From the NCBI RefSeq assembly GCF_013128195.2, contig NZ_CP053452.2:9362001-9426000 (forward strand): 64,000 nucleotides of DNA. Direction: 5' to 3'. This document shows positions 1 through 64,000 of this stretch, in pieces. Within the stretch, counting starts at the first letter, position 1. Every line of letters starts with the position of its first letter. The position numbers and the translations under genes are program-made. The notes under the pieces are model-generated. The model did no database searches and had not been told where the DNA came from. It saw nothing but the letters and a program-made list of their open reading frames with translations. Origin of the DNA: Frigoriglobus tundricola (lineage in GTDB: Bacteria; Planctomycetota; Planctomycetia; Gemmatales; Gemmataceae).

Positions 1-419
1 GTGTCGTCGGCCTTGAAGAACCCCTCGTCGAACCAGAACACGTCGAACTCGTCCCACGTGACCTCGTACTTGCCCATCCAGAAGCCCCCGACTTTCACCT
101 TGTGGCGCGGACCCTCGTTGGCGTCCCGACCGGCTTCGGCGTCCGGGCTGCCCATTGAGAACTCGCCGCCGGGCACCCACACCATGTCGAACTTCGCGCC
201 CAGATCGACCTTTCGGGTCTTCGGCGGGTCGCTGTCGGGGTCGGTCACCTCGGTCTTGAAGGCGGTCGTTTTTTCGGTGTAGTCCTTCCGCTCCAGCTTG
301 GGGGCCGCGGGCGGATCAGCCGCCTTGTTCGCGGGTATGTCCTCGGGGTGCGCCACCGCGACCGCGCCGAGCGTGAGCAAAACAAGGAGCAAAATGCCAG
401 TGGTGTAACGACGTGCCAT
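1..419 (-). CDS. SUMF1/formylglycine-generating-enzyme-like secreted protein (3' end outside window)
   Basis: The first 139 codons of a leftward gene whose end lies beyond the window. An ATG at 419-417 is followed by a hydrophobic export signal (residues about 5-23, ending AVA) and a charged linker. From about residue 85 the sequence [19 protein letters not shown] begins an FGE-sulfatase domain, followed by [14 protein letters not shown], the usual beta-strand and EVT hallmark of the family. These proteins have the fold of the enzyme that oxidises cysteine to formylglycine in sulfatases, but most bacterial members lack proven activity. The catalytic cysteines would lie in the missing part, so activity cannot be judged. 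Divergent from the ApbE gene with only about 50 bp between the starts. Confidence 0.8.
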
Positions 420-471
420 GTCTGCTAGATTCTCCGAAAGAAGCGCCGCTGTCAACGGTCGGGGAGAGCAA

Positions 472-1617
472 ATGACCTGCTACAGCCTGCTGCTCGCCGG
501 GTTCTGCCATCTTACGCTCACGGGGGCGCTTTCAAGACCCGCCCCCCTCAATGGAACGCGGAGTGCGGAGCGCGGAGCGCGGAATGAAGAGCGGGAACCA
601 GAGGGTACCTTTGGTCTTCCACGCCGCGTTCCGCACCCCGCGCTCCGCGCCCCATCCGAAGGGAGGGGGGTAGGTTCTTCCCGCTTCGAGTTCGAATCGA
701 AGCACATGGGCACGACGTTCCGCATCACCTTCTACGCGGCCGATCGACCGACCGCGAAGAAGGCCGCGGATGCCGCGTTCGTCCGGATCGCGGAACTCGA
801 CGGCATCATGAGCGACTACAAGAAAGAGAGCGAGCTGATGCGCCTGTGCCGGGCGTTCGCGAGCGAAGTCGCCGCACCGGTCAAAGTGAGTGACGATCTC
901 TTCTTTGTGTTGCAGAAAGCGGAAGCGCTATCCATCAAATCGGACGGCGCGTTCGATGTCACGGTCGGTCCGGTGGTCCAACTGTGGCGGCTCGCCCGCC
1001 GGACACAGGAACTGCCCGACCCCAAGGAGTTCGCCCGCGCCCGCGAGCGCGTCGGCTACAAAATGGTGAAGCTGGACCCGCAAAAAAAGACGGTGCAGCT
1101 CCTCACGCCCGGAATGCAACTCGATCTCGGTGGGATCGCCAAGGGCTACGCGGCCGATGAAGCGCTCAAGCTGCTCCGCGACACGTTCGGTATTAAACGG
1201 GCGCTCGTGGCAGCGTCCGGCGACATTCTGTGCGGCGAACCGCCACCGGGCACCGACGGATGGAAGGTGGAGATCGCACCCATCGCGAAGAGCCAGAAGC
1301 CCCGGACACTCACGCTCGCGAACGCGGCGGTCTCGACTTCGGGCGACCTTGAACAGTTCGTGGAGATCAAGGGCGTCCGGTATTCTCACGTCCTCGATCC
1401 GAAGACCGGGCTCGGTTTGACCGGTCGGCGGAGCGTGACCGTGATCGCCCCCGACGGCATCACCGCGGACAGCATGACGAAAGCGGCGAGTGTGCTGCCC
1501 CGCGAACGGGCTCTCGAATTGATTGAGGGCACCCCCGGCGCCGCGGCGTACATCGTGATACTCGACAACGACGAAAAGCCCGTAACCACATCCAGCAAAC
1601 GCTTCCCAAAAGAATGA
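472..1617 (+). CDS. apbE: ApbE-family FAD:protein FMN transferase
   Basis: A 381-residue ApbE-type enzyme, which in this family moves FMN from FAD onto a Thr of exported flavoproteins. The catalytic part starts near residue 76 with [13 protein letters not shown] and carries [13 protein letters not shown] (FAD-binding), the SGD motif, VLDPKTG and the metal-site segment ADSMTKA. The ATG at 472 is chosen because GGGGAGAG lies just upstream and the following residues form a hydrophobic signal ([12 protein letters not shown]); an in-frame ATG at 418 would overlap the divergent start. Residues about 27-65 are translated from an inverted repeat and are not part of the fold. No flavoprotein target is encoded nearby. 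Confidence 0.85.
553..652. repeat. Inverted GC-rich repeat inside the apbE coding region
   Basis: The left part (553-590) is built of tandem GCGGAGCGC-like units. The right part (624-652) is an imperfect reverse complement (CCGCGTTCCGCACCCCGCGC). It reads through in frame as [12 protein letters not shown] and [10 protein letters not shown], low-complexity peptide between the signal peptide and the ApbE domain. I take it as a dispersed REP-like element that landed in a tolerant linker. Confidence 0.6.
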
Positions 1618-2010
1618 GCGGGGTGTGACCTCCGCTGGGCCACGCACGGTCCGGACTCGCGCTGGACCGTGCCGGTGAAGGCCGCGATGAGCGAACTGGA
1701 TTGGCTAAAAACGGAGGAAAATGAAAATCGCGACACTCCAAATTAAACCCTCATCACCCTCTCACTTTTTGCCGCCTAATAATACTTTTCACACAGAAAA
1801 ACTCGCCCGAGGGAACTTTCCGCGCAGCAATCGGTACTAAAGTCTGATAAGTACAACGTATCACTCCTTAGCTGTACCGGTTTTGTCGAACAACGTTCGG
1901 TCGTTGACCCGATTCATCAGCCCAAAGTTTTTTGCCACGGGTACGGCCGCAAACGGTCTGTGTGCGTGTGTTATTTACTCCGTCCAACGGATGGGTCGCC
2001 TTCATCCGGA
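1618..2010. other. Intergenic region, AT-rich for this genome
   Basis: About 390 bases without a convincing gene between apbE and the convergent GT4 gene. Bases 1740-1960 are clearly richer in A+T than the flanks. A small hairpin (CGGATG at about 1988 pairing with CATCCG at about 2003) sits right before the terminator at 2011. No tRNA or known riboswitch was recognised. Confidence 0.5.
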
Positions 2011-2042
2011 CCCCCGCGGTTGCTGCCCCGCGGGGGTTTTTT
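2011..2042 (+). terminator. Strong rho-independent terminator pointing right
   Basis: CCCCCGCGG (2011-2019) pairs perfectly with CCGCGGGGG (2028-2036) over an 8-base loop and is followed at once by six T. The T run is on the + strand only, so it serves rightward transcription, although the nearest rightward gene ends about 390 bases earlier. It also lies just beyond the stop of the convergent GT4 gene. Confidence 0.75.
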
Positions 2043-2047
2043 CGTTT

Positions 2048-3250
2048 TCAGGCCGCGGCACGGGGCCGGGACGGAATCGCGGGCGGTTGTTCCCGTCCGA
2101 GTACCTTGCGATAGACGCCGTACGTGACGCGGGCGCACGCGTCCCAGGTAAAGGTGGCCGCGTGTGCCGGACCGCGGCGGCGGTAGTCGCTCAGGAACTC
2201 CGGATCGTCCGCGACCCGTGCGAGCACTTCGCGCCAGCCCGCCAGGTCGTTTGCGTCGATCGTGAGTGCGTTCCGACCGACGACCTCGCGCACCGCATCG
2301 GCCGTGGACGTGACCGCCGCCGTGCCGCACGCCATCGCTTCTACCGGCGGCATGCCGAACCCCTCATAGAAGCTCGGGTACAGGAGTGCGTCCGCGCCCG
2401 CGTAGAGTGCGGGCAGGTCCTCGTCGGGCACATAGCCGATGTGCCGCACGCCCTTGTGCTTCGCCTCGGAGCGGAACAGTTCGCGTTCGGCCTCCGTCTT
2501 CCAGCCCCACCCACCGGCCAGGACCAGCGGACACGCTTCACGCTGTGCGGCCGGGAGATCGCAGAACGCGCGGAGCAGCATCCCGACGTTCTTGCGCGGC
2601 TCGATAGTACCCACGTAAAGCGTGTAACGAGTCGGGAGCCCGTGCTTCGCGCGAATCGCGACCCCCGCCCCGGCCGGCTGCGGGCGGAACTGCGGCCCTA
2701 CGCCGCACAACATCGCGGTCACACGGTCCGGTGACAGCCCCAAATACCGCTGTACCTCCGCCCGAACCGCTTCCGTACCCACGATGACGTGATCGGCCCG
2801 CTCTATGCCCCGGGTGTAAGCGTGCTCGTGGGCCTTGACCCGTTCGGCCGGGTGCCACTGCGGGAACAGCAGAACAGACAAGTCGAAGACCGTAACGACG
2901 ACCGGAAGGCCGGTTCGGAACGGAACGAAGTTCGGCTCGTGGTACAGGTCGAACCGGCCGACCCGTGCGGCGGCCTGGAAGTGAGCCGCGTACCCGGCCT
3001 TTGCGACGGAGCCGATCGCGCTCCGGGCGAGTTGTTTGAGGCGACCGGGGTGCTTGTTGACGGACGCTGTGGGGACCCGAGTTGGGGACCTAAACACGCG
3101 GCCCGCGAGACGCGAGACCCAGGCCCCGGGGTACAACCAGAACGTGTCGGTCGGGTAGCCCGAGACGAGCGCCGCGTGCAGGTTCGCGGCCGCGTGCGCG
3201 ATTCCCGTTTTCGGCTTGAGCAGCGTCACCCCGTTGAACAGCACGCGCAC
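2048..3250 (-). CDS. Glycosyltransferase family 4 (GT-B fold)
   Basis: A 400-residue cytoplasmic GT4 glycosyltransferase. Residues 210-221 give TLYVGTIEPRKN and 294-312 give FYEGFGMPPVEAMACGTAA; the two glutamates E296 and E304 form the EX7E motif that holds the nucleotide sugar. The N-terminal half starts MRVLFNGVTLLKPKTGI, the acceptor-side Rossmann domain with its glycine loop. It lies 12 bp downstream of the Wzt-like ATPase gene on the same strand, so it probably builds the polysaccharide or glycolipid exported by the adjacent ABC pair. The sugar and acceptor cannot be read from the sequence. Confidence 0.9.
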   Translation of the reverse strand: MRVLFNGVTLLKPKTGIAHAAANLHAALVSGYPTDTFWLYPGAWVSRLAGRVFRSPTRVPTASVNKHPGRLKQLARSAIGSVAKAGYAAHFQAAARVGRFDLYHEPNFVPFRTGLPVVVTVFDLSVLLFPQWHPAERVKAHEHAYTRGIERADHVIVGTEAVRAEVQRYLGLSPDRVTAMLCGVGPQFRPQPAGAGVAIRAKHGLPTRYTLYVGTIEPRKNVGMLLRAFCDLPAAQREACPLVLAGGWGWKTEAERELFRSEAKHKGVRHIGYVPDEDLPALYAGADALLYPSFYEGFGMPPVEAMACGTAAVTSTADAVREVVGRNALTIDANDLAGWREVLARVADDPEFLSDYRRRGPAHAATFTWDACARVTYGVYRKVLGREQPPAIPSRPRAAA

Positions 3251-3262
3251 GGCGGACTCCCG

Positions 3263-4015
3263 TCAGGCGGCGGTCCCGGACACGGCGGCCGTATAGGCGG
3301 ACACCACCTCGTCCGGCTTGCCCTCCATCACGATCTTCCCGCGCGTCATCCAGATCACCCGTGTACACATCTCTCGAATCGTTTCCAGATCGTGCGCGAC
3401 CATGACCATGAGGCGCGAGGTCTTCATCAGCTCGCGCATCCGCGCCCGCGCCTTGTTCAGGAACGCCATGTCACCGACCGCGAGCACCTCGTCGATCAGC
3501 AGCACCTCGGGGTCGACGGCGGTGGCGATGGAGAACGCCAGCCGCATCATCATACCGGAGGAGTAGTTGCGCACTGCGATGTTCAGGAAGTCGCCGAGTT
3601 CCGTGAACGCGGCGATCTGGTCGAGCTTGGTCCGGATGCTGGTCGGCGTCTCGCCCTGGAGGTACGACCGGTACTGGATGTTGTCCCACCCGGTCGCTTC
3701 GAGTTCGAACCCGAGCGTGATGTCGAAGAGCGAGCAGATCCGCCCCTCAACGGTGCGCGTGCCCCTCGTCGGCGGGTACACGCCGGCGAGCGTCTTCAGG
3801 AGCGTGCTCTTCCCGGCCCCGTTGTGGCCGATCACGCCGATCCGCTCCCCGTCGCGAACCGACAGGTTGATGCCGTTGAGCGCGTGAACGCGCAGCACCG
3901 GGTTCGCGGACGGTTTCCAGAACTGCCGGTTAACCAGGTATTCCTTCAGCCCCACCCGCTTCTGCTGGTAGGTGTTGAACGTCACCGACACGTCGTTCAG
4001 TTCGATCTTCGCCAT
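3263..4015 (-). CDS. Polysaccharide-export ABC transporter ATP-binding protein (Wzt/TagH type)
   Basis: A 250-residue ABC ATPase. Walker A is GHNGAGKST (63-71), the signature is YSSGM (151-155) instead of LSGGQ, and Walker B is LLIDE (172-176) followed by VLAVGD. The YSSGM variant and the long N-terminal strand ([18 protein letters not shown]) are typical of the O-antigen and teichoic-acid export subfamily. It ends shortly after the D-loop and H-loop region and lacks the C-terminal carbohydrate-binding domain found in some Wzt proteins, so export is probably not gated by a terminal sugar cap here. Its partner is the permease gene just upstream; the GT4 gene follows. Confidence 0.9.
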
Positions 4016-4195
4016 GAGTGCGGGTCTCGGAGGACGACACGATCTTCGCAGTCGAATCGGCTATCGCTGAATGTCGGAACGGAGGCGACTCGCTCTGCGC
4101 GTCGCCCCGGCCCTTCTGCGGCTCGATGGCCCCGCCCCTTCGGACACCCGTGGGTGGCGCCTCCGCTCGGCACGGGTGACCGACCGTGAAGCCGT

Positions 4196-5002
4196 TCACA
4201 GGTGGAAGATCACCTTCTTGTGCAACCAGCTCACAACAAATGCCGCCAGGCCGACGAGCGTGAGCGTGAGAACGAACGCCGCCAGGTACGCCTGACCCAA
4301 CTGCGCCATCCCGTCGGCCGACGGGATTCCGGCCAGAAGCGGGTCACGGGTCACCGCGAGATACACGTTGGCCGGGTTGATGTCCACCATCCAGCCCAGC
4401 CCCCGGTCGTCCAGCACGCTCCGCCGGTACATGATCGGCGTGAGGTAGAAGCCGATCTGGCAGCCGACGTCCAGCAGTTGCGTCGTGTCGTGGAAGAAGG
4501 CGCTCACAAACGCCCCGATGGTCGCCACGGCCCACGCCGCAATCACGGCCAGTAGGAGCCCCGGCAGGGCCAGGAGCACCCCGACCAGCGCGCCCAGATC
4601 CCACTTCCAGACGACCACGAGCGTGACGACGACCGAAAGCGCCAGGCAGGTGTGAATGACCTGTCCGAGGACAGTGCGGAGCGTGTACACGATGTACGGC
4701 ATCGGGCTCTGGCGGATGTACGCCTCGTTGGCCAGGAACGCCCGGCTCCCCGCCGTGGTGGCGTCCCGGAGGAAGCTCCAGACGGCGAGCCCGGCCAGGG
4801 CGAACGCCGCGTACCCGACCGGGTTCCCGTCCCCGAACAACTGGCTGAAGACCACAGTAAAAACCGCGGTCATGGCGATCGGGTGGAGCAGCGACCAGCC
4901 CACGCCCAGCACCGAACGCCGGTACCGCAGCCGCAGATCCAGCTTGACCAGCGCGAGCAGGAAATGGCGTGCCGACCAGACGGCGGACAAGTGGCTGAAC
5001 AT
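4196..5002 (-). CDS. Polysaccharide-export ABC-2 permease (Wzm type)
   Basis: A 268-residue integral membrane protein with about six hydrophobic helices. The start at the ATG 5002-5000 (MFSHLSAVWSARHFL) is preferred over an upstream ATG at 5119, because the ABC-2 family begins with an amphipathic stretch and then DLRLRYRRSVLGVGWSLLHP, which is present at the expected distance. The region PMPYIVYTLRTVLGQ and the C-terminal LTPIMYRRS also fit Wzm/TagG. With the Wzt-like ATPase it would form a 2+2 exporter for lipid-linked glycans. About 180 bp without a gene separate the two coding regions. Confidence 0.85.
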   Translation of the reverse strand: MFSHLSAVWSARHFLLALVKLDLRLRYRRSVLGVGWSLLHPIAMTAVFTVVFSQLFGDGNPVGYAAFALAGLAVWSFLRDATTAGSRAFLANEAYIRQSPMPYIVYTLRTVLGQVIHTCLALSVVVTLVVVWKWDLGALVGVLLALPGLLLAVIAAWAVATIGAFVSAFFHDTTQLLDVGCQIGFYLTPIMYRRSVLDDRGLGWMVDINPANVYLAVTRDPLLAGIPSADGMAQLGQAYLAAFVLTLTLVGLAAFVVSWLHKKVIFHL

Positions 5003-5249
5003 CCGTGATCCCACTGACAAGCAGAACGACCTTCGCGCTGCGACCCGGTCGTGAGTGGGGGAAGAGTACCGCCCGAAACGGACCGTCGCCAGCCCAAGTT
5101 CCCCGCACACCCCGCGCAACCGTTACATTCTCACTCGCCCGGTCACTCTTTCGGTCCGTCCGCGTACAATCGCCCTGCGCGGTTGTAACGCGTGTCCCAC
5201 ATTTTTGGATGGGCGAAGCGCTCGGGGTTGTACGGGGAAGGGTGTTCGT

Positions 5250-6089
5250 ATGTCGTTGAACGAGGTCATCGAAGGCGATTGCGTGAGTGTCCTCGCCGAC
5301 CTGCCCGCCGGGTCGGTGGATCTAGTGTTCGCGGACCCGCCGTTCAACATCGGGTACGCGTACGACGTGTACGACGACCGCCGCGCCAAGGCCGATTACC
5401 TGGCGTGGACCGAAAAGTGGCTCGCCGCGGCGGTCCGGGTGCTCAAGCCGGACGGCTCGTTCTTCCTCGCCATCGGGGACGAGTTCGTCGCCGAACACAA
5501 GGTCCGGCTCGACGCCCTCGGCCTGACCATGCGCAACTGGATCGTGTGGCACTACACGTTCGGCGTCAACTGCTCCAAGAAGTTCAACCGCAGCCACGCC
5601 CACATCCTCTACTACGTGCGCGACCCGAAGCGGTACACGTTCAACGCGGACGCGGTCCGGGTGCCCAGCGCCCGCATGACCACTTACGCCGACCGCCGCG
5701 CGAACCCGGTCGGGAAGCTGCCGGACGACACCTGGGTGCTCCGCCCGCAAGAGAGCGGGGACCACTTCCAGCCGGACACGGACACCTGGTTCGTGTCCCG
5801 GGTCTGCGGGACGTTCAAGGAACGGGTGGGCCACCCGTGCCAGATGCCGGAAGCGGTGCTGGAGCGCATCATCCGCGTCGCCGCCCCGCCGGACGGTCTC
5901 GTTTTGGACCCGTTCGCGGGGAGCGGGACGACGCTGGCCGTAGCAAAGAAGTTGGGGCGCAACTATCTGGGTGTGGAGCTGTCCGAGCAGTACGCGGACG
6001 GCGTGCGGAAGCGGTTGCAGCTCATCGAGTTCGCGGACGGGGCCAAAGGGGACGCGCCCCCGCGGAAACGCCAGCCGGTGAAGCGGTAG
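5250..6089 (+). CDS. Beta-class DNA methyltransferase (N6-adenine or N4-cytosine), orphan
   Basis: A 279-residue SAM-dependent DNA methylase. Catalytic motif IV (DPPF, 29-32) precedes the SAM-binding motif I (DPFAGSGTT, 220-228), the beta-class circular order. DPPF is more usual for N6-adenine than for N4-cytosine enzymes. The ATG at 5250 follows GGGGAAGG and gives MSLNEVIEGDCVSVL, the normal beginning of the family; the open frame runs further upstream but without homology. No restriction endonuclease or specificity subunit is nearby, so it is either a solitary regulatory methylase or the remnant of a restriction-modification pair. The recognition sequence cannot be deduced. Confidence 0.88.
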   Translation: MSLNEVIEGDCVSVLADLPAGSVDLVFADPPFNIGYAYDVYDDRRAKADYLAWTEKWLAAAVRVLKPDGSFFLAIGDEFVAEHKVRLDALGLTMRNWIVWHYTFGVNCSKKFNRSHAHILYYVRDPKRYTFNADAVRVPSARMTTYADRRANPVGKLPDDTWVLRPQESGDHFQPDTDTWFVSRVCGTFKERVGHPCQMPEAVLERIIRVAAPPDGLVLDPFAGSGTTLAVAKKLGRNYLGVELSEQYADGVRKRLQLIEFADGAKGDAPPRKRQPVKR

Positions 6090-6203
6090 AGTTCGGCCGG
6101 TCGCGGTCCATGAGGTTTTGCGGTGCGGCGCAAGCGAGATCCGCATTTGTGGTTGGTCACCGGTCCGCGGCGCACCGCCCGCGAGACCGCGACCGCCACA
6201 AGT

Positions 6204-8177
6204 TTACCGACCGACCAGGATGAGCTGTTGGAGATCGGACACGTCCATGTGAAGCCCCAGATCGGGGTCGTTCTTGATCGTCCCCCGGACGCGAACCTTC
6301 TTCCGATCAAATTCCCGCCGCACTTTGTCGCGATCGTTGTCCGTCGGCAACAGTTTCGGGTCGAGGCGGACGAAGAACTCTTCCCCCGAGTTCAGATCCA
6401 AAAATGACGCCCCGGTGACCGACTTGACCATGAACTCCACGGTCTGCTCCTGCCCGACTCGCTTCGCGGCCTCGGGCGGCGTTAAGATCACGTCCCCCGC
6501 GCCCGGCGCGACAACGGAGAGGGCCGGGGCCGGGGCCTGCTTCTGCGCCACGGACGAAGCCGGGTTCGTCGGTGACCGAACGCCGCGCTCGTCCTCCTTG
6601 GCCCCCTTCCCCACCCGGTACGCGACCAGCGCGGCGAGGACGAAGAGAACGGTCACCGCGAATCCGGCGCCGACGAACAACCAGATCCGCAGGGCCGGAT
6701 TCGTCAGCAGATCGGCATTTGCACGGGCGCGCGGATCGATTTCCGGCGGCGCCGGGAGTTTGAGCTTCGGTTTCGTCTTCTCCTTGACCGCCCCGCCGGG
6801 CACCGACCGCGGGGGCAGCGTCCCGGTGGGCGCGGCGCTGGCGCGGGACGTCGAGATCGGGCCGTTCGCGTCCGCGGGGTACCGCGGAGCGGATTTGACC
6901 GGCAGCGGGAACGCCGCGTTACTCGCGCTGGTCGGAGAGTCCGTACTGGACCCCGGCGACCGGGTGCGCACGCTCCCCGATCCCCCGTCGGAGCGGGCGA
7001 ACACCCCGCGGCCGGGGGCGAAGAGCATGCGGGCGAGCGACGGGCTCGCCCCGGACCGGTCGGTCGTCGGGCCGATGAGCGCCTGTACCAGTGGGCACAG
7101 GTTGGGCATCTCCCGCTCCGGCGGCGGCGGAACCGGATGGTTCGCCCATTCGGCCAGCGCCTCCGCCACCTCGATGGGCTGTTGGTACCGGTCCTCGACC
7201 CGCTTCGCCATCATCTTCCGGAGCACCGCGAGGATGCCGGGCGGCACGTCCGCCCGGACCTCCTCGACCGGTTGCGGCTCCCGGGTCTGGTGCGCGACCA
7301 GCTTGGCCGCGATGGTCCCGTCCGGGAACGGGGTCTGCCCGGTGAGCATGAAGTACAGGGTGCCGCCGAGCGAGTACACGTCCGCCCGCACGTCCACCAC
7401 GTTCGACACCGCCTGCTCCGGCGCGAGGTAATCGGCGGTGCCCAGCACGCACTTGTCGTCGTACTTCTCGGTGACGCTGTCCTGCTGCTTGTTGAAGAAC
7501 CGCGCCAGCCCCATGTCGAGCACCTTGATCACCCCGGTGCGGTCGAGCAGCAGGTTGCCGGGCTTGATGTCGCGGTGGACCATGCCCAATTCGTGCGCGT
7601 GCTGCATGCCGACCGCGGCCTGCGCGATGTAGTGCGCCGCGCGGACCGGATCGAACCGCTTCTTCTCCGCCACGTACTTGGCCACCACCTCCTGAAGGCT
7701 GTGCCCGTCCACGTACTCCATGACGAGGAAGTGCAACTTGTCGTACTGATCGACGTCGTAGGCGCGGACGATGTTCGGGTGGTCGAGGGCGGCGACGGCC
7801 CGGGCCTCGCGGTGGAACCGGTCCAGGTTCGACTGGTCGTCCAGCTTCTCCACCGGCAGCACCTTGAGCGCCACCAGCCGGCGCATGAGCGTGTGCTCGC
7901 ACAGGTACACGGCCCCCATCCCGCCGGCGCCGATCAGTTCCAGGAGCCGGTACTTGGCCCCGATCGTGAACCGCTTGTACCGGCCGAGCTTGAGCTGCTT
8001 GGACTGAAAAAACGTGAGCAGGCCGTCGCGGACGAGGAGCGCCGCGGCCTGGTCAACCACCTGCGGCGTGCCGGTCGCGCGGTGCCGGCCGAGCAGCTCG
8101 TCGAGCTTGTTCTCGGACACCAGCCCGCTCTTGCGGACCAGTTCCAGGAACTCGGGCACGGTGGGGGGTGCCGGCAT
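6204..8177 (-). CDS. Membrane Ser/Thr protein kinase with extracytoplasmic OB-fold-like domain
   Basis: A 657-residue PknB-like kinase. Residues 1-70 form a small helical domain often found ahead of planctomycete kinases. The kinase domain (about 76-345) has the glycine loop GAGGMG, Lys105 in VALKVL, HRD at 201-203 with KPGN, and DMG (221-223) where DFG is usual. A Pro/Ser-rich linker leads to one transmembrane helix (WLFVGAGFAVTVLFVLAALV, about residue 505-525). The last 80 residues, outside the membrane, contain QTVEFMVKSV, FFVRLD and VRVRGTI, a pattern like a five-stranded OB fold. It is presumably a sensor that signals inwards; the ligand is unknown. It is monocistronic. Confidence 0.88.
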   Translation of the reverse strand: MPAPPTVPEFLELVRKSGLVSENKLDELLGRHRATGTPQVVDQAAALLVRDGLLTFFQSKQLKLGRYKRFTIGAKYRLLELIGAGGMGAVYLCEHTLMRRLVALKVLPVEKLDDQSNLDRFHREARAVAALDHPNIVRAYDVDQYDKLHFLVMEYVDGHSLQEVVAKYVAEKKRFDPVRAAHYIAQAAVGMQHAHELGMVHRDIKPGNLLLDRTGVIKVLDMGLARFFNKQQDSVTEKYDDKCVLGTADYLAPEQAVSNVVDVRADVYSLGGTLYFMLTGQTPFPDGTIAAKLVAHQTREPQPVEEVRADVPPGILAVLRKMMAKRVEDRYQQPIEVAEALAEWANHPVPPPPEREMPNLCPLVQALIGPTTDRSGASPSLARMLFAPGRGVFARSDGGSGSVRTRSPGSSTDSPTSASNAAFPLPVKSAPRYPADANGPISTSRASAAPTGTLPPRSVPGGAVKEKTKPKLKLPAPPEIDPRARANADLLTNPALRIWLFVGAGFAVTVLFVLAALVAYRVGKGAKEDERGVRSPTNPASSVAQKQAPAPALSVVAPGAGDVILTPPEAAKRVGQEQTVEFMVKSVTGASFLDLNSGEEFFVRLDPKLLPTDNDRDKVRREFDRKKVRVRGTIKNDPDLGLHMDVSDLQQLILVGR

Positions 8178-8520
8178 GTGAGCTGTCCTTCGGACACGGA
8201 GAGCGACCGCTGTGGGGTCACGCCTGATAATCTGGTCGGCGCGGACGGGCGGAGCAAGAGAGCCGTTCGCATTTTGCCCGGAATTCGGCCCTCATCGGTA
8301 CACCGCGAGTTCCGGGCGGGGCGACGCACCCTCTCATCGTCATCTCGGGGGGCACATCTATTATCATACCCGAACGGTGCGAAAGTGTGTGCCCCTCGGA
8401 TCATCCACGGGTCGGCCGCGACGCATTTCGTCAGTTCAAAGCTCGTCACCGTGTATGGGTTGACCCCGACCGGGCCGATCGCGATGATGAATTCCCGAAC
8501 AACAGCCGGTCAGGGTCGCC
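8178..8520. other. Divergent intergenic region between kinase and lipoprotein genes
   Basis: About 340 bases holding both promoters. A possible long-loop hairpin joins GGGGCACA (8349-8356) to TGTGCCCC (8388-8395), enclosing the AT-rich stretch around 8357-8368. No further gene or known RNA was recognised. Confidence 0.4.
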
Positions 8521-9003
8521 ATGCGTGCCGCTTTCGCGTTTGTCGTTGTCGTTGTCGTTGCGGTGGGGATCGGTGCGTCGGGTGGCTGCCAGAGGCGCAC
8601 GCAGCCGACCCGACCGGGCTCTTACGTGTCCCCCACTCGACCGGAACCGCGCACCCGGCGCCCCGACTTGCAGCGGCCCGAAGAACTGGCGGCCCGTCTG
8701 GCTCGAGCCGGGATCGACCTCAGCGTCCGGAACCGGCCCCTCCTGACCCGGCCCAACCGCACCGCCGTGGAGCTGTCCGACGATTTGCCCGGCGAACCCG
8801 CGACCGTCTTCGTGTACCATTGCCTGGACGATGCGGACGCCCGCGAACAGGCCCAGACGATGGGCGCACCGGCGTTCGCCTGCGGGCGGTTCGCGATCGG
8901 CACGCGCGGCGGGGCCACCACCCGGGACCGCGAACTCCTGGCCCGGATCGAGACCGTGCTCAACCAGCCCATAGGGATGCACGCGATCACCCTCGTAGAA
9001 TGA
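8521..9003 (+). CDS. Small exported (probable lipo)protein of unknown function
   Basis: A 160-residue protein. MRAAFAFVVVVVVAVGIG is a clear export signal, ending in ASGGC, which is lipobox-like, so Cys23 may be lipidated. The mature part starts with a basic, proline-rich linker and continues in a compact alpha/beta region with VFVYHCLDDADAREQ, FACGRFAIGTRG and a C-terminal segment rich in hydrophobic residues. I do not recognise the family. The molybdopterin oxidoreductase gene begins 33 bp downstream on the same strand, so the two may be co-transcribed. Confidence 0.65.
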   Translation: MRAAFAFVVVVVVAVGIGASGGCQRRTQPTRPGSYVSPTRPEPRTRRPDLQRPEELAARLARAGIDLSVRNRPLLTRPNRTAVELSDDLPGEPATVFVYHCLDDADAREQAQTMGAPAFACGRFAIGTRGGATTRDRELLARIETVLNQPIGMHAITLVE

Positions 9004-9036
9004 GGTCACCTGGTTCGTCTTCAGGAGTCGCAGGTC

Positions 9037-11172
9037 ATGGGTGGGAGGCACGCGCTAACGCAGGTTCACACAGTCAAGGGGGTTTGCCCACACGACTGCC
9101 CCGACACGTGCGGCATGGTCGTCACCGTGGACAGCGCCACCGGCCGCGCGGTCGATCTGCGCGGGGACAAGGACCACCCGTTCACCCGCGGGTTCCTGTG
9201 CCAGAAGGTGAACAACTACCTGGACCGCGTGTACCACCCGGACCGGCTCCTGCACCCGCTGAAGCGCGTCGGCCGGAAGGGCGAGGGCCGGTTCGAACGC
9301 ATCAGTTGGGACGAAGCGATCCGCACCATCGCGGACCGGTTCCGAACGATCGCCGCGTCCGAGGAGGGGCCGCAGGCGATCCTGCCGTACAGCTACGCGG
9401 GCACGATGGGCAAGCTGATGTACGGCAGCCTGGACCGCCGGTTCTTTCACCGGCTCGGCGCCAGTCTGCTCGACCGCACGATCTGCGCCACCGCGGGCGC
9501 CGTGGGCTGCGACGTGACGCTCGGCACGCGGGCGATGATCGACCCGGAAGCGGCCGTGAACGCCAAGTTCATCGTGAACTGGGGCTCGAACACGTCCGTC
9601 ACCAACATTCACTTCTGGAAGATCGAACACGAGGCCCGTAAGCGCGGCGCGAAGATCGTGACGATCGACCCGTACCGGTCCCCGACGGCGGCGAAATCGG
9701 ACTGGTGGATCGCGACCCGACCCGGCACCGACGGGGCGCTGGCGCTCGGCGTGATGCACGTCATTTTCCGCGAGGGCTGGCAGGACGACGAGTTCCTGAG
9801 TCGATATTGCGTCGGGGTGAGCGAACTGCGCCAGCGCGTACTGACCGAATACCCCGTCGCGAAGGTGGCGCAGATCACCGGCCTGTCCGTCGAGGAGATC
9901 GAGCGGTTCGCGCGCGAGTACGCCCGGGCCAAGGAGCTGTTCGGCGGGCCGGCGCTGATCCGCGTGAATTACGGGCTCCAGCGCCACGGCGGCGGCGGCA
10001 TGGCCGTGCGCACCATCGTCTGCCTGCCGGCGCTGACCGGCGACTGGCGCCACGCCGGGGCCGGCGCGCTGCTCAGTACGAGCAAGGCGTACCCGTTCGA
10101 TGACCACTACCTCACGCGGCCCGACCTGATCCCACGCGGCACACGCACCATCAACATGGTCCAGCTCGCGGAGGCGCTGCACGGCGAACTCCCGGGCGGC
10201 CCGGTACGTGCGCTGTACGTCTACAACTCGAACCCGGCCGCCGTGAACCCCGACCAGTCGCGCGTCCTCTCCGGCCTCGCGCGCGAGGACCTGTTCACGG
10301 TGGTTCACGACCAGTTCCAGACCGACACCGCGGACTACGCCGACATCGTGCTACCGGCGACGACACAACTCGAGCACTTCGACATCCACAACAGTTACGG
10401 GCACCTCTACGTTCAGGCGAACAACCCCGCGATCCGCCCGCTCGGCGAAGCGAAACCGAACACCGAGGTGTTCCGCCTCCTGGGCCGGGCGATGGGGTTC
10501 GAGCCGGAGTTGTTCGAGGAGAGCGACGAGCAGATCGCCGCCCGGAGCCTGGGCGCACCGGGAGCGGAGACACCAGAGGGTATCGCGTCGGCGCTGCGGG
10601 GCATCACGCTCGATGCGGCCAGAGCGGGTCCGGTGCGGCTCAACCTGCCGAGGGACTGGGCGCCGTTCGCGAACGGCGAATTCCCGACTCCGTCCGGCAA
10701 GTGCGAGCTGTACTCCGAGCGCGAGGCCCGCGCAGGCCGTGACCCGCTGCCGCACTATGTTCCGCCGCACGAGGACCCGCAGACGAAGCCCGAACTGGCC
10801 GCGAAGTACCCGCTCCAGATGCTGACGCCGCCCGCGCCGTCCTTCCTCAACTCGACGTTCGTGAACGTGGACACGCTCCGCAAATCGGCCGGCGAGCGCA
10901 CGTTGGAAATTCACCCCATTGATGCCGCCGCTCGCGGCATCGATCACGGCCAGATGGTGACCGTGTTCAACGCCCGCGGCCGGTTCCGCGCGAAGGCGCT
11001 GGTCGCGGACTCCGTGAAACCCGGCGTGGTGGTCACGCTCGGCTTGTGGTGGCGCAAGTTCACCGACGACGGCGCGAACTGCAACACCACGACGAGCACC
11101 GCGACCACCGACTTCGGCGGCGGGGCCACGTTCTTCGACAACCTCGTGGAAGTGGCCGCGGTTGGGGTGTGA
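9037..11172 (+). CDS. Molybdopterin-dependent oxidoreductase with one [4Fe-4S] cluster
   Basis: A 711-residue member of the DMSO-reductase/formate-dehydrogenase family. The N-terminal cluster site is C17-x3-C21-x3-C25-x29-C55 (CPHDCPDTC, then GFLC). The molybdopterin domains follow, with SYAGTMGKLMYGSLDRRF, NWGSNTSVTNIHFW and DPYRSPTAAKSDWWIATRPGTDGAL; the C-terminal dinucleotide-binding domain contains LQMLTPPAPSFLNSTF. No twin-arginine signal is visible, so it is probably cytoplasmic. There is no electron-transfer or membrane subunit next to it, as in the single-subunit family members of many aerobes. The substrate cannot be assigned. Start ATG 9037 follows AGGAGTC. Confidence 0.88.
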   Translation: MGGRHALTQVHTVKGVCPHDCPDTCGMVVTVDSATGRAVDLRGDKDHPFTRGFLCQKVNNYLDRVYHPDRLLHPLKRVGRKGEGRFERISWDEAIRTIADRFRTIAASEEGPQAILPYSYAGTMGKLMYGSLDRRFFHRLGASLLDRTICATAGAVGCDVTLGTRAMIDPEAAVNAKFIVNWGSNTSVTNIHFWKIEHEARKRGAKIVTIDPYRSPTAAKSDWWIATRPGTDGALALGVMHVIFREGWQDDEFLSRYCVGVSELRQRVLTEYPVAKVAQITGLSVEEIERFAREYARAKELFGGPALIRVNYGLQRHGGGGMAVRTIVCLPALTGDWRHAGAGALLSTSKAYPFDDHYLTRPDLIPRGTRTINMVQLAEALHGELPGGPVRALYVYNSNPAAVNPDQSRVLSGLAREDLFTVVHDQFQTDTADYADIVLPATTQLEHFDIHNSYGHLYVQANNPAIRPLGEAKPNTEVFRLLGRAMGFEPELFEESDEQIAARSLGAPGAETPEGIASALRGITLDAARAGPVRLNLPRDWAPFANGEFPTPSGKCELYSEREARAGRDPLPHYVPPHEDPQTKPELAAKYPLQMLTPPAPSFLNSTFVNVDTLRKSAGERTLEIHPIDAAARGIDHGQMVTVFNARGRFRAKALVADSVKPGVVVTLGLWWRKFTDDGANCNTTTSTATTDFGGGATFFDNLVEVAAVGV

Positions 11173-11352
11173 ACGCGCTTCATTCAACGTACCGTCCCCG
11201 GATCACGACACCCGGGGTGCGACCACCGACTGTCGGCCATCCGAGCGCGGTCTTCTCGGATGGGTCGCTGTCTGCGACAGCGACGAAACGCAGTCGGAAG
11301 ATGGGGCCGCTACGTTCTGTCGCCCCCAAGAATCGCGGAGAGCCCGACTTCC

Positions 11353-12003
11353 TTGAATACGGACGTGGTTCCCATCGATCGACTCGCCCGAAGCGACCAA
11401 CCGGCCGCGGTCGCGACGCTCGCGGCGGCGTTCGCGCAGTACCCGTTGCTCGCGGCGCTCTGCCCCGACGCGGCGCGGCGCCCGCGTCTCGTTGAAGTGT
11501 TCTCCCGGTACCTGTTCCGCATGTCGGTGCGCTGCGGGGGGGCGTACGCGACGCCCGACCGTTCGGCCGTCGCGTGCGGCTGGCCGCCGGGGCGGGAGTG
11601 GCCGTCCCGGTGGACCAGCTTGCGCCACGGCGGGGTGTCAGTGCTCTGGCAGCTGGGTCGGCGCGCGGCCCGGTGGATGAGTCAGCTCGAACACGAGTTC
11701 GACGTTGCCCGCGTGGCGCACGTGCCGGGGCCGCACTGGTACGTGCCCATGCTCGGCGTGCGCCCGGAAGCACGGGGAAAGGGGCTGTCACGCGCCGCGC
11801 TGCGGCCGGTGTTCGAGGCCGCCGACGGCGCCGGCGTACCGATCTATCTCGAAACGATGACCGAGGCGAACGTCGCGATCTACCAGAAGCTCGGGTTCGA
11901 GCTGCGCGGCTACCGTGAACTGACCGGCGGGCTGCCGAACTGGGAGTTCGTGCGCGAACCGCGGAGGGATCAAAGTCCCAGATCGTGCACGGCTTCGGTG
12001 TAG
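11353..12003 (+). CDS. GNAT-family N-acetyltransferase
   Basis: A cytoplasmic acetyltransferase of about 216 residues. The acetyl-CoA site is LGVRPEARGKGLSRAAL (motif A, R/Q-x-x-G-x-G/A), followed by GVPIYLETMTEANVAIYQKLGFE, the beta5-alpha4 region typical of GNAT enzymes. The start is uncertain: the TTG at 11353 has GGAGAG 10 bases upstream and gives LNTDVVPIDRLARSD; an ATG at 11260 would add an unlikely Arg-rich peptide. The substrate is unknown. It is convergent with the frameshifted gene on the other strand and overlaps its end by 34 bp. Confidence 0.8.
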   Translation: MNTDVVPIDRLARSDQPAAVATLAAAFAQYPLLAALCPDAARRPRLVEVFSRYLFRMSVRCGGAYATPDRSAVACGWPPGREWPSRWTSLRHGGVSVLWQLGRRAARWMSQLEHEFDVARVAHVPGPHWYVPMLGVRPEARGKGLSRAALRPVFEAADGAGVPIYLETMTEANVAIYQKLGFELRGYRELTGGLPNWEFVREPRRDQSPRSCTASV

Positions 12004-12681
12004 GTAGATTCGAGATCAACCACAACTGTCGGCCCGCGGCGCAGCGAAAACGGCACGGACGGGAGCGGCGAACCGACGGCAACCGCATACGGCCAGATGT
12101 CGATTTCGTTCCGATCCGCGCGGCGAACGGGTCGGTACGCGGTGACGTAGTTGGGCGGGGTCGGTGGGAGCCGCGGGGGCGTCGGGCCACCGACCAGATC
12201 CATCAGCTGATTGTGGAGGTTCGCCAACCGGTTCGTAACCACGTCGATCACGACCACACCGATTCCCCGTTGGAGGTAAGCGGCGCTCTTAATGACAAAC
12301 GCCTCCCGCTCAGCGGGTTCTTTCTTATTCGCTTCACTCACGATTTCAATGACGCCGCACAGGTCCCATTCGTCGCGTGAGGTGCCCACGCGGACCTCCA
12401 TGACGTCGGGAAAAATGGCCGAAATCGTAACGACGGCGGGAGGCGCTTCGGGCCACGCCGTTCCCATCCCGGTGACCGTTCGCTCCTACCGCGCCCAAGT
12501 TGTACTCCGCGACGTCCGCCTCGACCTGGGTTCCGAGGTGGAGGGTCGGATACGCTACAAACTCGCCAGTCGGAAGGGTTCGGTTCAGCCATCGGACGAG
12601 TTCGGCCGCCCACATGGTCGTGATCGACGACCACGGCGGCCGTTTGTACAGCGGCGGGTGGAAATGGTCCCGTAGCGGCAT
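11970..12681 (-). pseudogene. Frameshifted planctomycete MPLRDHF-type protein (DUF4058-like)
   Basis: Two overlapping leftward reading frames are halves of one gene. The first (from the ATG at 12681) gives MPLRDHFHPPLYKRPPW and HLGTQVEADVAEYN. The second continues as ISAIFPDVMEVRV, GVIEIVSEANKKEPAER and LQRGIGVVVIDVV, and ends in VVVDLESTYTEAVHDLGL. Moving from one frame to the other needs one skipped base near 12455-12467, in GATGGGAACGGCGTGG. An intact relative would be about 235 residues. The family resembles DUF4058, and its nuclease-like role is unproven. It may be a recent pseudogene or a sequencing error. It starts 21 bp after the trans-sulfuration gene. Confidence 0.65.
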
Positions 12682-12702
12682 CGCAGCCCTCCTCACAGGA
12701 TT

Positions 12703-13863
12703 CTACCCGACCGCAAGCGCGTGATCGAGGTCGGAGCGGAGGTCGGCCACGTCCTCGATGCCCACACTCAAGCGGATCAGGCCGTCGTCCACGCCCCGGG
12801 CCTCGCGCACCTCCTTGGGGATGCTCGCGTGCGTCATCGTCGTCGGGTGGCACACCAGCGACTCGACGCCGCCGAGGCTCTCCGCGAGGCTGAACAGCTT
12901 GGTCCGCGTGAGGAACTGTTTCGCGGCCGGGATGCCGCCGTGCAACTTCAGCGAGATCATCCCGCCGAAGTGCTTCATCTGCTTCGCCGCGACCGCGTGG
13001 CCGGGGTGGTCCGACAGGCCGGGGTAGTACACCTTCGCCACCGCCGGGTGCCGGACCAACCAGTCCGCGAGTTCGGCGGCAATCTCGCAGTGACGGTCCA
13101 TGCGAACGGCCAGTGTCTTGAGCCCGCGCAGCACGAGATAGGAGTCGAACGGCCCCGGCACCCCGCCGGCCGCGTTCTGGTAGAACTTGATCGGGTCGAG
13201 CAGCTCCTTCGGTCCGACGACGCACCCGCCGACCACGTCCGAGTGCCCGCCGAGGTACTTCGTGGTGCTGTGGACGACGATGTCGGCGCCGAGTGTGAGC
13301 GGGCGCTGCAAATAGGGCGACGCGAACGTGTTATCGACCGCGAGCTTCGCCCCGTGCCTGTGACTCACCTCCGCCAGTGCCGCGATGTCGAGAATTTGCA
13401 GCAGCGGGTTCGTCGGGGTCTCGATCCAGACGAGTTTCGTCTTCGGGGTGATGATCGCCTCGAAGCCGGCCGCGGAGGAATCGTCGGTGTAGCGCGTGGT
13501 GAGGCCCCACGGCTTGAACACCTTATCAAGTAACCGGAACGTGCCGCCGTACAGGTCGGCGGAAGCGGCCACCTCGTCGCCCGGCCGTAACAGCGCGCCG
13601 AACACGGCGGTCGTCGCGGCCAGTCCGGACGCGAACGCCAGCCCGCGCTCGCCCTCTTCGAGCGCCGCAAGAGCCGTTTCGAGCGCGGCGCGGGTGGGGT
13701 TCCCGCTCCGGCTGTACTCGTAGCCCTTGTTCTGGCCCGGCGCGGCCTGGGTGTACGTGCTCGTGGCGTAGATCGGCACGACGGTCGCGCCGGTGGCCGG
13801 GTCCGCGTCCTGACCGGCGTGAATGGCGCGCGTGCTGAAACCCTGAGAACGATCGGTGGACAT
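12703..13863 (-). CDS. Cystathionine gamma-synthase/gamma-lyase (PLP enzyme)
   Basis: A 386-residue PLP enzyme of the trans-sulfuration family. The PLP lysine is K202 in VVHSTTKYLGGHSDVVGG. Other family marks are YSRSGNPTR (50-58), FASGLAATTA, the aspartate in AVDNTFASPYLQRPL and the C-terminal ESLGGVESLVCHPTTMTH, SIPKEVREARG and RLSVGIED. The length is normal. Sequence alone does not separate cystathionine gamma-lyase (cysteine synthesis) from cystathionine gamma-synthase or O-acetylhomoserine sulfhydrylase (methionine synthesis). No other sulfur gene is adjacent. The start is the ATG 13863, about 115 bp from the end of the kinase-TPR gene. Confidence 0.92.
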   Translation of the reverse strand: MSTDRSQGFSTRAIHAGQDADPATGATVVPIYATSTYTQAAPGQNKGYEYSRSGNPTRAALETALAALEEGERGLAFASGLAATTAVFGALLRPGDEVAASADLYGGTFRLLDKVFKPWGLTTRYTDDSSAAGFEAIITPKTKLVWIETPTNPLLQILDIAALAEVSHRHGAKLAVDNTFASPYLQRPLTLGADIVVHSTTKYLGGHSDVVGGCVVGPKELLDPIKFYQNAAGGVPGPFDSYLVLRGLKTLAVRMDRHCEIAAELADWLVRHPAVAKVYYPGLSDHPGHAVAAKQMKHFGGMISLKLHGGIPAAKQFLTRTKLFSLAESLGGVESLVCHPTTMTHASIPKEVREARGVDDGLIRLSVGIEDVADLRSDLDHALAVG

Positions 13864-13978
13864 GTACGGCTCCTGCGTGGGGTCGGCACCACCAACCTAC
13901 CGCGGGCGCCCGCACCCTGGCCAGAGAAGTCTGCGGCGCCGCTCGCCGGAGCGGGGCGGAGCACCGAGGGCGATCGGC

Positions 13979-16876
13979 TTACGGCCGTTTGGGAGCCGAG
14001 CGAAGGAAGCGAACGCCTTCGAGGACCCGTTTGAACTCCGGCGTGTCGCGGATCGGGTCCAGGTCCTTGTCCAACTCGATGTATTCGTGCCCGAACCCGT
14101 TCCGCAGGGCTCCGGTGAGCAGGCGAACGGCTTCATCTCGCGCACCGGGGCGCACCGGATGGAGCTGGGCGTACACGCCCGCAATCTGGTAGGCGTTCGC
14201 CGGGGTCTCGTCCTGCTTGAGCGCCCGGACGGCGTCCTCAATGGCCTCTTTCTCGTGCCCCAGCCGCGCGTGCATCAGCGCCCGTCCGGCCCGCGCCGGG
14301 ACGTAGTCGGGGTACAGCGCGAGGAGCGCGTCGAGCGTGCGCACGGCGTCTTGATTGTGTCCCCGTTTGCTCTGGGCGTGGGACTTGTTTTGCATCGCCG
14401 GCAGGGACCGCGGGTTGTATTTCAGTGCCGCGTCGAAGTCGGCCACGGCACCGGCCAGGTCGGTACTCAGTCGCGCGAGCCCCCGCGCGACCAGGCTGAC
14501 GTCGTCCTGTGCCTCCTCGCGGAGCGCGTCGGCGAGATCCGTCCCGGCCCCCTTCGTGTCGCCGGCCAGATCCTTGAGCCGCGACCGCAAACACAGCGCG
14601 CGCACGCGCGACGCGCCGAGGTCGATGGCCCGGTCCAGGTCGCCGAGCGCGTTGTCGTACTCGCGCAGCCCTTGGTACGCGAGGGCCCGGTTGAGATACA
14701 GGTCCGCCAGCCCGGGTTGAAGCTCGGCCGCCCGATCGAAATCGGCCCTCGCGCCGCCCGGGTCGCGCAACCGCAGCCGGACGAGCCCCCGCGAGTAATA
14801 CCCGCCGAAGTGATCCGGCCGCAGGGCGACGGCGGTGGTATAGCAAGCGGCCGCTTCGGCGTAGTGGCCCGAACCCTCGTGGCACGACCCGAGGGCCATG
14901 TGCGTGGCGACGTCGCCCGGGTCGAGTTCCACCGACTTCCGGAGCAATTTCAGAGCATCCTGGTGCCGGCCTTCGGTACACGCCTCGGTCCCGGACAGGT
15001 AATAGTCGCGGGCCGTGGTCAGCGGCGCCTCCTTCGCCCGGGTCGCAGCGCGGGCCGCCTCGCCCGAGCGCCCGAGCCGGCGCAACAGCTCGGCCCGTTG
15101 CTCCCACAGGGCGCGCGGCGCGCCCGCGCCGGAGAGGCGCTCGGCCAGCTCGTTCGCCCGGACCGCGGCGCCCAGTCGGTCCGCGTCCTCGCCGCCCGGG
15201 CGGGCGGCGTGGCCCCGCGCCAACAGCAGACACGCATCGGTCAGACGGGCGCGGACCTTCTCGCGCTCGCCCTCCGGCAGCGCCCGGTAGTTGGCCCTTC
15301 GCTCCCACGCGCTGTCCTCGGGCAGGCCGTAGCGCGCGAGCGCGGTCCGGCACGTCGCGATCCCCTCCTCGGCCGCCCCGGGATCCGTTGCGCGGCCGCC
15401 GAGCAGGTACCGCGCCGCCCGCACATCGTCATCGGACCGGCGGGCCGTTTCGGCGGCCTCCGCCCGCTCCGCCCGCGCGCTCGTGGCGAACAGGCCGAAC
15501 AGGCACGCGGCGAGGGCCGCTACCGTGGCGAATCCGATGCTCAGGTGCGAACTGAGCCGGGGGTGGCGGCGCGCCCACTTCCGCGCCCGCTCGGGGAGCG
15601 GTTCCCGTGCGTAGCGGAGCGGCTGGTTCGTGCGGTGCCGATCGAGATCCTCGCGCAGCTCCGCGGCGGACTGGTACCGCCGGGCCGGGTCCGGCGCGAG
15701 GCAGCGTCGAACGATGGCTTCGAGCCCCGGGGTGATCTGGGCGTTCCGGGGCCGCAGCCGCGGCCCCGTGTGCTCCCGCTCGGCCAACATCCGGGGCAAC
15801 TCGTCCTCCATTTGCCCCGTCGGCTGTCGGAACGGGTGCTCCCCCGTCAGGAGTTCGAACAAAATGATCCCCAGCGCGTACACGTCGCTCCGCGCGTCGG
15901 TCGCCGGGACGCGGTCGCGGACGGAACGGAGGTGTTCGGGGGACATGTAGGGCAGCGTCCCGCCGACCGTTGCCCCCGGCGCCGTTGCCCGCACCTTCAG
16001 GTCTTCGGACACGCCGAAGTCGAGCAACATCGGCTGACCGTCGTCCGTGAGCAGGACGTTCGCCGGCTTCAAGTCGTTGTGCAGGATGCCGTGGGAGTGC
16101 GCGTGCTCCAGTCCGTCCGCGAGCCGGGCCCCGAGCCAGCAGACCGCGTCGGGATAGGTGACCTCGCGCAGCGCGTCCAGGGCCCCGCCGGGGCGGACCG
16201 GCCCCCGAGCCACGGCGCCTCGCCCCTCATCCGCGCTCGCCGCCGGGCCGATAGACGAGGGACCCGTTCCCGCCGTTCGCGAGCCAATGGAAGGGAGCTC
16301 GGTCTCGGCGCTGAGCCCCCGCAGGGTATCGAGGAGTTGCCGCCCGGTAGCCGGTACGGCGGTGCTCCCGCGGAACCGGTGGAGCAGGTGGGCGAGGGTC
16401 GTGACGCCGAAGAACGGCATGCACACCGCCTGGAACGGGGGGACGCGGTGCGTCGAGAAGATGGGGACGATGTTCGTGTGCTGGAGCCGCGCGAGGATCT
16501 GGGACTCGCCGGTCAGGTCCGCCGACACCTTGAGCGCAACGAACCGGTCCGCGAGTTCGCCCTGGCGCGCGAGGTACACGCGGCCGAAGGTGCCCCGGCC
16601 GAGGACCGCGACCAGTTGGAACCCCGCGAACTGGCTCCCGACCGGCGGGAAGCGGCCGAGCGCGTCCCGGAGCCGGTTCGCGGTGATCGGATCGCCCAGC
16701 CGGAGATCGTGACCGCTGACGTCCGGTTCCAGGCTCGCGTTCGGCGGGACCGCGCCGAACTCGGGCGACCAGTTGCGGAGCGTGCCCACGTCGGCCGGCC
16801 CCGGTTCCGGCGGCCGGGGCTCGTTCGCGCCGGGAATGTGATACGTGGGCGGGAGATCGATACCGTTACCGTTCAT
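13979..16876 (-). CDS. Ser/Thr protein kinase with C-terminal TPR array
   Basis: A 965-residue protein starting at MNGNGIDLPP (an in-frame ATG further up adds 24 unlikely residues). The kinase domain (about 88-400) has LGRGTFG, Lys116 (VALKV), the catalytic loop HNDLKPANVLL (266-276) and DFG (286-288). HND replaces HRD, which makes it a non-RD kinase not needing activation-loop phosphorylation. A Gly/Ser/Pro-rich insert of about 60 residues (170-230) lies before helix E. A membrane helix (SIGFATVAALAACLFGLFAT) follows at about 450-470, then from about 590 at least eight TPR-like units (for example DVATHMALGSCHEGSGHYAEA and LYLNRALAYQGLREYDNALG). The TPRs probably face the periplasm and bind partners. 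Confidence 0.9.
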   Translation of the reverse strand: MNGNGIDLPPTYHIPGANEPRPPEPGPADVGTLRNWSPEFGAVPPNASLEPDVSGHDLRLGDPITANRLRDALGRFPPVGSQFAGFQLVAVLGRGTFGRVYLARQGELADRFVALKVSADLTGESQILARLQHTNIVPIFSTHRVPPFQAVCMPFFGVTTLAHLLHRFRGSTAVPATGRQLLDTLRGLSAETELPSIGSRTAGTGPSSIGPAASADEGRGAVARGPVRPGGALDALREVTYPDAVCWLGARLADGLEHAHSHGILHNDLKPANVLLTDDGQPMLLDFGVSEDLKVRATAPGATVGGTLPYMSPEHLRSVRDRVPATDARSDVYALGIILFELLTGEHPFRQPTGQMEDELPRMLAEREHTGPRLRPRNAQITPGLEAIVRRCLAPDPARRYQSAAELREDLDRHRTNQPLRYAREPLPERARKWARRHPRLSSHLSIGFATVAALAACLFGLFATSARAERAEAAETARRSDDDVRAARYLLGGRATDPGAAEEGIATCRTALARYGLPEDSAWERRANYRALPEGEREKVRARLTDACLLLARGHAARPGGEDADRLGAAVRANELAERLSGAGAPRALWEQRAELLRRLGRSGEAARAATRAKEAPLTTARDYYLSGTEACTEGRHQDALKLLRKSVELDPGDVATHMALGSCHEGSGHYAEAAACYTTAVALRPDHFGGYYSRGLVRLRLRDPGGARADFDRAAELQPGLADLYLNRALAYQGLREYDNALGDLDRAIDLGASRVRALCLRSRLKDLAGDTKGAGTDLADALREEAQDDVSLVARGLARLSTDLAGAVADFDAALKYNPRSLPAMQNKSHAQSKRGHNQDAVRTLDALLALYPDYVPARAGRALMHARLGHEKEAIEDAVRALKQDETPANAYQIAGVYAQLHPVRPGARDEAVRLLTGALRNGFGHEYIELDKDLDPIRDTPEFKRVLEGVRFLRSAPKRP

Positions 16877-17019
16877 GGGCGACCACAAATGAGGAGAGCC
16901 GAGGCACGGGTGCGACCCCAATGACTCCTCTTTTCTCCTAGCACGCAAAATCCGCTCTCACCAGAGTTCCCGATCCGACAAATCCTCACAACCCGCATAA
17001 TCGTTTTGTTTACTTTTTT

Positions 17020-17047
17020 TTGACTTACCCGAATTCTCAGCTATCGT
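17020..17047 (+). promoter_or_regulatory. Possible sigma-70-type promoter of the metalloprotease gene
   Basis: TTGACT (17020-17025), 16 bases, then TATCGT (17042-17047), within an AT-rich divergent region (about 16940-17110). Spacing and the -35 box are good, the -10 box moderate. This is visual pattern matching only. Confidence 0.3.
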
Positions 17048-17181
17048 TTGCCAGACTATCACCCGAATCGGCCATATTTATTCAGGTTCCATCAAAACTA
17101 GTGCTCCCAGATATCCGGCGAAGACCACACCGGCGGGCCGCCCATGTGACGCGGACGCCGGCCCCACCCACGAGATCGGAA

Positions 17182-19140
17182 ATGAGTCAGTCGCTCCCGC
17201 CCAGGCGCCTGTCGATCGAGCAACTCGAGGACCGCCTGACGCCCTCGTTCGGCACCCCGTGGATGGACGGGACCCACCTCACCCTCAGCTTCGCACCGGA
17301 TGGGACGAGCGTCAGCGGACGAGCCAGCAACCTCTTCGCCCTGATGGGTTCCACAACGACCCAGTCGCAGTGGCAGGTGGCGGTTCTGAGCGCCTACCAG
17401 ACGTGGGCGGACGCGGCGAACCTGAACATCGGGCTCGTGTCGGACGGGGGGCAGGCCCTGGGGGTGGCCGGCGCGCCTCAAGGGGACGTTCGGTTCGGGG
17501 ACATCCGGGTCGCGGCCCGGCCGCTGTCCGCCCCGGGCACGCCCGGTTCCACAATGGCGGACACGGCCGGGTTCGATTACAACGACCAGACCTGGGCGGG
17601 CGACCTGGTGTTCAACAGCCAGTACCAGTTCGGGATCGGTGACACCCCGGGTGTGCAGAGCGACCTGTATTCGGTCGCGCTGCACGAGGCCGGCCACTCG
17701 TTCGGCCTGGCGGACGAGAACACCGACCCGACCTCTGTAATGTACGCGGCGTACCAGGGCGTCCTGACGGGGCTGTCCGCCTCGGACGTTGCGGCGATCC
17801 AGGCGCTCTACGGCGCGCCCCCGGCCGACCCGTACGCCGCCCCCGCGGGCGGCGGGCTCGCCGGCGCGTACAGCTTGGGGAACGTCACGGCCCTGTCCGC
17901 GCGCATCACCCAGATCGGGGGCACCGATCTGTACCAGTTCACGACCCCGAGCGCCTTCAGCGGCGCCACGGGTCTGACGATCGACCTCCAGGCGGCCGGG
18001 ATCAGCCTGTTCACCGGCCAGGTCACGGTCCTCGACGCGCAGGGCAACGTCGTCGGGAGCGCGACGACCAGCGACCCGACGAACAACGACTTGTCGGTCG
18101 CCGTCGCGAATTACCAACCTTCGAGCACCTACTACATCAAGGTCTCCGGCTCGTCGGCGAACGTGTTTTCGATGGGCTCGTACGTCCTCTCCCTCGATTA
18201 CGGCGGTTGGTACCAGGGCGGCCGGAGCGCGGTCAACAATTTCTATACGAACACCATCAACTCCGAAACGCGGGCCAGCGACAACACGCAGTCGCACGCG
18301 CTGCCCCTGGTCCCGGTCCAAGCGTCCGAGGGGAACACGTTCGACCTGGTGGGGTCGATCAGCAACCCGGCGGACGTGGACTGGTACCGGATCACCCCCA
18401 CCTTGTCCGGCGCGACCTCCGGCACCCTGTTCGTCGGAACGATGACGACCACCCACGGGCTCATCCCGTCGATCTCGATTTACGACGCACAGGGGAACCG
18501 GCTCCCCGCGGTCGTGACCTCGAACCAGCCCGGGTCGTTCGAGGTGCAACTCGCCAACGCGACGAGCGGGACGACCTACTTCATCGAGTTGTCGGGGATG
18601 AACGGGCAGGGCGAGGGCCGGTACACGCTCGGCGCGACCCTCGCCGCGGCCGCCCCGACCACGTTCGCCCCGACCGTGAGCGACACACTCACGGCCGCGG
18701 ACACGATCAACGCCACACAACTGTCCGTCTCCGGCGACCAGCTCACCCAGTTCGCGCTGTCCGCAACGACGGTCGATCCGACCGCGGCCGCGGTGCGGAT
18801 GAGCATCTTCGATGCGACCGGGGAGCTGGTATTCACGCTGGTGGACTTCACGAACCAGCCGCTCGCGACCGGCTCCGTGTGGCTCGCCGCGGGCTCCTAT
18901 ACGCTCGTGTTCAACGCCGTAAACGTGAACGGGTCGACGATCCAAGCGCTGGCCCTCGCCCTGGCCTCGCGGTCCCTGACCGATCCGATCGATCCGTACC
19001 CGGTGGACCCCACCTCGCCCCCGCCGCTGCCGCTCGTGCCGGTCAGCGCCCCGGTCCCGCCCCCGACGGCCCCGCCCGCGCCGATCGTGAACGCGGTCGC
19101 CAGCCCGTTGGCGGCGATCCCGATCGTCCCGCCCGTTTAG
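17182..19140 (+). CDS. Secreted zinc metalloprotease with LEDRLTPS motif and PPC-like domains
   Basis: A 652-residue surface or secreted protein. The ATG 17182 gives MSQSLPPRRLSIEQLEDRLTPSF, the recurring N-terminal signature of planctomycete exported proteins, in place of a classic signal peptide. A matrixin-like catalytic domain (about 25-212) carries HEAGHSFGLAD: His168, Glu169, His172 and Asp178 as third zinc ligand, with a Met-turn SVMY (M187). Three beta-rich blocks follow; the segments YQFTTPS, YYIKVSG, DWYRITPT and TYFIELSG look like bacterial pre-peptidase C-terminal domains. The tail is Pro-rich (SPPPLPLVPVSAPVPPP). Ends 94 bp before the FHA-GGDEF gene. Confidence 0.85.
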   Translation: MSQSLPPRRLSIEQLEDRLTPSFGTPWMDGTHLTLSFAPDGTSVSGRASNLFALMGSTTTQSQWQVAVLSAYQTWADAANLNIGLVSDGGQALGVAGAPQGDVRFGDIRVAARPLSAPGTPGSTMADTAGFDYNDQTWAGDLVFNSQYQFGIGDTPGVQSDLYSVALHEAGHSFGLADENTDPTSVMYAAYQGVLTGLSASDVAAIQALYGAPPADPYAAPAGGGLAGAYSLGNVTALSARITQIGGTDLYQFTTPSAFSGATGLTIDLQAAGISLFTGQVTVLDAQGNVVGSATTSDPTNNDLSVAVANYQPSSTYYIKVSGSSANVFSMGSYVLSLDYGGWYQGGRSAVNNFYTNTINSETRASDNTQSHALPLVPVQASEGNTFDLVGSISNPADVDWYRITPTLSGATSGTLFVGTMTTTHGLIPSISIYDAQGNRLPAVVTSNQPGSFEVQLANATSGTTYFIELSGMNGQGEGRYTLGATLAAAAPTTFAPTVSDTLTAADTINATQLSVSGDQLTQFALSATTVDPTAAAVRMSIFDATGELVFTLVDFTNQPLATGSVWLAAGSYTLVFNAVNVNGSTIQALALALASRSLTDPIDPYPVDPTSPPPLPLVPVSAPVPPPTAPPAPIVNAVASPLAAIPIVPPV

Positions 19141-19234
19141 TCGTAATCGACACGTTCCATCAGAAGGCGGCGCGGCGCCGAACCGGCGCCGGGCCGCGCT
19201 GCGCACCCCTCATACCGCCCCACCGGAGTCGCCC

Positions 19235-20143
19235 GTGATCGCGGAACCTCTGAAGCTAGAAAGCTCGGCCCAGACGTTTCGGACCCCGCAGGACGAAACG
19301 GCCCGACTGGCCGATCAGCCCTCCTGCCTCGTCCACATCTACCCGACCGGCCCGAACATGGGCACGCGCTACCGGCTCGGCAGAGAGGCGGCGTTCATCG
19401 GCCGCCAGGACGATTGTGCCGTCCGCAACACCGATCCGTCCGTCTCCCGGTACCACGCGCGGATCGATCGCGGGGCCCGCGGGGAGTACACTGTCGTCGA
19501 TTTGAACAGCACCAACGGGACCTTCGTCAACAACCAGCGCAAGCAAGAAGCCGCCTTACGGGACGGCGACTACTTGCGGATCGGCAACTGCATTTACCGC
19601 TTCCTCGGCGGCGGCAACCTCGAAGCGGCGTACCACGAGGAGATCTACCGGCTGACCGTGCTGGACGCGCTGACGCAGGTCCACAACCGGCGCTATCTGA
19701 CCGAGTTCCTGGAGCGGGAAATCGTTCGGAGCCACCGGTACGGGCGCCCGCTGGCGCTCGTGATGCTCGACATCGATCACTTCAAGGCGATCAACGACCG
19801 CTTCGGGCACCTGGCCGGGGACCTCACACTGAAGGACCTGGCCGCCCGCCTCAAGCCCCTCACGCGGGCCGACGAGTTGTTGGCCCGGTACGGGGGCGAG
19901 GAATTCGCGCTCGTGTTACCCGAGTCCGATGTTACGGCGGCCCGTGCGGTCGCGGAACAGGTCCGCAAGACGGTCGAAAAGACCCCGTTTTCGTTCAACG
20001 GCACGACGTCCGCGGTCACGGTCAGCCTCGGACTGGCGGTGACGACACCGTCCGAGCAATTGAAGTCGGCCGAACTCGTCGCGCGTGCCGACGCCAACCT
20101 GTACCGCGCGAAGGCCGGCGGTCGCAACCGCGTCGTCGGGTGA
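19235..20143 (+). CDS. FHA-GGDEF diguanylate cyclase
   Basis: A 302-residue cytoplasmic protein starting at a GTG after CCGGAG. The FHA domain (about 49-115) has GRQDDC, SVSRYHARI and DLNSTNGTFVNN, the residues that bind phospho-threonine. The GGDEF domain (about 140-300) has LDIDHFKAINDRFGH and the active site RYGGEEF (GGEEF 220-224), so c-di-GMP synthesis is expected. The feedback I-site position reads RADE instead of RxxD, so product inhibition may be weak. FHA directly fused to GGDEF suggests activation by a phosphorylated partner, for example one of the Ser/Thr kinases nearby. It is convergent with an FHA-HD-GYP gene. Confidence 0.92.
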   Translation: MIAEPLKLESSAQTFRTPQDETARLADQPSCLVHIYPTGPNMGTRYRLGREAAFIGRQDDCAVRNTDPSVSRYHARIDRGARGEYTVVDLNSTNGTFVNNQRKQEAALRDGDYLRIGNCIYRFLGGGNLEAAYHEEIYRLTVLDALTQVHNRRYLTEFLEREIVRSHRYGRPLALVMLDIDHFKAINDRFGHLAGDLTLKDLAARLKPLTRADELLARYGGEEFALVLPESDVTAARAVAEQVRKTVEKTPFSFNGTTSAVTVSLGLAVTTPSEQLKSAELVARADANLYRAKAGGRNRVVG

Positions 20144-20168
20144 GCCCGCGTCGCGCGGATTGATGACC

Positions 20169-20235
20169 GGAGCCGGCCGTGGCGCAGCCGGGGTGATGAG
20201 AACCGTGTCGGACCGGCCGCGCCGCGGCCGGCTCC
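20169..20235. repeat. Inverted repeat between the convergent GGDEF and HD-GYP genes
   Basis: GGAGCCGGCCG (20169-20179) and CGGCCGGCTCC (20225-20235) are perfect 11-base complements around a 45-base GC-rich loop. They lie in a 265-bp gap between two gene ends. It could fold as a shared transcription barrier, but there is no T run. Confidence 0.45.
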
Positions 20236-20408
20236 GGAAGACGTGCCCGGATCGACCTGCGGACAGGGTCACGCGTCTGCGCGCTTCGGAGTGATCCAGC
20301 CCGTCCGGTCGCCCGACCGCCACACAGCGACCCCAGCCACCTCGATCGCGCACGAGCCACAACGAAGTGACACCCCCAGCCGCCGGCCCCAAACGAGTCC
20401 GGCACTCG

Positions 20409-22061
20409 TCAGTCGCTGAGGGGCGAGGTCGGGTCGGTCTCGCCCCGTGCCGGCAGCCCCTCGGCAGGGGCCGGCGGTTTCGTCCGTCGGGGCTTCGCCC
20501 GCGCCCGGTCCAGGTCGCGATTGGAAACGGTGTCGCACCCGCTCTCCAGCGCGCGCTGTTCAACCGTCTCCTTCTCCAACAGCGCCTCGACCTGCGTCCG
20601 CACGCGGAGGAACGCGGCCACGCACTCCGGATCGAAGTGCGTACCCGCCCCGGCCTGAAGTTCGGCGAACGCGCGGGGGGCCGGTGCCCCCTTGTGGTGC
20701 GCGCGATCGGCGGTCAGGGCGCCGAACGCGTCGGCGACCGCGACCACGCGCGCCGTCAGCGGGATGTCTTCCCCGGCCAGCCCGTCCGGGTACCCGCGCC
20801 CGTCCCAGCGCTCGTGGTGCCCGCGGACCACGGGCAGCGCCCACTCCAGCCCGGGGATCATTTGTACGATCTCCGCACCGCGGGTGACGTGCGTCTTGAC
20901 CTGATCGGACTCGTGATCCGACAGCCGACCGGGTTTCCGCAGGATCTGGTCGTCGATGGCGATCTTGCCGATGTCGTGCAGCAGCGTCGCCACCCGCAGG
21001 TGCCGGCGCACGTCCTCATCCAGGCCCAACTCCTCCGCCAGCAGCAGCGCGTAGGCGGTCACCCGCTGGGTGTGGTTGCCGACGGACGCGTCCCGCATTT
21101 CGACGGCCTGGGCCAGCGCGGTGACCGTCTGGAGGAACAGCGCCTCGTGCCGCTCCACCAATTGCTGCCGGTCCAGCCCCAGCGCGACGGCGGCGGCCAG
21201 CGCGTCGGCCCGGTGCAGATCGGCTTCGGTGAACGGCGCGGCGTCCGGCCCGCGGTCCAGGTGCAGCACCCCGAGGTCCCGGTCCGGCCCGCGCAGAACC
21301 GCGCAGACGACCGAGTGCATCTCCCCGCGCAGGGCGCTGTCCGCGAGGTGCCGGGCGGCGGCGGTGCGGTCCTTGAACAGCAGCGAGCGGCGGTCGCGAA
21401 GGGCCAGTGCGGCCAGGGTCTTCCCCGGCGGACGGACTTTCGCTCCCCCCGAGCGGCCCACGAAGCACCGAACCGTCAGTTGCCCCGCCGCCTCGTCCGC
21501 CAGGAACACGGCCCCGCGGCGGGCACCGAACAGCGTAACCACCTCGTCGAGAAGTTGCCGGAGGGGGTCGCCGACCTGTGCGGCCTGGGCCAACCGGTGC
21601 CCGGCGCGAAGGAGCCTCAGGAGCGCCTTTTGGTCCCGCCACGATCCACTCGGGGCCGGTTCCTCGTGGTCCGCACTGTCCGCCCAGGCCCGCTGAGCCG
21701 CCGCCTCGACCCGGATCGTTTGTGCCCCCACTCGAACTGTACCCGGACGCACCTGGACGTCATCGACCCTCAGAACGACGGTCCCGACCCGGATCGTGTC
21801 ACCGGGGCTGACCGGCTGGGGCGTCCGACCGATGCGCACGCCGTTGCGGGCCGTGCCGTTCGAGCTGCCACGATCGCGTACAACCCAGCCCTCTTCATTC
21901 AGCAGCACTTCGGCGTGGAGCCGGGAGACCGACGGGTCATCGAGTACGACCTCCAGTTCCGGCAGGCGCCCGATCCGCAGATGGCACGAGGACGACCACG
22001 TCCGCACGGCGGGGGCGTTGGCGAGCGACAGGACGATGCGAGGGGTGTGCGGGGACGACAT
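20409..22061 (-). CDS. FHA-GAF-HD-GYP protein (probable c-di-GMP phosphodiesterase)
   Basis: A 550-residue protein. FHA (about 28-95) has GRLPELEVVLDDPSVSRLHAE and RGSSNGTARNG. A GAF domain (about 150-300) contains ARRGAVFLAD and LGVLHLDR. The HD-GYP domain (about 310-490) has HD at 362-363 (LLHDIGKIAIDDQIL), KTHVTRGAEI, HHERWDGRGYPDGL and the aspartate of ADAFGALTADR, so the metal ligands are kept. The conserved stretch normally written DvFDALTsdRPYR reads DAFGALTADRAHH here, a change near the substrate pocket. The C-terminus (about 500-550) is a charged tail. It would hydrolyse c-di-GMP and oppose the cyclase encoded opposite it. Confidence 0.9.
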   Translation of the reverse strand: MSSPHTPRIVLSLANAPAVRTWSSSCHLRIGRLPELEVVLDDPSVSRLHAEVLLNEEGWVVRDRGSSNGTARNGVRIGRTPQPVSPGDTIRVGTVVLRVDDVQVRPGTVRVGAQTIRVEAAAQRAWADSADHEEPAPSGSWRDQKALLRLLRAGHRLAQAAQVGDPLRQLLDEVVTLFGARRGAVFLADEAAGQLTVRCFVGRSGGAKVRPPGKTLAALALRDRRSLLFKDRTAAARHLADSALRGEMHSVVCAVLRGPDRDLGVLHLDRGPDAAPFTEADLHRADALAAAVALGLDRQQLVERHEALFLQTVTALAQAVEMRDASVGNHTQRVTAYALLLAEELGLDEDVRRHLRVATLLHDIGKIAIDDQILRKPGRLSDHESDQVKTHVTRGAEIVQMIPGLEWALPVVRGHHERWDGRGYPDGLAGEDIPLTARVVAVADAFGALTADRAHHKGAPAPRAFAELQAGAGTHFDPECVAAFLRVRTQVEALLEKETVEQRALESGCDTVSNRDLDRARAKPRRTKPPAPAEGLPARGETDPTSPLSD

Positions 22062-22306
22062 GGGCGCCCGTCGTGCGTGCGGGCTCGCACCGACGTCTCA
22101 ATGGCCGGTCGGGTGCGAGCGAATTTATCCCGGTGTCGGGGAGTGTAGTACAGAAAAGACGAAAAGAGAACTGCGGCACGCGCCGGAGTTGCAAATGATC
22201 TGTTTTTTATAACAATAGACTTGTATTGCCCCAAGTCTAAGCAGATCAATACTTTAGCAATGCGATCCGACCGGCGACGAGCGTCGCGCGTACTCCGGCG
22301 GAGGCA
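22062..22306. other. Upstream region of the HD-GYP gene, AT-rich core
   Basis: Bases 22185-22260 are unusually AT-rich (a run ending TGTTTTTTATAACAATAGAC and beyond) and probably contain the leftward promoter of the HD-GYP gene. No defined gene was seen here. Confidence 0.35.
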
Positions 22307-22498
22307 ATGACTGACCCAAGCAAGCGAAACCTACTCAAATACCTATTACAGCAAGAGTCTGGAAACGGAGCCGCGGCGGCGCGCGGGAGCGTGCCAGGCG
22401 TCGCGCGACCCGGCGATAGACAAACGATTATCGGGCCGCAGAAAACACTCGGTCGATTCGCGTCGTGTTGCCCTGCCTGTCCTTCACGCTCACTGTGA
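22307..22498 (+). CDS. Possible small ORF or gene remnant
   Basis: A 63-codon frame with a well-placed ribosome site (CGGAGGCA directly before the ATG). The first 16 residues, MTDPSKRNLLKYLLQQ, look like a genuine helical start; after about residue 20 the composition becomes Gly/Ala/Arg-rich, and the frame runs 71 bp into the end of the opposite gene. It may be a short peptide gene or the 5' end of a gene broken by rearrangement. No homologue is recognised. Confidence 0.25.
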   Translation: MTDPSKRNLLKYLLQQESGNGAAAARGSVPGVARPGDRQTIIGPQKTLGRFASCCPACPSRSL

Positions 22499-25400
22499 GT
22501 TTGCCGCGTGGCGTGGTCACCGCTGCGTGTAACTTCAACTCGAACACGCCGCCCCCGCGTGCCACGAACCTCGGCGCCAGATTCTCACCGGCCGCCACAC
22601 CGTTCACGGCAAAGTCCGCGAGGACCGTGAAACTGGACGCATCGAGTCCGGTGCCGTAATCGTGCATCCCGATCAGGACGCGTTCCAGCGGGGGATTGGC
22701 ACCCGCGACCGGGGACGCCAGCGCCAGGGTGGGGCGCTGGTCGTCGAGCGACCACCCGAAACCCGGCTTCGCCGGGTTCTGCGGATCAAACGTCATATCA
22801 ATCGGGCAGCCCAGGTCGATCCACCGCACCAGCGTCAAACGGTCTTCATCGCTGAGCGGTGCGACCTTTCCGCTTTTCACTGAGTCCGGCGGCGGCATCA
22901 CGTTCCCGGTGTAGTCGAGGTCGGCACGGTTGCGGTTCGCGGGCGTGTTCGCGACCGGTTCGCCCTTGAGTTGTAGCGTCTTTGGGTCGCCCGGAGCCGT
23001 TTCCGTGGGGAAGTCGTCGTTCGACCACCCGTCGAGTCGCTCGCCGTAAATCTTCCACACGAGCAGGCTCCGGCGCGACTGAAACATGCGTACGTACCGC
23101 GACGCGTTGGCCCCGCGCCACGAGCCGATGATCGGCTTGTCTCCGAAGCGGCCGGCCGAGTCCATCGCGAGCCGGTAGTAGGTGCCCGGCACGTCGTCGC
23201 AGTCGGGCAGGTTCACCGTCTGGTCGTCGTCCAGCACGAGTTTCGCGGCCGGTGCGGCACCGTTTTTCGTGGTGTGGCAGGCGACGCAGCTCCGGTCGAG
23301 GATCGGCTTCACGTCGCGGAAGTATTCGACGTTCTTCACACCCGGATCGTAGCGCACACCGGTTTCAGCCTTCGCGTCCCATTTCTTCTTCGATTCGTCC
23401 CGTGCTTGTGTCGTGAGGAGCGGCGTCTTTGTCGTGAGATCGAACACATCGTAGTCCGGCTTCGCGGCGGCGGTGAGTCGGAAGTCGGTCGGCTTCTGGC
23501 TGTGCGCGTGGCAACCGCCGCAGTCGGTGCGGACCTCGCCCGGCCGGACCTGGTGCCACGTCTGCGCCATGTTCAGCACCATGCCCCGCTTGTCGAGCGT
23601 TTGGAACGTGAACCCGACGTCGGCGGGCACCTTCGCGAGGAAGCTGGTGTCCGGGTTCCCGTCCGGGTCGGCCGGCTCCTGAGCGGACGAGCCGAACTTG
23701 CGGAGCGGAAGCTCACCGAGGATGCGGAGCCGCTCGTTCGCGTGGCTGCGGAACGTGCGACCCGAGTTCGGCCCCTTGTTGCGGTCGGTGGTCGGCTCCA
23801 TCGCCAGAATGCGGACCGCGTGGATGTCGGCGTTCGAGTAGCGCCCCGTGTCCGCGCCCTGGTTGAACCAGTTGAGGGAGGCCCCGTCCAGCGCGCTATT
23901 GAACGGGTCGAGGTCCTGATACCCGGTCGCGTCGGTGCCGGCGAACGCCGCGGTCACGGTCCCGGGCTTAACGACACCATTCGGATAGCTCTCACGCTTG
24001 TAGAAGCTGGACGTGCCGACGAGGCCGAACGGGGTGCCCGCGGGCAGGTGTTTCGAGAGCGAGCCGTCGTTGGCGCGGGCGGGGAGCGCCTTCGGTTCAC
24101 GGACGCCGTGAACACGCTTGTACGGAACCAGTGCACGCGGCCACGACTCGTTGAACTTCGGGTCGTTCTTGATGAGCAACAGCTCACCCGGCTCGTTGAC
24201 TATCTTCCCCTCTCTAAGCAGGTACAGTCCGCCATCAACGGCCGGTTTGTGAACCGTGTACCCGCCGTTCACCGGTCCGGGCGACCAGACGACCAACAGG
24301 TGGTTGTCCGGCGCCGCGGAGGGGTGTGTCACCTTCCCGACGCGCGGGCCGGAACGCGATCCGCGAACGGCGAAATCCGCCGGACCTTCGTCGGCGCGAG
24401 CGAACGGGGTGATCGATTCGACTCCAAAGGGACTGAACGGCATCCGTCGCACACGGGGTTGTCCGGCGTCGGTGCGCCCGTGTTGCAGGGGCGGGTTCCG
24501 CGGATCGAGCGTGTAACCGGGGCCGAACGTCTGGCCCTCGGGCGCGCTGAGCGGGAACCTCACGAGGCTGCCGAACCCGCTGCTGGTCTGGCTGTAATAC
24601 TCTTCCGCGACAATCGACCCGTCGCTCAGTTGCGTCTGGAAGTGCCACGCGCTCGGGCTGGCGCCGGGCATGAAGGCGCTGGCCATCGGCCCCCAACCGG
24701 TGCCGTCCGGATGAATGGTCCACAGGCCCCACAGCGTCGAGGAGCGCAAGCCCTGCGATTCGAGGGAACTGAACATCACGCGGCCGTCCTTCAAAACGGT
24801 CGGGTGCAGGGCCATTCCGAGATTGAGGTGCCCGATACACTCGACGTTGCTGCCGTCGTCGTCCATCAGAAACAACTGAAGGATGTGCGGCAAACGCTTC
24901 GGCGGCTTGAACCCGTTGCGGTTACTCGTGAACATCACCTTCCCGCCCGGCAGCGGGCACGGCCCGGTGTTGAACACGCCGTACTCGAAAGAATTCTTGC
25001 CGGGCTCCGGCGTCCGGAAGTCTTTCGACCAGTCCCCCGCGCCGGTGTTCGGCGTGAACTGCTGGTGCGTGAGCCGCACGACCCTCTTCGACTTCACGTG
25101 GATCTTGTAAATGTCCGCCCCGGCCGGCGGCCCCTGCGAAATGCTTGCGCCCTTCAGATCGTGGAACAGCGAGTAGTAGACCCATTCACCGTCGAAGGAC
25201 ACCATCGGATCGGTCACACAGCCCGCGCCCCCCTTCACCAACACCTCTTCCCCACCGTCCGGTCGGAGTCGCATCAGATCCCCTCCGGCGTCCATGAAGA
25301 CCGGGTTGGAGATTTCCGGCCAGTTGGTCCCGACCGCGTCGCCCTTGCGGGGCGTGCGGACGTACACGATGTCGTAATCCCATTTCACCGATGGGTCACT

Positions 25401-25517
25401 TGCGATCGGCTTGGGGGTGACGTTGATCGGACCGTTGGCGTCCGGGGTCTGCGGCTGACCCAGAGCGAGGGAAGCGAGGAGAACCGGGAGACAAGCGCGG
25501 AGCACACGACGCGACAT
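22428..25517 (-). CDS. HzsA-related secreted protein with two haem c sites
   Basis: A 1029-residue exported protein. The ATG 25517 starts the signal MSRRVLRACLPVLLASLALG; upstream in-frame codons overlap a repeat and are not used. Residues about 40-480 resemble a TolB/WD-like propeller, with DPMVSFDGEWVYYS, KVMFTSNRNGFKPP, LFLMDDDGSNVECIGHLNLG and DGRVMFSSLESQG. CGGCH (Cys666) and CVACH (Cys744) are c-type haem sites, and the C-terminus has LVRWIDLGCPIDM and a beta-rich end domain. This matches proteins labelled HzsA-related, after the hydrazine synthase alpha subunit of anammox planctomycetes, but this organism shows no other anammox gene and the substrate is unknown. Likely periplasmic. Confidence 0.82.
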   Translation of the reverse strand: MSRRVLRACLPVLLASLALGQPQTPDANGPINVTPKPIASDPSVKWDYDIVYVRTPRKGDAVGTNWPEISNPVFMDAGGDLMRLRPDGGEEVLVKGGAGCVTDPMVSFDGEWVYYSLFHDLKGASISQGPPAGADIYKIHVKSKRVVRLTHQQFTPNTGAGDWSKDFRTPEPGKNSFEYGVFNTGPCPLPGGKVMFTSNRNGFKPPKRLPHILQLFLMDDDGSNVECIGHLNLGMALHPTVLKDGRVMFSSLESQGLRSSTLWGLWTIHPDGTGWGPMASAFMPGASPSAWHFQTQLSDGSIVAEEYYSQTSSGFGSLVRFPLSAPEGQTFGPGYTLDPRNPPLQHGRTDAGQPRVRRMPFSPFGVESITPFARADEGPADFAVRGSRSGPRVGKVTHPSAAPDNHLLVVWSPGPVNGGYTVHKPAVDGGLYLLREGKIVNEPGELLLIKNDPKFNESWPRALVPYKRVHGVREPKALPARANDGSLSKHLPAGTPFGLVGTSSFYKRESYPNGVVKPGTVTAAFAGTDATGYQDLDPFNSALDGASLNWFNQGADTGRYSNADIHAVRILAMEPTTDRNKGPNSGRTFRSHANERLRILGELPLRKFGSSAQEPADPDGNPDTSFLAKVPADVGFTFQTLDKRGMVLNMAQTWHQVRPGEVRTDCGGCHAHSQKPTDFRLTAAAKPDYDVFDLTTKTPLLTTQARDESKKKWDAKAETGVRYDPGVKNVEYFRDVKPILDRSCVACHTTKNGAAPAAKLVLDDDQTVNLPDCDDVPGTYYRLAMDSAGRFGDKPIIGSWRGANASRYVRMFQSRRSLLVWKIYGERLDGWSNDDFPTETAPGDPKTLQLKGEPVANTPANRNRADLDYTGNVMPPPDSVKSGKVAPLSDEDRLTLVRWIDLGCPIDMTFDPQNPAKPGFGWSLDDQRPTLALASPVAGANPPLERVLIGMHDYGTGLDASSFTVLADFAVNGVAAGENLAPRFVARGGGVFELKLHAAVTTPRGKLTVSVKDRQGNTTRIDRVFSAAR

Positions 25518-25576
25518 TGACGAACTCCAGAATCGTCTCGACCGGTCCAGAAACCGCGGTGACCAGGGGTTTGTTT

Positions 25577-25604
25577 GGAGCCAGGGGTTTGCACCCCTGG
25601 CTCC
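25577..25604. repeat. REP-like palindrome, left copy, next to the RAYT gene
   Basis: GGAGCCAGGGGT, loop TTGC, then ACCCCTGGCTCC: a perfect 12-bp stem. A partial extra copy (ACCAGGGGT at 25562-25570) lies just before it. The same palindrome occurs on the other side of the transposase gene. Confidence 0.85.
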
Positions 25605-25642
25605 GGACGGTCGCCCTTCCAGGGCTCCAAGCCCAATCATTC

Positions 25643-26089
25643 TCACAAATACTTCTCGTTGAACTCGATCCCATCCTCGACCAGCAACGAACGAAACTCG
25701 TCCTGAAACGTTTGCGAACGGTGATGGTCTTCCTGCTTGGCAAAGTACGCGGTCACCTTTTCGATGCGGCAACGGCTGACACTGAACCTCCCGGAACCGG
25801 CCTGCCACCACACCGGCCGAACATCAGGAAACGTCTCGTGCATCCACTTGGATGAGTTCGCTTTCACGACGCGCAACACGTCCGAGAGTGATCTGTCCTG
25901 ACGCAGACGGACCAAGAGGTGGACGTGATCAGCGATACCGCCCACCGCCAACACCATTCCACCCTCGCTGCGTACCAGAGCGCCTATGTAATCGTACAAG
26001 CGCGGCGCGATCTCTGGCGAGATCGTCGGTTCGCGATTTTTCGTGCTGAACACGAGGTGGTAATACAGACTCGCGAACGATTGCGGCAT
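25643..26089 (-). CDS. REP-associated tyrosine transposase (Y1/IS200-like, RAYT)
   Basis: A 148-residue single-strand DNA transposase. The HUH metal motif is HVH (55-57) in GGIADHVHLLVRL, and the likely catalytic tyrosine is Y115 in KVTAYFAKQEDHH. The family start MPQSFASLYYHLVFSTKNRE supports the ATG at 26089 over a GTG six bases earlier. RAYT proteins bind and mobilise palindromic REP sequences; matching palindromes flank the gene at 25577 and 26122. It ends 126 bp before the HzsA-related gene start, so the element sits in that gene's 5' region. All motifs look intact. Confidence 0.88.
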   Translation of the reverse strand: MPQSFASLYYHLVFSTKNREPTISPEIAPRLYDYIGALVRSEGGMVLAVGGIADHVHLLVRLRQDRSLSDVLRVVKANSSKWMHETFPDVRPVWWQAGSGRFSVSRCRIEKVTAYFAKQEDHHRSQTFQDEFRSLLVEDGIEFNEKYL

Positions 26090-26121
26090 GATCACTTCGC
26101 GTAATTAGGCCGGAGCAAAGA

Positions 26122-26170
26122 AGCCAGGGGTTTGCACCCCTGGCTCAAATACTCAAATACCTGGCTCAAA
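26122..26170. repeat. REP-like palindrome, right copy, with a short direct repeat
   Basis: AGCCAGGGGT, loop TTGC, ACCCCTGGCT (26122-26145), the same core as the copy at 25577. The end CCTGGCTCAAA (26139-26149) is repeated at 26160-26170, and ACTCAAATACC lies between, so the element edge carries a small direct duplication. Confidence 0.8.
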
Positions 26171-26212
26171 CGGAAAATCTCTAACCCAAAAAGCATACCG
26201 TCATCCGCGCGC

Positions 26213-26749
26213 TTACTTCACAGCGTCTTCGGCGGCGTGAGCGATTTCCTTGGCCTTCTCGGCGGCTTCCTTCGTCGTCTTGAACGCGAAGTTCTTGCTC
26301 ACCACGCCGCCCTTCTTGTACACCACCACGGTCACGGCCGCGTCCTTGTTCAGGCTGTACTTGGACGGGCCGTCCTTGTCTTCGGCGATGGTCAGCGGGG
26401 TGGTCAGCTTGTGGGTGGTCTGGATCTTCTCGAAGTCGGCCGCCTCGACGCCGCCGACGCCGACCACCACGGTGCCCAGCTTCTCGTTGGTCTTCTGGAC
26501 CGCGTCCACCGCCTTGACGACGGAGACGAGGTTGTCGTCGGCCTTCTGGGTGAAGATGAGGACGACGGCCGGGCGCTCCTCGCCACCGAACTTGCAGACG
26601 TAGCAGAGGGTCTTGCCGGCCTTCTCACCGGTGATCGCCTTCACGTCGAACGCGCCGCCGATCTTCTTGTCCGGGCCGGACTTGAGGTCCGCGCCGAGGG
26701 CGGAGACGGACAGGGCCAGAGCCAGACCGAGGGTGAACAGAACGCGCAT
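26213..26749 (-). CDS. Exported thioredoxin-like protein
   Basis: A 178-residue protein. The ATG 26749 has AAGGAG 8 bases upstream and opens a signal peptide (MRVLFTLGLALALSVSALGA). The mature part has a CYVC motif at residues 49-52 after a beta strand, then RPAVVLIFTQKADDNLVSVVKAVDAV and TVVVGVGGVEAADFEKI, a thioredoxin-type alternation of strands and helices, followed by an Ala/Lys/Glu-rich helical tail. CYVC replaces CGPC, so redox activity is possible but not proven. It stands alone, about 215 bp downstream of the sigma-54 activator gene on the same strand. Confidence 0.7.
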   Translation of the reverse strand: MRVLFTLGLALALSVSALGADLKSGPDKKIGGAFDVKAITGEKAGKTLCYVCKFGGEERPAVVLIFTQKADDNLVSVVKAVDAVQKTNEKLGTVVVGVGGVEAADFEKIQTTHKLTTPLTIAEDKDGPSKYSLNKDAAVTVVVYKKGGVVSKNFAFKTTKEAAEKAKEIAHAAEDAVK

Positions 26750-26963
26750 GGGTGCACTCCTTCTGTGAAGCCGGGTGCGGGAACTTCTCCCGCGCCGGCG
26801 GAAAGGCCAAGAGATCGTAAGCACGCGGCGCCGGAAGGCAAGCCCCTCAGCGTGATCCGGTGCGAGTTTGGGCGAGGGAACAATGAGAAGCGATTATGGA
26901 GACGGGCTCGGGTGCGGAATTATTCGAGCCATGTGCTTGGACGGGCGAACCCCAAGGCGTGCA

Positions 26964-28901
<1,938 letters not shown>

Positions 28902-29606
28902 TTCCGCGAATCAGAGGTGGAGAAGGAGTCTCCACCCACGATAGAAGGGAACTGCCAGCGCGTGCAAGCGAGAACCACCCGGGTCGAGCGGAACGTGCGG
29001 CCTCGCGGCTGCGCACCGGGCCGATTTGACGCGGTTTCGCTCCCCAGCCCCGCGACGGGCGGGTCGTGGGGTCATTTTCAGTCGCTCAGTCGGGATCTTC
29101 GACGGCGACGGGTCCGCGGGCGGCGCAGGCCGCGGACGGTAACGAATCTTGTGGGGCCGTCGAACCACGGCCCCGGAACGCCCCGCCTTCTCACTTCAAC
29201 GGGAAGGCGGGACCACAGAGCACAGGCCGCGCGACTTCGGGCGGGGAGAACGTGTTCGATGATCCATTGTTGACCTTGGGGAGCTGAGACAAGGAATGGC
29301 CCTGACACTACGAACAAATCTCTCCGCGATCACGGTTACCTCATGACAACAATCACCCCATAGGGCCGCGATTGGGTGTGCTCACATAGTGTCACCGGGC
29401 ATCACCCTCTGCCGAGAAGCGTCCGCTGTCGTTATAAAAACCGAGTCTACATCAATACTTCATCATTCCTCCCTGCTGATTATGCCGAATGTGACGGTCG
29501 GGCGGGGTGTTCCCTGAGCGAACCGCTTCAAATGGGAAATTGTGACACGAGTCGATCGCCCTGCCGCCGGATTCTCCGGCCATTGGGCGGCGGTGGGGGT
29601 GCCTAC
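28902..29606. other. Divergent intergenic region before the porin gene
   Basis: About 700 bases between the sigma-54 activator and the porin start. An 8-bp inverted repeat (GTCCGCGG at 29112-29119, CCGCGGAC at 29130-29137) lies in the GC-rich half. The part from 29285 to 29475 is AT-rich and likely holds the porin promoter. No clear Pho box and no gene were found; frames that run through here lack family signals. Confidence 0.4.
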
Positions 29607-31289
29607 ATGTGTACAGTTCTGTGTCGCGTGGTGGCTGTAGGGGCCGTGCTTTTTGTGCTGACGATCGAGCGGGCGGCGGCGCAACAGCCGCTCGCCCCGC
29701 TCCCTCCGCTCGCCCCTCAGGTTTCCCCTCAGGACGACCTAAAGGCGCGCGTCGAGCGGTTGGAGCAGCAGAACCAGGCACTCCAGGACCGCCTACGGAG
29801 CATGAGCGGGGCCAGTCCGGCCGGGATCGCGACGGGCGGGGGGCCCGGACCGGACAAGCTCCAGGACATTCTCAAGGACCCCCTTGCATCGGAAGAACAG
29901 GCGAAGAGGGAGGCAGAGCGGAAAGAGGCGGAGAAGCGCCAGCAGGAGATTGATGGGTACGTCATCGGGTCTCAACTCGGGTTGACCGCCCGCTGGCGGC
30001 CGGACAGCGGCGTCTGGCTCGAGACCCCGAACCAGGACTTCCGCATGCACTTCGGGTTCTGGATGCAGTGGGACACCGTCTCCTTCACCCAGAGCAACTC
30101 CCTGAAGCCGACGAACCAGATCGGCGACCTGCAGGACGGCACCTATTTCCGCCGCATCCGCCCGTTCTGGGAAGGCACGGCGTACGACACGATCGAGTGG
30201 AACCTGATCCTGGCCCTGGAGCAGGTGGGCGCCGTCGGCGCCAACTCAAACGCGCTCATCAACCTGGACGAGTTCTGGACCGGTATCTACGGGGTCCCCC
30301 TCATCGGCCGGGTCCGGGTCGGGCACATGAAGGTGCCGCAGGGTCTGGAGGGGAACCAGATGACCAGTAGCCGGGCCACTACGTTTCAGGAAAACGCCGC
30401 CTACACCGACGCCTTCTACCGGGTGTTCGGTACCGGCGTGCAGATCGCCAACACGGCCTTCGAGAAGCGCATGACCTGGCAGGCGATGGGCTACCGGGAC
30501 GACTTCGCCCGGGGCAACGTCGGGGCCGACTTCGGGGACGGCCAGTACGCCGGGACGGGGCGGTTGACGGGCCTCTTGATCGACAACGCGGACGGCCGCG
30601 AGTTGTTGCACGTCGGTTTGTCCGGGACGTGGCGGCGGGCCCCGCGCCCCGAAGCAGCCGGCGTCCTCGGCCCCAACCAGGTGCGGCTCCAGGCCCGCCC
30701 CGAACTGCGGGACTCGTTCGGCGGGTTCGGGGACAACGTGAACCTCCCCGGCAACTCCGTGCGGATGGTGGACACCGGCGCCATTAACGCCTCCTCCACC
30801 ACCGTCCTCGGGAGCGAACTGGCCTACATCCGCGGGCCGTTCTCCACTCAAGCCGAGTGGGCCATGACCTACGTGAACAACGCCGCCGTCGGCACCGGCC
30901 CCGCCTCGTCCACCCGCTCGTTCAACGGCGGGTACGTTGCGGTCTCCTACTTCCTGACCGGCGAAACGCGGAACTACGACAAGGAGTTCGGCACCTTCGC
31001 CCGGAACTACGTCAACCCGTTCACCAACTTCTGGTGGAAGAAGGGGACGATCGGCCTGGGGGCGTGGGAAGTGGCCGTCCGCTACTCGTACCTGAACCTG
31101 AACGACGGCCCGGTCCAGGGCGGCATTCTGAGCGGGACGACCGTGGGGTTGAACTGGTACTGGAACCCGAACATGAAGATCCAGTTCGAGTACCTCGACG
31201 ACCAGCGGTACCACAAGGGCACCGCGAACGGCGGGACCGCGGCCGGAGCGGTCCAGGGGTTCGGGACCCGGGTGCAGATCCAGTTCTGA
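29607..31289 (+). CDS. OprP/OprO-like phosphate-selective porin
   Basis: A 560-residue outer-membrane protein. The ATG 29607 begins a signal peptide (MCTVLCRVVAVGAVLFVLTI, cleaved near AAAQQ); a longer frame upstream is rejected. A short coiled coil follows (DLKARVERLEQQNQALQDRL), as in many planctomycete and proteobacterial OprP-type porins, then a charged linker and a long beta-barrel region with alternating pattern: DFRMHFGFWMQWDTVSF, YFRRIRPFWEGTAYD, VRVGHMKVPQGLEG. The protein ends in QIQF, with the terminal aromatic needed for barrel assembly. The nearby pst operon supports phosphate or polyphosphate uptake. The next gene follows after 97 bp. Confidence 0.87.
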   Translation: MCTVLCRVVAVGAVLFVLTIERAAAQQPLAPLPPLAPQVSPQDDLKARVERLEQQNQALQDRLRSMSGASPAGIATGGGPGPDKLQDILKDPLASEEQAKREAERKEAEKRQQEIDGYVIGSQLGLTARWRPDSGVWLETPNQDFRMHFGFWMQWDTVSFTQSNSLKPTNQIGDLQDGTYFRRIRPFWEGTAYDTIEWNLILALEQVGAVGANSNALINLDEFWTGIYGVPLIGRVRVGHMKVPQGLEGNQMTSSRATTFQENAAYTDAFYRVFGTGVQIANTAFEKRMTWQAMGYRDDFARGNVGADFGDGQYAGTGRLTGLLIDNADGRELLHVGLSGTWRRAPRPEAAGVLGPNQVRLQARPELRDSFGGFGDNVNLPGNSVRMVDTGAINASSTTVLGSELAYIRGPFSTQAEWAMTYVNNAAVGTGPASSTRSFNGGYVAVSYFLTGETRNYDKEFGTFARNYVNPFTNFWWKKGTIGLGAWEVAVRYSYLNLNDGPVQGGILSGTTVGLNWYWNPNMKIQFEYLDDQRYHKGTANGGTAAGAVQGFGTRVQIQF

Positions 31290-31386
31290 GCCCGCGGGGC
31301 GGGGTCGGCGGCCGCGTGTCCCGGCGGCCGCCCTCGGGACGGTCCCGGCCCCGACCGAACGGGCACAACGCTCAGGAGAACCTGAC

Positions 31387-31812
31387 ATGACACGAGTGCG
31401 GATGGTCTTCGGGTACGGCGTCGCGGTGGTGTTCGTCGTGTGGGCCGCCGGCACGGGTCGCACCGGCGACCACGGCGGGCCGGAGACCGGGAAAACCGTG
31501 TGCCTCCCGGTGCCGGACCAAAAGAAGGTGACCACCAAGACCTTCTCCTCCAAGACGGAGGAGTTCTGCCTGAGCCCGATTCGCGGGCTGTTCGGTTCGC
31601 AGCCCCAGTGCGGTCCGGTGCGGACCAAGAGGGTGCTCGTCGTCCACACGCAGACCCGCGAAGAGCCGACGACCAAATACGTTCCCGTTGTCGAATGCGC
31701 CCAGCCGGTGTGCCCGCCGGCCGTCGCCGAGCAACCCGCACCCGGTGCGGTCCCGCCGTTCGTCCCGCCCGCCGGAACGGTGCCCGTGCCCGCCGGCCCG
31801 TTCCCGCGGTGA
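31387..31812 (+). CDS. Small exported Cys/Pro-containing protein, unknown function
   Basis: A 141-residue protein with an ATG after CAGGAGAACCTGAC, a good ribosome site. Residues 5-24 are a signal peptide. The mature part has four cysteines in two pairs (TVCLPVPDQKK and EEFCLSPIRG; VECAQPVCPP), a Thr/Lys-rich middle and a Pro-rich tail (PPFVPPAGTVPVPAGPFP). I do not know the family. Its position right after the porin and before the convergent pst operon suggests a role at the cell surface in the same response, but that is only context. Confidence 0.6.
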   Translation: MTRVRMVFGYGVAVVFVVWAAGTGRTGDHGGPETGKTVCLPVPDQKKVTTKTFSSKTEEFCLSPIRGLFGSQPQCGPVRTKRVLVVHTQTREEPTTKYVPVVECAQPVCPPAVAEQPAPGAVPPFVPPAGTVPVPAGPFPR

Positions 31813-31864
31813 GCCCGCGGGAACGGGGGGGGCCGCGCCCGGCCAGCCGTTCCTGATAACGCTC

Positions 31865-31898
31865 ACGGGCCGCGTCGCCACATGACGACGCGGCCCGT
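31865..31898. terminator. Hairpin between convergent small-protein and pstB genes
   Basis: ACGGGCCGCGTCG (31865-31877) and CGACGCGGCCCGT (31886-31898) form a perfect 13-bp stem over 8 bases. There is no T run on either side, but the site is exactly between two gene ends, so it may stop transcription from both. Confidence 0.6.
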
Positions 31899-31936
31899 AC
31901 CCCGTTCGGGGCGACTCGCCGAGTTCCGGTCCCGCG

Positions 31937-32785
31937 TCAACTGAACGCGCCGGCGACGTAGTCCCGCGTGTGCGGCTCGCGGGGATTCGAGAACAGCTCC
32001 TTCGTCGGCCCGGTCTCGACCAGATACCCCGTGCGGCCGCCCTGGGTCGTGTCCACGTAGAAGAACGAGGTCGTGTCCGCCACCCGCTTGGCCTGCTGCA
32101 AGTTGTGGGTGACGATTACGATCGTGTGCTTTTTCTTGAGGTCCTGCATCAGCTCTTCGATCTTCACCGTTGCGATCGGGTCGAGGGCCGAACACGGCTC
32201 GTCCATGAGCAGCACCTCCGGCTCCGTTGCCACCGCCCGCGCGATGCACAGCCGCTGCTGCTGCCCGCCGGACAGGGCGAGGCCGCTCTGGCGCAACTTG
32301 TCCTTGACCTCGTCCCAGAGCGCCGCGCTCCGGAGCGCCTGCTCCACCCGCTCGTTCAGGTTCCCCTTGTAACCGTTCAGCCGGAGCCCGAACGCGACGT
32401 TGTTGAAGATCGACATGGCGAACGGGTTGGGCTGCTGGAACACCATGCCGATGTACCGGCGCACCGCCACCGGATCGACGGCGCTCTCGTACACGTCGCG
32501 CCCGCGGAAGCGGATCTTGCCCTCGAACCGGAACCCGCGGACCAGGTCGTTCATGCGGTTGATGCTGCGCAGCACCGTGCTCTTGCCGCACCCGCTGGGG
32601 CCGATGAACGCGGTGATGGTCCCCTTCTTCACGTCCAGCGCCGAGTCGCGGACCGCTTTGAACTTGCCGTAATAAACGGCCTTCAAATCGATGTGCAGCA
32701 CCGAACCGGCCTCCCCGTTGGGGCCGGGCGGAACCGGCGGGGCGGGCGCGCCCGGACCGGTGGGGGCGTTCGTCGAGGTGGTCAT
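31937..32785 (-). CDS. pstB: Phosphate ABC transporter ATP-binding protein PstB
   Basis: A 282-residue ABC ATPase. Walker A is GPSGCGKST, the signature [14 protein letters not shown] and Walker [22 protein letters not shown] and the phrase [10 protein letters not shown] are specific for PstB. The start at 32785 (MTTSTNAPT) follows GAGGAGCAGCC; residues 1-35 are a Pro/Gly-rich extension not seen in the usual 250-260-residue PstB. Last gene of pstSCAB, 10 bp after pstA. It powers high-affinity phosphate uptake through PstA/PstC. Confidence 0.96.
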
Positions 32786-32795
32786 CGGCTGCTCC

Positions 32796-33713
32796 TCATC
32801 GGACCGTCCCGCGGGACGAGTAAATTTGGGCCGCAATGTTCGCCATCAGGACAATGAAGACGAGAACCAGCGAGGCCGCCCAAGCGATCTCGATCTGGTT
32901 CGGGAACGGCGAGCCGGCGAAGTTGTAAATCAGCACGGCCATCGACGCCATCGGCTCCATCGGGTTGCGGGTCGGCCAGTAGTCACTGAACAGGGCGGTG
33001 AACAGCAGCGGGGCCGTCTCACCGGCCGCACGCGCGACGGCGAGCATGACGCCGGTCAGGATGCCGGGCATCGCGGTCGGCAGGACGACCTTGAGCGTCA
33101 CCTGAGTCGGCGTGCACCCCATGCCGACGGCCGCCTCGCGCATCCGCTTGGGGACCATCTTGATGGCGTCCTCCGCGGTCAGCAGGACGGTCGGGAGCAT
33201 GAGGATGGCGATGGCGATGGCGGCCGCGATCGCGGAGAACTGGCCCGTAACGAGGACGATGGCGGCGTAGGCGACGAGGCCCGCCAGGACCGAGGGGAAC
33301 CCGGTCAGCACCTTGGCACAAAACCGGACGGACGTTGAGAAGCGGCTCGCCGGTGCGAACTCGGCGAGGTAGACGGCGGCGCAGATGCCGATCGGCACGC
33401 TGAGCGCCGCGGCCATGCTGACGATGATGAGCGTCCCCAGCAGCGCGTTGCCGATGCCGCCCCCGTCCATGCCGGCCGCCGGCGGCAGCTCGATGAAGAA
33501 CCGCGCCCCTTCGCGGACCAGTTTCCCCCCGCCCATCACGATCAGCTCGTAGAGGACGGAGAACAGCGGAACGGCGGCCGTAAAGGCCAGGACGAACACG
33601 AGCACGGTCAGCCCGGCACTGAACAACGTGCGCGGTTTGCGGAGCGAGTGCTCGAGGGCCGCCGTGTCGTGGGGGACCTCGGCCGCGGGGCCGGGCGGGG
33701 GTGTGGCAGCCAC
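32796..33713 (-). CDS. pstA: Phosphate ABC transporter permease PstA
   Basis: A 305-residue inner-membrane permease with six predicted helices, for example [18 protein letters not shown] and [19 protein letters not shown]. The EAA loop reads [22 protein letters not shown], which docks on PstB, and [15 protein letters not shown] is the typical PstA ending region. It lacks obvious additions. It begins one base after pstC ends, so the two are translated together. Confidence 0.95.
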
Positions 33714-33714
33714 G

Positions 33715-34629
33715 TCAGTGCGTCCCTTCCATTTTGCTGGTCCGCGCGAGGACCAAGGTGCCCAGCACGTTTACGAGCAGGGTGATTGCGAGGAGCACGA
33801 GGGCGGCGTACATCAGGGCGCTGACCTCGGGCCGCCCGGCTTCGGGAAACTGGTTGGCCAGCAGGGCCGCCAGCGTGTTCGCCGGGGAGAACAGGGACCA
33901 GGTCAGGTTGTTCGAGTTGCCCACGAGCATCGCCAGTGCCATCGTCTCCCCGAGCGCCCGCCCGAAGGCCAGGAGGATCGAGCCGCAGATGCCGCGCGAC
34001 GCGGTCGGTAACAGGACCCCGAAGATCGTCTCCCAGCGCGTCGCGCCCAACCCGTAGGCCGCCTCGCGCAGTTTGGGCGGCACCGAGCCCAGGGCGTCGC
34101 GCGAAATCGAGGTGATCGTGGGCAGTACCATGATAGCCAACACGATCGCGGCGGGAAGCAGGCTGGGACCACCGAACGAGGGCACCACGGCGCGGATGGC
34201 CGGGATCACCACGAAGATCCCCCACAGCCCGTACACCACACTGGGGATCGCCGCCAGCAACTCGATGACGTTTTTCAGGACCACCGTGTAGCGGGGGGCC
34301 AGGAAGTCTTCGGTCAGGAAGATCGCGACCGAGACGCCGAAGAGGGTGCCCAGCGCGACGCCGATGACGGAACTGTAGATCGTCCCCCAAATGGCGGGCA
34401 GCATACCGTACTTGTTGCTGCCCGCCGCCCAGGTGTTCTCCGTGAGCGGCTTGAAGCCGTATTCGGCGATGGACGGCGCGGCGGTGGACGAGATGTTGTA
34501 AACGATGAACCCGACGAGCAGGATCGTCCCCAGCGCGAACGTGAACGTCAGACCGCGGAACGTGCGATCGATGAGGATCTCGCGCCGGGTCGGCGGGCGC
34601 GAGATGCCGGACGAGGTTTCGAGGAACAT
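33715..34629 (-). CDS. pstC: Phosphate ABC transporter permease PstC
   Basis: A 304-residue permease. The ATG 34629 (MFLETSSGISRPPTRRE) is preferred to one at 34680 because it follows GAGCGC and leaves a normal-sized cytoplasmic N-terminus. Membrane helices include FTFALGTILLVGFIVYN and VVYGLWGIFVVIPAI. The EAA loop is LREAAYGLGATRWETIFGVLLP, followed by GRALGETMALAMLVGN, both diagnostic of PstC. It lies 31 bp after pstS. Confidence 0.95.
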   Translation of the reverse strand: MFLETSSGISRPPTRREILIDRTFRGLTFTFALGTILLVGFIVYNISSTAAPSIAEYGFKPLTENTWAAGSNKYGMLPAIWGTIYSSVIGVALGTLFGVSVAIFLTEDFLAPRYTVVLKNVIELLAAIPSVVYGLWGIFVVIPAIRAVVPSFGGPSLLPAAIVLAIMVLPTITSISRDALGSVPPKLREAAYGLGATRWETIFGVLLPTASRGICGSILLAFGRALGETMALAMLVGNSNNLTWSLFSPANTLAALLANQFPEAGRPEVSALMYAALVLLAITLLVNVLGTLVLARTSKMEGTH

Positions 34630-34660
34630 GCGCTCAGCTCGTTGGAATAAATGGGGGCAC

Positions 34661-35788
34661 TCAGGTCGCGCTGCCGGCACCGGGGAACGCCCGGCGGACC
34701 GCGGCGAGGACGTCTCGGGTGATCGCCTCGGGCAACGGGACGTAGTCGAGCCGGTCGGCGATCTGCTGCCCCTGCGTCAGCCCCCAGACGAGCATGTCGC
34801 CCAGCGCCCGCGCCGCCTTCGCGCTGCGCTGGTCCTTGACGACCAGCATCCAGGTGTAGGTGGCGATCGGGTAGGCGTTTTTCGTCGCCGGGTCGGCCAC
34901 GGAGATGAGAAAGTCCGGCGGCAGCTTGGCGCTCCCCAGGGCGATCTGATCGGGGGTCGGCCCCTCGTGCGGCCCCTCGTCCGACGTGTGGGCCGGGTCG
35001 TTCGGATCGACCACCCGCTTGGGCCGCACGAACTCCCCGTGCTTGTTCTGGATCGCCGCGAACGCCAACTTGCTCAACCCGGCGTAACCGAACTCGACGT
35101 AGCCGATGGTCCCCGGCGTCTGGCCGATAATGGCCGAGACGCCGTCGTTCCCTTTGGCCCCGATGCCGGGTACGGGCCAGTCGGGCGCCTTGCCGGTCAG
35201 CTCCTTCGTCCACCGCTTCGGGTCGATCGCCGCGAGGTGCTTCGTGAACGCCGCTGTGGTCCCGCTCCCGTCACTGCGGCGCACCCACATGATGTCCTTT
35301 TCGTAGCCCCTCAGGGACGCGTTCAGCGTCGTCAGGCGCACGTCGTTCCACTTGGTGATTTCGCCGAGGAGAATGTCGATCAGGTTGGCGCGCGTCAACA
35401 GCAGCACTTTGCCCGCCTGGGCGAGGGGCGGAACGTTGTGCGCCAGTACGATCGTGCCGGCCGTCATCGGCAGGGCCATCGCTTCGGACTTGCGGGCCTC
35501 GGCGATCTGGGTGAGGTCGTCTTTCTTGACGTCGTCGCTCGCGCCAAAATCGGTGAGCCCCTCGCGGAACTGCCGCGTCCCCGCCCCGGAGCCGATGGCC
35601 TGGTAGTTGATCCGCGTCAGGTCCCCGCTGCTGCGATAAATTTCGAGGAACCAGCGCTTGTAGAGCGGCGCGGGGAACGTCGCCCCCGAGCCCTGGAGCG
35701 TGACCTCTTCGGGGTTCGGCGAGCAGGCCAACGGCAGGAACGGGGCGCCCGCCGCCAGACCGAGGAAGGAGCGGCGCGAGTGCTTAAT
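34661..35788 (-). CDS. pstS: Phosphate-binding protein PstS with Tat-type signal, apparently non-AUG start
   Basis: A periplasmic phosphate-binding protein. The mature part has VTLQGSGATFPAPLYKRWF, INYQAIGSGAGTRQF, DFGASDDV and RRSDGSGTTAAFTKHL, the phosphate-contact motifs. The first conventional start in frame is TTG 35731, but it falls inside the signal region: reading upstream gives HSRRSFLGLAAGAPFLPLAC, a twin-arginine signal with a lipobox-like end. Between the upstream stop and that signal there is no ATG, GTG or TTG; the best candidate is ATT at 35788 (IKHSRRSF). The product is then 375 residues. Either a rare AUU start is used or the start codon is mutated. Confidence 0.85.
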   Translation of the reverse strand: MKHSRRSFLGLAAGAPFLPLACSPNPEEVTLQGSGATFPAPLYKRWFLEIYRSSGDLTRINYQAIGSGAGTRQFREGLTDFGASDDVKKDDLTQIAEARKSEAMALPMTAGTIVLAHNVPPLAQAGKVLLLTRANLIDILLGEITKWNDVRLTTLNASLRGYEKDIMWVRRSDGSGTTAAFTKHLAAIDPKRWTKELTGKAPDWPVPGIGAKGNDGVSAIIGQTPGTIGYVEFGYAGLSKLAFAAIQNKHGEFVRPKRVVDPNDPAHTSDEGPHEGPTPDQIALGSAKLPPDFLISVADPATKNAYPIATYTWMLVVKDQRSAKAARALGDMLVWGLTQGQQIADRLDYVPLPEAITRDVLAAVRRAFPGAGSAT

Positions 35789-37997
<2,209 letters not shown>

Positions 37998-38019
37998 GTC
38001 GAAAGTCGTAACGTCGAAC

Positions 38020-38056
38020 GTCGTAAAGACAAAGACCCGGCTCCTGACTTTACGAC
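38020..38056. repeat. Intergenic hairpin built of GTCGTAA-type units
   Basis: GTCGTAAAG (38020-38028) pairs with CTTTACGAC (38048-38056). It is preceded by related units (AAGTCGTAACGTCGAACGTC) and followed by GTCGACTCGTTGAAACGAC, so the whole gap after eno looks like a dispersed palindromic repeat that may also act as terminator. Confidence 0.5.
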
Positions 38057-38092
38057 CGTCGACTCGTTGAAACGACTTGTGGCTGAAAAATC

Positions 38093-38683
38093 ATGCCCAC
38101 CTTCCTGATCGACCCGCCGCAGATCGTTTACATCCTTCTCGGCGGGTTGCTCGTCATCACGGGCGGTCTCGCGGTCCAGAAGCAGGACCGCCGCGCGCTG
38201 ATCCCCTTCGTCGTCGCGTTCCTGCTGATTCTGCTCGTGTTCCTCGTCGATAGGATCGGCGAAAGTCCCCGCGAGGAAGCGGCGCGGCGGGCGTACCTGA
38301 TGGCCCTCGCGGCCGACGCGAAGGACCCGGACGCCTTCGCCGCACACGTCGCCGACACCCTCGTCATTCAGACCGGGCCGGCACAGACGAAGACCGTCAC
38401 GCGGGACGAACTGAAGAAGTCAAAGTTCTGGGAGATGCTGCGACAGCACAACATCCACGTCGCGGTGTGGGACTTCTCCCGCGAGCACGTCACGGACTTC
38501 GGCAACGGCACGGTCGAAATCGGGTTCCTGGCGAAGGGCGAACTACCCGACCACAACCAGCAGATGATCTACGTTCGCACCACGTTCACCCGGCAGAGCG
38601 ACGGCGCGCTCAAGATGACCGCGTTCCGCAGCTTCCACCCGACCAACCACACCGAAGTGTTCCCCATCCCGAACTTCCCGTAA
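38093..38683 (+). CDS. Membrane-anchored SnoaL/NTF2-like protein
   Basis: A 196-residue protein. Two membrane helices lie near the N-terminus (VYILLGGLLVITGGLAV and LIPFVVAFLLILLVFLV). From about residue 60, EEAARRAYLMALAADAKDPDAFAAHV, followed by strands with VAVWDFSREHV, GTVEIGFLAKGEL and MIYVRTTFTRQSDGALKMTAFRSFHP, suggests a cone-shaped NTF2-like domain. Such domains bind small ligands or act as protein partners; no catalytic set is evident. It is 95 bp downstream of eno and 9 bp ahead of a micro-ORF. Confidence 0.65.
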   Translation: MPTFLIDPPQIVYILLGGLLVITGGLAVQKQDRRALIPFVVAFLLILLVFLVDRIGESPREEAARRAYLMALAADAKDPDAFAAHVADTLVIQTGPAQTKTVTRDELKKSKFWEMLRQHNIHVAVWDFSREHVTDFGNGTVEIGFLAKGELPDHNQQMIYVRTTFTRQSDGALKMTAFRSFHPTNHTEVFPIPNFP

Positions 38684-38692
38684 GGGGTCAAG

Positions 38693-38758
38693 ATGAGCCG
38701 AACGATAAACGCGGACCAGATCTGCGTGCATCGTGCGGCTTCTTGTTTGTCATGTTAA
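38693..38758 (+). CDS. Possible 21-residue leader peptide overlapping fhcC start
   Basis: AAGGGG seven bases before ATG 38693 is a better ribosome site than any near the fhcC start. The frame encodes MSRTINADQICVHRAASCLSC and stops at TAA 38756-38758, so the fhcC ATG (38752) lies inside its last codons. That arrangement suits translational coupling. The peptide has three Cys but no known family. Confidence 0.3.
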   Translation: MSRTINADQICVHRAASCLSC

Positions 38759-39561
38759 AGCTCACCCTGCGCGTTCCTTCTGCCATCCCACTCGAACTCG
38801 ACGGCATCACACCGGACCGGCTCGCGGGCCTGTCGCCTTCTGAAGTCGCCAAGCTCACGGTCGCGCACGGCAACCGCTCGGAACCGCTCGGTGAGTTCTT
38901 TGATGTGGTAACGGACCCGCGCGGATTCTGGGCCGACGTCCACATCGCCGGGGACACACAGAACGTAAAATGTGTTGGCGCGGGAATGACCGGCGGCAAG
39001 ATGTATGTGGAGGGGTCGGTCGGGATGCACGCGGGGGCGGGAATGCGCGGCGGGGATCTCATCCTCGACTCCGGTGCGGGCGGCTGGCTCGGGGCGGAAA
39101 TGACCGGCGGGTCGATTGAGGTGCGCGGGCACGCGGGCGACCAGGTGGGAGCCGCGTACCGCGGCTCGCGCCGCGGGATGGCGGGCGGGACGATCGTGGT
39201 CCGGGGCACGGCCGGCGACGAACTCGGGCTCCTGATGCGGCGCGGGCTGATCGTGGTCGAACGGGCGTGCGGCGAATTCGCAGCGGCGTCGATGATCGCC
39301 GGCACGGTCGTTCTGCTGGGTGCGGTGGGCGCGCGGTGCGGCGCGGGAATGAAACGCGGCACCGTACTTTCCGCTCAGGAGCCCGGCCTGCCCGCCTCGT
39401 TCCGCTACTCCTGCCGGTACACGCCTCCGTTCGTTCCGCTCCTCCTCGGAGAACTCGCCCGAATGGGGCTCCGTGTGCCCAGCGTGTTCGGCGGGGAGCT
39501 AAGATGTTTCCGCGGCGATGTCCTCACGGGCGGAAGGGGCGAAGTCCTGATCGGGTGCTGA
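38752..39561 (+). CDS. fhcC: Formylmethanofuran dehydrogenase subunit C (formyltransferase/hydrolase complex FhcC)
   Basis: A 269-residue cytoplasmic protein made largely of GXGXG-type parallel beta-helix turns: VGAGMTGGKMYVEGSVGMHAG, RGGDLILDSGAGG, MTGGSIEVRGHAGDQVG and GGTIVVRGTAGDELG. This is the FmdC/GltB C-terminal fold. In methylotrophs and many planctomycetes FhcC is part of the complex that hydrolyses formyl-methanofuran-like compounds in the H4MPT formaldehyde oxidation route. The other subunits (A, B, D) are not in the window, so they must be elsewhere. There is no ribosome site of its own; see the micro-ORF upstream. Confidence 0.85.
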   Translation: MLKLTLRVPSAIPLELDGITPDRLAGLSPSEVAKLTVAHGNRSEPLGEFFDVVTDPRGFWADVHIAGDTQNVKCVGAGMTGGKMYVEGSVGMHAGAGMRGGDLILDSGAGGWLGAEMTGGSIEVRGHAGDQVGAAYRGSRRGMAGGTIVVRGTAGDELGLLMRRGLIVVERACGEFAAASMIAGTVVLLGAVGARCGAGMKRGTVLSAQEPGLPASFRYSCRYTPPFVPLLLGELARMGLRVPSVFGGELRCFRGDVLTGGRGEVLIGC

Positions 39562-39658
39562 GTCGCCCGGCGAACGGGGTCCCGTACCCGAACCCGGTGC
39601 GCCAGCCGGGTAAGATGACCACGTCCGTGCCTCATCCCGATAACCCCCGACGTCTCAC

Positions 39659-40465
39659 ATGATACCGTGTATCGCGCAGGCGACGACGCTCTCGGCGTCG
39701 TTCGCGGACGATGTGGCGAGCTATCCGGCCGGTGGCTGCACCGCAATCGAGGTGTGGCTGACCAAGCTCGAAAAGCACCTCCAGGACGTTTCGGCCGATG
39801 CCACGCGAAAGGCGCTGGCCGACCGCGGAGTGGTCCTCGTCGCCGCCGCGTACCAGGGGGGGCTCCTCTTGTCGCAGGGCGAGCCGCGGAAGGCCCACTT
39901 CGACCACTTCAAGCGCCGCCTCGATCTGTGCCAGCAGTTCGGCATTCGCACGCTGTTGCTCGTTGCCGATTTTGCGCACTCACCGGACGCGGACGCGCTC
40001 GGACGGGCGGTGGTGTCGCTCGCCCAGGCCGCGCAGTGGGCGGCCGGGTTCGGGGTGCGGCTCGCGCTGGAGTTCCGCGGGGCCGACGCGTTCTGTTCGT
40101 GTCTCGACACGGCCCTCACGCTCGTGGAGCAGTGCCGCGAGCCGAACGCCGGAGTGTGTCTCGACAGCTTCCACTACTACAAGGGGCCGAGCAAGGCGGA
40201 GGACCTCGACCGGCTGACGGCGGCGAACCTCTTCCACGTCCAGGTGTCTGATGTAGCGGGCGTTCCGCGCGAGCTGATGACCGATTCGGACCGCGTGATG
40301 CCGGGCGACGGCGACTTCCGCCTGGACCCCCTCGTGCGGCGGCTGAAGGACATCGGGTACACCGGCGCGGTGTCACTCGAACTGCTGAACCCGGTACTGT
40401 GGCAACTCAAAGCCACGCAGGTGATCGAACTCGGAATGGCCGCGCTCGCGCGGTTGCTGAAGTAG
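39659..40465 (+). CDS. Sugar phosphate isomerase/epimerase-like TIM-barrel protein
   Basis: A 268-residue AP-endonuclease-2-type TIM barrel. MIPCIAQATTLSASFADDV opens the barrel; the metal-binding pattern is seen in GVRLALEFRG, GVCLDSFHYYKG (Asp/His ligands), FHVQVSDVAGVPRE and GAVSLELLNP (a final Glu). This family interconverts sugars or sugar phosphates, but members without further context cannot be assigned a substrate. It is followed after 15 bp by a methyltransferase gene, so the two are likely one transcript. Confidence 0.85.
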   Translation: MIPCIAQATTLSASFADDVASYPAGGCTAIEVWLTKLEKHLQDVSADATRKALADRGVVLVAAAYQGGLLLSQGEPRKAHFDHFKRRLDLCQQFGIRTLLLVADFAHSPDADALGRAVVSLAQAAQWAAGFGVRLALEFRGADAFCSCLDTALTLVEQCREPNAGVCLDSFHYYKGPSKAEDLDRLTAANLFHVQVSDVAGVPRELMTDSDRVMPGDGDFRLDPLVRRLKDIGYTGAVSLELLNPVLWQLKATQVIELGMAALARLLK

Positions 40466-40480
40466 TGAGGAGCGGCGGAC

Positions 40481-41152
40481 GTGACCGGAGCTTTCGACAT
40501 TCGCGGCGGGTACGACCGGTGGGCGGCCGTGTACGACCACGACGGCAACCCGTTACAGGGCCTGGAGGAACCGCTGTTCCGCGCGGCCTTGGGCGACCCG
40601 CGCGGGGCAAACGCGCTCGATCTCGGGTGCGGGACGGGGCGCCACGCTCTGTGGCTCGCGGCGTGCGGGGCGCACGTGACCGCCGTGGACTTCTCCGAGG
40701 CGATGCTCGCGGCGGCCCGTGCGAAGGCGGGCGCCAACGCGGTTCGGTTCGTCGTACACGATCTGTCCCGGTCGCTCCCGTTCGCCGACGGGGCGTTCGA
40801 CCTCGTGGTGAGCGGCCTGGTTCTCGAACACGTCCGCGACCTCGACGGGTTCTTCCGTGAGGCGCGGCGGGTCCTGAACCCGACCGGCCGGGCGGTGATT
40901 TCGGCGATGCACCCGGCGATGTTTCTCCGCGGCACGCAGGCGCGGTTCACCGATCCGGTGTCGGGCGAGCGCGTCGTGCCGGGCAGCTACCCGCACTCGA
41001 TCGGCGCGTTCGTGACGGCTGCTGCCGGCGCGGGGTTCCGGCTCACACGGGCCGACGAGTACGCGCCGGACGCGGCGTTCGCCACACGGTTCCCGCGTGC
41101 CGAGAAATACATCGACTGGCCGATGCTGGTGGTCCTCCAACTGAGCGCGTGA
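40481..41152 (+). CDS. Class I SAM-dependent methyltransferase
   Basis: A 223-residue enzyme starting at GTG 40481, with GAGGAG nine bases upstream. Motif I is ALDLGCGTGRHALWLA, the acidic residue ending strand 2 is in VTAVDFSEAML, and the motif IV region is FDLVVSGLVLEHV. The fold is that of small-molecule methyltransferases (UbiE/Methyltransf_11). The C-terminus is short; acceptor substrate unknown. Lies directly after the TIM-barrel isomerase gene. Confidence 0.88.
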   Translation: MTGAFDIRGGYDRWAAVYDHDGNPLQGLEEPLFRAALGDPRGANALDLGCGTGRHALWLAACGAHVTAVDFSEAMLAAARAKAGANAVRFVVHDLSRSLPFADGAFDLVVSGLVLEHVRDLDGFFREARRVLNPTGRAVISAMHPAMFLRGTQARFTDPVSGERVVPGSYPHSIGAFVTAAAGAGFRLTRADEYAPDAAFATRFPRAEKYIDWPMLVVLQLSA

Positions 41153-41575
41153 GGACGAGCCGGCCTGATTCACGATCCGGTTACGGCTGTCGGATTTTTG
41201 TGGCACCGGCTTCCCAGACTGTGTACCTGGAAGCACAATTTGGAAAGCCGGTGCCACAAGCACAAAACACAGACCGCACCAACCGGACCGTATCCGAGAG
41301 GGGTACTTCTTCACTTGCGTGTCGTGAGCGCAATGACCGCGGCGGGCACCCAGCGCCGCGAGAGTTCAGCCGCTGATCGTAAGCCGAGTCGACAACTCGC
41401 GATTGGTCCGGTCGTCCTTGCCGGTGCCGGGTTCACGATTGGTCGAGCCGCCGGGCGGTCCCGCTCGGACGGGTTTCAAATCGACCCGTCCGGCTCTCGT
41501 CGGGTTCGACGTCTCATGTGATGCCCTGTTCAAACGACGGATCGCGTTCGGAAAAGTCGCTCAAAGCCACGCTCG
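41153..41575. other. Intergenic region with REP-like inverted repeat
   Basis: About 420 bases between convergent genes. Apart from the inverted repeat at 41199-41258 no structure was recognised. The small frames found in both directions run through the repeat and have no family signal. Confidence 0.45.
41199..41258. repeat. REP-like inverted repeat (TGTGGCACCGGCTT family)
   Basis: TGTGGCACCGGCTT (41199-41212) is a perfect complement of AAGCCGGTGCCACA (41245-41258), spaced by 32 bases. It differs in sequence from the palindromes at 25577 and 56109, so at least three repeat families occur in the window. Confidence 0.75.
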
Positions 41576-42838
41576 CTACATGTGCGGGAGATCGGGCAGG
41601 CCGTGCGACAATACGAGTTCGGACGGTGTTAGGGTTGGCGGCGGGTTCGGGACCTCGGGCGCGTCTCGATCGGCGCTCATCGGGCGTTCCGCTTCCGTTA
41701 CCTCCGTCGCCGGTCGCTTCTTTCGACCCGCGAAGTGGTTGTAGAGCTGCTTCGCGCGGTCCACACCGCGGTGCGTGAGCCAGAACAGTGAGTTGCCGAG
41801 GGTCGGACGGAGGAGCAGGAACCGGCTGCGGGTCTCGATGAGGTTGTGCGGCAGGTGCGTCTGGTTGGCGCTGCCGAACCCGTACATGACGTCCACCGGT
41901 TGCGGGCGCTTCAGGCCGTCCGGTGCGTAAAGTGAGAGGCCGAACAGGTACACCGCGAGTGATCCGGGCGAATAGTTCAACAGTTCCGGGTTCTTCCGGA
42001 CCACGTGGACGTGGACGCGGGTTCCGAACTGATACGCCAGCACCAGCACGACCACGCGGTTCCCGCAGACCCAGAGCGTCGAGCGGAACAGCCCCGCGTC
42101 CGCCTGTTCGAATGATTCGCCGAGGTGCTGGGCCACCCGGTTGAGAAACGTCACTTCGGCCGGTGAGGTCGCGGCGCTTCTGGCCGCATCGACGCGGTCC
42201 AGGCACGCCCGGAGGTCCGCCCCGGTACACACACGGTGCTCGACGAGGAGGGCTCCGGTCCCCTCTTCGAGCAGGCGCTGCTCGCGCCGGTAGTTGTACC
42301 GGCGCTTGGAGCTGAAGCGCTTCTGGTGTTCGGCGAGCGTGGCGGGCATGGCCAGGGTGTGGAACGGGCCCCGGAGGTATTCCAGTGCCCCGATGTCCTG
42401 AGCCGCTTCGACCGCCCGCCAGAACCACGAACTCGCGGACACGTCGGGCACGTGAATCGCGTCCACGGCCGGGTAGTGGTCGAACACGGCCCGGATGAAC
42501 CGGCGGGTCAGTCGGGGATCGGAATCGTCCCACAACGGGGCGCCGCCCAGGACCGTCGCCGCTTGGAACCGGCGCGCGGCCCGGGTCCGGCCCGCAACGT
42601 CGAACCCGACCTCAATCGGTTGCACACGAAAGGGGCAGAGCCCACGAACCGCCCCGTCGCTGTTGAGAACCGCTAACCCGAGGGTCCGATCGTGTCCCTG
42701 TCTCAGTAGGGCCTCGAACCACCGGTGGGACTGGTACATTGCCGCGTCGCTGCCGAACCGGGCGAGCAATTCGTCCCAAGTGGGCCGGAGGGCGTCCAGC
42801 CTCTCCGCGTGGGCGATCTGAGCGAACTCAATATTCAT
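41576..42838 (-). CDS. CelD/BcsL-like GNAT acyltransferase (Acetyltransf_6 type)
   Basis: A 420-residue cytoplasmic protein. The start MNIEFAQIAHAERL (42838) is preferred to an ATG at 42985, which would add a basic peptide. The double-GNAT form is seen in DALRPTWDELLARFGSDAAMYQSHRWFEALL (N-terminal half) and in FSSKRRYNYRREQRLLEEG, GNRVVVLVLAYQFGTRVHVHVV and YGFGSANQTHLPHNL (C-terminal half). Related proteins act in cellulose or exopolysaccharide synthesis and may transfer acyl groups to sugars. A Pro-rich tail of about 45 residues ends the protein. It stands alone here, so the link to polysaccharide is by family only. Confidence 0.72.
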   Translation of the reverse strand: MNIEFAQIAHAERLDALRPTWDELLARFGSDAAMYQSHRWFEALLRQGHDRTLGLAVLNSDGAVRGLCPFRVQPIEVGFDVAGRTRAARRFQAATVLGGAPLWDDSDPRLTRRFIRAVFDHYPAVDAIHVPDVSASSWFWRAVEAAQDIGALEYLRGPFHTLAMPATLAEHQKRFSSKRRYNYRREQRLLEEGTGALLVEHRVCTGADLRACLDRVDAARSAATSPAEVTFLNRVAQHLGESFEQADAGLFRSTLWVCGNRVVVLVLAYQFGTRVHVHVVRKNPELLNYSPGSLAVYLFGLSLYAPDGLKRPQPVDVMYGFGSANQTHLPHNLIETRSRFLLLRPTLGNSLFWLTHRGVDRAKQLYNHFAGRKKRPATEVTEAERPMSADRDAPEVPNPPPTLTPSELVLSHGLPDLPHM

Positions 42839-43666
42839 AATGAATTCCGAATGATCCGGGAAAAGCCATTCACGGACGGCAGCCGGGAGAGTTCGCCCTC
42901 GCGGGCGTGACCACTGGGGTGGGACCGATTCTGCTTGGCGTCGCACGAATGCGCGCGCCCTCCTCCGCAGCGACTCGCGCCACATCGTTAGAGCAATCCA
43001 AAACAGACCGGTAAACGCCTACTCAATCCGTACGGTGAGTACCTGTAGTCTATCGGTAGTCATACCCCTCGTCGCGACGACGGAAGATCCTACGGAGGCA
43101 GCGTTTGTGAGAAGTGCGATTCTACGCATCCGTTCTCATTTGGCCCTAATTTTATTCGATCCGAATCAAATTTGATGTCAGCAGAAATGCCAATCTCGAC
43201 CACCTTTGTAGGTATAGCGCCTACAGATGATTTTATCGACACGATACTACCGAATCGGACCACGATCTAATGATACAATCGAGTGGGCTGACCACCCATG
43301 CCGCTTTGAAAGATGACTGTCAACTAAGGCCGCACCACAGTTTGCGCAGCACGATCATTGGCCCCACGTCAGGTTGAGACAATCTATTTCCTGATCTCAA
43401 CTTATGGCGGAATAGTTTCTTGGATCGCAGGGGGAGAGGCGAGAAGAAGGCCCAGGGAATCCGAGCTGTTTCGTGTGTTTCCTGTGTGTTTCGGCCTACC
43501 GCTCTCAAACAGGCGGCGTGACTGGCTCGAGGATCTCTCGATCCGATTCCGTGTGGCGGAGCCCGGAGAACTGAGCTAAGATCAGGGCAGTTTCCGGGAA
43601 CGCTATCCACATCGTGCGCACACGAGACGTGTGCGCCAACCGCCCACCGCCGACCCCCGCAAACTC
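42839..43666. other. Long intergenic region, AT-rich part of the window
   Basis: About 830 bases between divergent genes. Bases 42986-43330 are notably AT-rich for this genome (for instance CCTAATTTTATTCGATCC near 43145). A stretch around 43465-43490, GTTTCGTGTGTTTCCTGTGTG, looks like a dispersed repeat unit. Frames on both strands are short and unconvincing. Confidence 0.4.
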
Positions 43667-44506
43667 ATGCCTGGCTTCAAGAATCGTGACTTTGACGCCG
43701 ACGACGAGCCGTACCCGAGCGACCTCTCGTCGAACGGGCAATGGCTCTACGGCTCGATTTACGCTGGTCTCATCCTGGTCGGTTTCAGCTTCGGCGTGTG
43801 GGCGGGCGCCGCGAAACCGAAGCCCGTCGAAGTCGCTGAGGCGAAACCCGACCCGGCTGAAAAACCGGCTCCCAAAGCCGGCACAAACGCACCTGCCGTC
43901 CCCACATCCGGAGCGCCCTCAGCTCACCCGACGTCATCCGCAGGGTCTGCGGCCACAGGCCCCAAATCGACCAGCGCGGACCCCTCGGCAAAACCTGTCG
44001 AAATTGCGGGGCCGAAAAAAGATCCGGACGGCCGAACAGCAGGAACGGCCGCCGGCACAACCCCACTCGGGACAACTTCACCGACGGGCTCGAACACCAC
44101 CGGCTCGACTCCGAGTACCGGGTCGAAACCGACCGGTCCAAGCCCCCAACCCAAGGAACCGGAGCCGAAGAAGCCGGCCGCCAAGGCGGTCGCCTTCAAA
44201 GAGATCGCGCCGGTGTTGCGGAGCTATTGTGGTAACTGCCACGGCCAGGCGGGGAAACCGAAGGGTGGCGTCGATCTGCGAACGGTGGCCGCGATCATGA
44301 AGGGCGGCGACGACGGCCCGCTCGTGAAGCCCGGCGACCCCGACAAGAGCCCGTTGTACGAGTCCATCAAGGCGGGCCGGATGCCCCCGGACGGCAAGCC
44401 GGGGCCGAGCGAAAAGGAACTGATGCTGATCCGCGACTGGATCGCCGGCTGGGCCAAGGAACGGCGTCGCACCGTGCGCCGGCGTCGTGCGGCACGCAAA
44501 GACTGA
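43667..44506 (+). CDS. Membrane-anchored planctomycete-type cytochrome c
   Basis: A protein of about 279 residues (a GTG at 43631 would add 12). One membrane helix (WLYGSIYAGLILVGFSFGVWAG) near residue 30-50 anchors it. A linker of about 120 residues rich in Pro, Thr, Ser, Gly and Lys spans the periplasm. The C-terminal domain has a single c-type haem site CGNCH (Cys188) in LRSYCGNCHGQAGKPKGGVDL and the likely axial Met in AGRMPPDGKPGPSEKEL, matching the planctomycete cytochrome C (PSCyt) pattern. Usually these domains are fused to DUF1549-type proteins; here it stands alone. It ends with a basic stretch. Confidence 0.8.
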   Translation: MPGFKNRDFDADDEPYPSDLSSNGQWLYGSIYAGLILVGFSFGVWAGAAKPKPVEVAEAKPDPAEKPAPKAGTNAPAVPTSGAPSAHPTSSAGSAATGPKSTSADPSAKPVEIAGPKKDPDGRTAGTAAGTTPLGTTSPTGSNTTGSTPSTGSKPTGPSPQPKEPEPKKPAAKAVAFKEIAPVLRSYCGNCHGQAGKPKGGVDLRTVAAIMKGGDDGPLVKPGDPDKSPLYESIKAGRMPPDGKPGPSEKELMLIRDWIAGWAKERRRTVRRRRAARKD

Positions 44507-44545
44507 TCGCTGATTGAACCGGCTCCCCTCGCCAATCGCAGTGGC

Positions 44546-45004
44546 TCATGCGCCCTTGAGCCAGCCCCCGAGCTTGCTGATGACCTGACCGAGCAGGGTG
44601 TCCGTCATCGGCTGCTTCTTGAACTTGAACGTCCACTTGCCGTTCTTGTCCCGCTCGATTTCGATGTACGACTGAAGGATGACCAGCGCCCCAACCCCGA
44701 GCGTGAGCGTCAGCGGATCGACGGAGAAGCTCTCGGCGGGCGGGTTCTCTATCATCTGCTCAAGAACCGGGCGCATCGCCGGATCATCCGCGACCAGTTG
44801 CAGGCACACCTTCGCCAGTTCTCCTTCGTCCGCGGTCGCAGCAGGACCCGTTCCCACGGCTGCGGCCAACTCCGCCACGAGTGTTGCGTCGGGGGTCACT
44901 TCGCTGGCGGCGTGACTGCGCACCCGTTGTCGGGCGATGGTGCTGAGGAGGCTGACCGCCTCGGCGGCTTCGAGGTTCTGGATGCGTGAGGTCAGGTCGG
45001 ACAT
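44546..45004 (-). CDS. Small partner protein of the CHAT-STAND-TPR gene, unknown function
   Basis: A 152-residue protein starting 3 bases after the end of the CHAT gene, with GGGAG in the end of that gene as ribosome site. Residues 1-90 are helical and Ala/Glu-rich (MSDLTSRIQNLEAAEAVSLL). Residues 97-115 (DPLTLTLGVGALVILQSYI) form a hydrophobic stretch long enough to insert in a membrane, followed by a basic amphipathic region (ERDKNGKWTFKFKK) and a C-terminal helix. No known domain was recognised. Tight coupling to a protease-NTPase suggests it is an adaptor, target or effector. Confidence 0.7.
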   Translation of the reverse strand: MSDLTSRIQNLEAAEAVSLLSTIARQRVRSHAASEVTPDATLVAELAAAVGTGPAATADEGELAKVCLQLVADDPAMRPVLEQMIENPPAESFSVDPLTLTLGVGALVILQSYIEIERDKNGKWTFKFKKQPMTDTLLGQVISKLGGWLKGA

Positions 45005-45007
45005 TGG

Positions 45008-47983
45008 TTAACTCCCGTTCGGTGGTGGTGGGTTCACTGCCTCTTCGATCTGTCGGAGGAGCTGGTCGGGCAGTCCGGCCGTGCGCCCCGCTTCCAGAAG
45101 CCGCGGTCGGGTCTCGGGTCGTGCCTCACGATACGTGAGCGTCAGGTTGTTGATCGTCATTCTGGCGTAGTGCGGGTTGTCGAGCTTCACAAACACGTTG
45201 AGTGCTTTCAGGAACCATCCCCACGCGGTCTCAAATTCTTGCTGCAAGACAGCAAGGTTCCCGAGCTGGTGGTACGTGCTGGCGGCCCCGTGCTCGTTCC
45301 CCAGGCGCTCCGCGATCTCCAGGGACTTGCGGTACCACGTCTCCGCACCCGCGAAGTCCCGACGCTCCTCCGCCACACGCCCGAGCTGATGGCAGGCGCC
45401 CGCTTCGCGCGTCTCATCGCGAGTGTGGGCATGGTGAGTCTGTAACTGACCGAAGAGCTGTTCGGCCCCCGAAAAGTTGCGCGTATTCTGCGCAAAGGCG
45501 GCAAGTGCTTGCGTGAGAGCGGCGTAACCCAAATTCTTCCCGAGACGCACGGCGATGGCTCGTGCCTTGTAGAAGTTGACCTCGTGTAACAGGAAGGAGA
45601 ATCGTTGCTTGTGCAAAGGTCGCGGCGCCAGATCCTTGGCAACGGAACCCATGACATCGACAAACGCGCCCGACCAGACGTTCCGCACTTCGAGTGCGAG
45701 TGATTCGTGCGTGGAACGCAGATAGCTCGTCAGGAGCGGGTGCAACTCGTAGATCGCTTGCCCAGTGTGGCGGACGAGACCCGCGTTCGCGAGCGCCCCC
45801 AAACACTCATTGATCATCGCGCGCGTCACACTCGCATCGGCCTGCTTCGCCATCGATTCCAGGAAGTCCGCGTCGAGGTAGCTCTCGTGTAATCCCACGG
45901 GAACGAGTAGCGGTTGCCACTCTTTGGGCAGACCATCCGATGCGAACTGGAGTGTGGCGAAGAGGATGGCCTCGGACTCGTCCTTCGCGCTGGGAAGAAA
46001 CTGCGTGATGTTCGTCTCGAGCGCCGCGTTCAGTTGCGCGGCGGTCCGCTGCGCTAATTTGGAAAGCACGACCCGCATCGCCAGCGGGTGCGCCCGTAAC
46101 AGTTTCATGAGCGCTGCGAGCGCGGGATCCTCGCGATTGAGGTTCAAACCCAGATCGCGAACAACGGCGTTCGCATACTCCCAGCGCTCCTCGCCGTCGA
46201 GCCCGCCAATCGCAACCGGTTTACCGATGTTGGTGACGCCCAGCCACTCCTCAGTCGAGCGACTGGTGATGACCACCTTCGTCGCCCCGCCGCGCAGGCG
46301 TGTCAGCAGTTCCTTCAGCACATTCGGGTCGGCGTCGGTCAGGTTCCCAACTCGATTCGCTCCCGGGATGCCGCGCGCGGATTCGAAATTGTCCCACACG
46401 ATTCGCACCGGTGCCCGCTTGCACATATTCGCCAGGAAATCGAGCTTGTCCGACTGGCTGTGGGCGGCGAACTCGGCTTTTCCCGTTATGGCTTCACCGA
46501 GCCGGTTGATCACGTACTCGGCCGAGTGAACGTCGCGAAAGTCGAACCAGAGGACGCCAGAACCCAGCCCGTTTGTTTGTTCGAGCCATTTGAGAAACCC
46601 GTGAATCAGCGTCGTCTTCCCGACACCGCCCAGGCCGGTAATGAGAATGGCCGCGGGCGGCCGACGAAGTGCCCGCTCCAGTTCCAACACCGCACCATCC
46701 CGACCGACAAACCCGTATGGGTTCCGGTCGTCCCGAGCTTCGTCCGGAAGCCGACTCGGTTCGGCGCCCGTCCGGCCCGAACCGCCTTGAGCAACGAACG
46801 AGAAGTCGAGAGGGTCCGCCTGCTGGTACACGACGGGAACCGCCCAGTCCTCGAGCGGATACGTCCCTCGCGCGCACACGCGCTGCGGGTTCCGGAGCAT
46901 CATCTGCCGCCCGGCCCGCACCGCTCCCGCGAAGTTGCCGGATGCGAAGAGGCTCTTGTAGAAGGCGGGGAGGAACTGCTGCGCGCCGCTGACGTACAGC
47001 GCGTAGGCCATTGCCACGACACTTCGCGTCCCGGCTCTCAGCAGCGCCGCGGCCACGGACGCGAACGGGTCGGCAGCGCGGTCGTCGATCGCGGCCGACT
47101 GGCACGCATTCAGAACGACTGCCGGAACCGCGTGTTCGCGAAGCAAATCACTGAGGAGCGAGGATTCGATCGCGTCTTTGCTCCCGTCCTCGTTCTCGAA
47201 AAGGAGTTGGGCGTCATTCGCCCGCATAAGGATGTTTCTTCCAATGGGGGCCGGTACATCGTGACGGTACGCGCCGTGCCCGTCGAAGTGCAGGATGTGG
47301 TAGTGGTGGGGGTGCGTCCGCAGGTGTTCGCGCAGTTGGTCGAAGGTGGGCGGGCGGAGCACATCCACCGAGATCGGGAACGTGTGCCCGGCGGCGAGTT
47401 CGACGAGCGACCGTGACACCGACCGGTAGCGCACGTCCCCTTCCAACGGCCGCGCGATGACGAGCAGCACGTTCACCCGGTCAGTGGGGAGTTTCCGGAG
47501 GGTAACCGGGTCGCGCATGACGTTGATGCGCCGTTCGATGGAGCAGTGGTGCGCGAGTCGGTCGCCGCCGGGTTCGGGATCGTGCAGCGCTTCCCACGGC
47601 CAGCCCAGAACGGCCGGGCTGTCGCTGACGATGCGGAGTGTCAGATTTGCGAAACCGTGCTCGACCGCCTTATCATAGGACCGGCGTGCGTGGGGGTCCG
47701 TGAACAGAGCGGTGAACGTGCGCTTGCCCCAGGCTTCGAACGCCTGCCGCGCCTGGTCCGCGCGGTCGGTGTCCGGAGGGAACGGGTAGTCGAGGAACGT
47801 CTCCAGGTACCAGCGGATTTCTTCCGTGAGTTTGGTGTTCGAGCGACCCTCGACGGGAAGGCTGTTCGGTCCGGCAACGGCGACCGGAAGCGAGGCTTTG
47901 CCATCCTGCGACCGCTCGACCGTGAATTGTGGAGGTTCTGTGTTGGGAACGTGACGAATGATCAGTGTCGATTGGGACATCAC
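45008..47983 (-). CDS. CHAT protease - STAND NTPase - TPR protein
   Basis: A 991-residue multidomain protein. The N-terminal CHAT (caspase-like) domain, about 100-395, has the catalytic pair His236 (HILHFDGHG) and Cys294 (VVLNACQSA). The STAND/NB-ARC-like NTPase has Walker A GLGGVGKTTL (Lys456), Walker B IVWDNFE (Asp531), KVVITSRS (sensor) and a winged-helix part ending YELHPLLTSYLR. From about 800 at least three TPRs follow (DETREAGACHQLGRVAEERRDF, GAASTYHQLGNLAVLQQEFE). This layout occurs in bacterial immune and cell-death proteins: TPRs sense, the NTPase oligomerises, the CHAT cleaves a target. It starts a two-gene unit; no signal peptide, so cytoplasmic. Confidence 0.9.
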   Translation of the reverse strand: MMSQSTLIIRHVPNTEPPQFTVERSQDGKASLPVAVAGPNSLPVEGRSNTKLTEEIRWYLETFLDYPFPPDTDRADQARQAFEAWGKRTFTALFTDPHARRSYDKAVEHGFANLTLRIVSDSPAVLGWPWEALHDPEPGGDRLAHHCSIERRINVMRDPVTLRKLPTDRVNVLLVIARPLEGDVRYRSVSRSLVELAAGHTFPISVDVLRPPTFDQLREHLRTHPHHYHILHFDGHGAYRHDVPAPIGRNILMRANDAQLLFENEDGSKDAIESSLLSDLLREHAVPAVVLNACQSAAIDDRAADPFASVAAALLRAGTRSVVAMAYALYVSGAQQFLPAFYKSLFASGNFAGAVRAGRQMMLRNPQRVCARGTYPLEDWAVPVVYQQADPLDFSFVAQGGSGRTGAEPSRLPDEARDDRNPYGFVGRDGAVLELERALRRPPAAILITGLGGVGKTTLIHGFLKWLEQTNGLGSGVLWFDFRDVHSAEYVINRLGEAITGKAEFAAHSQSDKLDFLANMCKRAPVRIVWDNFESARGIPGANRVGNLTDADPNVLKELLTRLRGGATKVVITSRSTEEWLGVTNIGKPVAIGGLDGEERWEYANAVVRDLGLNLNREDPALAALMKLLRAHPLAMRVVLSKLAQRTAAQLNAALETNITQFLPSAKDESEAILFATLQFASDGLPKEWQPLLVPVGLHESYLDADFLESMAKQADASVTRAMINECLGALANAGLVRHTGQAIYELHPLLTSYLRSTHESLALEVRNVWSGAFVDVMGSVAKDLAPRPLHKQRFSFLLHEVNFYKARAIAVRLGKNLGYAALTQALAAFAQNTRNFSGAEQLFGQLQTHHAHTRDETREAGACHQLGRVAEERRDFAGAETWYRKSLEIAERLGNEHGAASTYHQLGNLAVLQQEFETAWGWFLKALNVFVKLDNPHYARMTINNLTLTYREARPETRPRLLEAGRTAGLPDQLLRQIEEAVNPPPPNGS

Positions 47984-48212
47984 GAAAATACAGTTGCACC
48001 AATCTCAGACATTTAGAGATGTGAATTATCGCAAACAGCACAGAGGCGCGCCAACCAAAAACTGTGACAAAGGCGACTTGGGCGGTCGGAGGGAGAAAAG
48101 TCGGTTCGGGCTTGCAGGATTGCCCAATTGACAGGATGGAATTGACGCCAGATGGGGAGGCCGGGTAAGTTCCGCCGATTCGCGTTGCGTCGGCTCAGGA
48201 AGGGCTGTCCGG

Positions 48213-49190
48213 ATGACCACGAATCGTCCCGCCGCTGTCATGCTGGCACCCGTCGCCCGAGCGGCGCCACAAGTGGTATGGGAAGACACACCCTGCCCGC
48301 TCTGCGGACACGAAGCCGGCGCCCCGGTCCTCGAGGCCGCCGATCCCCTTCCACCGAACCAGACGGGACTTGTGTTCGCGGTGGTTCGCTGTACCGAGTG
48401 CGGACTGACCTACACCAACCCGCGGCCGAACGAGCGCACCGCCGTCCGGTTCTACCCGGCCGATTACCACCCCCACCGCCGCCCCGGCAAAATGCAACAG
48501 TCGCGCCCGACGCGGCCGCTCCTGAGCCGCATTCTCGGCCGCCCGTGCAACGCCCGCCGCGGTGCGCTGCCCTGGCCCGGCCCCGGTCGGCTGCTCGACT
48601 TCGGCTGCGGCGGCGGCAGCTTCTTGAGAACGATGGCCGCACAGGGCTGGCGCGTCACCGGCCTCGACGCCGCCGTGGGCGCGGTGCAACGGGTTCGCGA
48701 CGAACACGGGCTCACGGCGCTGGTCGGCAGCCTCCCGCACCCGGACCTGCGTCCCGGTTCGTTCGACGTGGTGACCATGTGGCACTCACTCGAACACGTC
48801 CACCACCCGCTCGCCATCCTCCGGGAAGCCTATCGGTTGCTGGTGCCGGGCGGGAAACTGATCGTCGCGACCCCCAACATCGACAGCCTCCCGTTCCGCA
48901 CCTTCCAGCGGTCGTGGTTCGGGCTGGATCTCCCGCGCCACCTCACGCACTTCACCCCGGCCACACTCAGCATGATGCTCCAGGCGGCCGGGTTCCGCAC
49001 GGAGCCGGTCAAGCTCCTTCGGCACAGCGACTGGCTGCGGTCGAGTGCCAGACTGGCCCGGACCCGCGGTGAGGGCGGTCTGCTCACACGGGTCCTGGCC
49101 TGGAAACCGGTGGCGAAAACGGCCGCCTGGCTCTGCTACGTGTTCGGCGTCTCGGACTGCATGATGTGCATCGCCGAACGCCCGGAATGA
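48213..49190 (+). CDS. SAM-dependent methyltransferase with N-terminal zinc ribbon
   Basis: A 325-residue enzyme. Residues 28-31 (CPLC) and 60-63 (CTEC) form a four-cysteine zinc ribbon, as in methyltransferases acting on sugars and lipid-linked glycans. The methylase core has LLDFGCGGGSFL (motif I), VTGLDAAVGAV, FDVVTMWHSLEHVHHPLAIL and LVPGGKLIVATPNI. The C-terminal part (LPRHLTHFTPATLSMML) is typical of the subgroup near polysaccharide genes. It is 230 bp from the divergent CHAT gene; nearby GT2 and GT1 genes fit a glycan context. Confidence 0.85.
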   Translation: MTTNRPAAVMLAPVARAAPQVVWEDTPCPLCGHEAGAPVLEAADPLPPNQTGLVFAVVRCTECGLTYTNPRPNERTAVRFYPADYHPHRRPGKMQQSRPTRPLLSRILGRPCNARRGALPWPGPGRLLDFGCGGGSFLRTMAAQGWRVTGLDAAVGAVQRVRDEHGLTALVGSLPHPDLRPGSFDVVTMWHSLEHVHHPLAILREAYRLLVPGGKLIVATPNIDSLPFRTFQRSWFGLDLPRHLTHFTPATLSMMLQAAGFRTEPVKLLRHSDWLRSSARLARTRGEGGLLTRVLAWKPVAKTAAWLCYVFGVSDCMMCIAERPE

Positions 49191-49220
49191 AGAAGGGAAA
49201 CGCCCCTTCCCGACTCGACG

Positions 49221-50147
49221 TTACGCGTCCACAATGCTGGCGCTCAGTTCCGCGACCCGTGGGAAACTCGTTTGTGTTCCGGGCCGCTGAACGCTGATCG
49301 CGGCGACCTGCGTCGCGCGGCGTGCGGCCGAAAATACGTCCTCCCCGCGCGCGAGGAAGAACGCGAGGCTGCCGATGAACGCGTCGCCGGCCCCGGTGGT
49401 ATCCACCGCCTCCACGTCCGGGGCGGGGATCGCTTCCACGCGTTCTCGTGTCACGACCAGACACCCCTGCGCACCGAGCGTGACGACGACGGTTCGCGCC
49501 CCGCGGCCGAGCAGTTCCATCCCCGCGGTTCGTGCTTCATCGGGCGTCCGCACGGGCAGACCCGTCAGCAACGCCGCTTCGTGTTCGTTCGGGCACAGCA
49601 CGCTCGCGAGCGGATACGCTTCGGCTGGCACTCCCGCACCGACCGGAGCGGGGTTGAAGACGACCGGCACTCCGGCCTGTTCCGCAATGCGCATCGCGGT
49701 CCGATTCGCCTCACTCGGTACTTCTTGCTGGCAAACCAACACGCGGGCCGATTCGATCGTGCTGCGGGCGGCTTCCACATCGGCCACGGACAGGAGCCCG
49801 TTCGCCCCGGCCGACACGACGATCGTGTTGCGCCCGGTGGCATCGACCGTGATGACCGCCGTGCCGGTGGAGGCGCCTTCGGTCGGGGTGACGTGAGTCG
49901 TGCTGATGCCTTCGGCGCGGAAATGGTCGAGGGCGTCGCGGCCGAACAGGTCCTGCCCGACCCGCGCCACGAGTGCGACCGCGCCGCCGAGGCGGGCGGC
50001 CATCACGGCCTGGTTCGCGCCCTTCCCGCCGTGACCGGTCGTGAATCGCCGGGCGTGGATCGTTTCACCGGCCGCGGGCAGACGATCAGTGTACGAGTTC
50101 AGGTCGAGGTTCACCGACCCGACGACACAAATGTTAATAGGCGGCAC
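49221..50147 (-). CDS. rbsK: Ribokinase (PfkB family)
   Basis: A 308-residue sugar kinase. GSVNLDLNSYTDRLPAAGET and TGHGGKGANQAVMAARLG are the ribokinase N-terminal substrate motif; the C-terminal ATP/anion-hole signature VDTTGAGDAFIGSL holds the catalytic Asp. The NPAPVG and CPNEHEAALLTG segments also match RbsK. It phosphorylates ribose to ribose-5-phosphate in the family's best-known case; other pentoses are possible. It is the last gene of a three-gene leftward run, 17 bp behind a membrane protein gene, an unusual neighbour for a ribokinase. Confidence 0.92.
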   Translation of the reverse strand: MPPINICVVGSVNLDLNSYTDRLPAAGETIHARRFTTGHGGKGANQAVMAARLGGAVALVARVGQDLFGRDALDHFRAEGISTTHVTPTEGASTGTAVITVDATGRNTIVVSAGANGLLSVADVEAARSTIESARVLVCQQEVPSEANRTAMRIAEQAGVPVVFNPAPVGAGVPAEAYPLASVLCPNEHEAALLTGLPVRTPDEARTAGMELLGRGARTVVVTLGAQGCLVVTRERVEAIPAPDVEAVDTTGAGDAFIGSLAFFLARGEDVFSAARRATQVAAISVQRPGTQTSFPRVAELSASIVDA

Positions 50148-50164
50148 GGCGCACTCCCGCCGGG

Positions 50165-51781
50165 TTACCGGTTCGCGCGGGAGGACCGGGTCGGTGCCGT
50201 CAGCACCTTCTCACCCCGTACGACGACGCGGTACTTTGGAGCGCTCCAGTCCGACCAGCGGCTGAACACGAGTTCGGTGATCGGGTAATTCCACTGGTGC
50301 GGAATGGGGTCGGACGCATCATAGTCGATGGCGAAGCTGAAATCGGCCTCACCGCGGTGCTGAGTCACGAACTCCTGCACGGCCCGCAACGGAACCGCGT
50401 GGTCGCGCACTTTCAGAGCCATTCCGGAACCGGCCTCACGGACGTGTTCGGCTCCGGCGAGGCTCAGCGCCGTCAGCCCGGCCAGGAGCCCGGCTCGCGC
50501 CCCGGCCGCCCACTGCCACTCGCGGCTCACCCCGCGCCACGCCGCGGCCAGACACATCAACACGAAGAGCAGCCCGGTGTAGGCATAGTAACTGTTCACG
50601 ACCAGTTGGGGGGGCGACGTGCGCACGTTCAGTCGGCCGAGGACGTTCCCCGCGGCGTAGGCCCCGTACAAGCCCGTGGCCAGGAGCAACGTGAGGACCG
50701 GCACCCGCCCGCCGGACCACACCAGCCGAAACAGCCCCACCACTGCCAGCCCGGCCGCGGTTGCAAACACCCCGTAAGAGACCACCTGAACCGGTCCGAG
50801 GGTCCGCATCCCGGCACCGTACCACACGCCCTCGGCGACGAGGAACCGGTCGAACGAGTACGTCCAGCGGAACGCCGCCGGGAAGAACGGTTGGACCGCC
50901 GTGTACACGCCGAAGTGCACCGCGTTCATGGCCGTTCGAGGCGCCAGTGCGTGTTCCCGGATCGCCTGACGGTTGCCGTCGTCCGGGTCGTATCGGCCCT
51001 CGTGAACGCGCCGGTCTATGGCGTTAGCGGACTGGTAAATGAGCAGGATCGCGACGAACGCGGCCAGTACGCGTGCGGCCGCGGCCCGGCCCGCTCTTGG
51101 GTACGCGGTCGCCGCGAGCAACAGCCCCGCCAGGACCGCGTACACCTGACCCAGTTCGTAAGCGAACGCCGACCCCAGGGCGAGGACCCACGCGCCGCAC
51201 AACCACCTGCGGCGTGCGGGCTCGCCATCGGTCGCAACGTGGCGGAGGAGGCAGACCACCGACCCGAGGAGCAGGACGAGAAAGAGCAAGTAGCCGTGCA
51301 AGTGGTGCCAGATCACCAGCTCTTGCACGTACGGGTTGAGCCCGAAGAACGCGACCACTCCGTAAGGCAGGAGGTCCGGGCGCGGGTCGCTTTCGGTCGA
51401 CGGGGTGCCGGTCGCGCCGATCCGCCTGAGCAGGGCCAGCAACAGGAAGCAAACGCAGCAGTGCAGTCCGATGCCGATCCCTTGAACGATCCGGAAATCG
51501 CCGCCGAAGAGGTACTTTTCCGAGGCGATCAGCACGAACAACAGCGGGCGAAAGAGGTCGGTGTCGCCGGCCCCGATCACCCGCGTGCGGTTGTAGGAGT
51601 AGGACTCGGCCAGGAGCGGCCAGAACCCGTGGCACTGCGCCGTGTCCGCGAGGTACGCCCACTGGTCGGCCCGCGGGGCGTGCTTGAGAGCGGGCGAGTA
51701 CGCCGCCGCGATCAACACGACCAGTGCGACCGCGAACAGCGCGTCCGCCGCCCACCGTGTGCGCGCACTCTCACCCGCCAT
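50165..51781 (-). CDS. Polytopic membrane protein, GT-C-like
   Basis: A 538-residue protein with about eleven membrane helices (ALFAVALVVLIAAAYSPAL first). After helix one, HAPRADQWAYLADTAQC holds acidic residues in a first extracytoplasmic loop, a position where GT-C glycosyltransferases have catalytic Asp/Glu. Further helices include LLFLVLLLGSVVCLL and VLAAFVAILLIY; the C-terminal about 100 residues form a soluble beta-rich tail. It starts 9 bp after the GT2 gene stops, so the two are likely translated together and may transfer sugar from a polyprenyl carrier. The function is by analogy. Confidence 0.6.
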   Translation of the reverse strand: MAGESARTRWAADALFAVALVVLIAAAYSPALKHAPRADQWAYLADTAQCHGFWPLLAESYSYNRTRVIGAGDTDLFRPLLFVLIASEKYLFGGDFRIVQGIGIGLHCCVCFLLLALLRRIGATGTPSTESDPRPDLLPYGVVAFFGLNPYVQELVIWHHLHGYLLFLVLLLGSVVCLLRHVATDGEPARRRWLCGAWVLALGSAFAYELGQVYAVLAGLLLAATAYPRAGRAAAARVLAAFVAILLIYQSANAIDRRVHEGRYDPDDGNRQAIREHALAPRTAMNAVHFGVYTAVQPFFPAAFRWTYSFDRFLVAEGVWYGAGMRTLGPVQVVSYGVFATAAGLAVVGLFRLVWSGGRVPVLTLLLATGLYGAYAAGNVLGRLNVRTSPPQLVVNSYYAYTGLLFVLMCLAAAWRGVSREWQWAAGARAGLLAGLTALSLAGAEHVREAGSGMALKVRDHAVPLRAVQEFVTQHRGEADFSFAIDYDASDPIPHQWNYPITELVFSRWSDWSAPKYRVVVRGEKVLTAPTRSSRANR

Positions 51782-51790
51782 CGCGGCCTC

Positions 51791-52582
51791 CTATCTCCAC
51801 AGCAGCCAGTCGCGGAAGAACTGGAAGTAGTACGAGGCCCCCCACCGCAGGACGCGGAGCTTCCGCTCGCCGCCGACCCGCGGCGGTTCGTCGCCGGGGA
51901 TTTCGGCCACCTTCAGTTTGCGCCGCGCCGCCCGCGCCGAGAGCAGCGGCTCCCAACTGATCCGGCACCCGAACAGGCGCTCCGGGGTCCGGTACCACCG
52001 GTCCTGATCGAGTTCGAGTTCGCGGACCAAGCGGGTGCGATAGGCGCGGTAGATGACCATCGCGTCCGTGTACCGGCCGCAGTGGAGCAAGTTAACGGTT
52101 CGGGTGAACAACCAGTTGCCGAACGCGGTCACCAGATCGTCGTCGTCGCTGCGCGCGGGCTTCTTGTACCGCGACACGATCACCATGTCGTAGCCCCGGT
52201 CGATCGTGGCGATCAGCCGGGGGAGCAATTCGGGCAGGCTGTTGCCGTCCGGGCTGAAGGTCACGACCACGTCGCCGCGGATCTGGGGTAGCACCTCCAT
52301 GTAGGCCTGGCGGATGCCCGGTTCCGTCTGAACGTGAACCTCGTACCCTTGGTCGCGGGCGTACTCCACCGTGCCGTCCGTCGACCCGCCGTCGAGGACC
52401 AGGATCTGATCGACCCACTCGCGCCGGACGAGCGGCATGATCGCTTTCATCCCGACGATTTCGTTCAGCGTCGGCACCAGGAGCGTGACGGTACACGCTC
52501 GGGTGGCGGGTCGGGGGGCCGGTAACGCGATCGGGGCGGTCAGCACCTGTGGCTCCATCCCGGGGCGAGGAGAGCGGCTCAC
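51791..52582 (-). CDS. Glycosyltransferase family 2
   Basis: A 263-residue cytoplasmic GT2 enzyme. CTVTLLVPTLNEIVGMKAIM opens the GT-A fold; ILVLDGGSTDGTVEYAR is the nucleotide-binding strand-loop, and VVVTFSPDGNSLPELLPRL stands where the DXD-like metal motif is expected (SPDGN). The C-terminus contains WEPLLSARAARRKLKVAEIPGDEP, typical of dolichol-phosphate-mannose-synthase-like enzymes. It heads the operon with the GT-C-like protein, a pairing that usually makes and uses polyprenyl-phosphate sugars. Confidence 0.88.
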   Translation of the reverse strand: MSRSPRPGMEPQVLTAPIALPAPRPATRACTVTLLVPTLNEIVGMKAIMPLVRREWVDQILVLDGGSTDGTVEYARDQGYEVHVQTEPGIRQAYMEVLPQIRGDVVVTFSPDGNSLPELLPRLIATIDRGYDMVIVSRYKKPARSDDDDLVTAFGNWLFTRTVNLLHCGRYTDAMVIYRAYRTRLVRELELDQDRWYRTPERLFGCRISWEPLLSARAARRKLKVAEIPGDEPPRVGGERKLRVLRWGASYYFQFFRDWLLWR

Positions 52583-52852
52583 GCGGCTTATGGCCCAAAC
52601 CCCGCTTCCCGGTCAATACGAACTTGCAAACGAGTGGCGTACTGGGCGAACCGTTCTTCCTTTTTTGCGCGGGAGTGGGGTACTCTGCCCGCGATCTCGT
52701 CGCCTGGAACGTAGGCACTCCCTCCGCGAGTCGCGCCCTCACATTTGGAGCCGGTCACTCGTGGAGCGAGTGACCGACTTTACGGCCGACCCGAGAGGTG
52801 ATTTCCGGCTGATGTTCCGGCGGGCCGCGCTTTACTCAAGCGAGCTGTTTCG

Positions 52853-54712
52853 ATGTCTACCGCGTGGTGCCTGTCGGTTGCGTTCCTGGTCCCGTGGGTC
52901 GTCGGCGTGCCCGTCGCTTGGTTCGCCCGCGGGTGCCGAGCGCTCCGCCCCGCCGATTGGCTCTGGGTCCCCTTCCTCGGGCTGACCGCAATCGTTTGTC
53001 CGCTCCAGTCGCTCTGTGTCTTCGCGGATCTGCCGCTCGCGCGAACCGTTCCCGCGTTCGGGATCGTCACCGGAACCGTCTGGGCCGTAATGATGTGCTT
53101 CCGGGCCGGGCGCCGGAGCGTCCGTTCGCTCCCGTGGCGCGTCGTGGCGCTCACGCTGATCGTGTACCTCGGGCAGGGCGCCGGGGTGATCGTGCGCGGC
53201 GTCGAATCCTACCGCGGCGATCTCCAGTCCGATCAGTACCCCTACGTCGTGCTCGCCCAGTTCCTGATGGACGAACCGTTCTCGACCGACAGGCCGGACC
53301 TGAGCGACCGGGCGTGGCTGGTGCTCCCACTCGACTTGAAGCCGGACCGGATCGGGCAGTCCGTCGTCCACGGGTTCATCGCTGTGGCGGCCGGGCACAA
53401 CGCCCTGGACACGTTCTTCCCCACGCTGTTGCTCGGCCCCGGCCTGATGGTCCCGGCCGTGTTCCTGCTGGGAACGCAGTGCGGCCTGTCCCGGTTCTGG
53501 ACCACATGGGCGGCGCTCGCCGCGGGCCTCGCGCCGGGCGTCGAAGTTCTCGTCAGCCTGTGCTTTCTCTCCCATTCGCTCGGAGACACGGCACTCGTTG
53601 CGTTCCTGGCGTCGGTGATCCGCCTCGCCCGCGCGGGCGGGTCGTTCTCGCTCGTCGGGGCGATGGCGACGTTCGTGCTGGGCTGCTCGGTGTACACCGA
53701 GTTCGCCCCGCTGTTCGTCGGCGTCGGCGGCGCGGCGCTGGCGGCCGGAGTCGTCCGCGGGCACCTTCGACTGCTGCGGGCCGCGGGGCTGGTCGCGGCC
53801 CTCGTGTTGTCGCTGGGGTTGAACCCCGCGGCGGTGATCGGGGCGCAGGGCGTGTGGCAGCGCGGAACCGGGGCCGGCGCGACGATGACCACAGGCCACC
53901 GCACCTCGGTGTGGGTGTCGGCGGTGTGGCTCAACTTCGATAAAGCCGGCGCGATGAAGCAGCGGCCGGCGCGGACCTATTCCCACGCGTTCGTTTACGG
54001 AAGCACAGCAGCGGCGCTGCTCGGGGCCGGCGCGCTCGTCGTCCGTGCGTTGAGGTCCCGGCGGCGTCTGCTGCCGACCGTCGCTTGCGTGTCGTTGCTG
54101 CTCCCGCCGCTCGCCCTCTGGATCAAGCGGCCCGAAGCCGCTTATGCGGTCGGGAAGCTCGTCCTCACCCTCGCGCCGGTGCTGGTTGTCTTCATCGCCT
54201 CGGGCGCGTTCGCCCTGGAGCGCCTGCGGCCGACATTATGGAGCCGGGGCACAGTCCGCGCGCTGGCCGCGGGGGTCGTCGTGATCCTCGGCGTACAGAG
54301 CGGCATGGAACAGTGGAACTGGCTCCGCGGCGGGCGCGACGTCGGACTCGCGCGCCTGTGGAACGAGCCCGATTTGCAAGACCTCTGTACAGCGCTTTGC
54401 GGGCGGGAGCCGGCGGACGTGGTGATCGCCTTGAGCGACCCAAAAGGGGACTCGTCCGCGGCCGTGGCCTGCGGCGCGGTGTGCTACGCCGCACGCAACC
54501 AGCGAATCCGGCTCGCGTTTCCGCTGGCGGTCTGTGGGGTCGATCTTCACGGCTATCCCGCGGTGCCGCGCGCACGCGTCGAAGAACTCCCGGCCGGCAC
54601 GCTGGTCGTGGCCCGTCGCGGGTTTGCCCCACCGGGCCGGGTGCGGGATGTCGTGTTCGAGAACAATTCCTACCAGGTCATGCGGATCGTCGGGCCGGCC
54701 GTTATCAAATGA
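52853..54712 (+). CDS. Polytopic membrane protein of unknown function
   Basis: A 619-residue protein with about 12 predicted membrane helices, including CLSVAFLVPWVVGVPVAWF, LRPADWLWVPFLGLTAIVC and LVLTLAPVLVVFIASGAFAL. A hydrophilic loop after helix four has SYRGDLQSDQYPYVVLAQ, with acidic residues reminiscent of GT-C enzymes. The last 130 residues are soluble. No family is certain. It is divergent from the GT2 gene (270 bp apart) and is followed after 64 bp by a GT1 glycosyltransferase, so a role in glycan building at the membrane is the likeliest guess. Confidence 0.55.
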   Translation: MSTAWCLSVAFLVPWVVGVPVAWFARGCRALRPADWLWVPFLGLTAIVCPLQSLCVFADLPLARTVPAFGIVTGTVWAVMMCFRAGRRSVRSLPWRVVALTLIVYLGQGAGVIVRGVESYRGDLQSDQYPYVVLAQFLMDEPFSTDRPDLSDRAWLVLPLDLKPDRIGQSVVHGFIAVAAGHNALDTFFPTLLLGPGLMVPAVFLLGTQCGLSRFWTTWAALAAGLAPGVEVLVSLCFLSHSLGDTALVAFLASVIRLARAGGSFSLVGAMATFVLGCSVYTEFAPLFVGVGGAALAAGVVRGHLRLLRAAGLVAALVLSLGLNPAAVIGAQGVWQRGTGAGATMTTGHRTSVWVSAVWLNFDKAGAMKQRPARTYSHAFVYGSTAAALLGAGALVVRALRSRRRLLPTVACVSLLLPPLALWIKRPEAAYAVGKLVLTLAPVLVVFIASGAFALERLRPTLWSRGTVRALAAGVVVILGVQSGMEQWNWLRGGRDVGLARLWNEPDLQDLCTALCGREPADVVIALSDPKGDSSAAVACGAVCYAARNQRIRLAFPLAVCGVDLHGYPAVPRARVEELPAGTLVVARRGFAPPGRVRDVVFENNSYQVMRIVGPAVIK

Positions 54713-54776
54713 TTTGACGGCGGGTGAGAGACGTCTTGTTCGTGAGAACCTCAAACGCTCTCGCGGAGGCGGACGC

Positions 54777-56033
54777 ATGCACGCCATCCTCGCCACTATG
54801 GGCACCGACGGGGACGTGTTCCCACACATCGGCCTCGGGGGCGTGTTACGGGAACGCGGGCACCGGGTGACGCTCGCGGCGCCGGAGACGTACCGCGAAC
54901 GGGGGCTCGCGGCCGGTCTTGAGTTCTGCCCGCTCGTGACGAGAGAAGAGGTCGGCCGGATGCTCGCCGACCCCGACCTCTGGCACCCGCTCAAGAGCGG
55001 ACAAATGATGGCCCGCTGGGGCGGCCCGATGATCCCCCGCCAGTTCGCGGCACTTGCCGACCGCGTGCGTGGTCCGAACACGGTCCTGGTCGCCAATCCC
55101 GGCGTTCTCGCCGCACGCGTGCTTCAAGAGAAGCTCGGGGTTCCGACCGCCTCCTTGCTCCTGCAACCCGGCCTTCTGCCGAGTTGTTGTGCGCCCCCCG
55201 AAATGCCGGGCGGGTTAACCCTCCCGACGTGGTCCCCGCAATGGCTCCGCAGCGTGTACTGGTGGTCGATTGACAAAGCCGGGCACGTGCTGATCGCGCG
55301 GGCACTGAACCGCTTTCGTGCAACGCTGGGCATGGCGCCGGTCCGCCGGTTGTTCCGCTGGTGGCTGTCTCCGGACCTGGTAATCGGGCTCTTTCCCGAC
55401 TGGTATGCGCCGCCGCAACCCGACTGGCCGGTCCAAATGCGCCTCGTCGGCTTCGGCCGGTACGACGGGGTGAAGAGCGAACTCCCCGCCGACGTCCGCA
55501 CGTTCTGCCTGTCCGATCGGCCCCCGGTGGTGTTCACCCTCGGCACCGGCATGGCACACGCCGCCAGATTCTTCCGGTCGGCCGTCGCCGCGTGCGCGGC
55601 AACCGGAATGCGCGGGCTGCTCCTCACCAAATATCCCGATCAGCTCCCCACCCCCCTGCCCTCCTCGGTTCGGCACTGCGCGTTCGCCCCGTTCCGGCAG
55701 TTGCTCCCGCTGTGCGGAGCGATGGTTCACCACGGCGGGGTGGGAACCACGGCCGCGGCGCTGGAAGCCGGGTGCCCGCAACTCGTCGTCCCACTGGCGT
55801 GGGACCAGCCTGACAACGCGGCCCGGATCGTGCGAATGGGCGTGGGCCTCTCGCTCGGTCGGCGACAGCGGACCACCGGACACATCGCGCGGGCGCTGGC
55901 TCGGCTCACCGCACCCGCCACCGTCGCGCGGTGCCGATCGATCGCGGCGCTTGCCGGAAGGGCGAACGGGTTGGAGGTCGCTGCGGGATTGGTGGAGCGA
56001 TTGGCGCGCCACCCAGTAAACGGACGCGCATGA
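54777..56033 (+). CDS. Glycosyltransferase family 1 (MGT/UGT-like)
   Basis: A 418-residue GT-B enzyme. The ATG 54777 has CGGAGG nine bases upstream and gives MHAILATMGTDGDVFPHIGL, the usual start of macrolide- and sterol-glucosyltransferase-like proteins; upstream frame excluded. The C-terminal nucleotide-sugar site is AMVHHGGVGTTAAALEAGCP followed by VPLAWDQPDNAARI (HxGGxGT and DQP motifs). Such enzymes glycosylate lipids, carotenoids or natural products. There is no biosynthetic partner except the preceding membrane protein gene. Confidence 0.88.
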   Translation: MHAILATMGTDGDVFPHIGLGGVLRERGHRVTLAAPETYRERGLAAGLEFCPLVTREEVGRMLADPDLWHPLKSGQMMARWGGPMIPRQFAALADRVRGPNTVLVANPGVLAARVLQEKLGVPTASLLLQPGLLPSCCAPPEMPGGLTLPTWSPQWLRSVYWWSIDKAGHVLIARALNRFRATLGMAPVRRLFRWWLSPDLVIGLFPDWYAPPQPDWPVQMRLVGFGRYDGVKSELPADVRTFCLSDRPPVVFTLGTGMAHAARFFRSAVAACAATGMRGLLLTKYPDQLPTPLPSSVRHCAFAPFRQLLPLCGAMVHHGGVGTTAAALEAGCPQLVVPLAWDQPDNAARIVRMGVGLSLGRRQRTTGHIARALARLTAPATVARCRSIAALAGRANGLEVAAGLVERLARHPVNGRA

Positions 56034-56108
56034 GCCGTGACGAATCGTGGTGCGGCAGCCTCGACAGAGTGAGAGCGGCAGAAGTCGAGTGAGTCTTTGA
56101 TCGGAGTT

Positions 56109-56197
56109 ATCACGCTCCGCGTGATGTCCCGGGTCCGACGCGGTTCCGGCGGAATCGACACACGTCCGATCTCAGCGGACATCACGCGGAGCGTGAT
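56109..56197. repeat. BIME-like pair of inverted palindromes
   Basis: ATCACGCTCCGCGTGATGTCC, 21 bases at 56109-56129, and its exact complement at 56177-56197, spaced by 47 bases. Each arm is itself a small palindrome (ATCACGC, TCC, GCGTGAT). The pair sits between two convergent genes. Confidence 0.8.
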
Positions 56198-56244
56198 GAC
56201 TAGGATAGGTGACCTCACATATCCGCTATCGCCGCCACCAATTC

Positions 56245-56847
56245 TTATTGAGTTGCGAGGCTGACAAGCTCTTCAAGCTTCTGGTCGAGCATGTTCGCCG
56301 TCTGATCGACCTGGGCGTTTCCGAACTGCCCGAAGAGGGACGATGGCCGATCGTACTCGATGCAGGTCTTTCCATCGTCGGATTCGTAGATCAGCACGCG
56401 CAGCGGGGCGTACAAGCTGGCCCGCACGTCGTGCCGGGTCATCTCGACCGCGAACAACGCGTTTCCCAGGATGTACTGCACTGCCTTCCGCTTCTGGCCG
56501 ACCAGAGTCAACACCGCCCCGTGGTCGTGCGCGGCGAATATCATGAATTCACTTGGTCCGGCCATTTTCTCCAGCTTTCTCCGGGCCGCAGCGGCGTCCG
56601 CGCTCGCGAGAGCGTCCTTGGCCACCGTGGCGTCATACTTCCCCACTTGAGCGAGGAAGGCCGCCGTCGCATCCGCGTAGGGCTTGGCCGTCGTCACCTT
56701 GACGTGAGCCACCTTGATCTGCGTGACAGCTGGAGTGGTCTCCTTGGGTTCGTTCTGGGCGGCGGTGGGTACGGTGGGCCGTTCGCACCCGGTCACAAGT
56801 ACGATCACGAGCAAGACAGCAGCCGAACAAAGAAGCGGTGCGTGCAT
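56245..56847 (-). CDS. DUF302 lipoprotein
   Basis: A 200-residue protein. MHAPLLCSAAVLLVIVLVTGC is a lipoprotein signal with lipobox VTGC (Cys21). The rest fits DUF302: strands with KVAHVKVTTAKPY, ILGNALFAVEMTRHDVRASLYAPLRVLIYESDDG and the typical IEYDRPSSLFGQ followed by a helical end. DUF302 proteins are small, often periplasmic, with unknown biochemical role. It lies 54 bp after the ketoacyl synthase gene on the same strand and may be the last gene of the efflux operon. The start was chosen for the lipobox. Confidence 0.82.
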   Translation of the reverse strand: MHAPLLCSAAVLLVIVLVTGCERPTVPTAAQNEPKETTPAVTQIKVAHVKVTTAKPYADATAAFLAQVGKYDATVAKDALASADAAAARRKLEKMAGPSEFMIFAAHDHGAVLTLVGQKRKAVQYILGNALFAVEMTRHDVRASLYAPLRVLIYESDDGKTCIEYDRPSSLFGQFGNAQVDQTANMLDQKLEELVSLATQ

Positions 56848-56901
56848 GGATCTTCTCCGAGTTGTTAAAGGCCCTGGGCGCCCTCCCAAACCGTAACCCA
56901 C

Positions 56902-58200
56902 TCAGCCCCCGCTCCACCGGCTCACGACCAGCGACACGTTCTGCCCGCCGAACCCGAAGTTGTTGCTCAGGACGTGGACTACGGCCACTTCCCGGGCCTG
57001 GTTGGGCACGTAGTCCAGGTCGCAATCCGGGTCGGGCGTTTCGTAGTTGATGGTCGGAGGCAGCACGCCGTTCCGCAGAGCCATCACGCAGATGGCCAGT
57101 TCGACCCCGCCCCCAGCGGCGACCAGGTGCCCGATCATGCTCTTGCTCGACGACACCGCCAGCCGGTCAGCGGCCGGGCCGAACACCGTCCGGATCGCCC
57201 GGCTCTCGGCCGCGTCCCCGGCCGGGGTACTCGTGCCGTGGGCGTTCACGTAGCCGATCTGGTCCGCGTTCAACCCGGCGTCCCGCAGGGCGAGCCGCAT
57301 GGCCCCGGCCGCCCCCCGGCCGTCGGGCGGCGGGTCGGTCATCCGGTAGGCGTCGGCGGTCGTTCCGTACCCGGTCAACTCGGCAAGGATGTTCGCCCCC
57401 CGCCGCCGGGCGTGCTCGGACTCCTCCAGCACGACGAAGCCGGCGCCCTCCCCGAGCACGAACCCGTCCCGGTCCCGGTCGAACGGCCGGCTCGCGCGCT
57501 CGGCCGCGTCGTTGCGTTTCGAGAGGGCCGTCAGCCGGCAGAACCCGGTGACCCCGAACGGGTGGATCATGCACTGCGCCCCGCCGGCAAGCATCACGTC
57601 CGCTTCATCGGCACGGATCAGTTCGGCCGACTCACCGATCGCTTGTGCGGCGGCCGCACACGCCGTCTGACAGGTCATGTTCGGGCCGTCGAACTCGAAC
57701 TCCGCGGCCAGGTGCCCGGCCATGCGTTCGGCCTCCTGTTCGAGTTCCGCCCCCGAATCGAACCGTGTCTGTGCCGCACGGAAGAACCGGCCGGTATCCA
57801 ACGCACCCGACTCGGTGACGGCGAGCGCAATCGCTCGGACCAGGGGCGAGAAGTGCCCGCCCCCGCCCTCGGCGGCGGTGTACACGCCCCGTCGAGTCGG
57901 GTCACCGCGACCCGGCGCGAGCCCGGCTTCCGCGACCGCTTGATGGGCGGCCGCAAGAGCGAAGAGGGTGCCGCGGTCGCAGTGCCGGTAGCGATGCGGG
58001 TCCGGGATGAACGCCCCCGCGTCGAACCCGGTGACCTCTCCCGCAATGCGCGTCGGGAAGTTGCGGGCGTCGAACAACGTGATCGGTCGGACCCCGCTCC
58101 GCCCGGCCACCTGGGACGCGAACAACTCGGCCACGCCGAGTCCCGTGGGGGCAATCAGCCCCATCCCGGTCACCACCACCCGCCGTCTCGATCGGTGCAT
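56902..58200 (-). CDS. Beta-ketoacyl-ACP synthase II-like enzyme (FabF family)
   Basis: A 432-residue condensing enzyme with the full Cys-His-His set: Cys181 (MTCQTACAAAAQ), His321 (NAHGTSTPAGD) and His358 (KSMIGHLVAAGG), plus the end motif SNNFGFGGQN. It elongates acyl-ACP with malonyl-ACP in the family. No acyl carrier protein, ketoreductase or malonyltransferase gene is adjacent, so it is likely a specialised synthase and not the housekeeping FabF. It is 32 bp downstream of the MATE gene and on the same strand as the whole efflux run. Confidence 0.9.
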   Translation of the reverse strand: MHRSRRRVVVTGMGLIAPTGLGVAELFASQVAGRSGVRPITLFDARNFPTRIAGEVTGFDAGAFIPDPHRYRHCDRGTLFALAAAHQAVAEAGLAPGRGDPTRRGVYTAAEGGGGHFSPLVRAIALAVTESGALDTGRFFRAAQTRFDSGAELEQEAERMAGHLAAEFEFDGPNMTCQTACAAAAQAIGESAELIRADEADVMLAGGAQCMIHPFGVTGFCRLTALSKRNDAAERASRPFDRDRDGFVLGEGAGFVVLEESEHARRRGANILAELTGYGTTADAYRMTDPPPDGRGAAGAMRLALRDAGLNADQIGYVNAHGTSTPAGDAAESRAIRTVFGPAADRLAVSSSKSMIGHLVAAGGGVELAICVMALRNGVLPPTINYETPDPDCDLDYVPNQAREVAVVHVLSNNFGFGGQNVSLVVSRWSGG

Positions 58201-58232
58201 CTGTGCCTTCTCCGTCCTTTCCCGAAACCCGG

Positions 58233-59636
58233 TCAGCGGCGCGTGATACCGAGTTCGCGCCGGGCGACGACCACCATCACGCAGCCGTGGAGAACGAGTC
58301 CGAGCGCCATCACCCAGAAGAGCGTATCAAGACCGCAACCGAACGTGTGAACGGCCAGATACCCGCCGACCGCCGCGACCGTGAGCCGCGTGAACGCGGC
58401 GGCGAGCCCCTGAATCACACGTCCGCTCCCCTGCGTGGCGAAAAAAAGCGCGAGCCCGCTTCCGAAGCCGATGTACGCCGGGCCGACGGTTCGCAGGTAG
58501 GACGCGCCCGTCGCGAGCACCGCCGGATCGTTGGTGAACAGCCCCATCCAAACGCCCGGGACCACCGCAGCCGTCAGCCCGACGGCGGCGCCGGTTCCGG
58601 CACCGAACAGCAATCCCGCCCGTGTCGCCTGCCGCACGCGGGCGTGGTTGCCGGCCCCGACGTTCGCCCCGATCAGCGGCACCAGTGCCGACCCGACCCC
58701 GAAAACGACCGGAATCAGCAGGAACTCGAGCCGCCCGCCCATTCCGTAGCCGGCGATGGCCGCCGTTCCGAACGGAGCGACGAGCGCCGTCAGCGCGAGA
58801 AACGTCAGGTTGGACTGGATGGTATTGAACGCGCTCGGAACAGCAATTCTCAGAATCGCAGCCGTTCGGATTCGATCCGGACGGAAGTGCGCGAACGCGT
58901 CTCGGAACGGCGTGCCCGGCGAGCGGAGCGCCCGGAGCAGGAGCGCGGCGGAGACGAGGTTGTAACCGGCCACCGCGCACGCCGCCCCGGCCAGTCCCAG
59001 CCCCGGTAGCGGACCGATGCCGAAGATGAGTGCAGGAGAAACGGCGAGCGTGACGACCCCGCCGATTGCCCCAACGAAGGCCGGGTAGGAGGTGTTCCCG
59101 CTCCCCCGCAGGCAGCTCGATGCGGACTGAAACACCCAGAACGGAACCGCGCCCAGGAACAAGACATCGGAATACTGAACGGCCGCATCGAGAACCGGAC
59201 CGGTCGCGCCGAGACTCGCGAAGATTGCGCGCCCGAAGATCAGCATCACCACAGTGAATGCGACCCCGAGAAGCGTGCCGATGGCAAGTGCCGTCCCGGC
59301 CAGACGTGCCGCTTCGTCACGCCGACCGGCCCCCAGCGCACGAGCCACGGCCGAGGCCACTCCGCCGCCATACGCGCCAGCGGAGAGGGTCGTCATAAGC
59401 ATCACAAGTGGAAAGCTAAAGGAGATACCGGCCAGAGCGTCCGAACCCAGAAAGCCGATGAAGTACCCCTCGGCCGCGTTCACCACCGCTTGAAATGTCA
59501 TCAACGCGATGGTGGGCGCCGAGAGCCGGAGGAGCGTCGGCAGCACCGGCCCCTCCAGCAACAGCCGCGTGCGGTCCGGGCGCGTCGGGGTGCGGTTCGT
59601 CTCGGTCGGCGTCTCCAGCGTGGCCGAGTCCGTCAT
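58233..59636 (-). CDS. MATE family multidrug exporter
   Basis: A 467-residue 12-helix transporter. LRLSAPTIALMTFQAVVNAAEGYFIGFLG opens the first repeat and LRIAVPSAFNTIQSNLTFLALTALVAPFG the second, the twofold plan of MATE proteins; GAGRRDEAARLAGTAL and GAGNHARVRQATRAGLLFG are the paired loop motifs after helices two and eight. It couples Na+ or H+ entry to drug export across the inner membrane. Its ATG overlaps the stop of the RND gene by four bases, so it is translationally coupled to it. The substrate is unknown. Confidence 0.9.
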   Translation of the reverse strand: MTDSATLETPTETNRTPTRPDRTRLLLEGPVLPTLLRLSAPTIALMTFQAVVNAAEGYFIGFLGSDALAGISFSFPLVMLMTTLSAGAYGGGVASAVARALGAGRRDEAARLAGTALAIGTLLGVAFTVVMLIFGRAIFASLGATGPVLDAAVQYSDVLFLGAVPFWVFQSASSCLRGSGNTSYPAFVGAIGGVVTLAVSPALIFGIGPLPGLGLAGAACAVAGYNLVSAALLLRALRSPGTPFRDAFAHFRPDRIRTAAILRIAVPSAFNTIQSNLTFLALTALVAPFGTAAIAGYGMGGRLEFLLIPVVFGVGSALVPLIGANVGAGNHARVRQATRAGLLFGAGTGAAVGLTAAVVPGVWMGLFTNDPAVLATGASYLRTVGPAYIGFGSGLALFFATQGSGRVIQGLAAAFTRLTVAAVGGYLAVHTFGCGLDTLFWVMALGLVLHGCVMVVVARRELGITRR

Positions 59637-62600
59637 TTCTGACCCTCCGCGTGTGACCGATCCGATGCCACCCGATCATCGACCATCTGCCCGAACGGCA
59701 CCCGCCTATCGTCTTCAGTGTGAGTGACCGCCGGTACGGTGGTCGGCGGCTTCACGCGGAACAGAAGGACGTACAGCGCCGGCAAGTTACCGAGCGTGAG
59801 GAATGTGGCGACCGACAACCCGCCCATGATGGCGACGGCCATCGGCCCCCAGAACACGCTCCGGGTCAACGGGATCATCGCGAGAATCGCCGTGGCCGCG
59901 GTCAGCACTACCGGTCGTGCCCGTCGGACGGCCGACTCGATCACCGCGTCCCACGCCGACGCACCGGCCGCGATTTCGTGTTCGATCTGCTCGATGAGGA
60001 TGACCGAGTTCCGCATGTCCATCCCGGCCAGGGCGATCACCCCGAGCAGCGCGACGAACCCGAACGGGGCGTGGAACAAAAGGAGGAACGCCACCGCTCC
60101 GATCAACCCGAGCGGGGAGATAATGAACACCAGGAACAGCTTCTTGAACCCCTGAACCTGCGCCATGAGCAGCGTCAGCATGACGGCGATCATGACCGGG
60201 AACACGGCGAACAGCGCCTCGTTCGCCTTCTGGCTCTCCTCCACCGCCCCGCCGGTGTCGATCCGGTAGCCGGGCGGAAGTTCGGCCTTCAGCGCCTTGA
60301 GATCGACCAGAACACGTGCGGTCACGTCCGGTGCCTGGACCCCGTCGGCCACGTCCGCACGAACGGTCAGCACCGTCTCGCGGTCCCGCCGCCACCGGAT
60401 CGGCTCCTCCTGTTCGTAAGAAACCGTCGCCACCTGTGAGAGCGGCACGGCGTTCCCTGCCGGCGTGACGACCGTCAGGTCCGGAACCGAGTCGAGTTTC
60501 AACCGCTCCTCCGGAACCGCACGGGCCATCACGTCAATCAGTTCAATCCCTTCGCGGTACTGGGACACCGGCACCCCACTGAGGAGCGTTTGTAGGGTCG
60601 CCGATACGTCCTGCGGGGTCAGGCCGAGGGCGCGAGCGCGGTCCTGATCGACCCGGAGCCGAACGAGTTTGGAGGGCTCGTCCCATTCGAGTTGCGCGTC
60701 ACGCGCGTCCGGGTTGCGGCGAAGGATGTCGCGGACCCTGTGCGCGATGCCGCGCACCGTTTCCGGATCCGGGCCGACCACTCGGAACTGGACCGGGAAC
60801 CCGACCGGAGGACCGAACTCGAGTCGCACCACCCGCACACGCGAGAGGGCGAACGCCGCGTCGGTCGCGAAGCGCTCCAACAGCCGTGCGCGGAGCCGCT
60901 CACGCGCCTCGGGGCTCCGGGTCTGAATGACGAACTTCGCGAAACTCGGATCGGGGAGGTCCGGATTGAGCGCCAGGTAGAACCGCGGCGCGCCCGCCCC
61001 CGTGTAAGCGGTGAAGTGGTCAATGTCGGGGTCACCCGCCAGGATCGCCTCCAGTTTGACCACCTCGGCCTCGGTGGCGGTGAACGATGAGCCACCGGGG
61101 AGCCGGAACTCGACCATCAGTTCGTCACGAGACGACTGCGGGAAGAACTGTTTGGACACGAACCCCAGCCCGAACACCGCCGCGGCGAACATCGTCAGCG
61201 TTAGGCCCACGACCATGAGCGGATGGCGCACACAGGCGGTGATGACGGACCGGAGCAACCGGTACATGCGGGTGTGGTACGGGTCGTGGTGCCCCCGGCC
61301 GGCGTGTTCCGGGAGCAGCTTCATCCCGAGGTAGGGCGTGAAGACCACGGCCACGACCCACGAAACTATGAGCGCGATTCCGACCACCCAGAAGATGCCG
61401 CCGGCGTATTCCCCGGCCGCGGACTTCGCGAACCCGATCGGTAGGAAGCCGGCCACCGTGACGAGCGTCCCCGTGAGCATCGGGAAGGCGGACGAGGTCC
61501 AGGCGAACGTGGCCGCCGCCACGCGGTCGTACCCCTCCTCCATCTTCACGACCATCATCTCGACCGCGATGATGGCGTCGTCCACCAGCAGGCCCAGCGC
61601 GAGGATGAGCGCCCCCAGGCTGATCCGGTCGAGCGTCATACCGGCGGCGTTCATTACGATGAGAACGAACGCGAGTACGAGCGGTACGCTCAGCGCCACA
61701 ACGACCCCGGTCCGCCAGCCGAGAGAGAGGAACGTCACCAGGAGGACGATGGCCAGTGCCTCAACGAACGAGCGGATGAACTCCCCAACGGACTCCTCAA
61801 CCACGTGAGGTTGAAAGGCCACGATTTCCACCGACGCTCCGGCCGGCAGCTCGGCCCGGAGCGCTTCGAGTTCGGTCTCCAGGTCGCGGCCGAGTTTGAG
61901 TACGTTCCCCCCCGGTCTCATGGCGACCGCGACCTCGACGGCCGACTTGCCGTTGTGCCGAACCGTGAACGTGGGCGGGTCTTCGTACCCCCGCCGCACG
62001 TCCGCGATGTCGCCGACCCGGAACACCCTCCCGCCGGCATGAACCGGCACGGCCTTCACCTTATCCGCGGCGGCGAACGGCCCCTCCACCCGCACGTACA
62101 CGCGGTCGGTCGGCGTTTCGACGCTCCCGGCCGGGCTGACCACGTTCTGCCGCCCCAGGCTGTCGAACACCTGTTGCGGGGTGACACCCAGGGTCGCGAG
62201 CTTCTTGTGCGAGAACTCGACGAACACCTTCTCCGGGCGGTCCCCGACGAGGATCACCTTGTTCACGTCCTTCACCCGGAGGAGCCGCTGACGGGCGGCC
62301 CGTGCGAGCTTCTTGAGTTCGGCCGGTGTGAAGTCGGTCCCGGTGAAGGCGTACACGGCGACGTACACGTCGCCGTACTCGTCGTCGAGCTGCGGTCCGA
62401 TGACGCCTTCCGGCAACGTGTGTTTGATGTCCCCGACCTTCTTGCGCACCTGGTACCAGATGTCCGGAACGGCTTTCGGCGGCGTGTCGTTGCGGAGCTG
62501 GACCGTGATCACCGCCCGGCCCGGGAGCGTGTAGGTCCGCAGGTAGTCGAGGTACGGCGTCTCCTGGAGCTTCTCCTCGATCTTGTCGGCCACCTGGCGT

Positions 62601-62788
62601 TGAACCTCGTCGCTCGTCGCACCCGGCCAGTCCGCCGATACGACCATCGTCTTGATTGTGAACGACGGGTCTTCCGCCCGGCCCATTCCGAGGTAGGCGT
62701 ACAGGCCCGCTGCAGCGGCCGCACAAATGAGGTACAGAACGAGGGCCGGGTGCTTGACGGCCCACGCCGACAGGTTGAACGTGCTCAC
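59633..62788 (-). CDS. RND efflux permease (AcrB/MdtB-like, HAE family)
   Basis: A 1051-residue inner-membrane pump. A GTG at 62788 is chosen: GGAGGAAA lies seven bases before it and it overlaps the stop of the adaptor gene (GTGA). The first helix is VLYLICAAAAAGLYAYLG. Two large periplasmic loops follow (SADWPGATSDEVQRQVADKIEE in the first). The proton-relay segment is SLGALILALGLLVDDAIIAVEMM, with the paired aspartates in helix four. The C-terminal half has the mirror segment GFVALLGVIALAGMDMRNSVILIEQ. The missing outer-membrane channel must come from elsewhere. Confidence 0.94.
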   Translation of the reverse strand: MSTFNLSAWAVKHPALVLYLICAAAAAGLYAYLGMGRAEDPSFTIKTMVVSADWPGATSDEVQRQVADKIEEKLQETPYLDYLRTYTLPGRAVITVQLRNDTPPKAVPDIWYQVRKKVGDIKHTLPEGVIGPQLDDEYGDVYVAVYAFTGTDFTPAELKKLARAARQRLLRVKDVNKVILVGDRPEKVFVEFSHKKLATLGVTPQQVFDSLGRQNVVSPAGSVETPTDRVYVRVEGPFAAADKVKAVPVHAGGRVFRVGDIADVRRGYEDPPTFTVRHNGKSAVEVAVAMRPGGNVLKLGRDLETELEALRAELPAGASVEIVAFQPHVVEESVGEFIRSFVEALAIVLLVTFLSLGWRTGVVVALSVPLVLAFVLIVMNAAGMTLDRISLGALILALGLLVDDAIIAVEMMVVKMEEGYDRVAAATFAWTSSAFPMLTGTLVTVAGFLPIGFAKSAAGEYAGGIFWVVGIALIVSWVVAVVFTPYLGMKLLPEHAGRGHHDPYHTRMYRLLRSVITACVRHPLMVVGLTLTMFAAAVFGLGFVSKQFFPQSSRDELMVEFRLPGGSSFTATEAEVVKLEAILAGDPDIDHFTAYTGAGAPRFYLALNPDLPDPSFAKFVIQTRSPEARERLRARLLERFATDAAFALSRVRVVRLEFGPPVGFPVQFRVVGPDPETVRGIAHRVRDILRRNPDARDAQLEWDEPSKLVRLRVDQDRARALGLTPQDVSATLQTLLSGVPVSQYREGIELIDVMARAVPEERLKLDSVPDLTVVTPAGNAVPLSQVATVSYEQEEPIRWRRDRETVLTVRADVADGVQAPDVTARVLVDLKALKAELPPGYRIDTGGAVEESQKANEALFAVFPVMIAVMLTLLMAQVQGFKKLFLVFIISPLGLIGAVAFLLLFHAPFGFVALLGVIALAGMDMRNSVILIEQIEHEIAAGASAWDAVIESAVRRARPVVLTAATAILAMIPLTRSVFWGPMAVAIMGGLSVATFLTLGNLPALYVLLFRVKPPTTVPAVTHTEDDRRVPFGQMVDDRVASDRSHAEGQK

Positions 62789-63909
62789 GGCGTTTCCTCC
62801 CATCCACGCACGGTGACGGCCGGGTCGAGCTTCTGCACTCCGGCTGTGACCACCCATTGCCCGGGCTTCACGCCACTCGAGAGGACCACGGTTTCGTGTC
62901 GGTACTCCCGGACTTCGACTGCCGTGAGGGTCAGTCCTCCGGTCCGGCGGTCCACCACCCAGACGGCCGGCCGGCCGGACGTGCGGAGTAGCGACGAGAG
63001 CGGAAGGACGTATCCAGGAGCGGAACCGCCCGGCGTGAGGTGAACGGTCGCGGTCATTCCCAACGCCACCTTGAGATCAGGATTCAGGATCGTGAACCGG
63101 GCCTGATACGTACGGGTGACAGGGTCAGCGATCGGAGACAGTTCACGCAGCACGGCCGTGTAGGACTGGTTCGGGGCCGACCAGAGGGAAACCGTCGCTC
63201 GGGCCGACTGTGCGGCCATCGCCTGGTTCTCGGGGAGGCTCACCACGGCCTCCCGCTCGCCGTTCCGGGCGAGCCGTGCGACGACCTGCCCCTCGGCCAC
63301 CACCTGCCCGGCCTCAGCCGGGAGCGCCGTGATCACGCCGTCGGCGTCGGCCGTGAGGTCGCAATACGAGAGGCGGTTCCGCGCGATGGTGAGCGACTCC
63401 CTCGCGCGGTCCCGCCTACCACCGGCGCTGTCTTGACTCGAGCGGGCCTTGTCGAGGTCCGTCACGCTCCCGCCCCCACTCCGGTAGGTTCGGAGCTGCC
63501 GATCGTATTCGGCCGTTGCCTGAAGAACCTCGGCCTCGGCCGCACTCAGATCCGCTTCGGCGACCTTCACCGCGAGTCGATAGTCCGTCGGATCGAGCCG
63601 AAACAGCGTCGCGCCGGCCGCGACCCGCTGCCCGACTTCGACGTGCCGGGAGAGAATCTTGGCACCGACCCGGAACGCGAGATCGGTTTCGTACCGGGCA
63701 CGAACGATGCCGGTGTAGGTCTGCTCGCTGGAGACCGCGTCGGACGTGATTTCCTGCAACCGGACGACCTGAGGCGGGACGGTCGCCTCTCGGTGAGCGG
63801 ACGGAGCCTTCGCCAACGCGCTGCCGCTCGAGTTGAGCGCGACGGCACCACTGCCGGCCGCAAGCCCCACTGTACAGATCGCCAATAAAAGTCGCGTGCG
63901 CCGTGTCAT
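62785..63909 (-). CDS. RND periplasmic adaptor protein (HlyD/MFP family)
   Basis: A 374-residue adaptor. ATG 63909, right after GGGGGAGAG, begins a signal or anchor helix (MTRRTRLLLAICTVGLAAGSG). TYTGIVRARYETDLAFRVG and LSRHVEVGQRVAAGATLFRLD form the split lipoyl domain, a coiled-coil hairpin follows (AEADLSAAEAEVLQATAEYDRQL), then the beta-barrel domain (NQSYTAVLRELSPIADPVTRTYQARF) and the membrane-proximal domain. It links the RND pump to an outer-membrane channel. First gene of the operon; the presumed operator lies about 60 bp upstream. Confidence 0.92.
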   Translation of the reverse strand: MTRRTRLLLAICTVGLAAGSGAVALNSSGSALAKAPSAHREATVPPQVVRLQEITSDAVSSEQTYTGIVRARYETDLAFRVGAKILSRHVEVGQRVAAGATLFRLDPTDYRLAVKVAEADLSAAEAEVLQATAEYDRQLRTYRSGGGSVTDLDKARSSQDSAGGRRDRARESLTIARNRLSYCDLTADADGVITALPAEAGQVVAEGQVVARLARNGEREAVVSLPENQAMAAQSARATVSLWSAPNQSYTAVLRELSPIADPVTRTYQARFTILNPDLKVALGMTATVHLTPGGSAPGYVLPLSSLLRTSGRPAVWVVDRRTGGLTLTAVEVREYRHETVVLSSGVKPGQWVVTAGVQKLDPAVTVRGWEETP

Positions 63910-63970
63910 CTCTCCCCCTGTGTGTCGGTACAAACCGAGTCCATTCGAGTCACACCCAAGGTGCCCATTT

Positions 63971-63986
63971 AGTTGCATATACAACT
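63971..63986. promoter_or_regulatory. Palindrome resembling a MarR/TetR-type operator ahead of the efflux operon
   Basis: AGTTGCATATACAACT: 16 bases, symmetric except for one pair (positions 6 and 11), in the AT-rich region before the adaptor gene. Length and AT centre fit MarR- or TetR-family operators; such a regulator may lie just beyond the window. Pattern recognition only. Confidence 0.4.
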
Positions 63987-64000
63987 CACTCGCGATACTG

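Follow-up and report, generated by a model that had tools for sequence, protein, structure and literature searches.

The locus described here raises the question of what kind of mobile system a short transposase gene enclosed by two identical palindromes belongs to, and which element that system uses. It lies in the window, a stretch of 64,000 nucleotides from the genome of Frigoriglobus tundricola (contig NZ_CP053452.2, positions 9,362,001 to 9,426,000; coordinates without a prefix are those of the window), for which an earlier note had proposed a live REP/RAYT module. Our reading, to which we give a probability of roughly three in four, is that the locus is a worn representative of a REP/REPIN-like system of TnpAY1 subclass 1.2, the element of which is the composite hairpin unit catalogued as Acido-Lenti-1 (RF01687).

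The palindrome, AGCCAGGGGTTTGCACCCCTGGCTC, occurs as an exact 25-mer at 25579-25603 and 26122-26146, and both copies fold strongly as single-stranded DNA (z -4.6 to -5.9; 0 of 200 shuffles folded equally well). Between them, on the minus strand, an open reading frame (25643-26095, start ATG at 26089) encodes a Y1 (HUH/Tyr) transposase of 148 aa (gene 25643-26089) with DHVH and Tyr115 and a PF01797 match of 74.2 bits, confirming the matching palindromes and the intact frame with HVH and Tyr115 that the note had described. By folding, the left palindrome (H2, 25577-25604) forms a 12-bp stem with a 4-nt loop and a GGAG foot on the minus strand, and it is one half of a larger unit, in which a linker of about 12 nt leads to a small hairpin, H1 (25613-25625; 5 bp, GGA loop on the minus strand). 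This whole unit, H2-linker-H1, matches RF01687 on the plus strand at 25581-25626 over the full length of the model (1-46 of 46; 35.4 bits, E 4.3e-6), a score below the gathering score of 37. The right palindrome (H2, 26122-26146) stands without a whole unit: the Rfam scan of the window gave no RF01687 match on that side, and our own covariance model, the training of which includes the left unit, gave a partial match at 26124-26153 (+, 23.5 bits). The partial palindrome copy and the right-edge direct repeat reported previously are also present, the former as CCAGGGGTTTG at 25563-25573 (left arm and part of the loop of H2), the latter as the 11-bp CCTGGCTCAAA at 26139-26149 and 26160-26170, with a tandem CTCAAATAC (26144-26152 and 26152-26160) inside the same region. 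We infer that the repeats of 26139-26170 are H2 debris. Since IS200-type enzymes are not known to make a target-site duplication, and CCTGGCTCAAA sits within this debris, its reading as such a duplication was ruled out.

The module is placed between two genes that share its strand, an upstream gene of 178 aa (26213-26749, minus), which gave no Pfam or NCBIfam match and adjoins the HzsA-like gene in 11 relatives, and the HzsA-like gene downstream (22428-25517, minus; PF18582, 47.6 bits). The 1127-aa open reading frame overstates the latter; its likely start is the ATG at 25517, from which a signal-peptide-like MSRRVLRACL... can be read, and the module is therefore intergenic, upstream of the gene, and not in its 5' region as had been suggested. 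This neighbor reaches 54.7 of 800 bits with the hydrazine synthase model and its PF18582 match is weak, so that it is probably not a hydrazine synthase; up to six matches to it were found per genome within the genus. A sub-threshold group II intron match (RF01999, 25515-25616, minus; 25.2 of 36 bits, E 0.0085) covers the left hairpin and was taken, together with microRNA matches at hairpin arrays, as probably due to chance in GC-rich hairpins.

The protein passes the NCBIfam IS200 model (58.9 bits, cut-off 55) and fails the RAYT model REP_Tyr_transpos (23.7 bits, cut-off 80), and it carries YFAKQEDHH, which fits Y---Q--HH, together with DHVH, WWQ and Tyr115 in 148 aa, while the Y---NP motif of class-2 RAYTs is not found (YFAKQ instead). 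Y---Q--HH is given as the signature of TnpAY1 subclass 1.2, a subclass listed without REPs and mostly from Cyanobacteria and Bacteroidetes (Quentin et al., 2018; PMC6006769); about 148 aa, DH[IV]H, WQ, low copy number and diverged paralogues are further traits described there that recur here. Among related proteins, 103 of 107 bear the signature (two of 109 loci gave no usable segment). In a quick tree of 69 rows, which includes 27 of the 80 named loci introduced below and in which the RAYT branches are long, the 56 subclass-1.2 rows, the window protein among them, group in a single clade (SH-aLRT 100); the IS200 proteins are its neighbors, without forming a clade of their own, and the class-2 RAYTs fall outside. 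An AlphaFold model (mean pLDDT 87) is closest to the TnpA structures of ISDra2 (E 6e-10) and IS608 (E 8e-9), ahead of the Escherichia coli REP transposase 4er8 (E 1e-5). From these sequence features, TnpAY1 subclass 1.2, on the IS200 branch, is a better statement of identity than strict RAYT.

In this context, a canonical class-2 RAYT/REP module, as the note had it, becomes highly improbable. What speaks for it is that the Y1 gene lies between palindromes and lacks close copies, that the foot resembles GGAG/GTAG and that copies are dispersed; against it are the failed RAYT model, Y---Q--HH in place of Y---NP, the separate position of the window protein in the tree, and the true class-2 RAYTs of the same genome, the flanking repeats of which are different. 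Two such genes exceed the model cut-off, at C1:7508857-7509306 (179 bits) and 5804076-5804498 (89 bits), the first flanked by long inverted repeats of its own. The partnership of palindromic repeats and transposase in the earlier proposal is upheld by the flanking palindromes, dispersed copies, inverted doublets and the absence of a transposase at this site in relatives, while the strict RAYT identity is contradicted by the model score, the motif and the tree.

The same protein evidence could suggest an ordinary IS200 insertion sequence with subterminal hairpins, given that the IS200 model is passed and the fold lies closest to ISDra2 and IS608 TnpA. Near-identical multiple copies, as expected of IS200 class 1.1, are nonetheless absent from the genome: the three paralogues share 57, 45 and 38% identity with the window protein, and no second copy exceeds 57%, against a mean within-genome identity of 99.4% given for subclass 1.1 in Table 1 of PMC6006769. 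Together with the placement and dispersal of the units, discussed below, this makes the alternative improbable.

Counting the palindrome across the 9.86-Mb genome, as the note had proposed, showed that it is not confined to the window, so that the condition by which the note would have been refuted, a lack of other copies, does not apply. Its 20-mer core occurs exactly at three places and with at most three mismatches at 18 distinct places, with none for the reversed-pattern control. Six of the 18, among them the sole other exact place, are part of another repeat of about 80 nt, and since the core thus mixes at least two repeat families, the whole two-hairpin unit was used as the measure. The repeat of about 80 nt, with core AGCGGCTCCCCGCCTCCTC, occurs at nine places with at most two mismatches (reversed control 0) and carries a palindrome of the window's CCAGGGGT..ACCCCTGG type at six of them (C1 990756, 1870359, 2268620, 3812511, 6899274 and 9258198). 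A degenerate two-hairpin pattern was also tried for counting and set aside as too noisy (27 matches, 20 in the reversed control). With RF01687, the genome holds at least 37 matches at E<=0.05, in a search that scored 150 of 2251 first candidates, and at least four others above the gathering score; of the other units among the matches listed, C1:3274302-3274347 comes closest, with 2 mismatches over 46 positions. About 23 nt inward of H2, 88 of 178 units have a further hairpin; the opposite side has one in 46 of 178. The proposed recognition unit consists of H1, about 8-9 nt, an nTAG or GGAG foot and H2, with a third hairpin in about half.

To place these units relative to transposase genes, two sets of loci were compared: 33 planctomycete loci, made up of the window locus with its three paralogues and the top match from each of 29 relatives (a few of the weakest may be other Y1 proteins), and 80 named loci, all those returned by one genome scan (WQxGY motif, Bacteroidota first query). 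At E<=0.1, RF01687 matched the flanks of 19 of the 33 planctomycete loci and of 40 of the 80 named loci; 18 and 38 loci, respectively, have a match within 250 nt of the gene, and 9 and 17 have one that reaches the gathering score. The published 'no REP' trait of subclass 1.2 does not hold for these loci. Matches crowd against the gene: in the named set, density per 10 kb of flank falls from 19.3 (0-150 nt) to 8.5 (150-300 nt) and 3.0 (300-450 nt), and to 0-1.4 beyond. Moreover, the nearest matches at up to 250 nt in both sets are mostly inverted, with H2 facing the gene (left '-' in 31/40, right '+' in 33/38), an arrangement that recurs in several phyla. As RF01687 itself misses half of the named loci, our own covariance model, built from 28 units, none of them from the 40 named loci without an RF01687 match, was applied to those 40, and by hand count it found units of at least 20 bits within 250 nt in 31 (23/30 plus 8/10), a few of these matches being shorter than a whole unit. 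The Bacteroidota plasmid locus L054 also has a unit, and at L055 none was found.

Under the same limits (20 bits, 250 nt), our model found no unit at eight IS200-type loci, where the best score anywhere was 12.6 bits, nor at six class-2 RAYT loci of related genomes, and RF01687 gave no match in the latter. No RF01687 match was found in eight whole IS200 plasmid records under stricter filters; this control is weak, because the same filters lost the flank unit of L054, and is replaced by the filters-off control with our own model. Near one class-2 RAYT, at a distance of about 820 nt, an inverted pair of Acido-Lenti-1 units (L051, 2745-2859; 39.9 and 32.2 bits) was missed by RF01687 and found by our model. 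Among 19 HzsA-like loci of relatives, four (L167, L170, L173 and L178) have a unit of at least 20 bits, all near the site orthologous to that of the window. Units away from subclass-1.2 genes are thus not rare. Complementarity between flanks, assessed without any model, exceeded the null maximum in 18 of 32 planctomycete and 13 of 77 named loci; class-2 RAYTs also pass this inverted-repeat test (4/6), with other repeats. The HzsA-like loci were uninformative as a control for the test, as their flanks are homologous to each other.

The window copy departs from this common layout. The left unit has the opposite orientation to that at most loci, H1 is missing on the right, and in the inverted-repeat test the flanks score 15.5, below the 99% null value of 24.4. 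Of the 'live' module proposed earlier, the intact reading frame stands, and the single whole unit, its less usual orientation and the failed test tell against the rest; the copy looks like a worn or eroded REP/REPIN-like element.

Beyond the transposase loci, the units are dispersed in many copies. Of 59 relatives, 31 gave a transposase match, and RF01687 occurs in 29 of these, compared with 7 of the other 28 (Fisher p 3.9e-8, phylogeny uncontrolled); within the genus, it occurs in 15 of 15 with the transposase and 2 of 4 without (p 0.035, phylogeny likewise uncontrolled). By comparison, 1-2 of 14 control genomes gave a match, never above the cut-off, and among the genomes of named loci (30 of 80 included) 27 of 30 carry the family, with up to 75 copies. 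In the own genome of the window, at least nine close pairs of units occur, all of them inverted among the matches listed; one flanks the paralogue L003 and at least eight others, 66-193 nt apart, hold no transposase gene. In 20 stretches from the top of the list of relatives, inspected by eye, the pairs likewise have a mostly inverted layout, and many show a third hairpin (H1b) adjoining a central inverted repeat at the position that the gene occupies in autonomous loci. Multi-copy dispersed palindromes, inverted doublets and an intact transposase flanked by palindromes, the features that define REP/REPIN systems, were all found. Furthermore, individual variants of the unit in this genome tend to be most similar to those beside a given paralogue, L003 in particular. 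A variant family of about five units (C1 244848, 244974, 5978092, 7496359 and 7496495) has no close subclass-1.2 transposase among the four in the genome and is possibly an orphaned family.

These observations also bear on the IS200 alternative. The ends of IS608 are not known to stand in inverted orientation, unlike most unit pairs here, and dispersed units without a gene, common in these genomes, are a second point against an ordinary insertion sequence.

Comparison of the window site between species, covering 12 of the 18 other genomes of the genus, indicated that the gene is a lineage-specific presence there. In all 11 syntenic relatives that hold both neighbor genes, the gap is devoid of a transposase and measures 147-400 nt, compared with 770 nt in the window by the same measure; the twelfth locus (L167, genome G004) is interrupted by a contig end, and our model finds a unit in its gap (36.3 bits). 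By eye, H2-type palindromes are visible in 5 of the 11 gaps (G002, G003, G007, G008 and G010). With our model, G003 and G008 showed whole inverted pairs of units and G010 an H2 remnant (18.1 bits), and the G002 and G007 gaps gave nothing. Genomes G008 and G010, the flanks of which are closely similar, differ by a stretch bounded by H2 copies, with three H2 in one of them and a single H2 in the other; the gap DNA of the relatives is otherwise too diverged for exact element ends to be mapped. The inverted pairs of G003 and G008 and the difference between G008 and G010 therefore mark the gap as a place where units are gained and lost, with the window transposase as a lineage-specific occupant.

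Whether the unit acts as DNA or as RNA was approached through its base pairing. Across 28 units, found by a structure model that favors pairing, 96.7% of cells are paired and 12 of 13 pairs show two-sided changes, a level of covariation reached in 0 of 500 shuffles, denoting compensatory pairing. Wobble cells carry information on the strand: on the strand annotated by Rfam, 118 units gave A.C 40 against G.T 16 (binomial p 0.002, the cells not being independent), and 29 further units gave A.C 7 against G.T 1. Most of this bias is contributed by the named loci (19 loci against 1); in the own genome it is weak (G.T 7, A.C 9), and in the planctomycete Y1 flanks alone, a small set, it is absent (G.T 2, A.C 1). 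Because an A.C cell reads as G.T on the complementary strand, the wobbles point to the strand that reads H1-foot-H2, and they favor this strand, opposite that of Rfam, which would have the same geometry as a REP with a 5' foot. Among 118 units, the foot reads nTAG in 73, GTAG in 16 and GTGG in none; the left foot of the window, GGAG, does not conform to the GT[AG]G of class-2 RAYTs. With nTAG so prevalent, such units may have escaped a search restricted to GT[AG]G.

The alternative that Acido-Lenti-1 is a genuine structured RNA, or a 3'-end or terminator element, beside which the transposase merely tends to insert, is unlikely in our view. It draws on the rating of the family as a probable RNA in Table 1 of Weinberg et al. 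(2010; PMC2864571), and the presence of RF01687 in 7 of the 28 relatives without a transposase match agrees with it. Placement and dispersal weigh against it, since a preference for one-sided targets would not give units that are mostly inverted on both sides at short distance, nor do gene-free inverted doublets and paralogue-linked variants fit it well. A preference for hairpins is also a property of group II introns, with which Acido-Lenti-1 has been associated, and of some insertion sequences, and the H1 loops, read as RNA on Rfam's strand, could presumably be UNCG tetraloops. The wobble pairs, however, favor the strand opposite that of Rfam, and within 250 nt of the class-2 RAYT genes in related genomes no unit was found. 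The 'RNA' family is thus probably the footprint of a mobile repeat system.

How such a REP/REPIN-like system could work is suggested by analogy with TnpA-REP and IS608, from which binding, cleavage, the role of the foot as guide and any present activity are extrapolated. The strand with the foot 5' of H2 would become single-stranded, as on the lagging-strand template, and H2 would fold; the transposase would bind the H2 hairpin and read the foot as a guide, and Tyr115 would cut and rejoin near the units. Inverted pairs of units could then move, or be lost, as non-autonomous doublets, and units with the gene in between would represent the autonomous form.

A broader statement, which we favor with more reserve, is that Acido-Lenti-1 as a whole would be a single-stranded-DNA recognition element and not an RNA gene family, annotated in Rfam on the wrong strand, and that it would belong to a REP/REPIN-like system driven by IS200-branch transposases of subclass 1.2 and spread through at least Planctomycetota, Bacteroidota, Verrucomicrobiota, Acidobacteriota, Calditrichota and some Proteobacteria. 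Such a system would stand apart from the class-2 RAYTs, either as an independent invention of REP parasitism or as its ancestral form.

Compared with published systems, the resemblance is partial in each case. Subclass 1.2 was described with REP 'no' and as mostly cyanobacterial and from Bacteroidetes, whereas here it was also met in planctomycetes and further phyla, frequently with hairpin units on its flanks (Quentin et al., 2018; PMC6006769). The published Acido-Lenti-1 shares the two hairpins, equal stem lengths, 12-nt linker and full-length model match, but was presented as a probable RNA of Acidobacteria and Lentisphaerae, while here it is a repeat that flanks transposases in more phyla, with wobbles that point to the opposite strand (Weinberg et al., 2010; PMC2864571). 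REP/RAYT systems and REPINs, as described in PMC2817692 and PMC8266576, likewise have palindromes with a foot flanking a Y1 gene, inverted doublets, dispersed copies and paralogue-linked variants; they differ in their class 2 transposase and fixed GT[AG]G foot, against class 1, nTAG and a composite of two or three hairpins here, and REPs usually exceed 100 copies, while tens of units were found in our case. TIRtrons and TIRYTs are the nearest prior description found: GTAG repeats in the PVC group, with Y1 genes flanked by inverted, partly self-complementary repeats (TIRs), related repeats being dispersed as dimers; TIRYTs are however reported to share RAYT motifs, and no link to RF01687 or subclass 1.2 was found in the passages covered here (Di Nocera et al., 2013; PMC3733652). 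Atypical hairpins also flank the Y1 genes of TnpAY1 class 3, found in planctomycetes and acidobacteria, but this class has a Y----Q motif, from which that of the window differs, and a CnGA foot (PMC6006769). In the article passages covered by our literature search, no statement tying Acido-Lenti-1 or RF01687 to a transposase was found.

If the proposed origin is true, an orphan Rfam family would gain a concrete origin and a partner protein, and the partnership of REPs and transposases would extend to the IS200 side of the Y1 family, making the relation of domesticated transposases to their repeats directly testable. Caution would also be advisable when RF01687 matches are annotated as regulatory ncRNAs, as in a recent article (PMC13298647, 2026) proposing that Acido-Lenti-1 matches downstream of Tannerella KLIKK proteases may regulate expression. 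Finally, on one planctomycete contig (L135, 645-952), four Acido-Lenti-1 units stand in direct tandem beside a transposase, which we read as tandem growth besides the inverted doublets.
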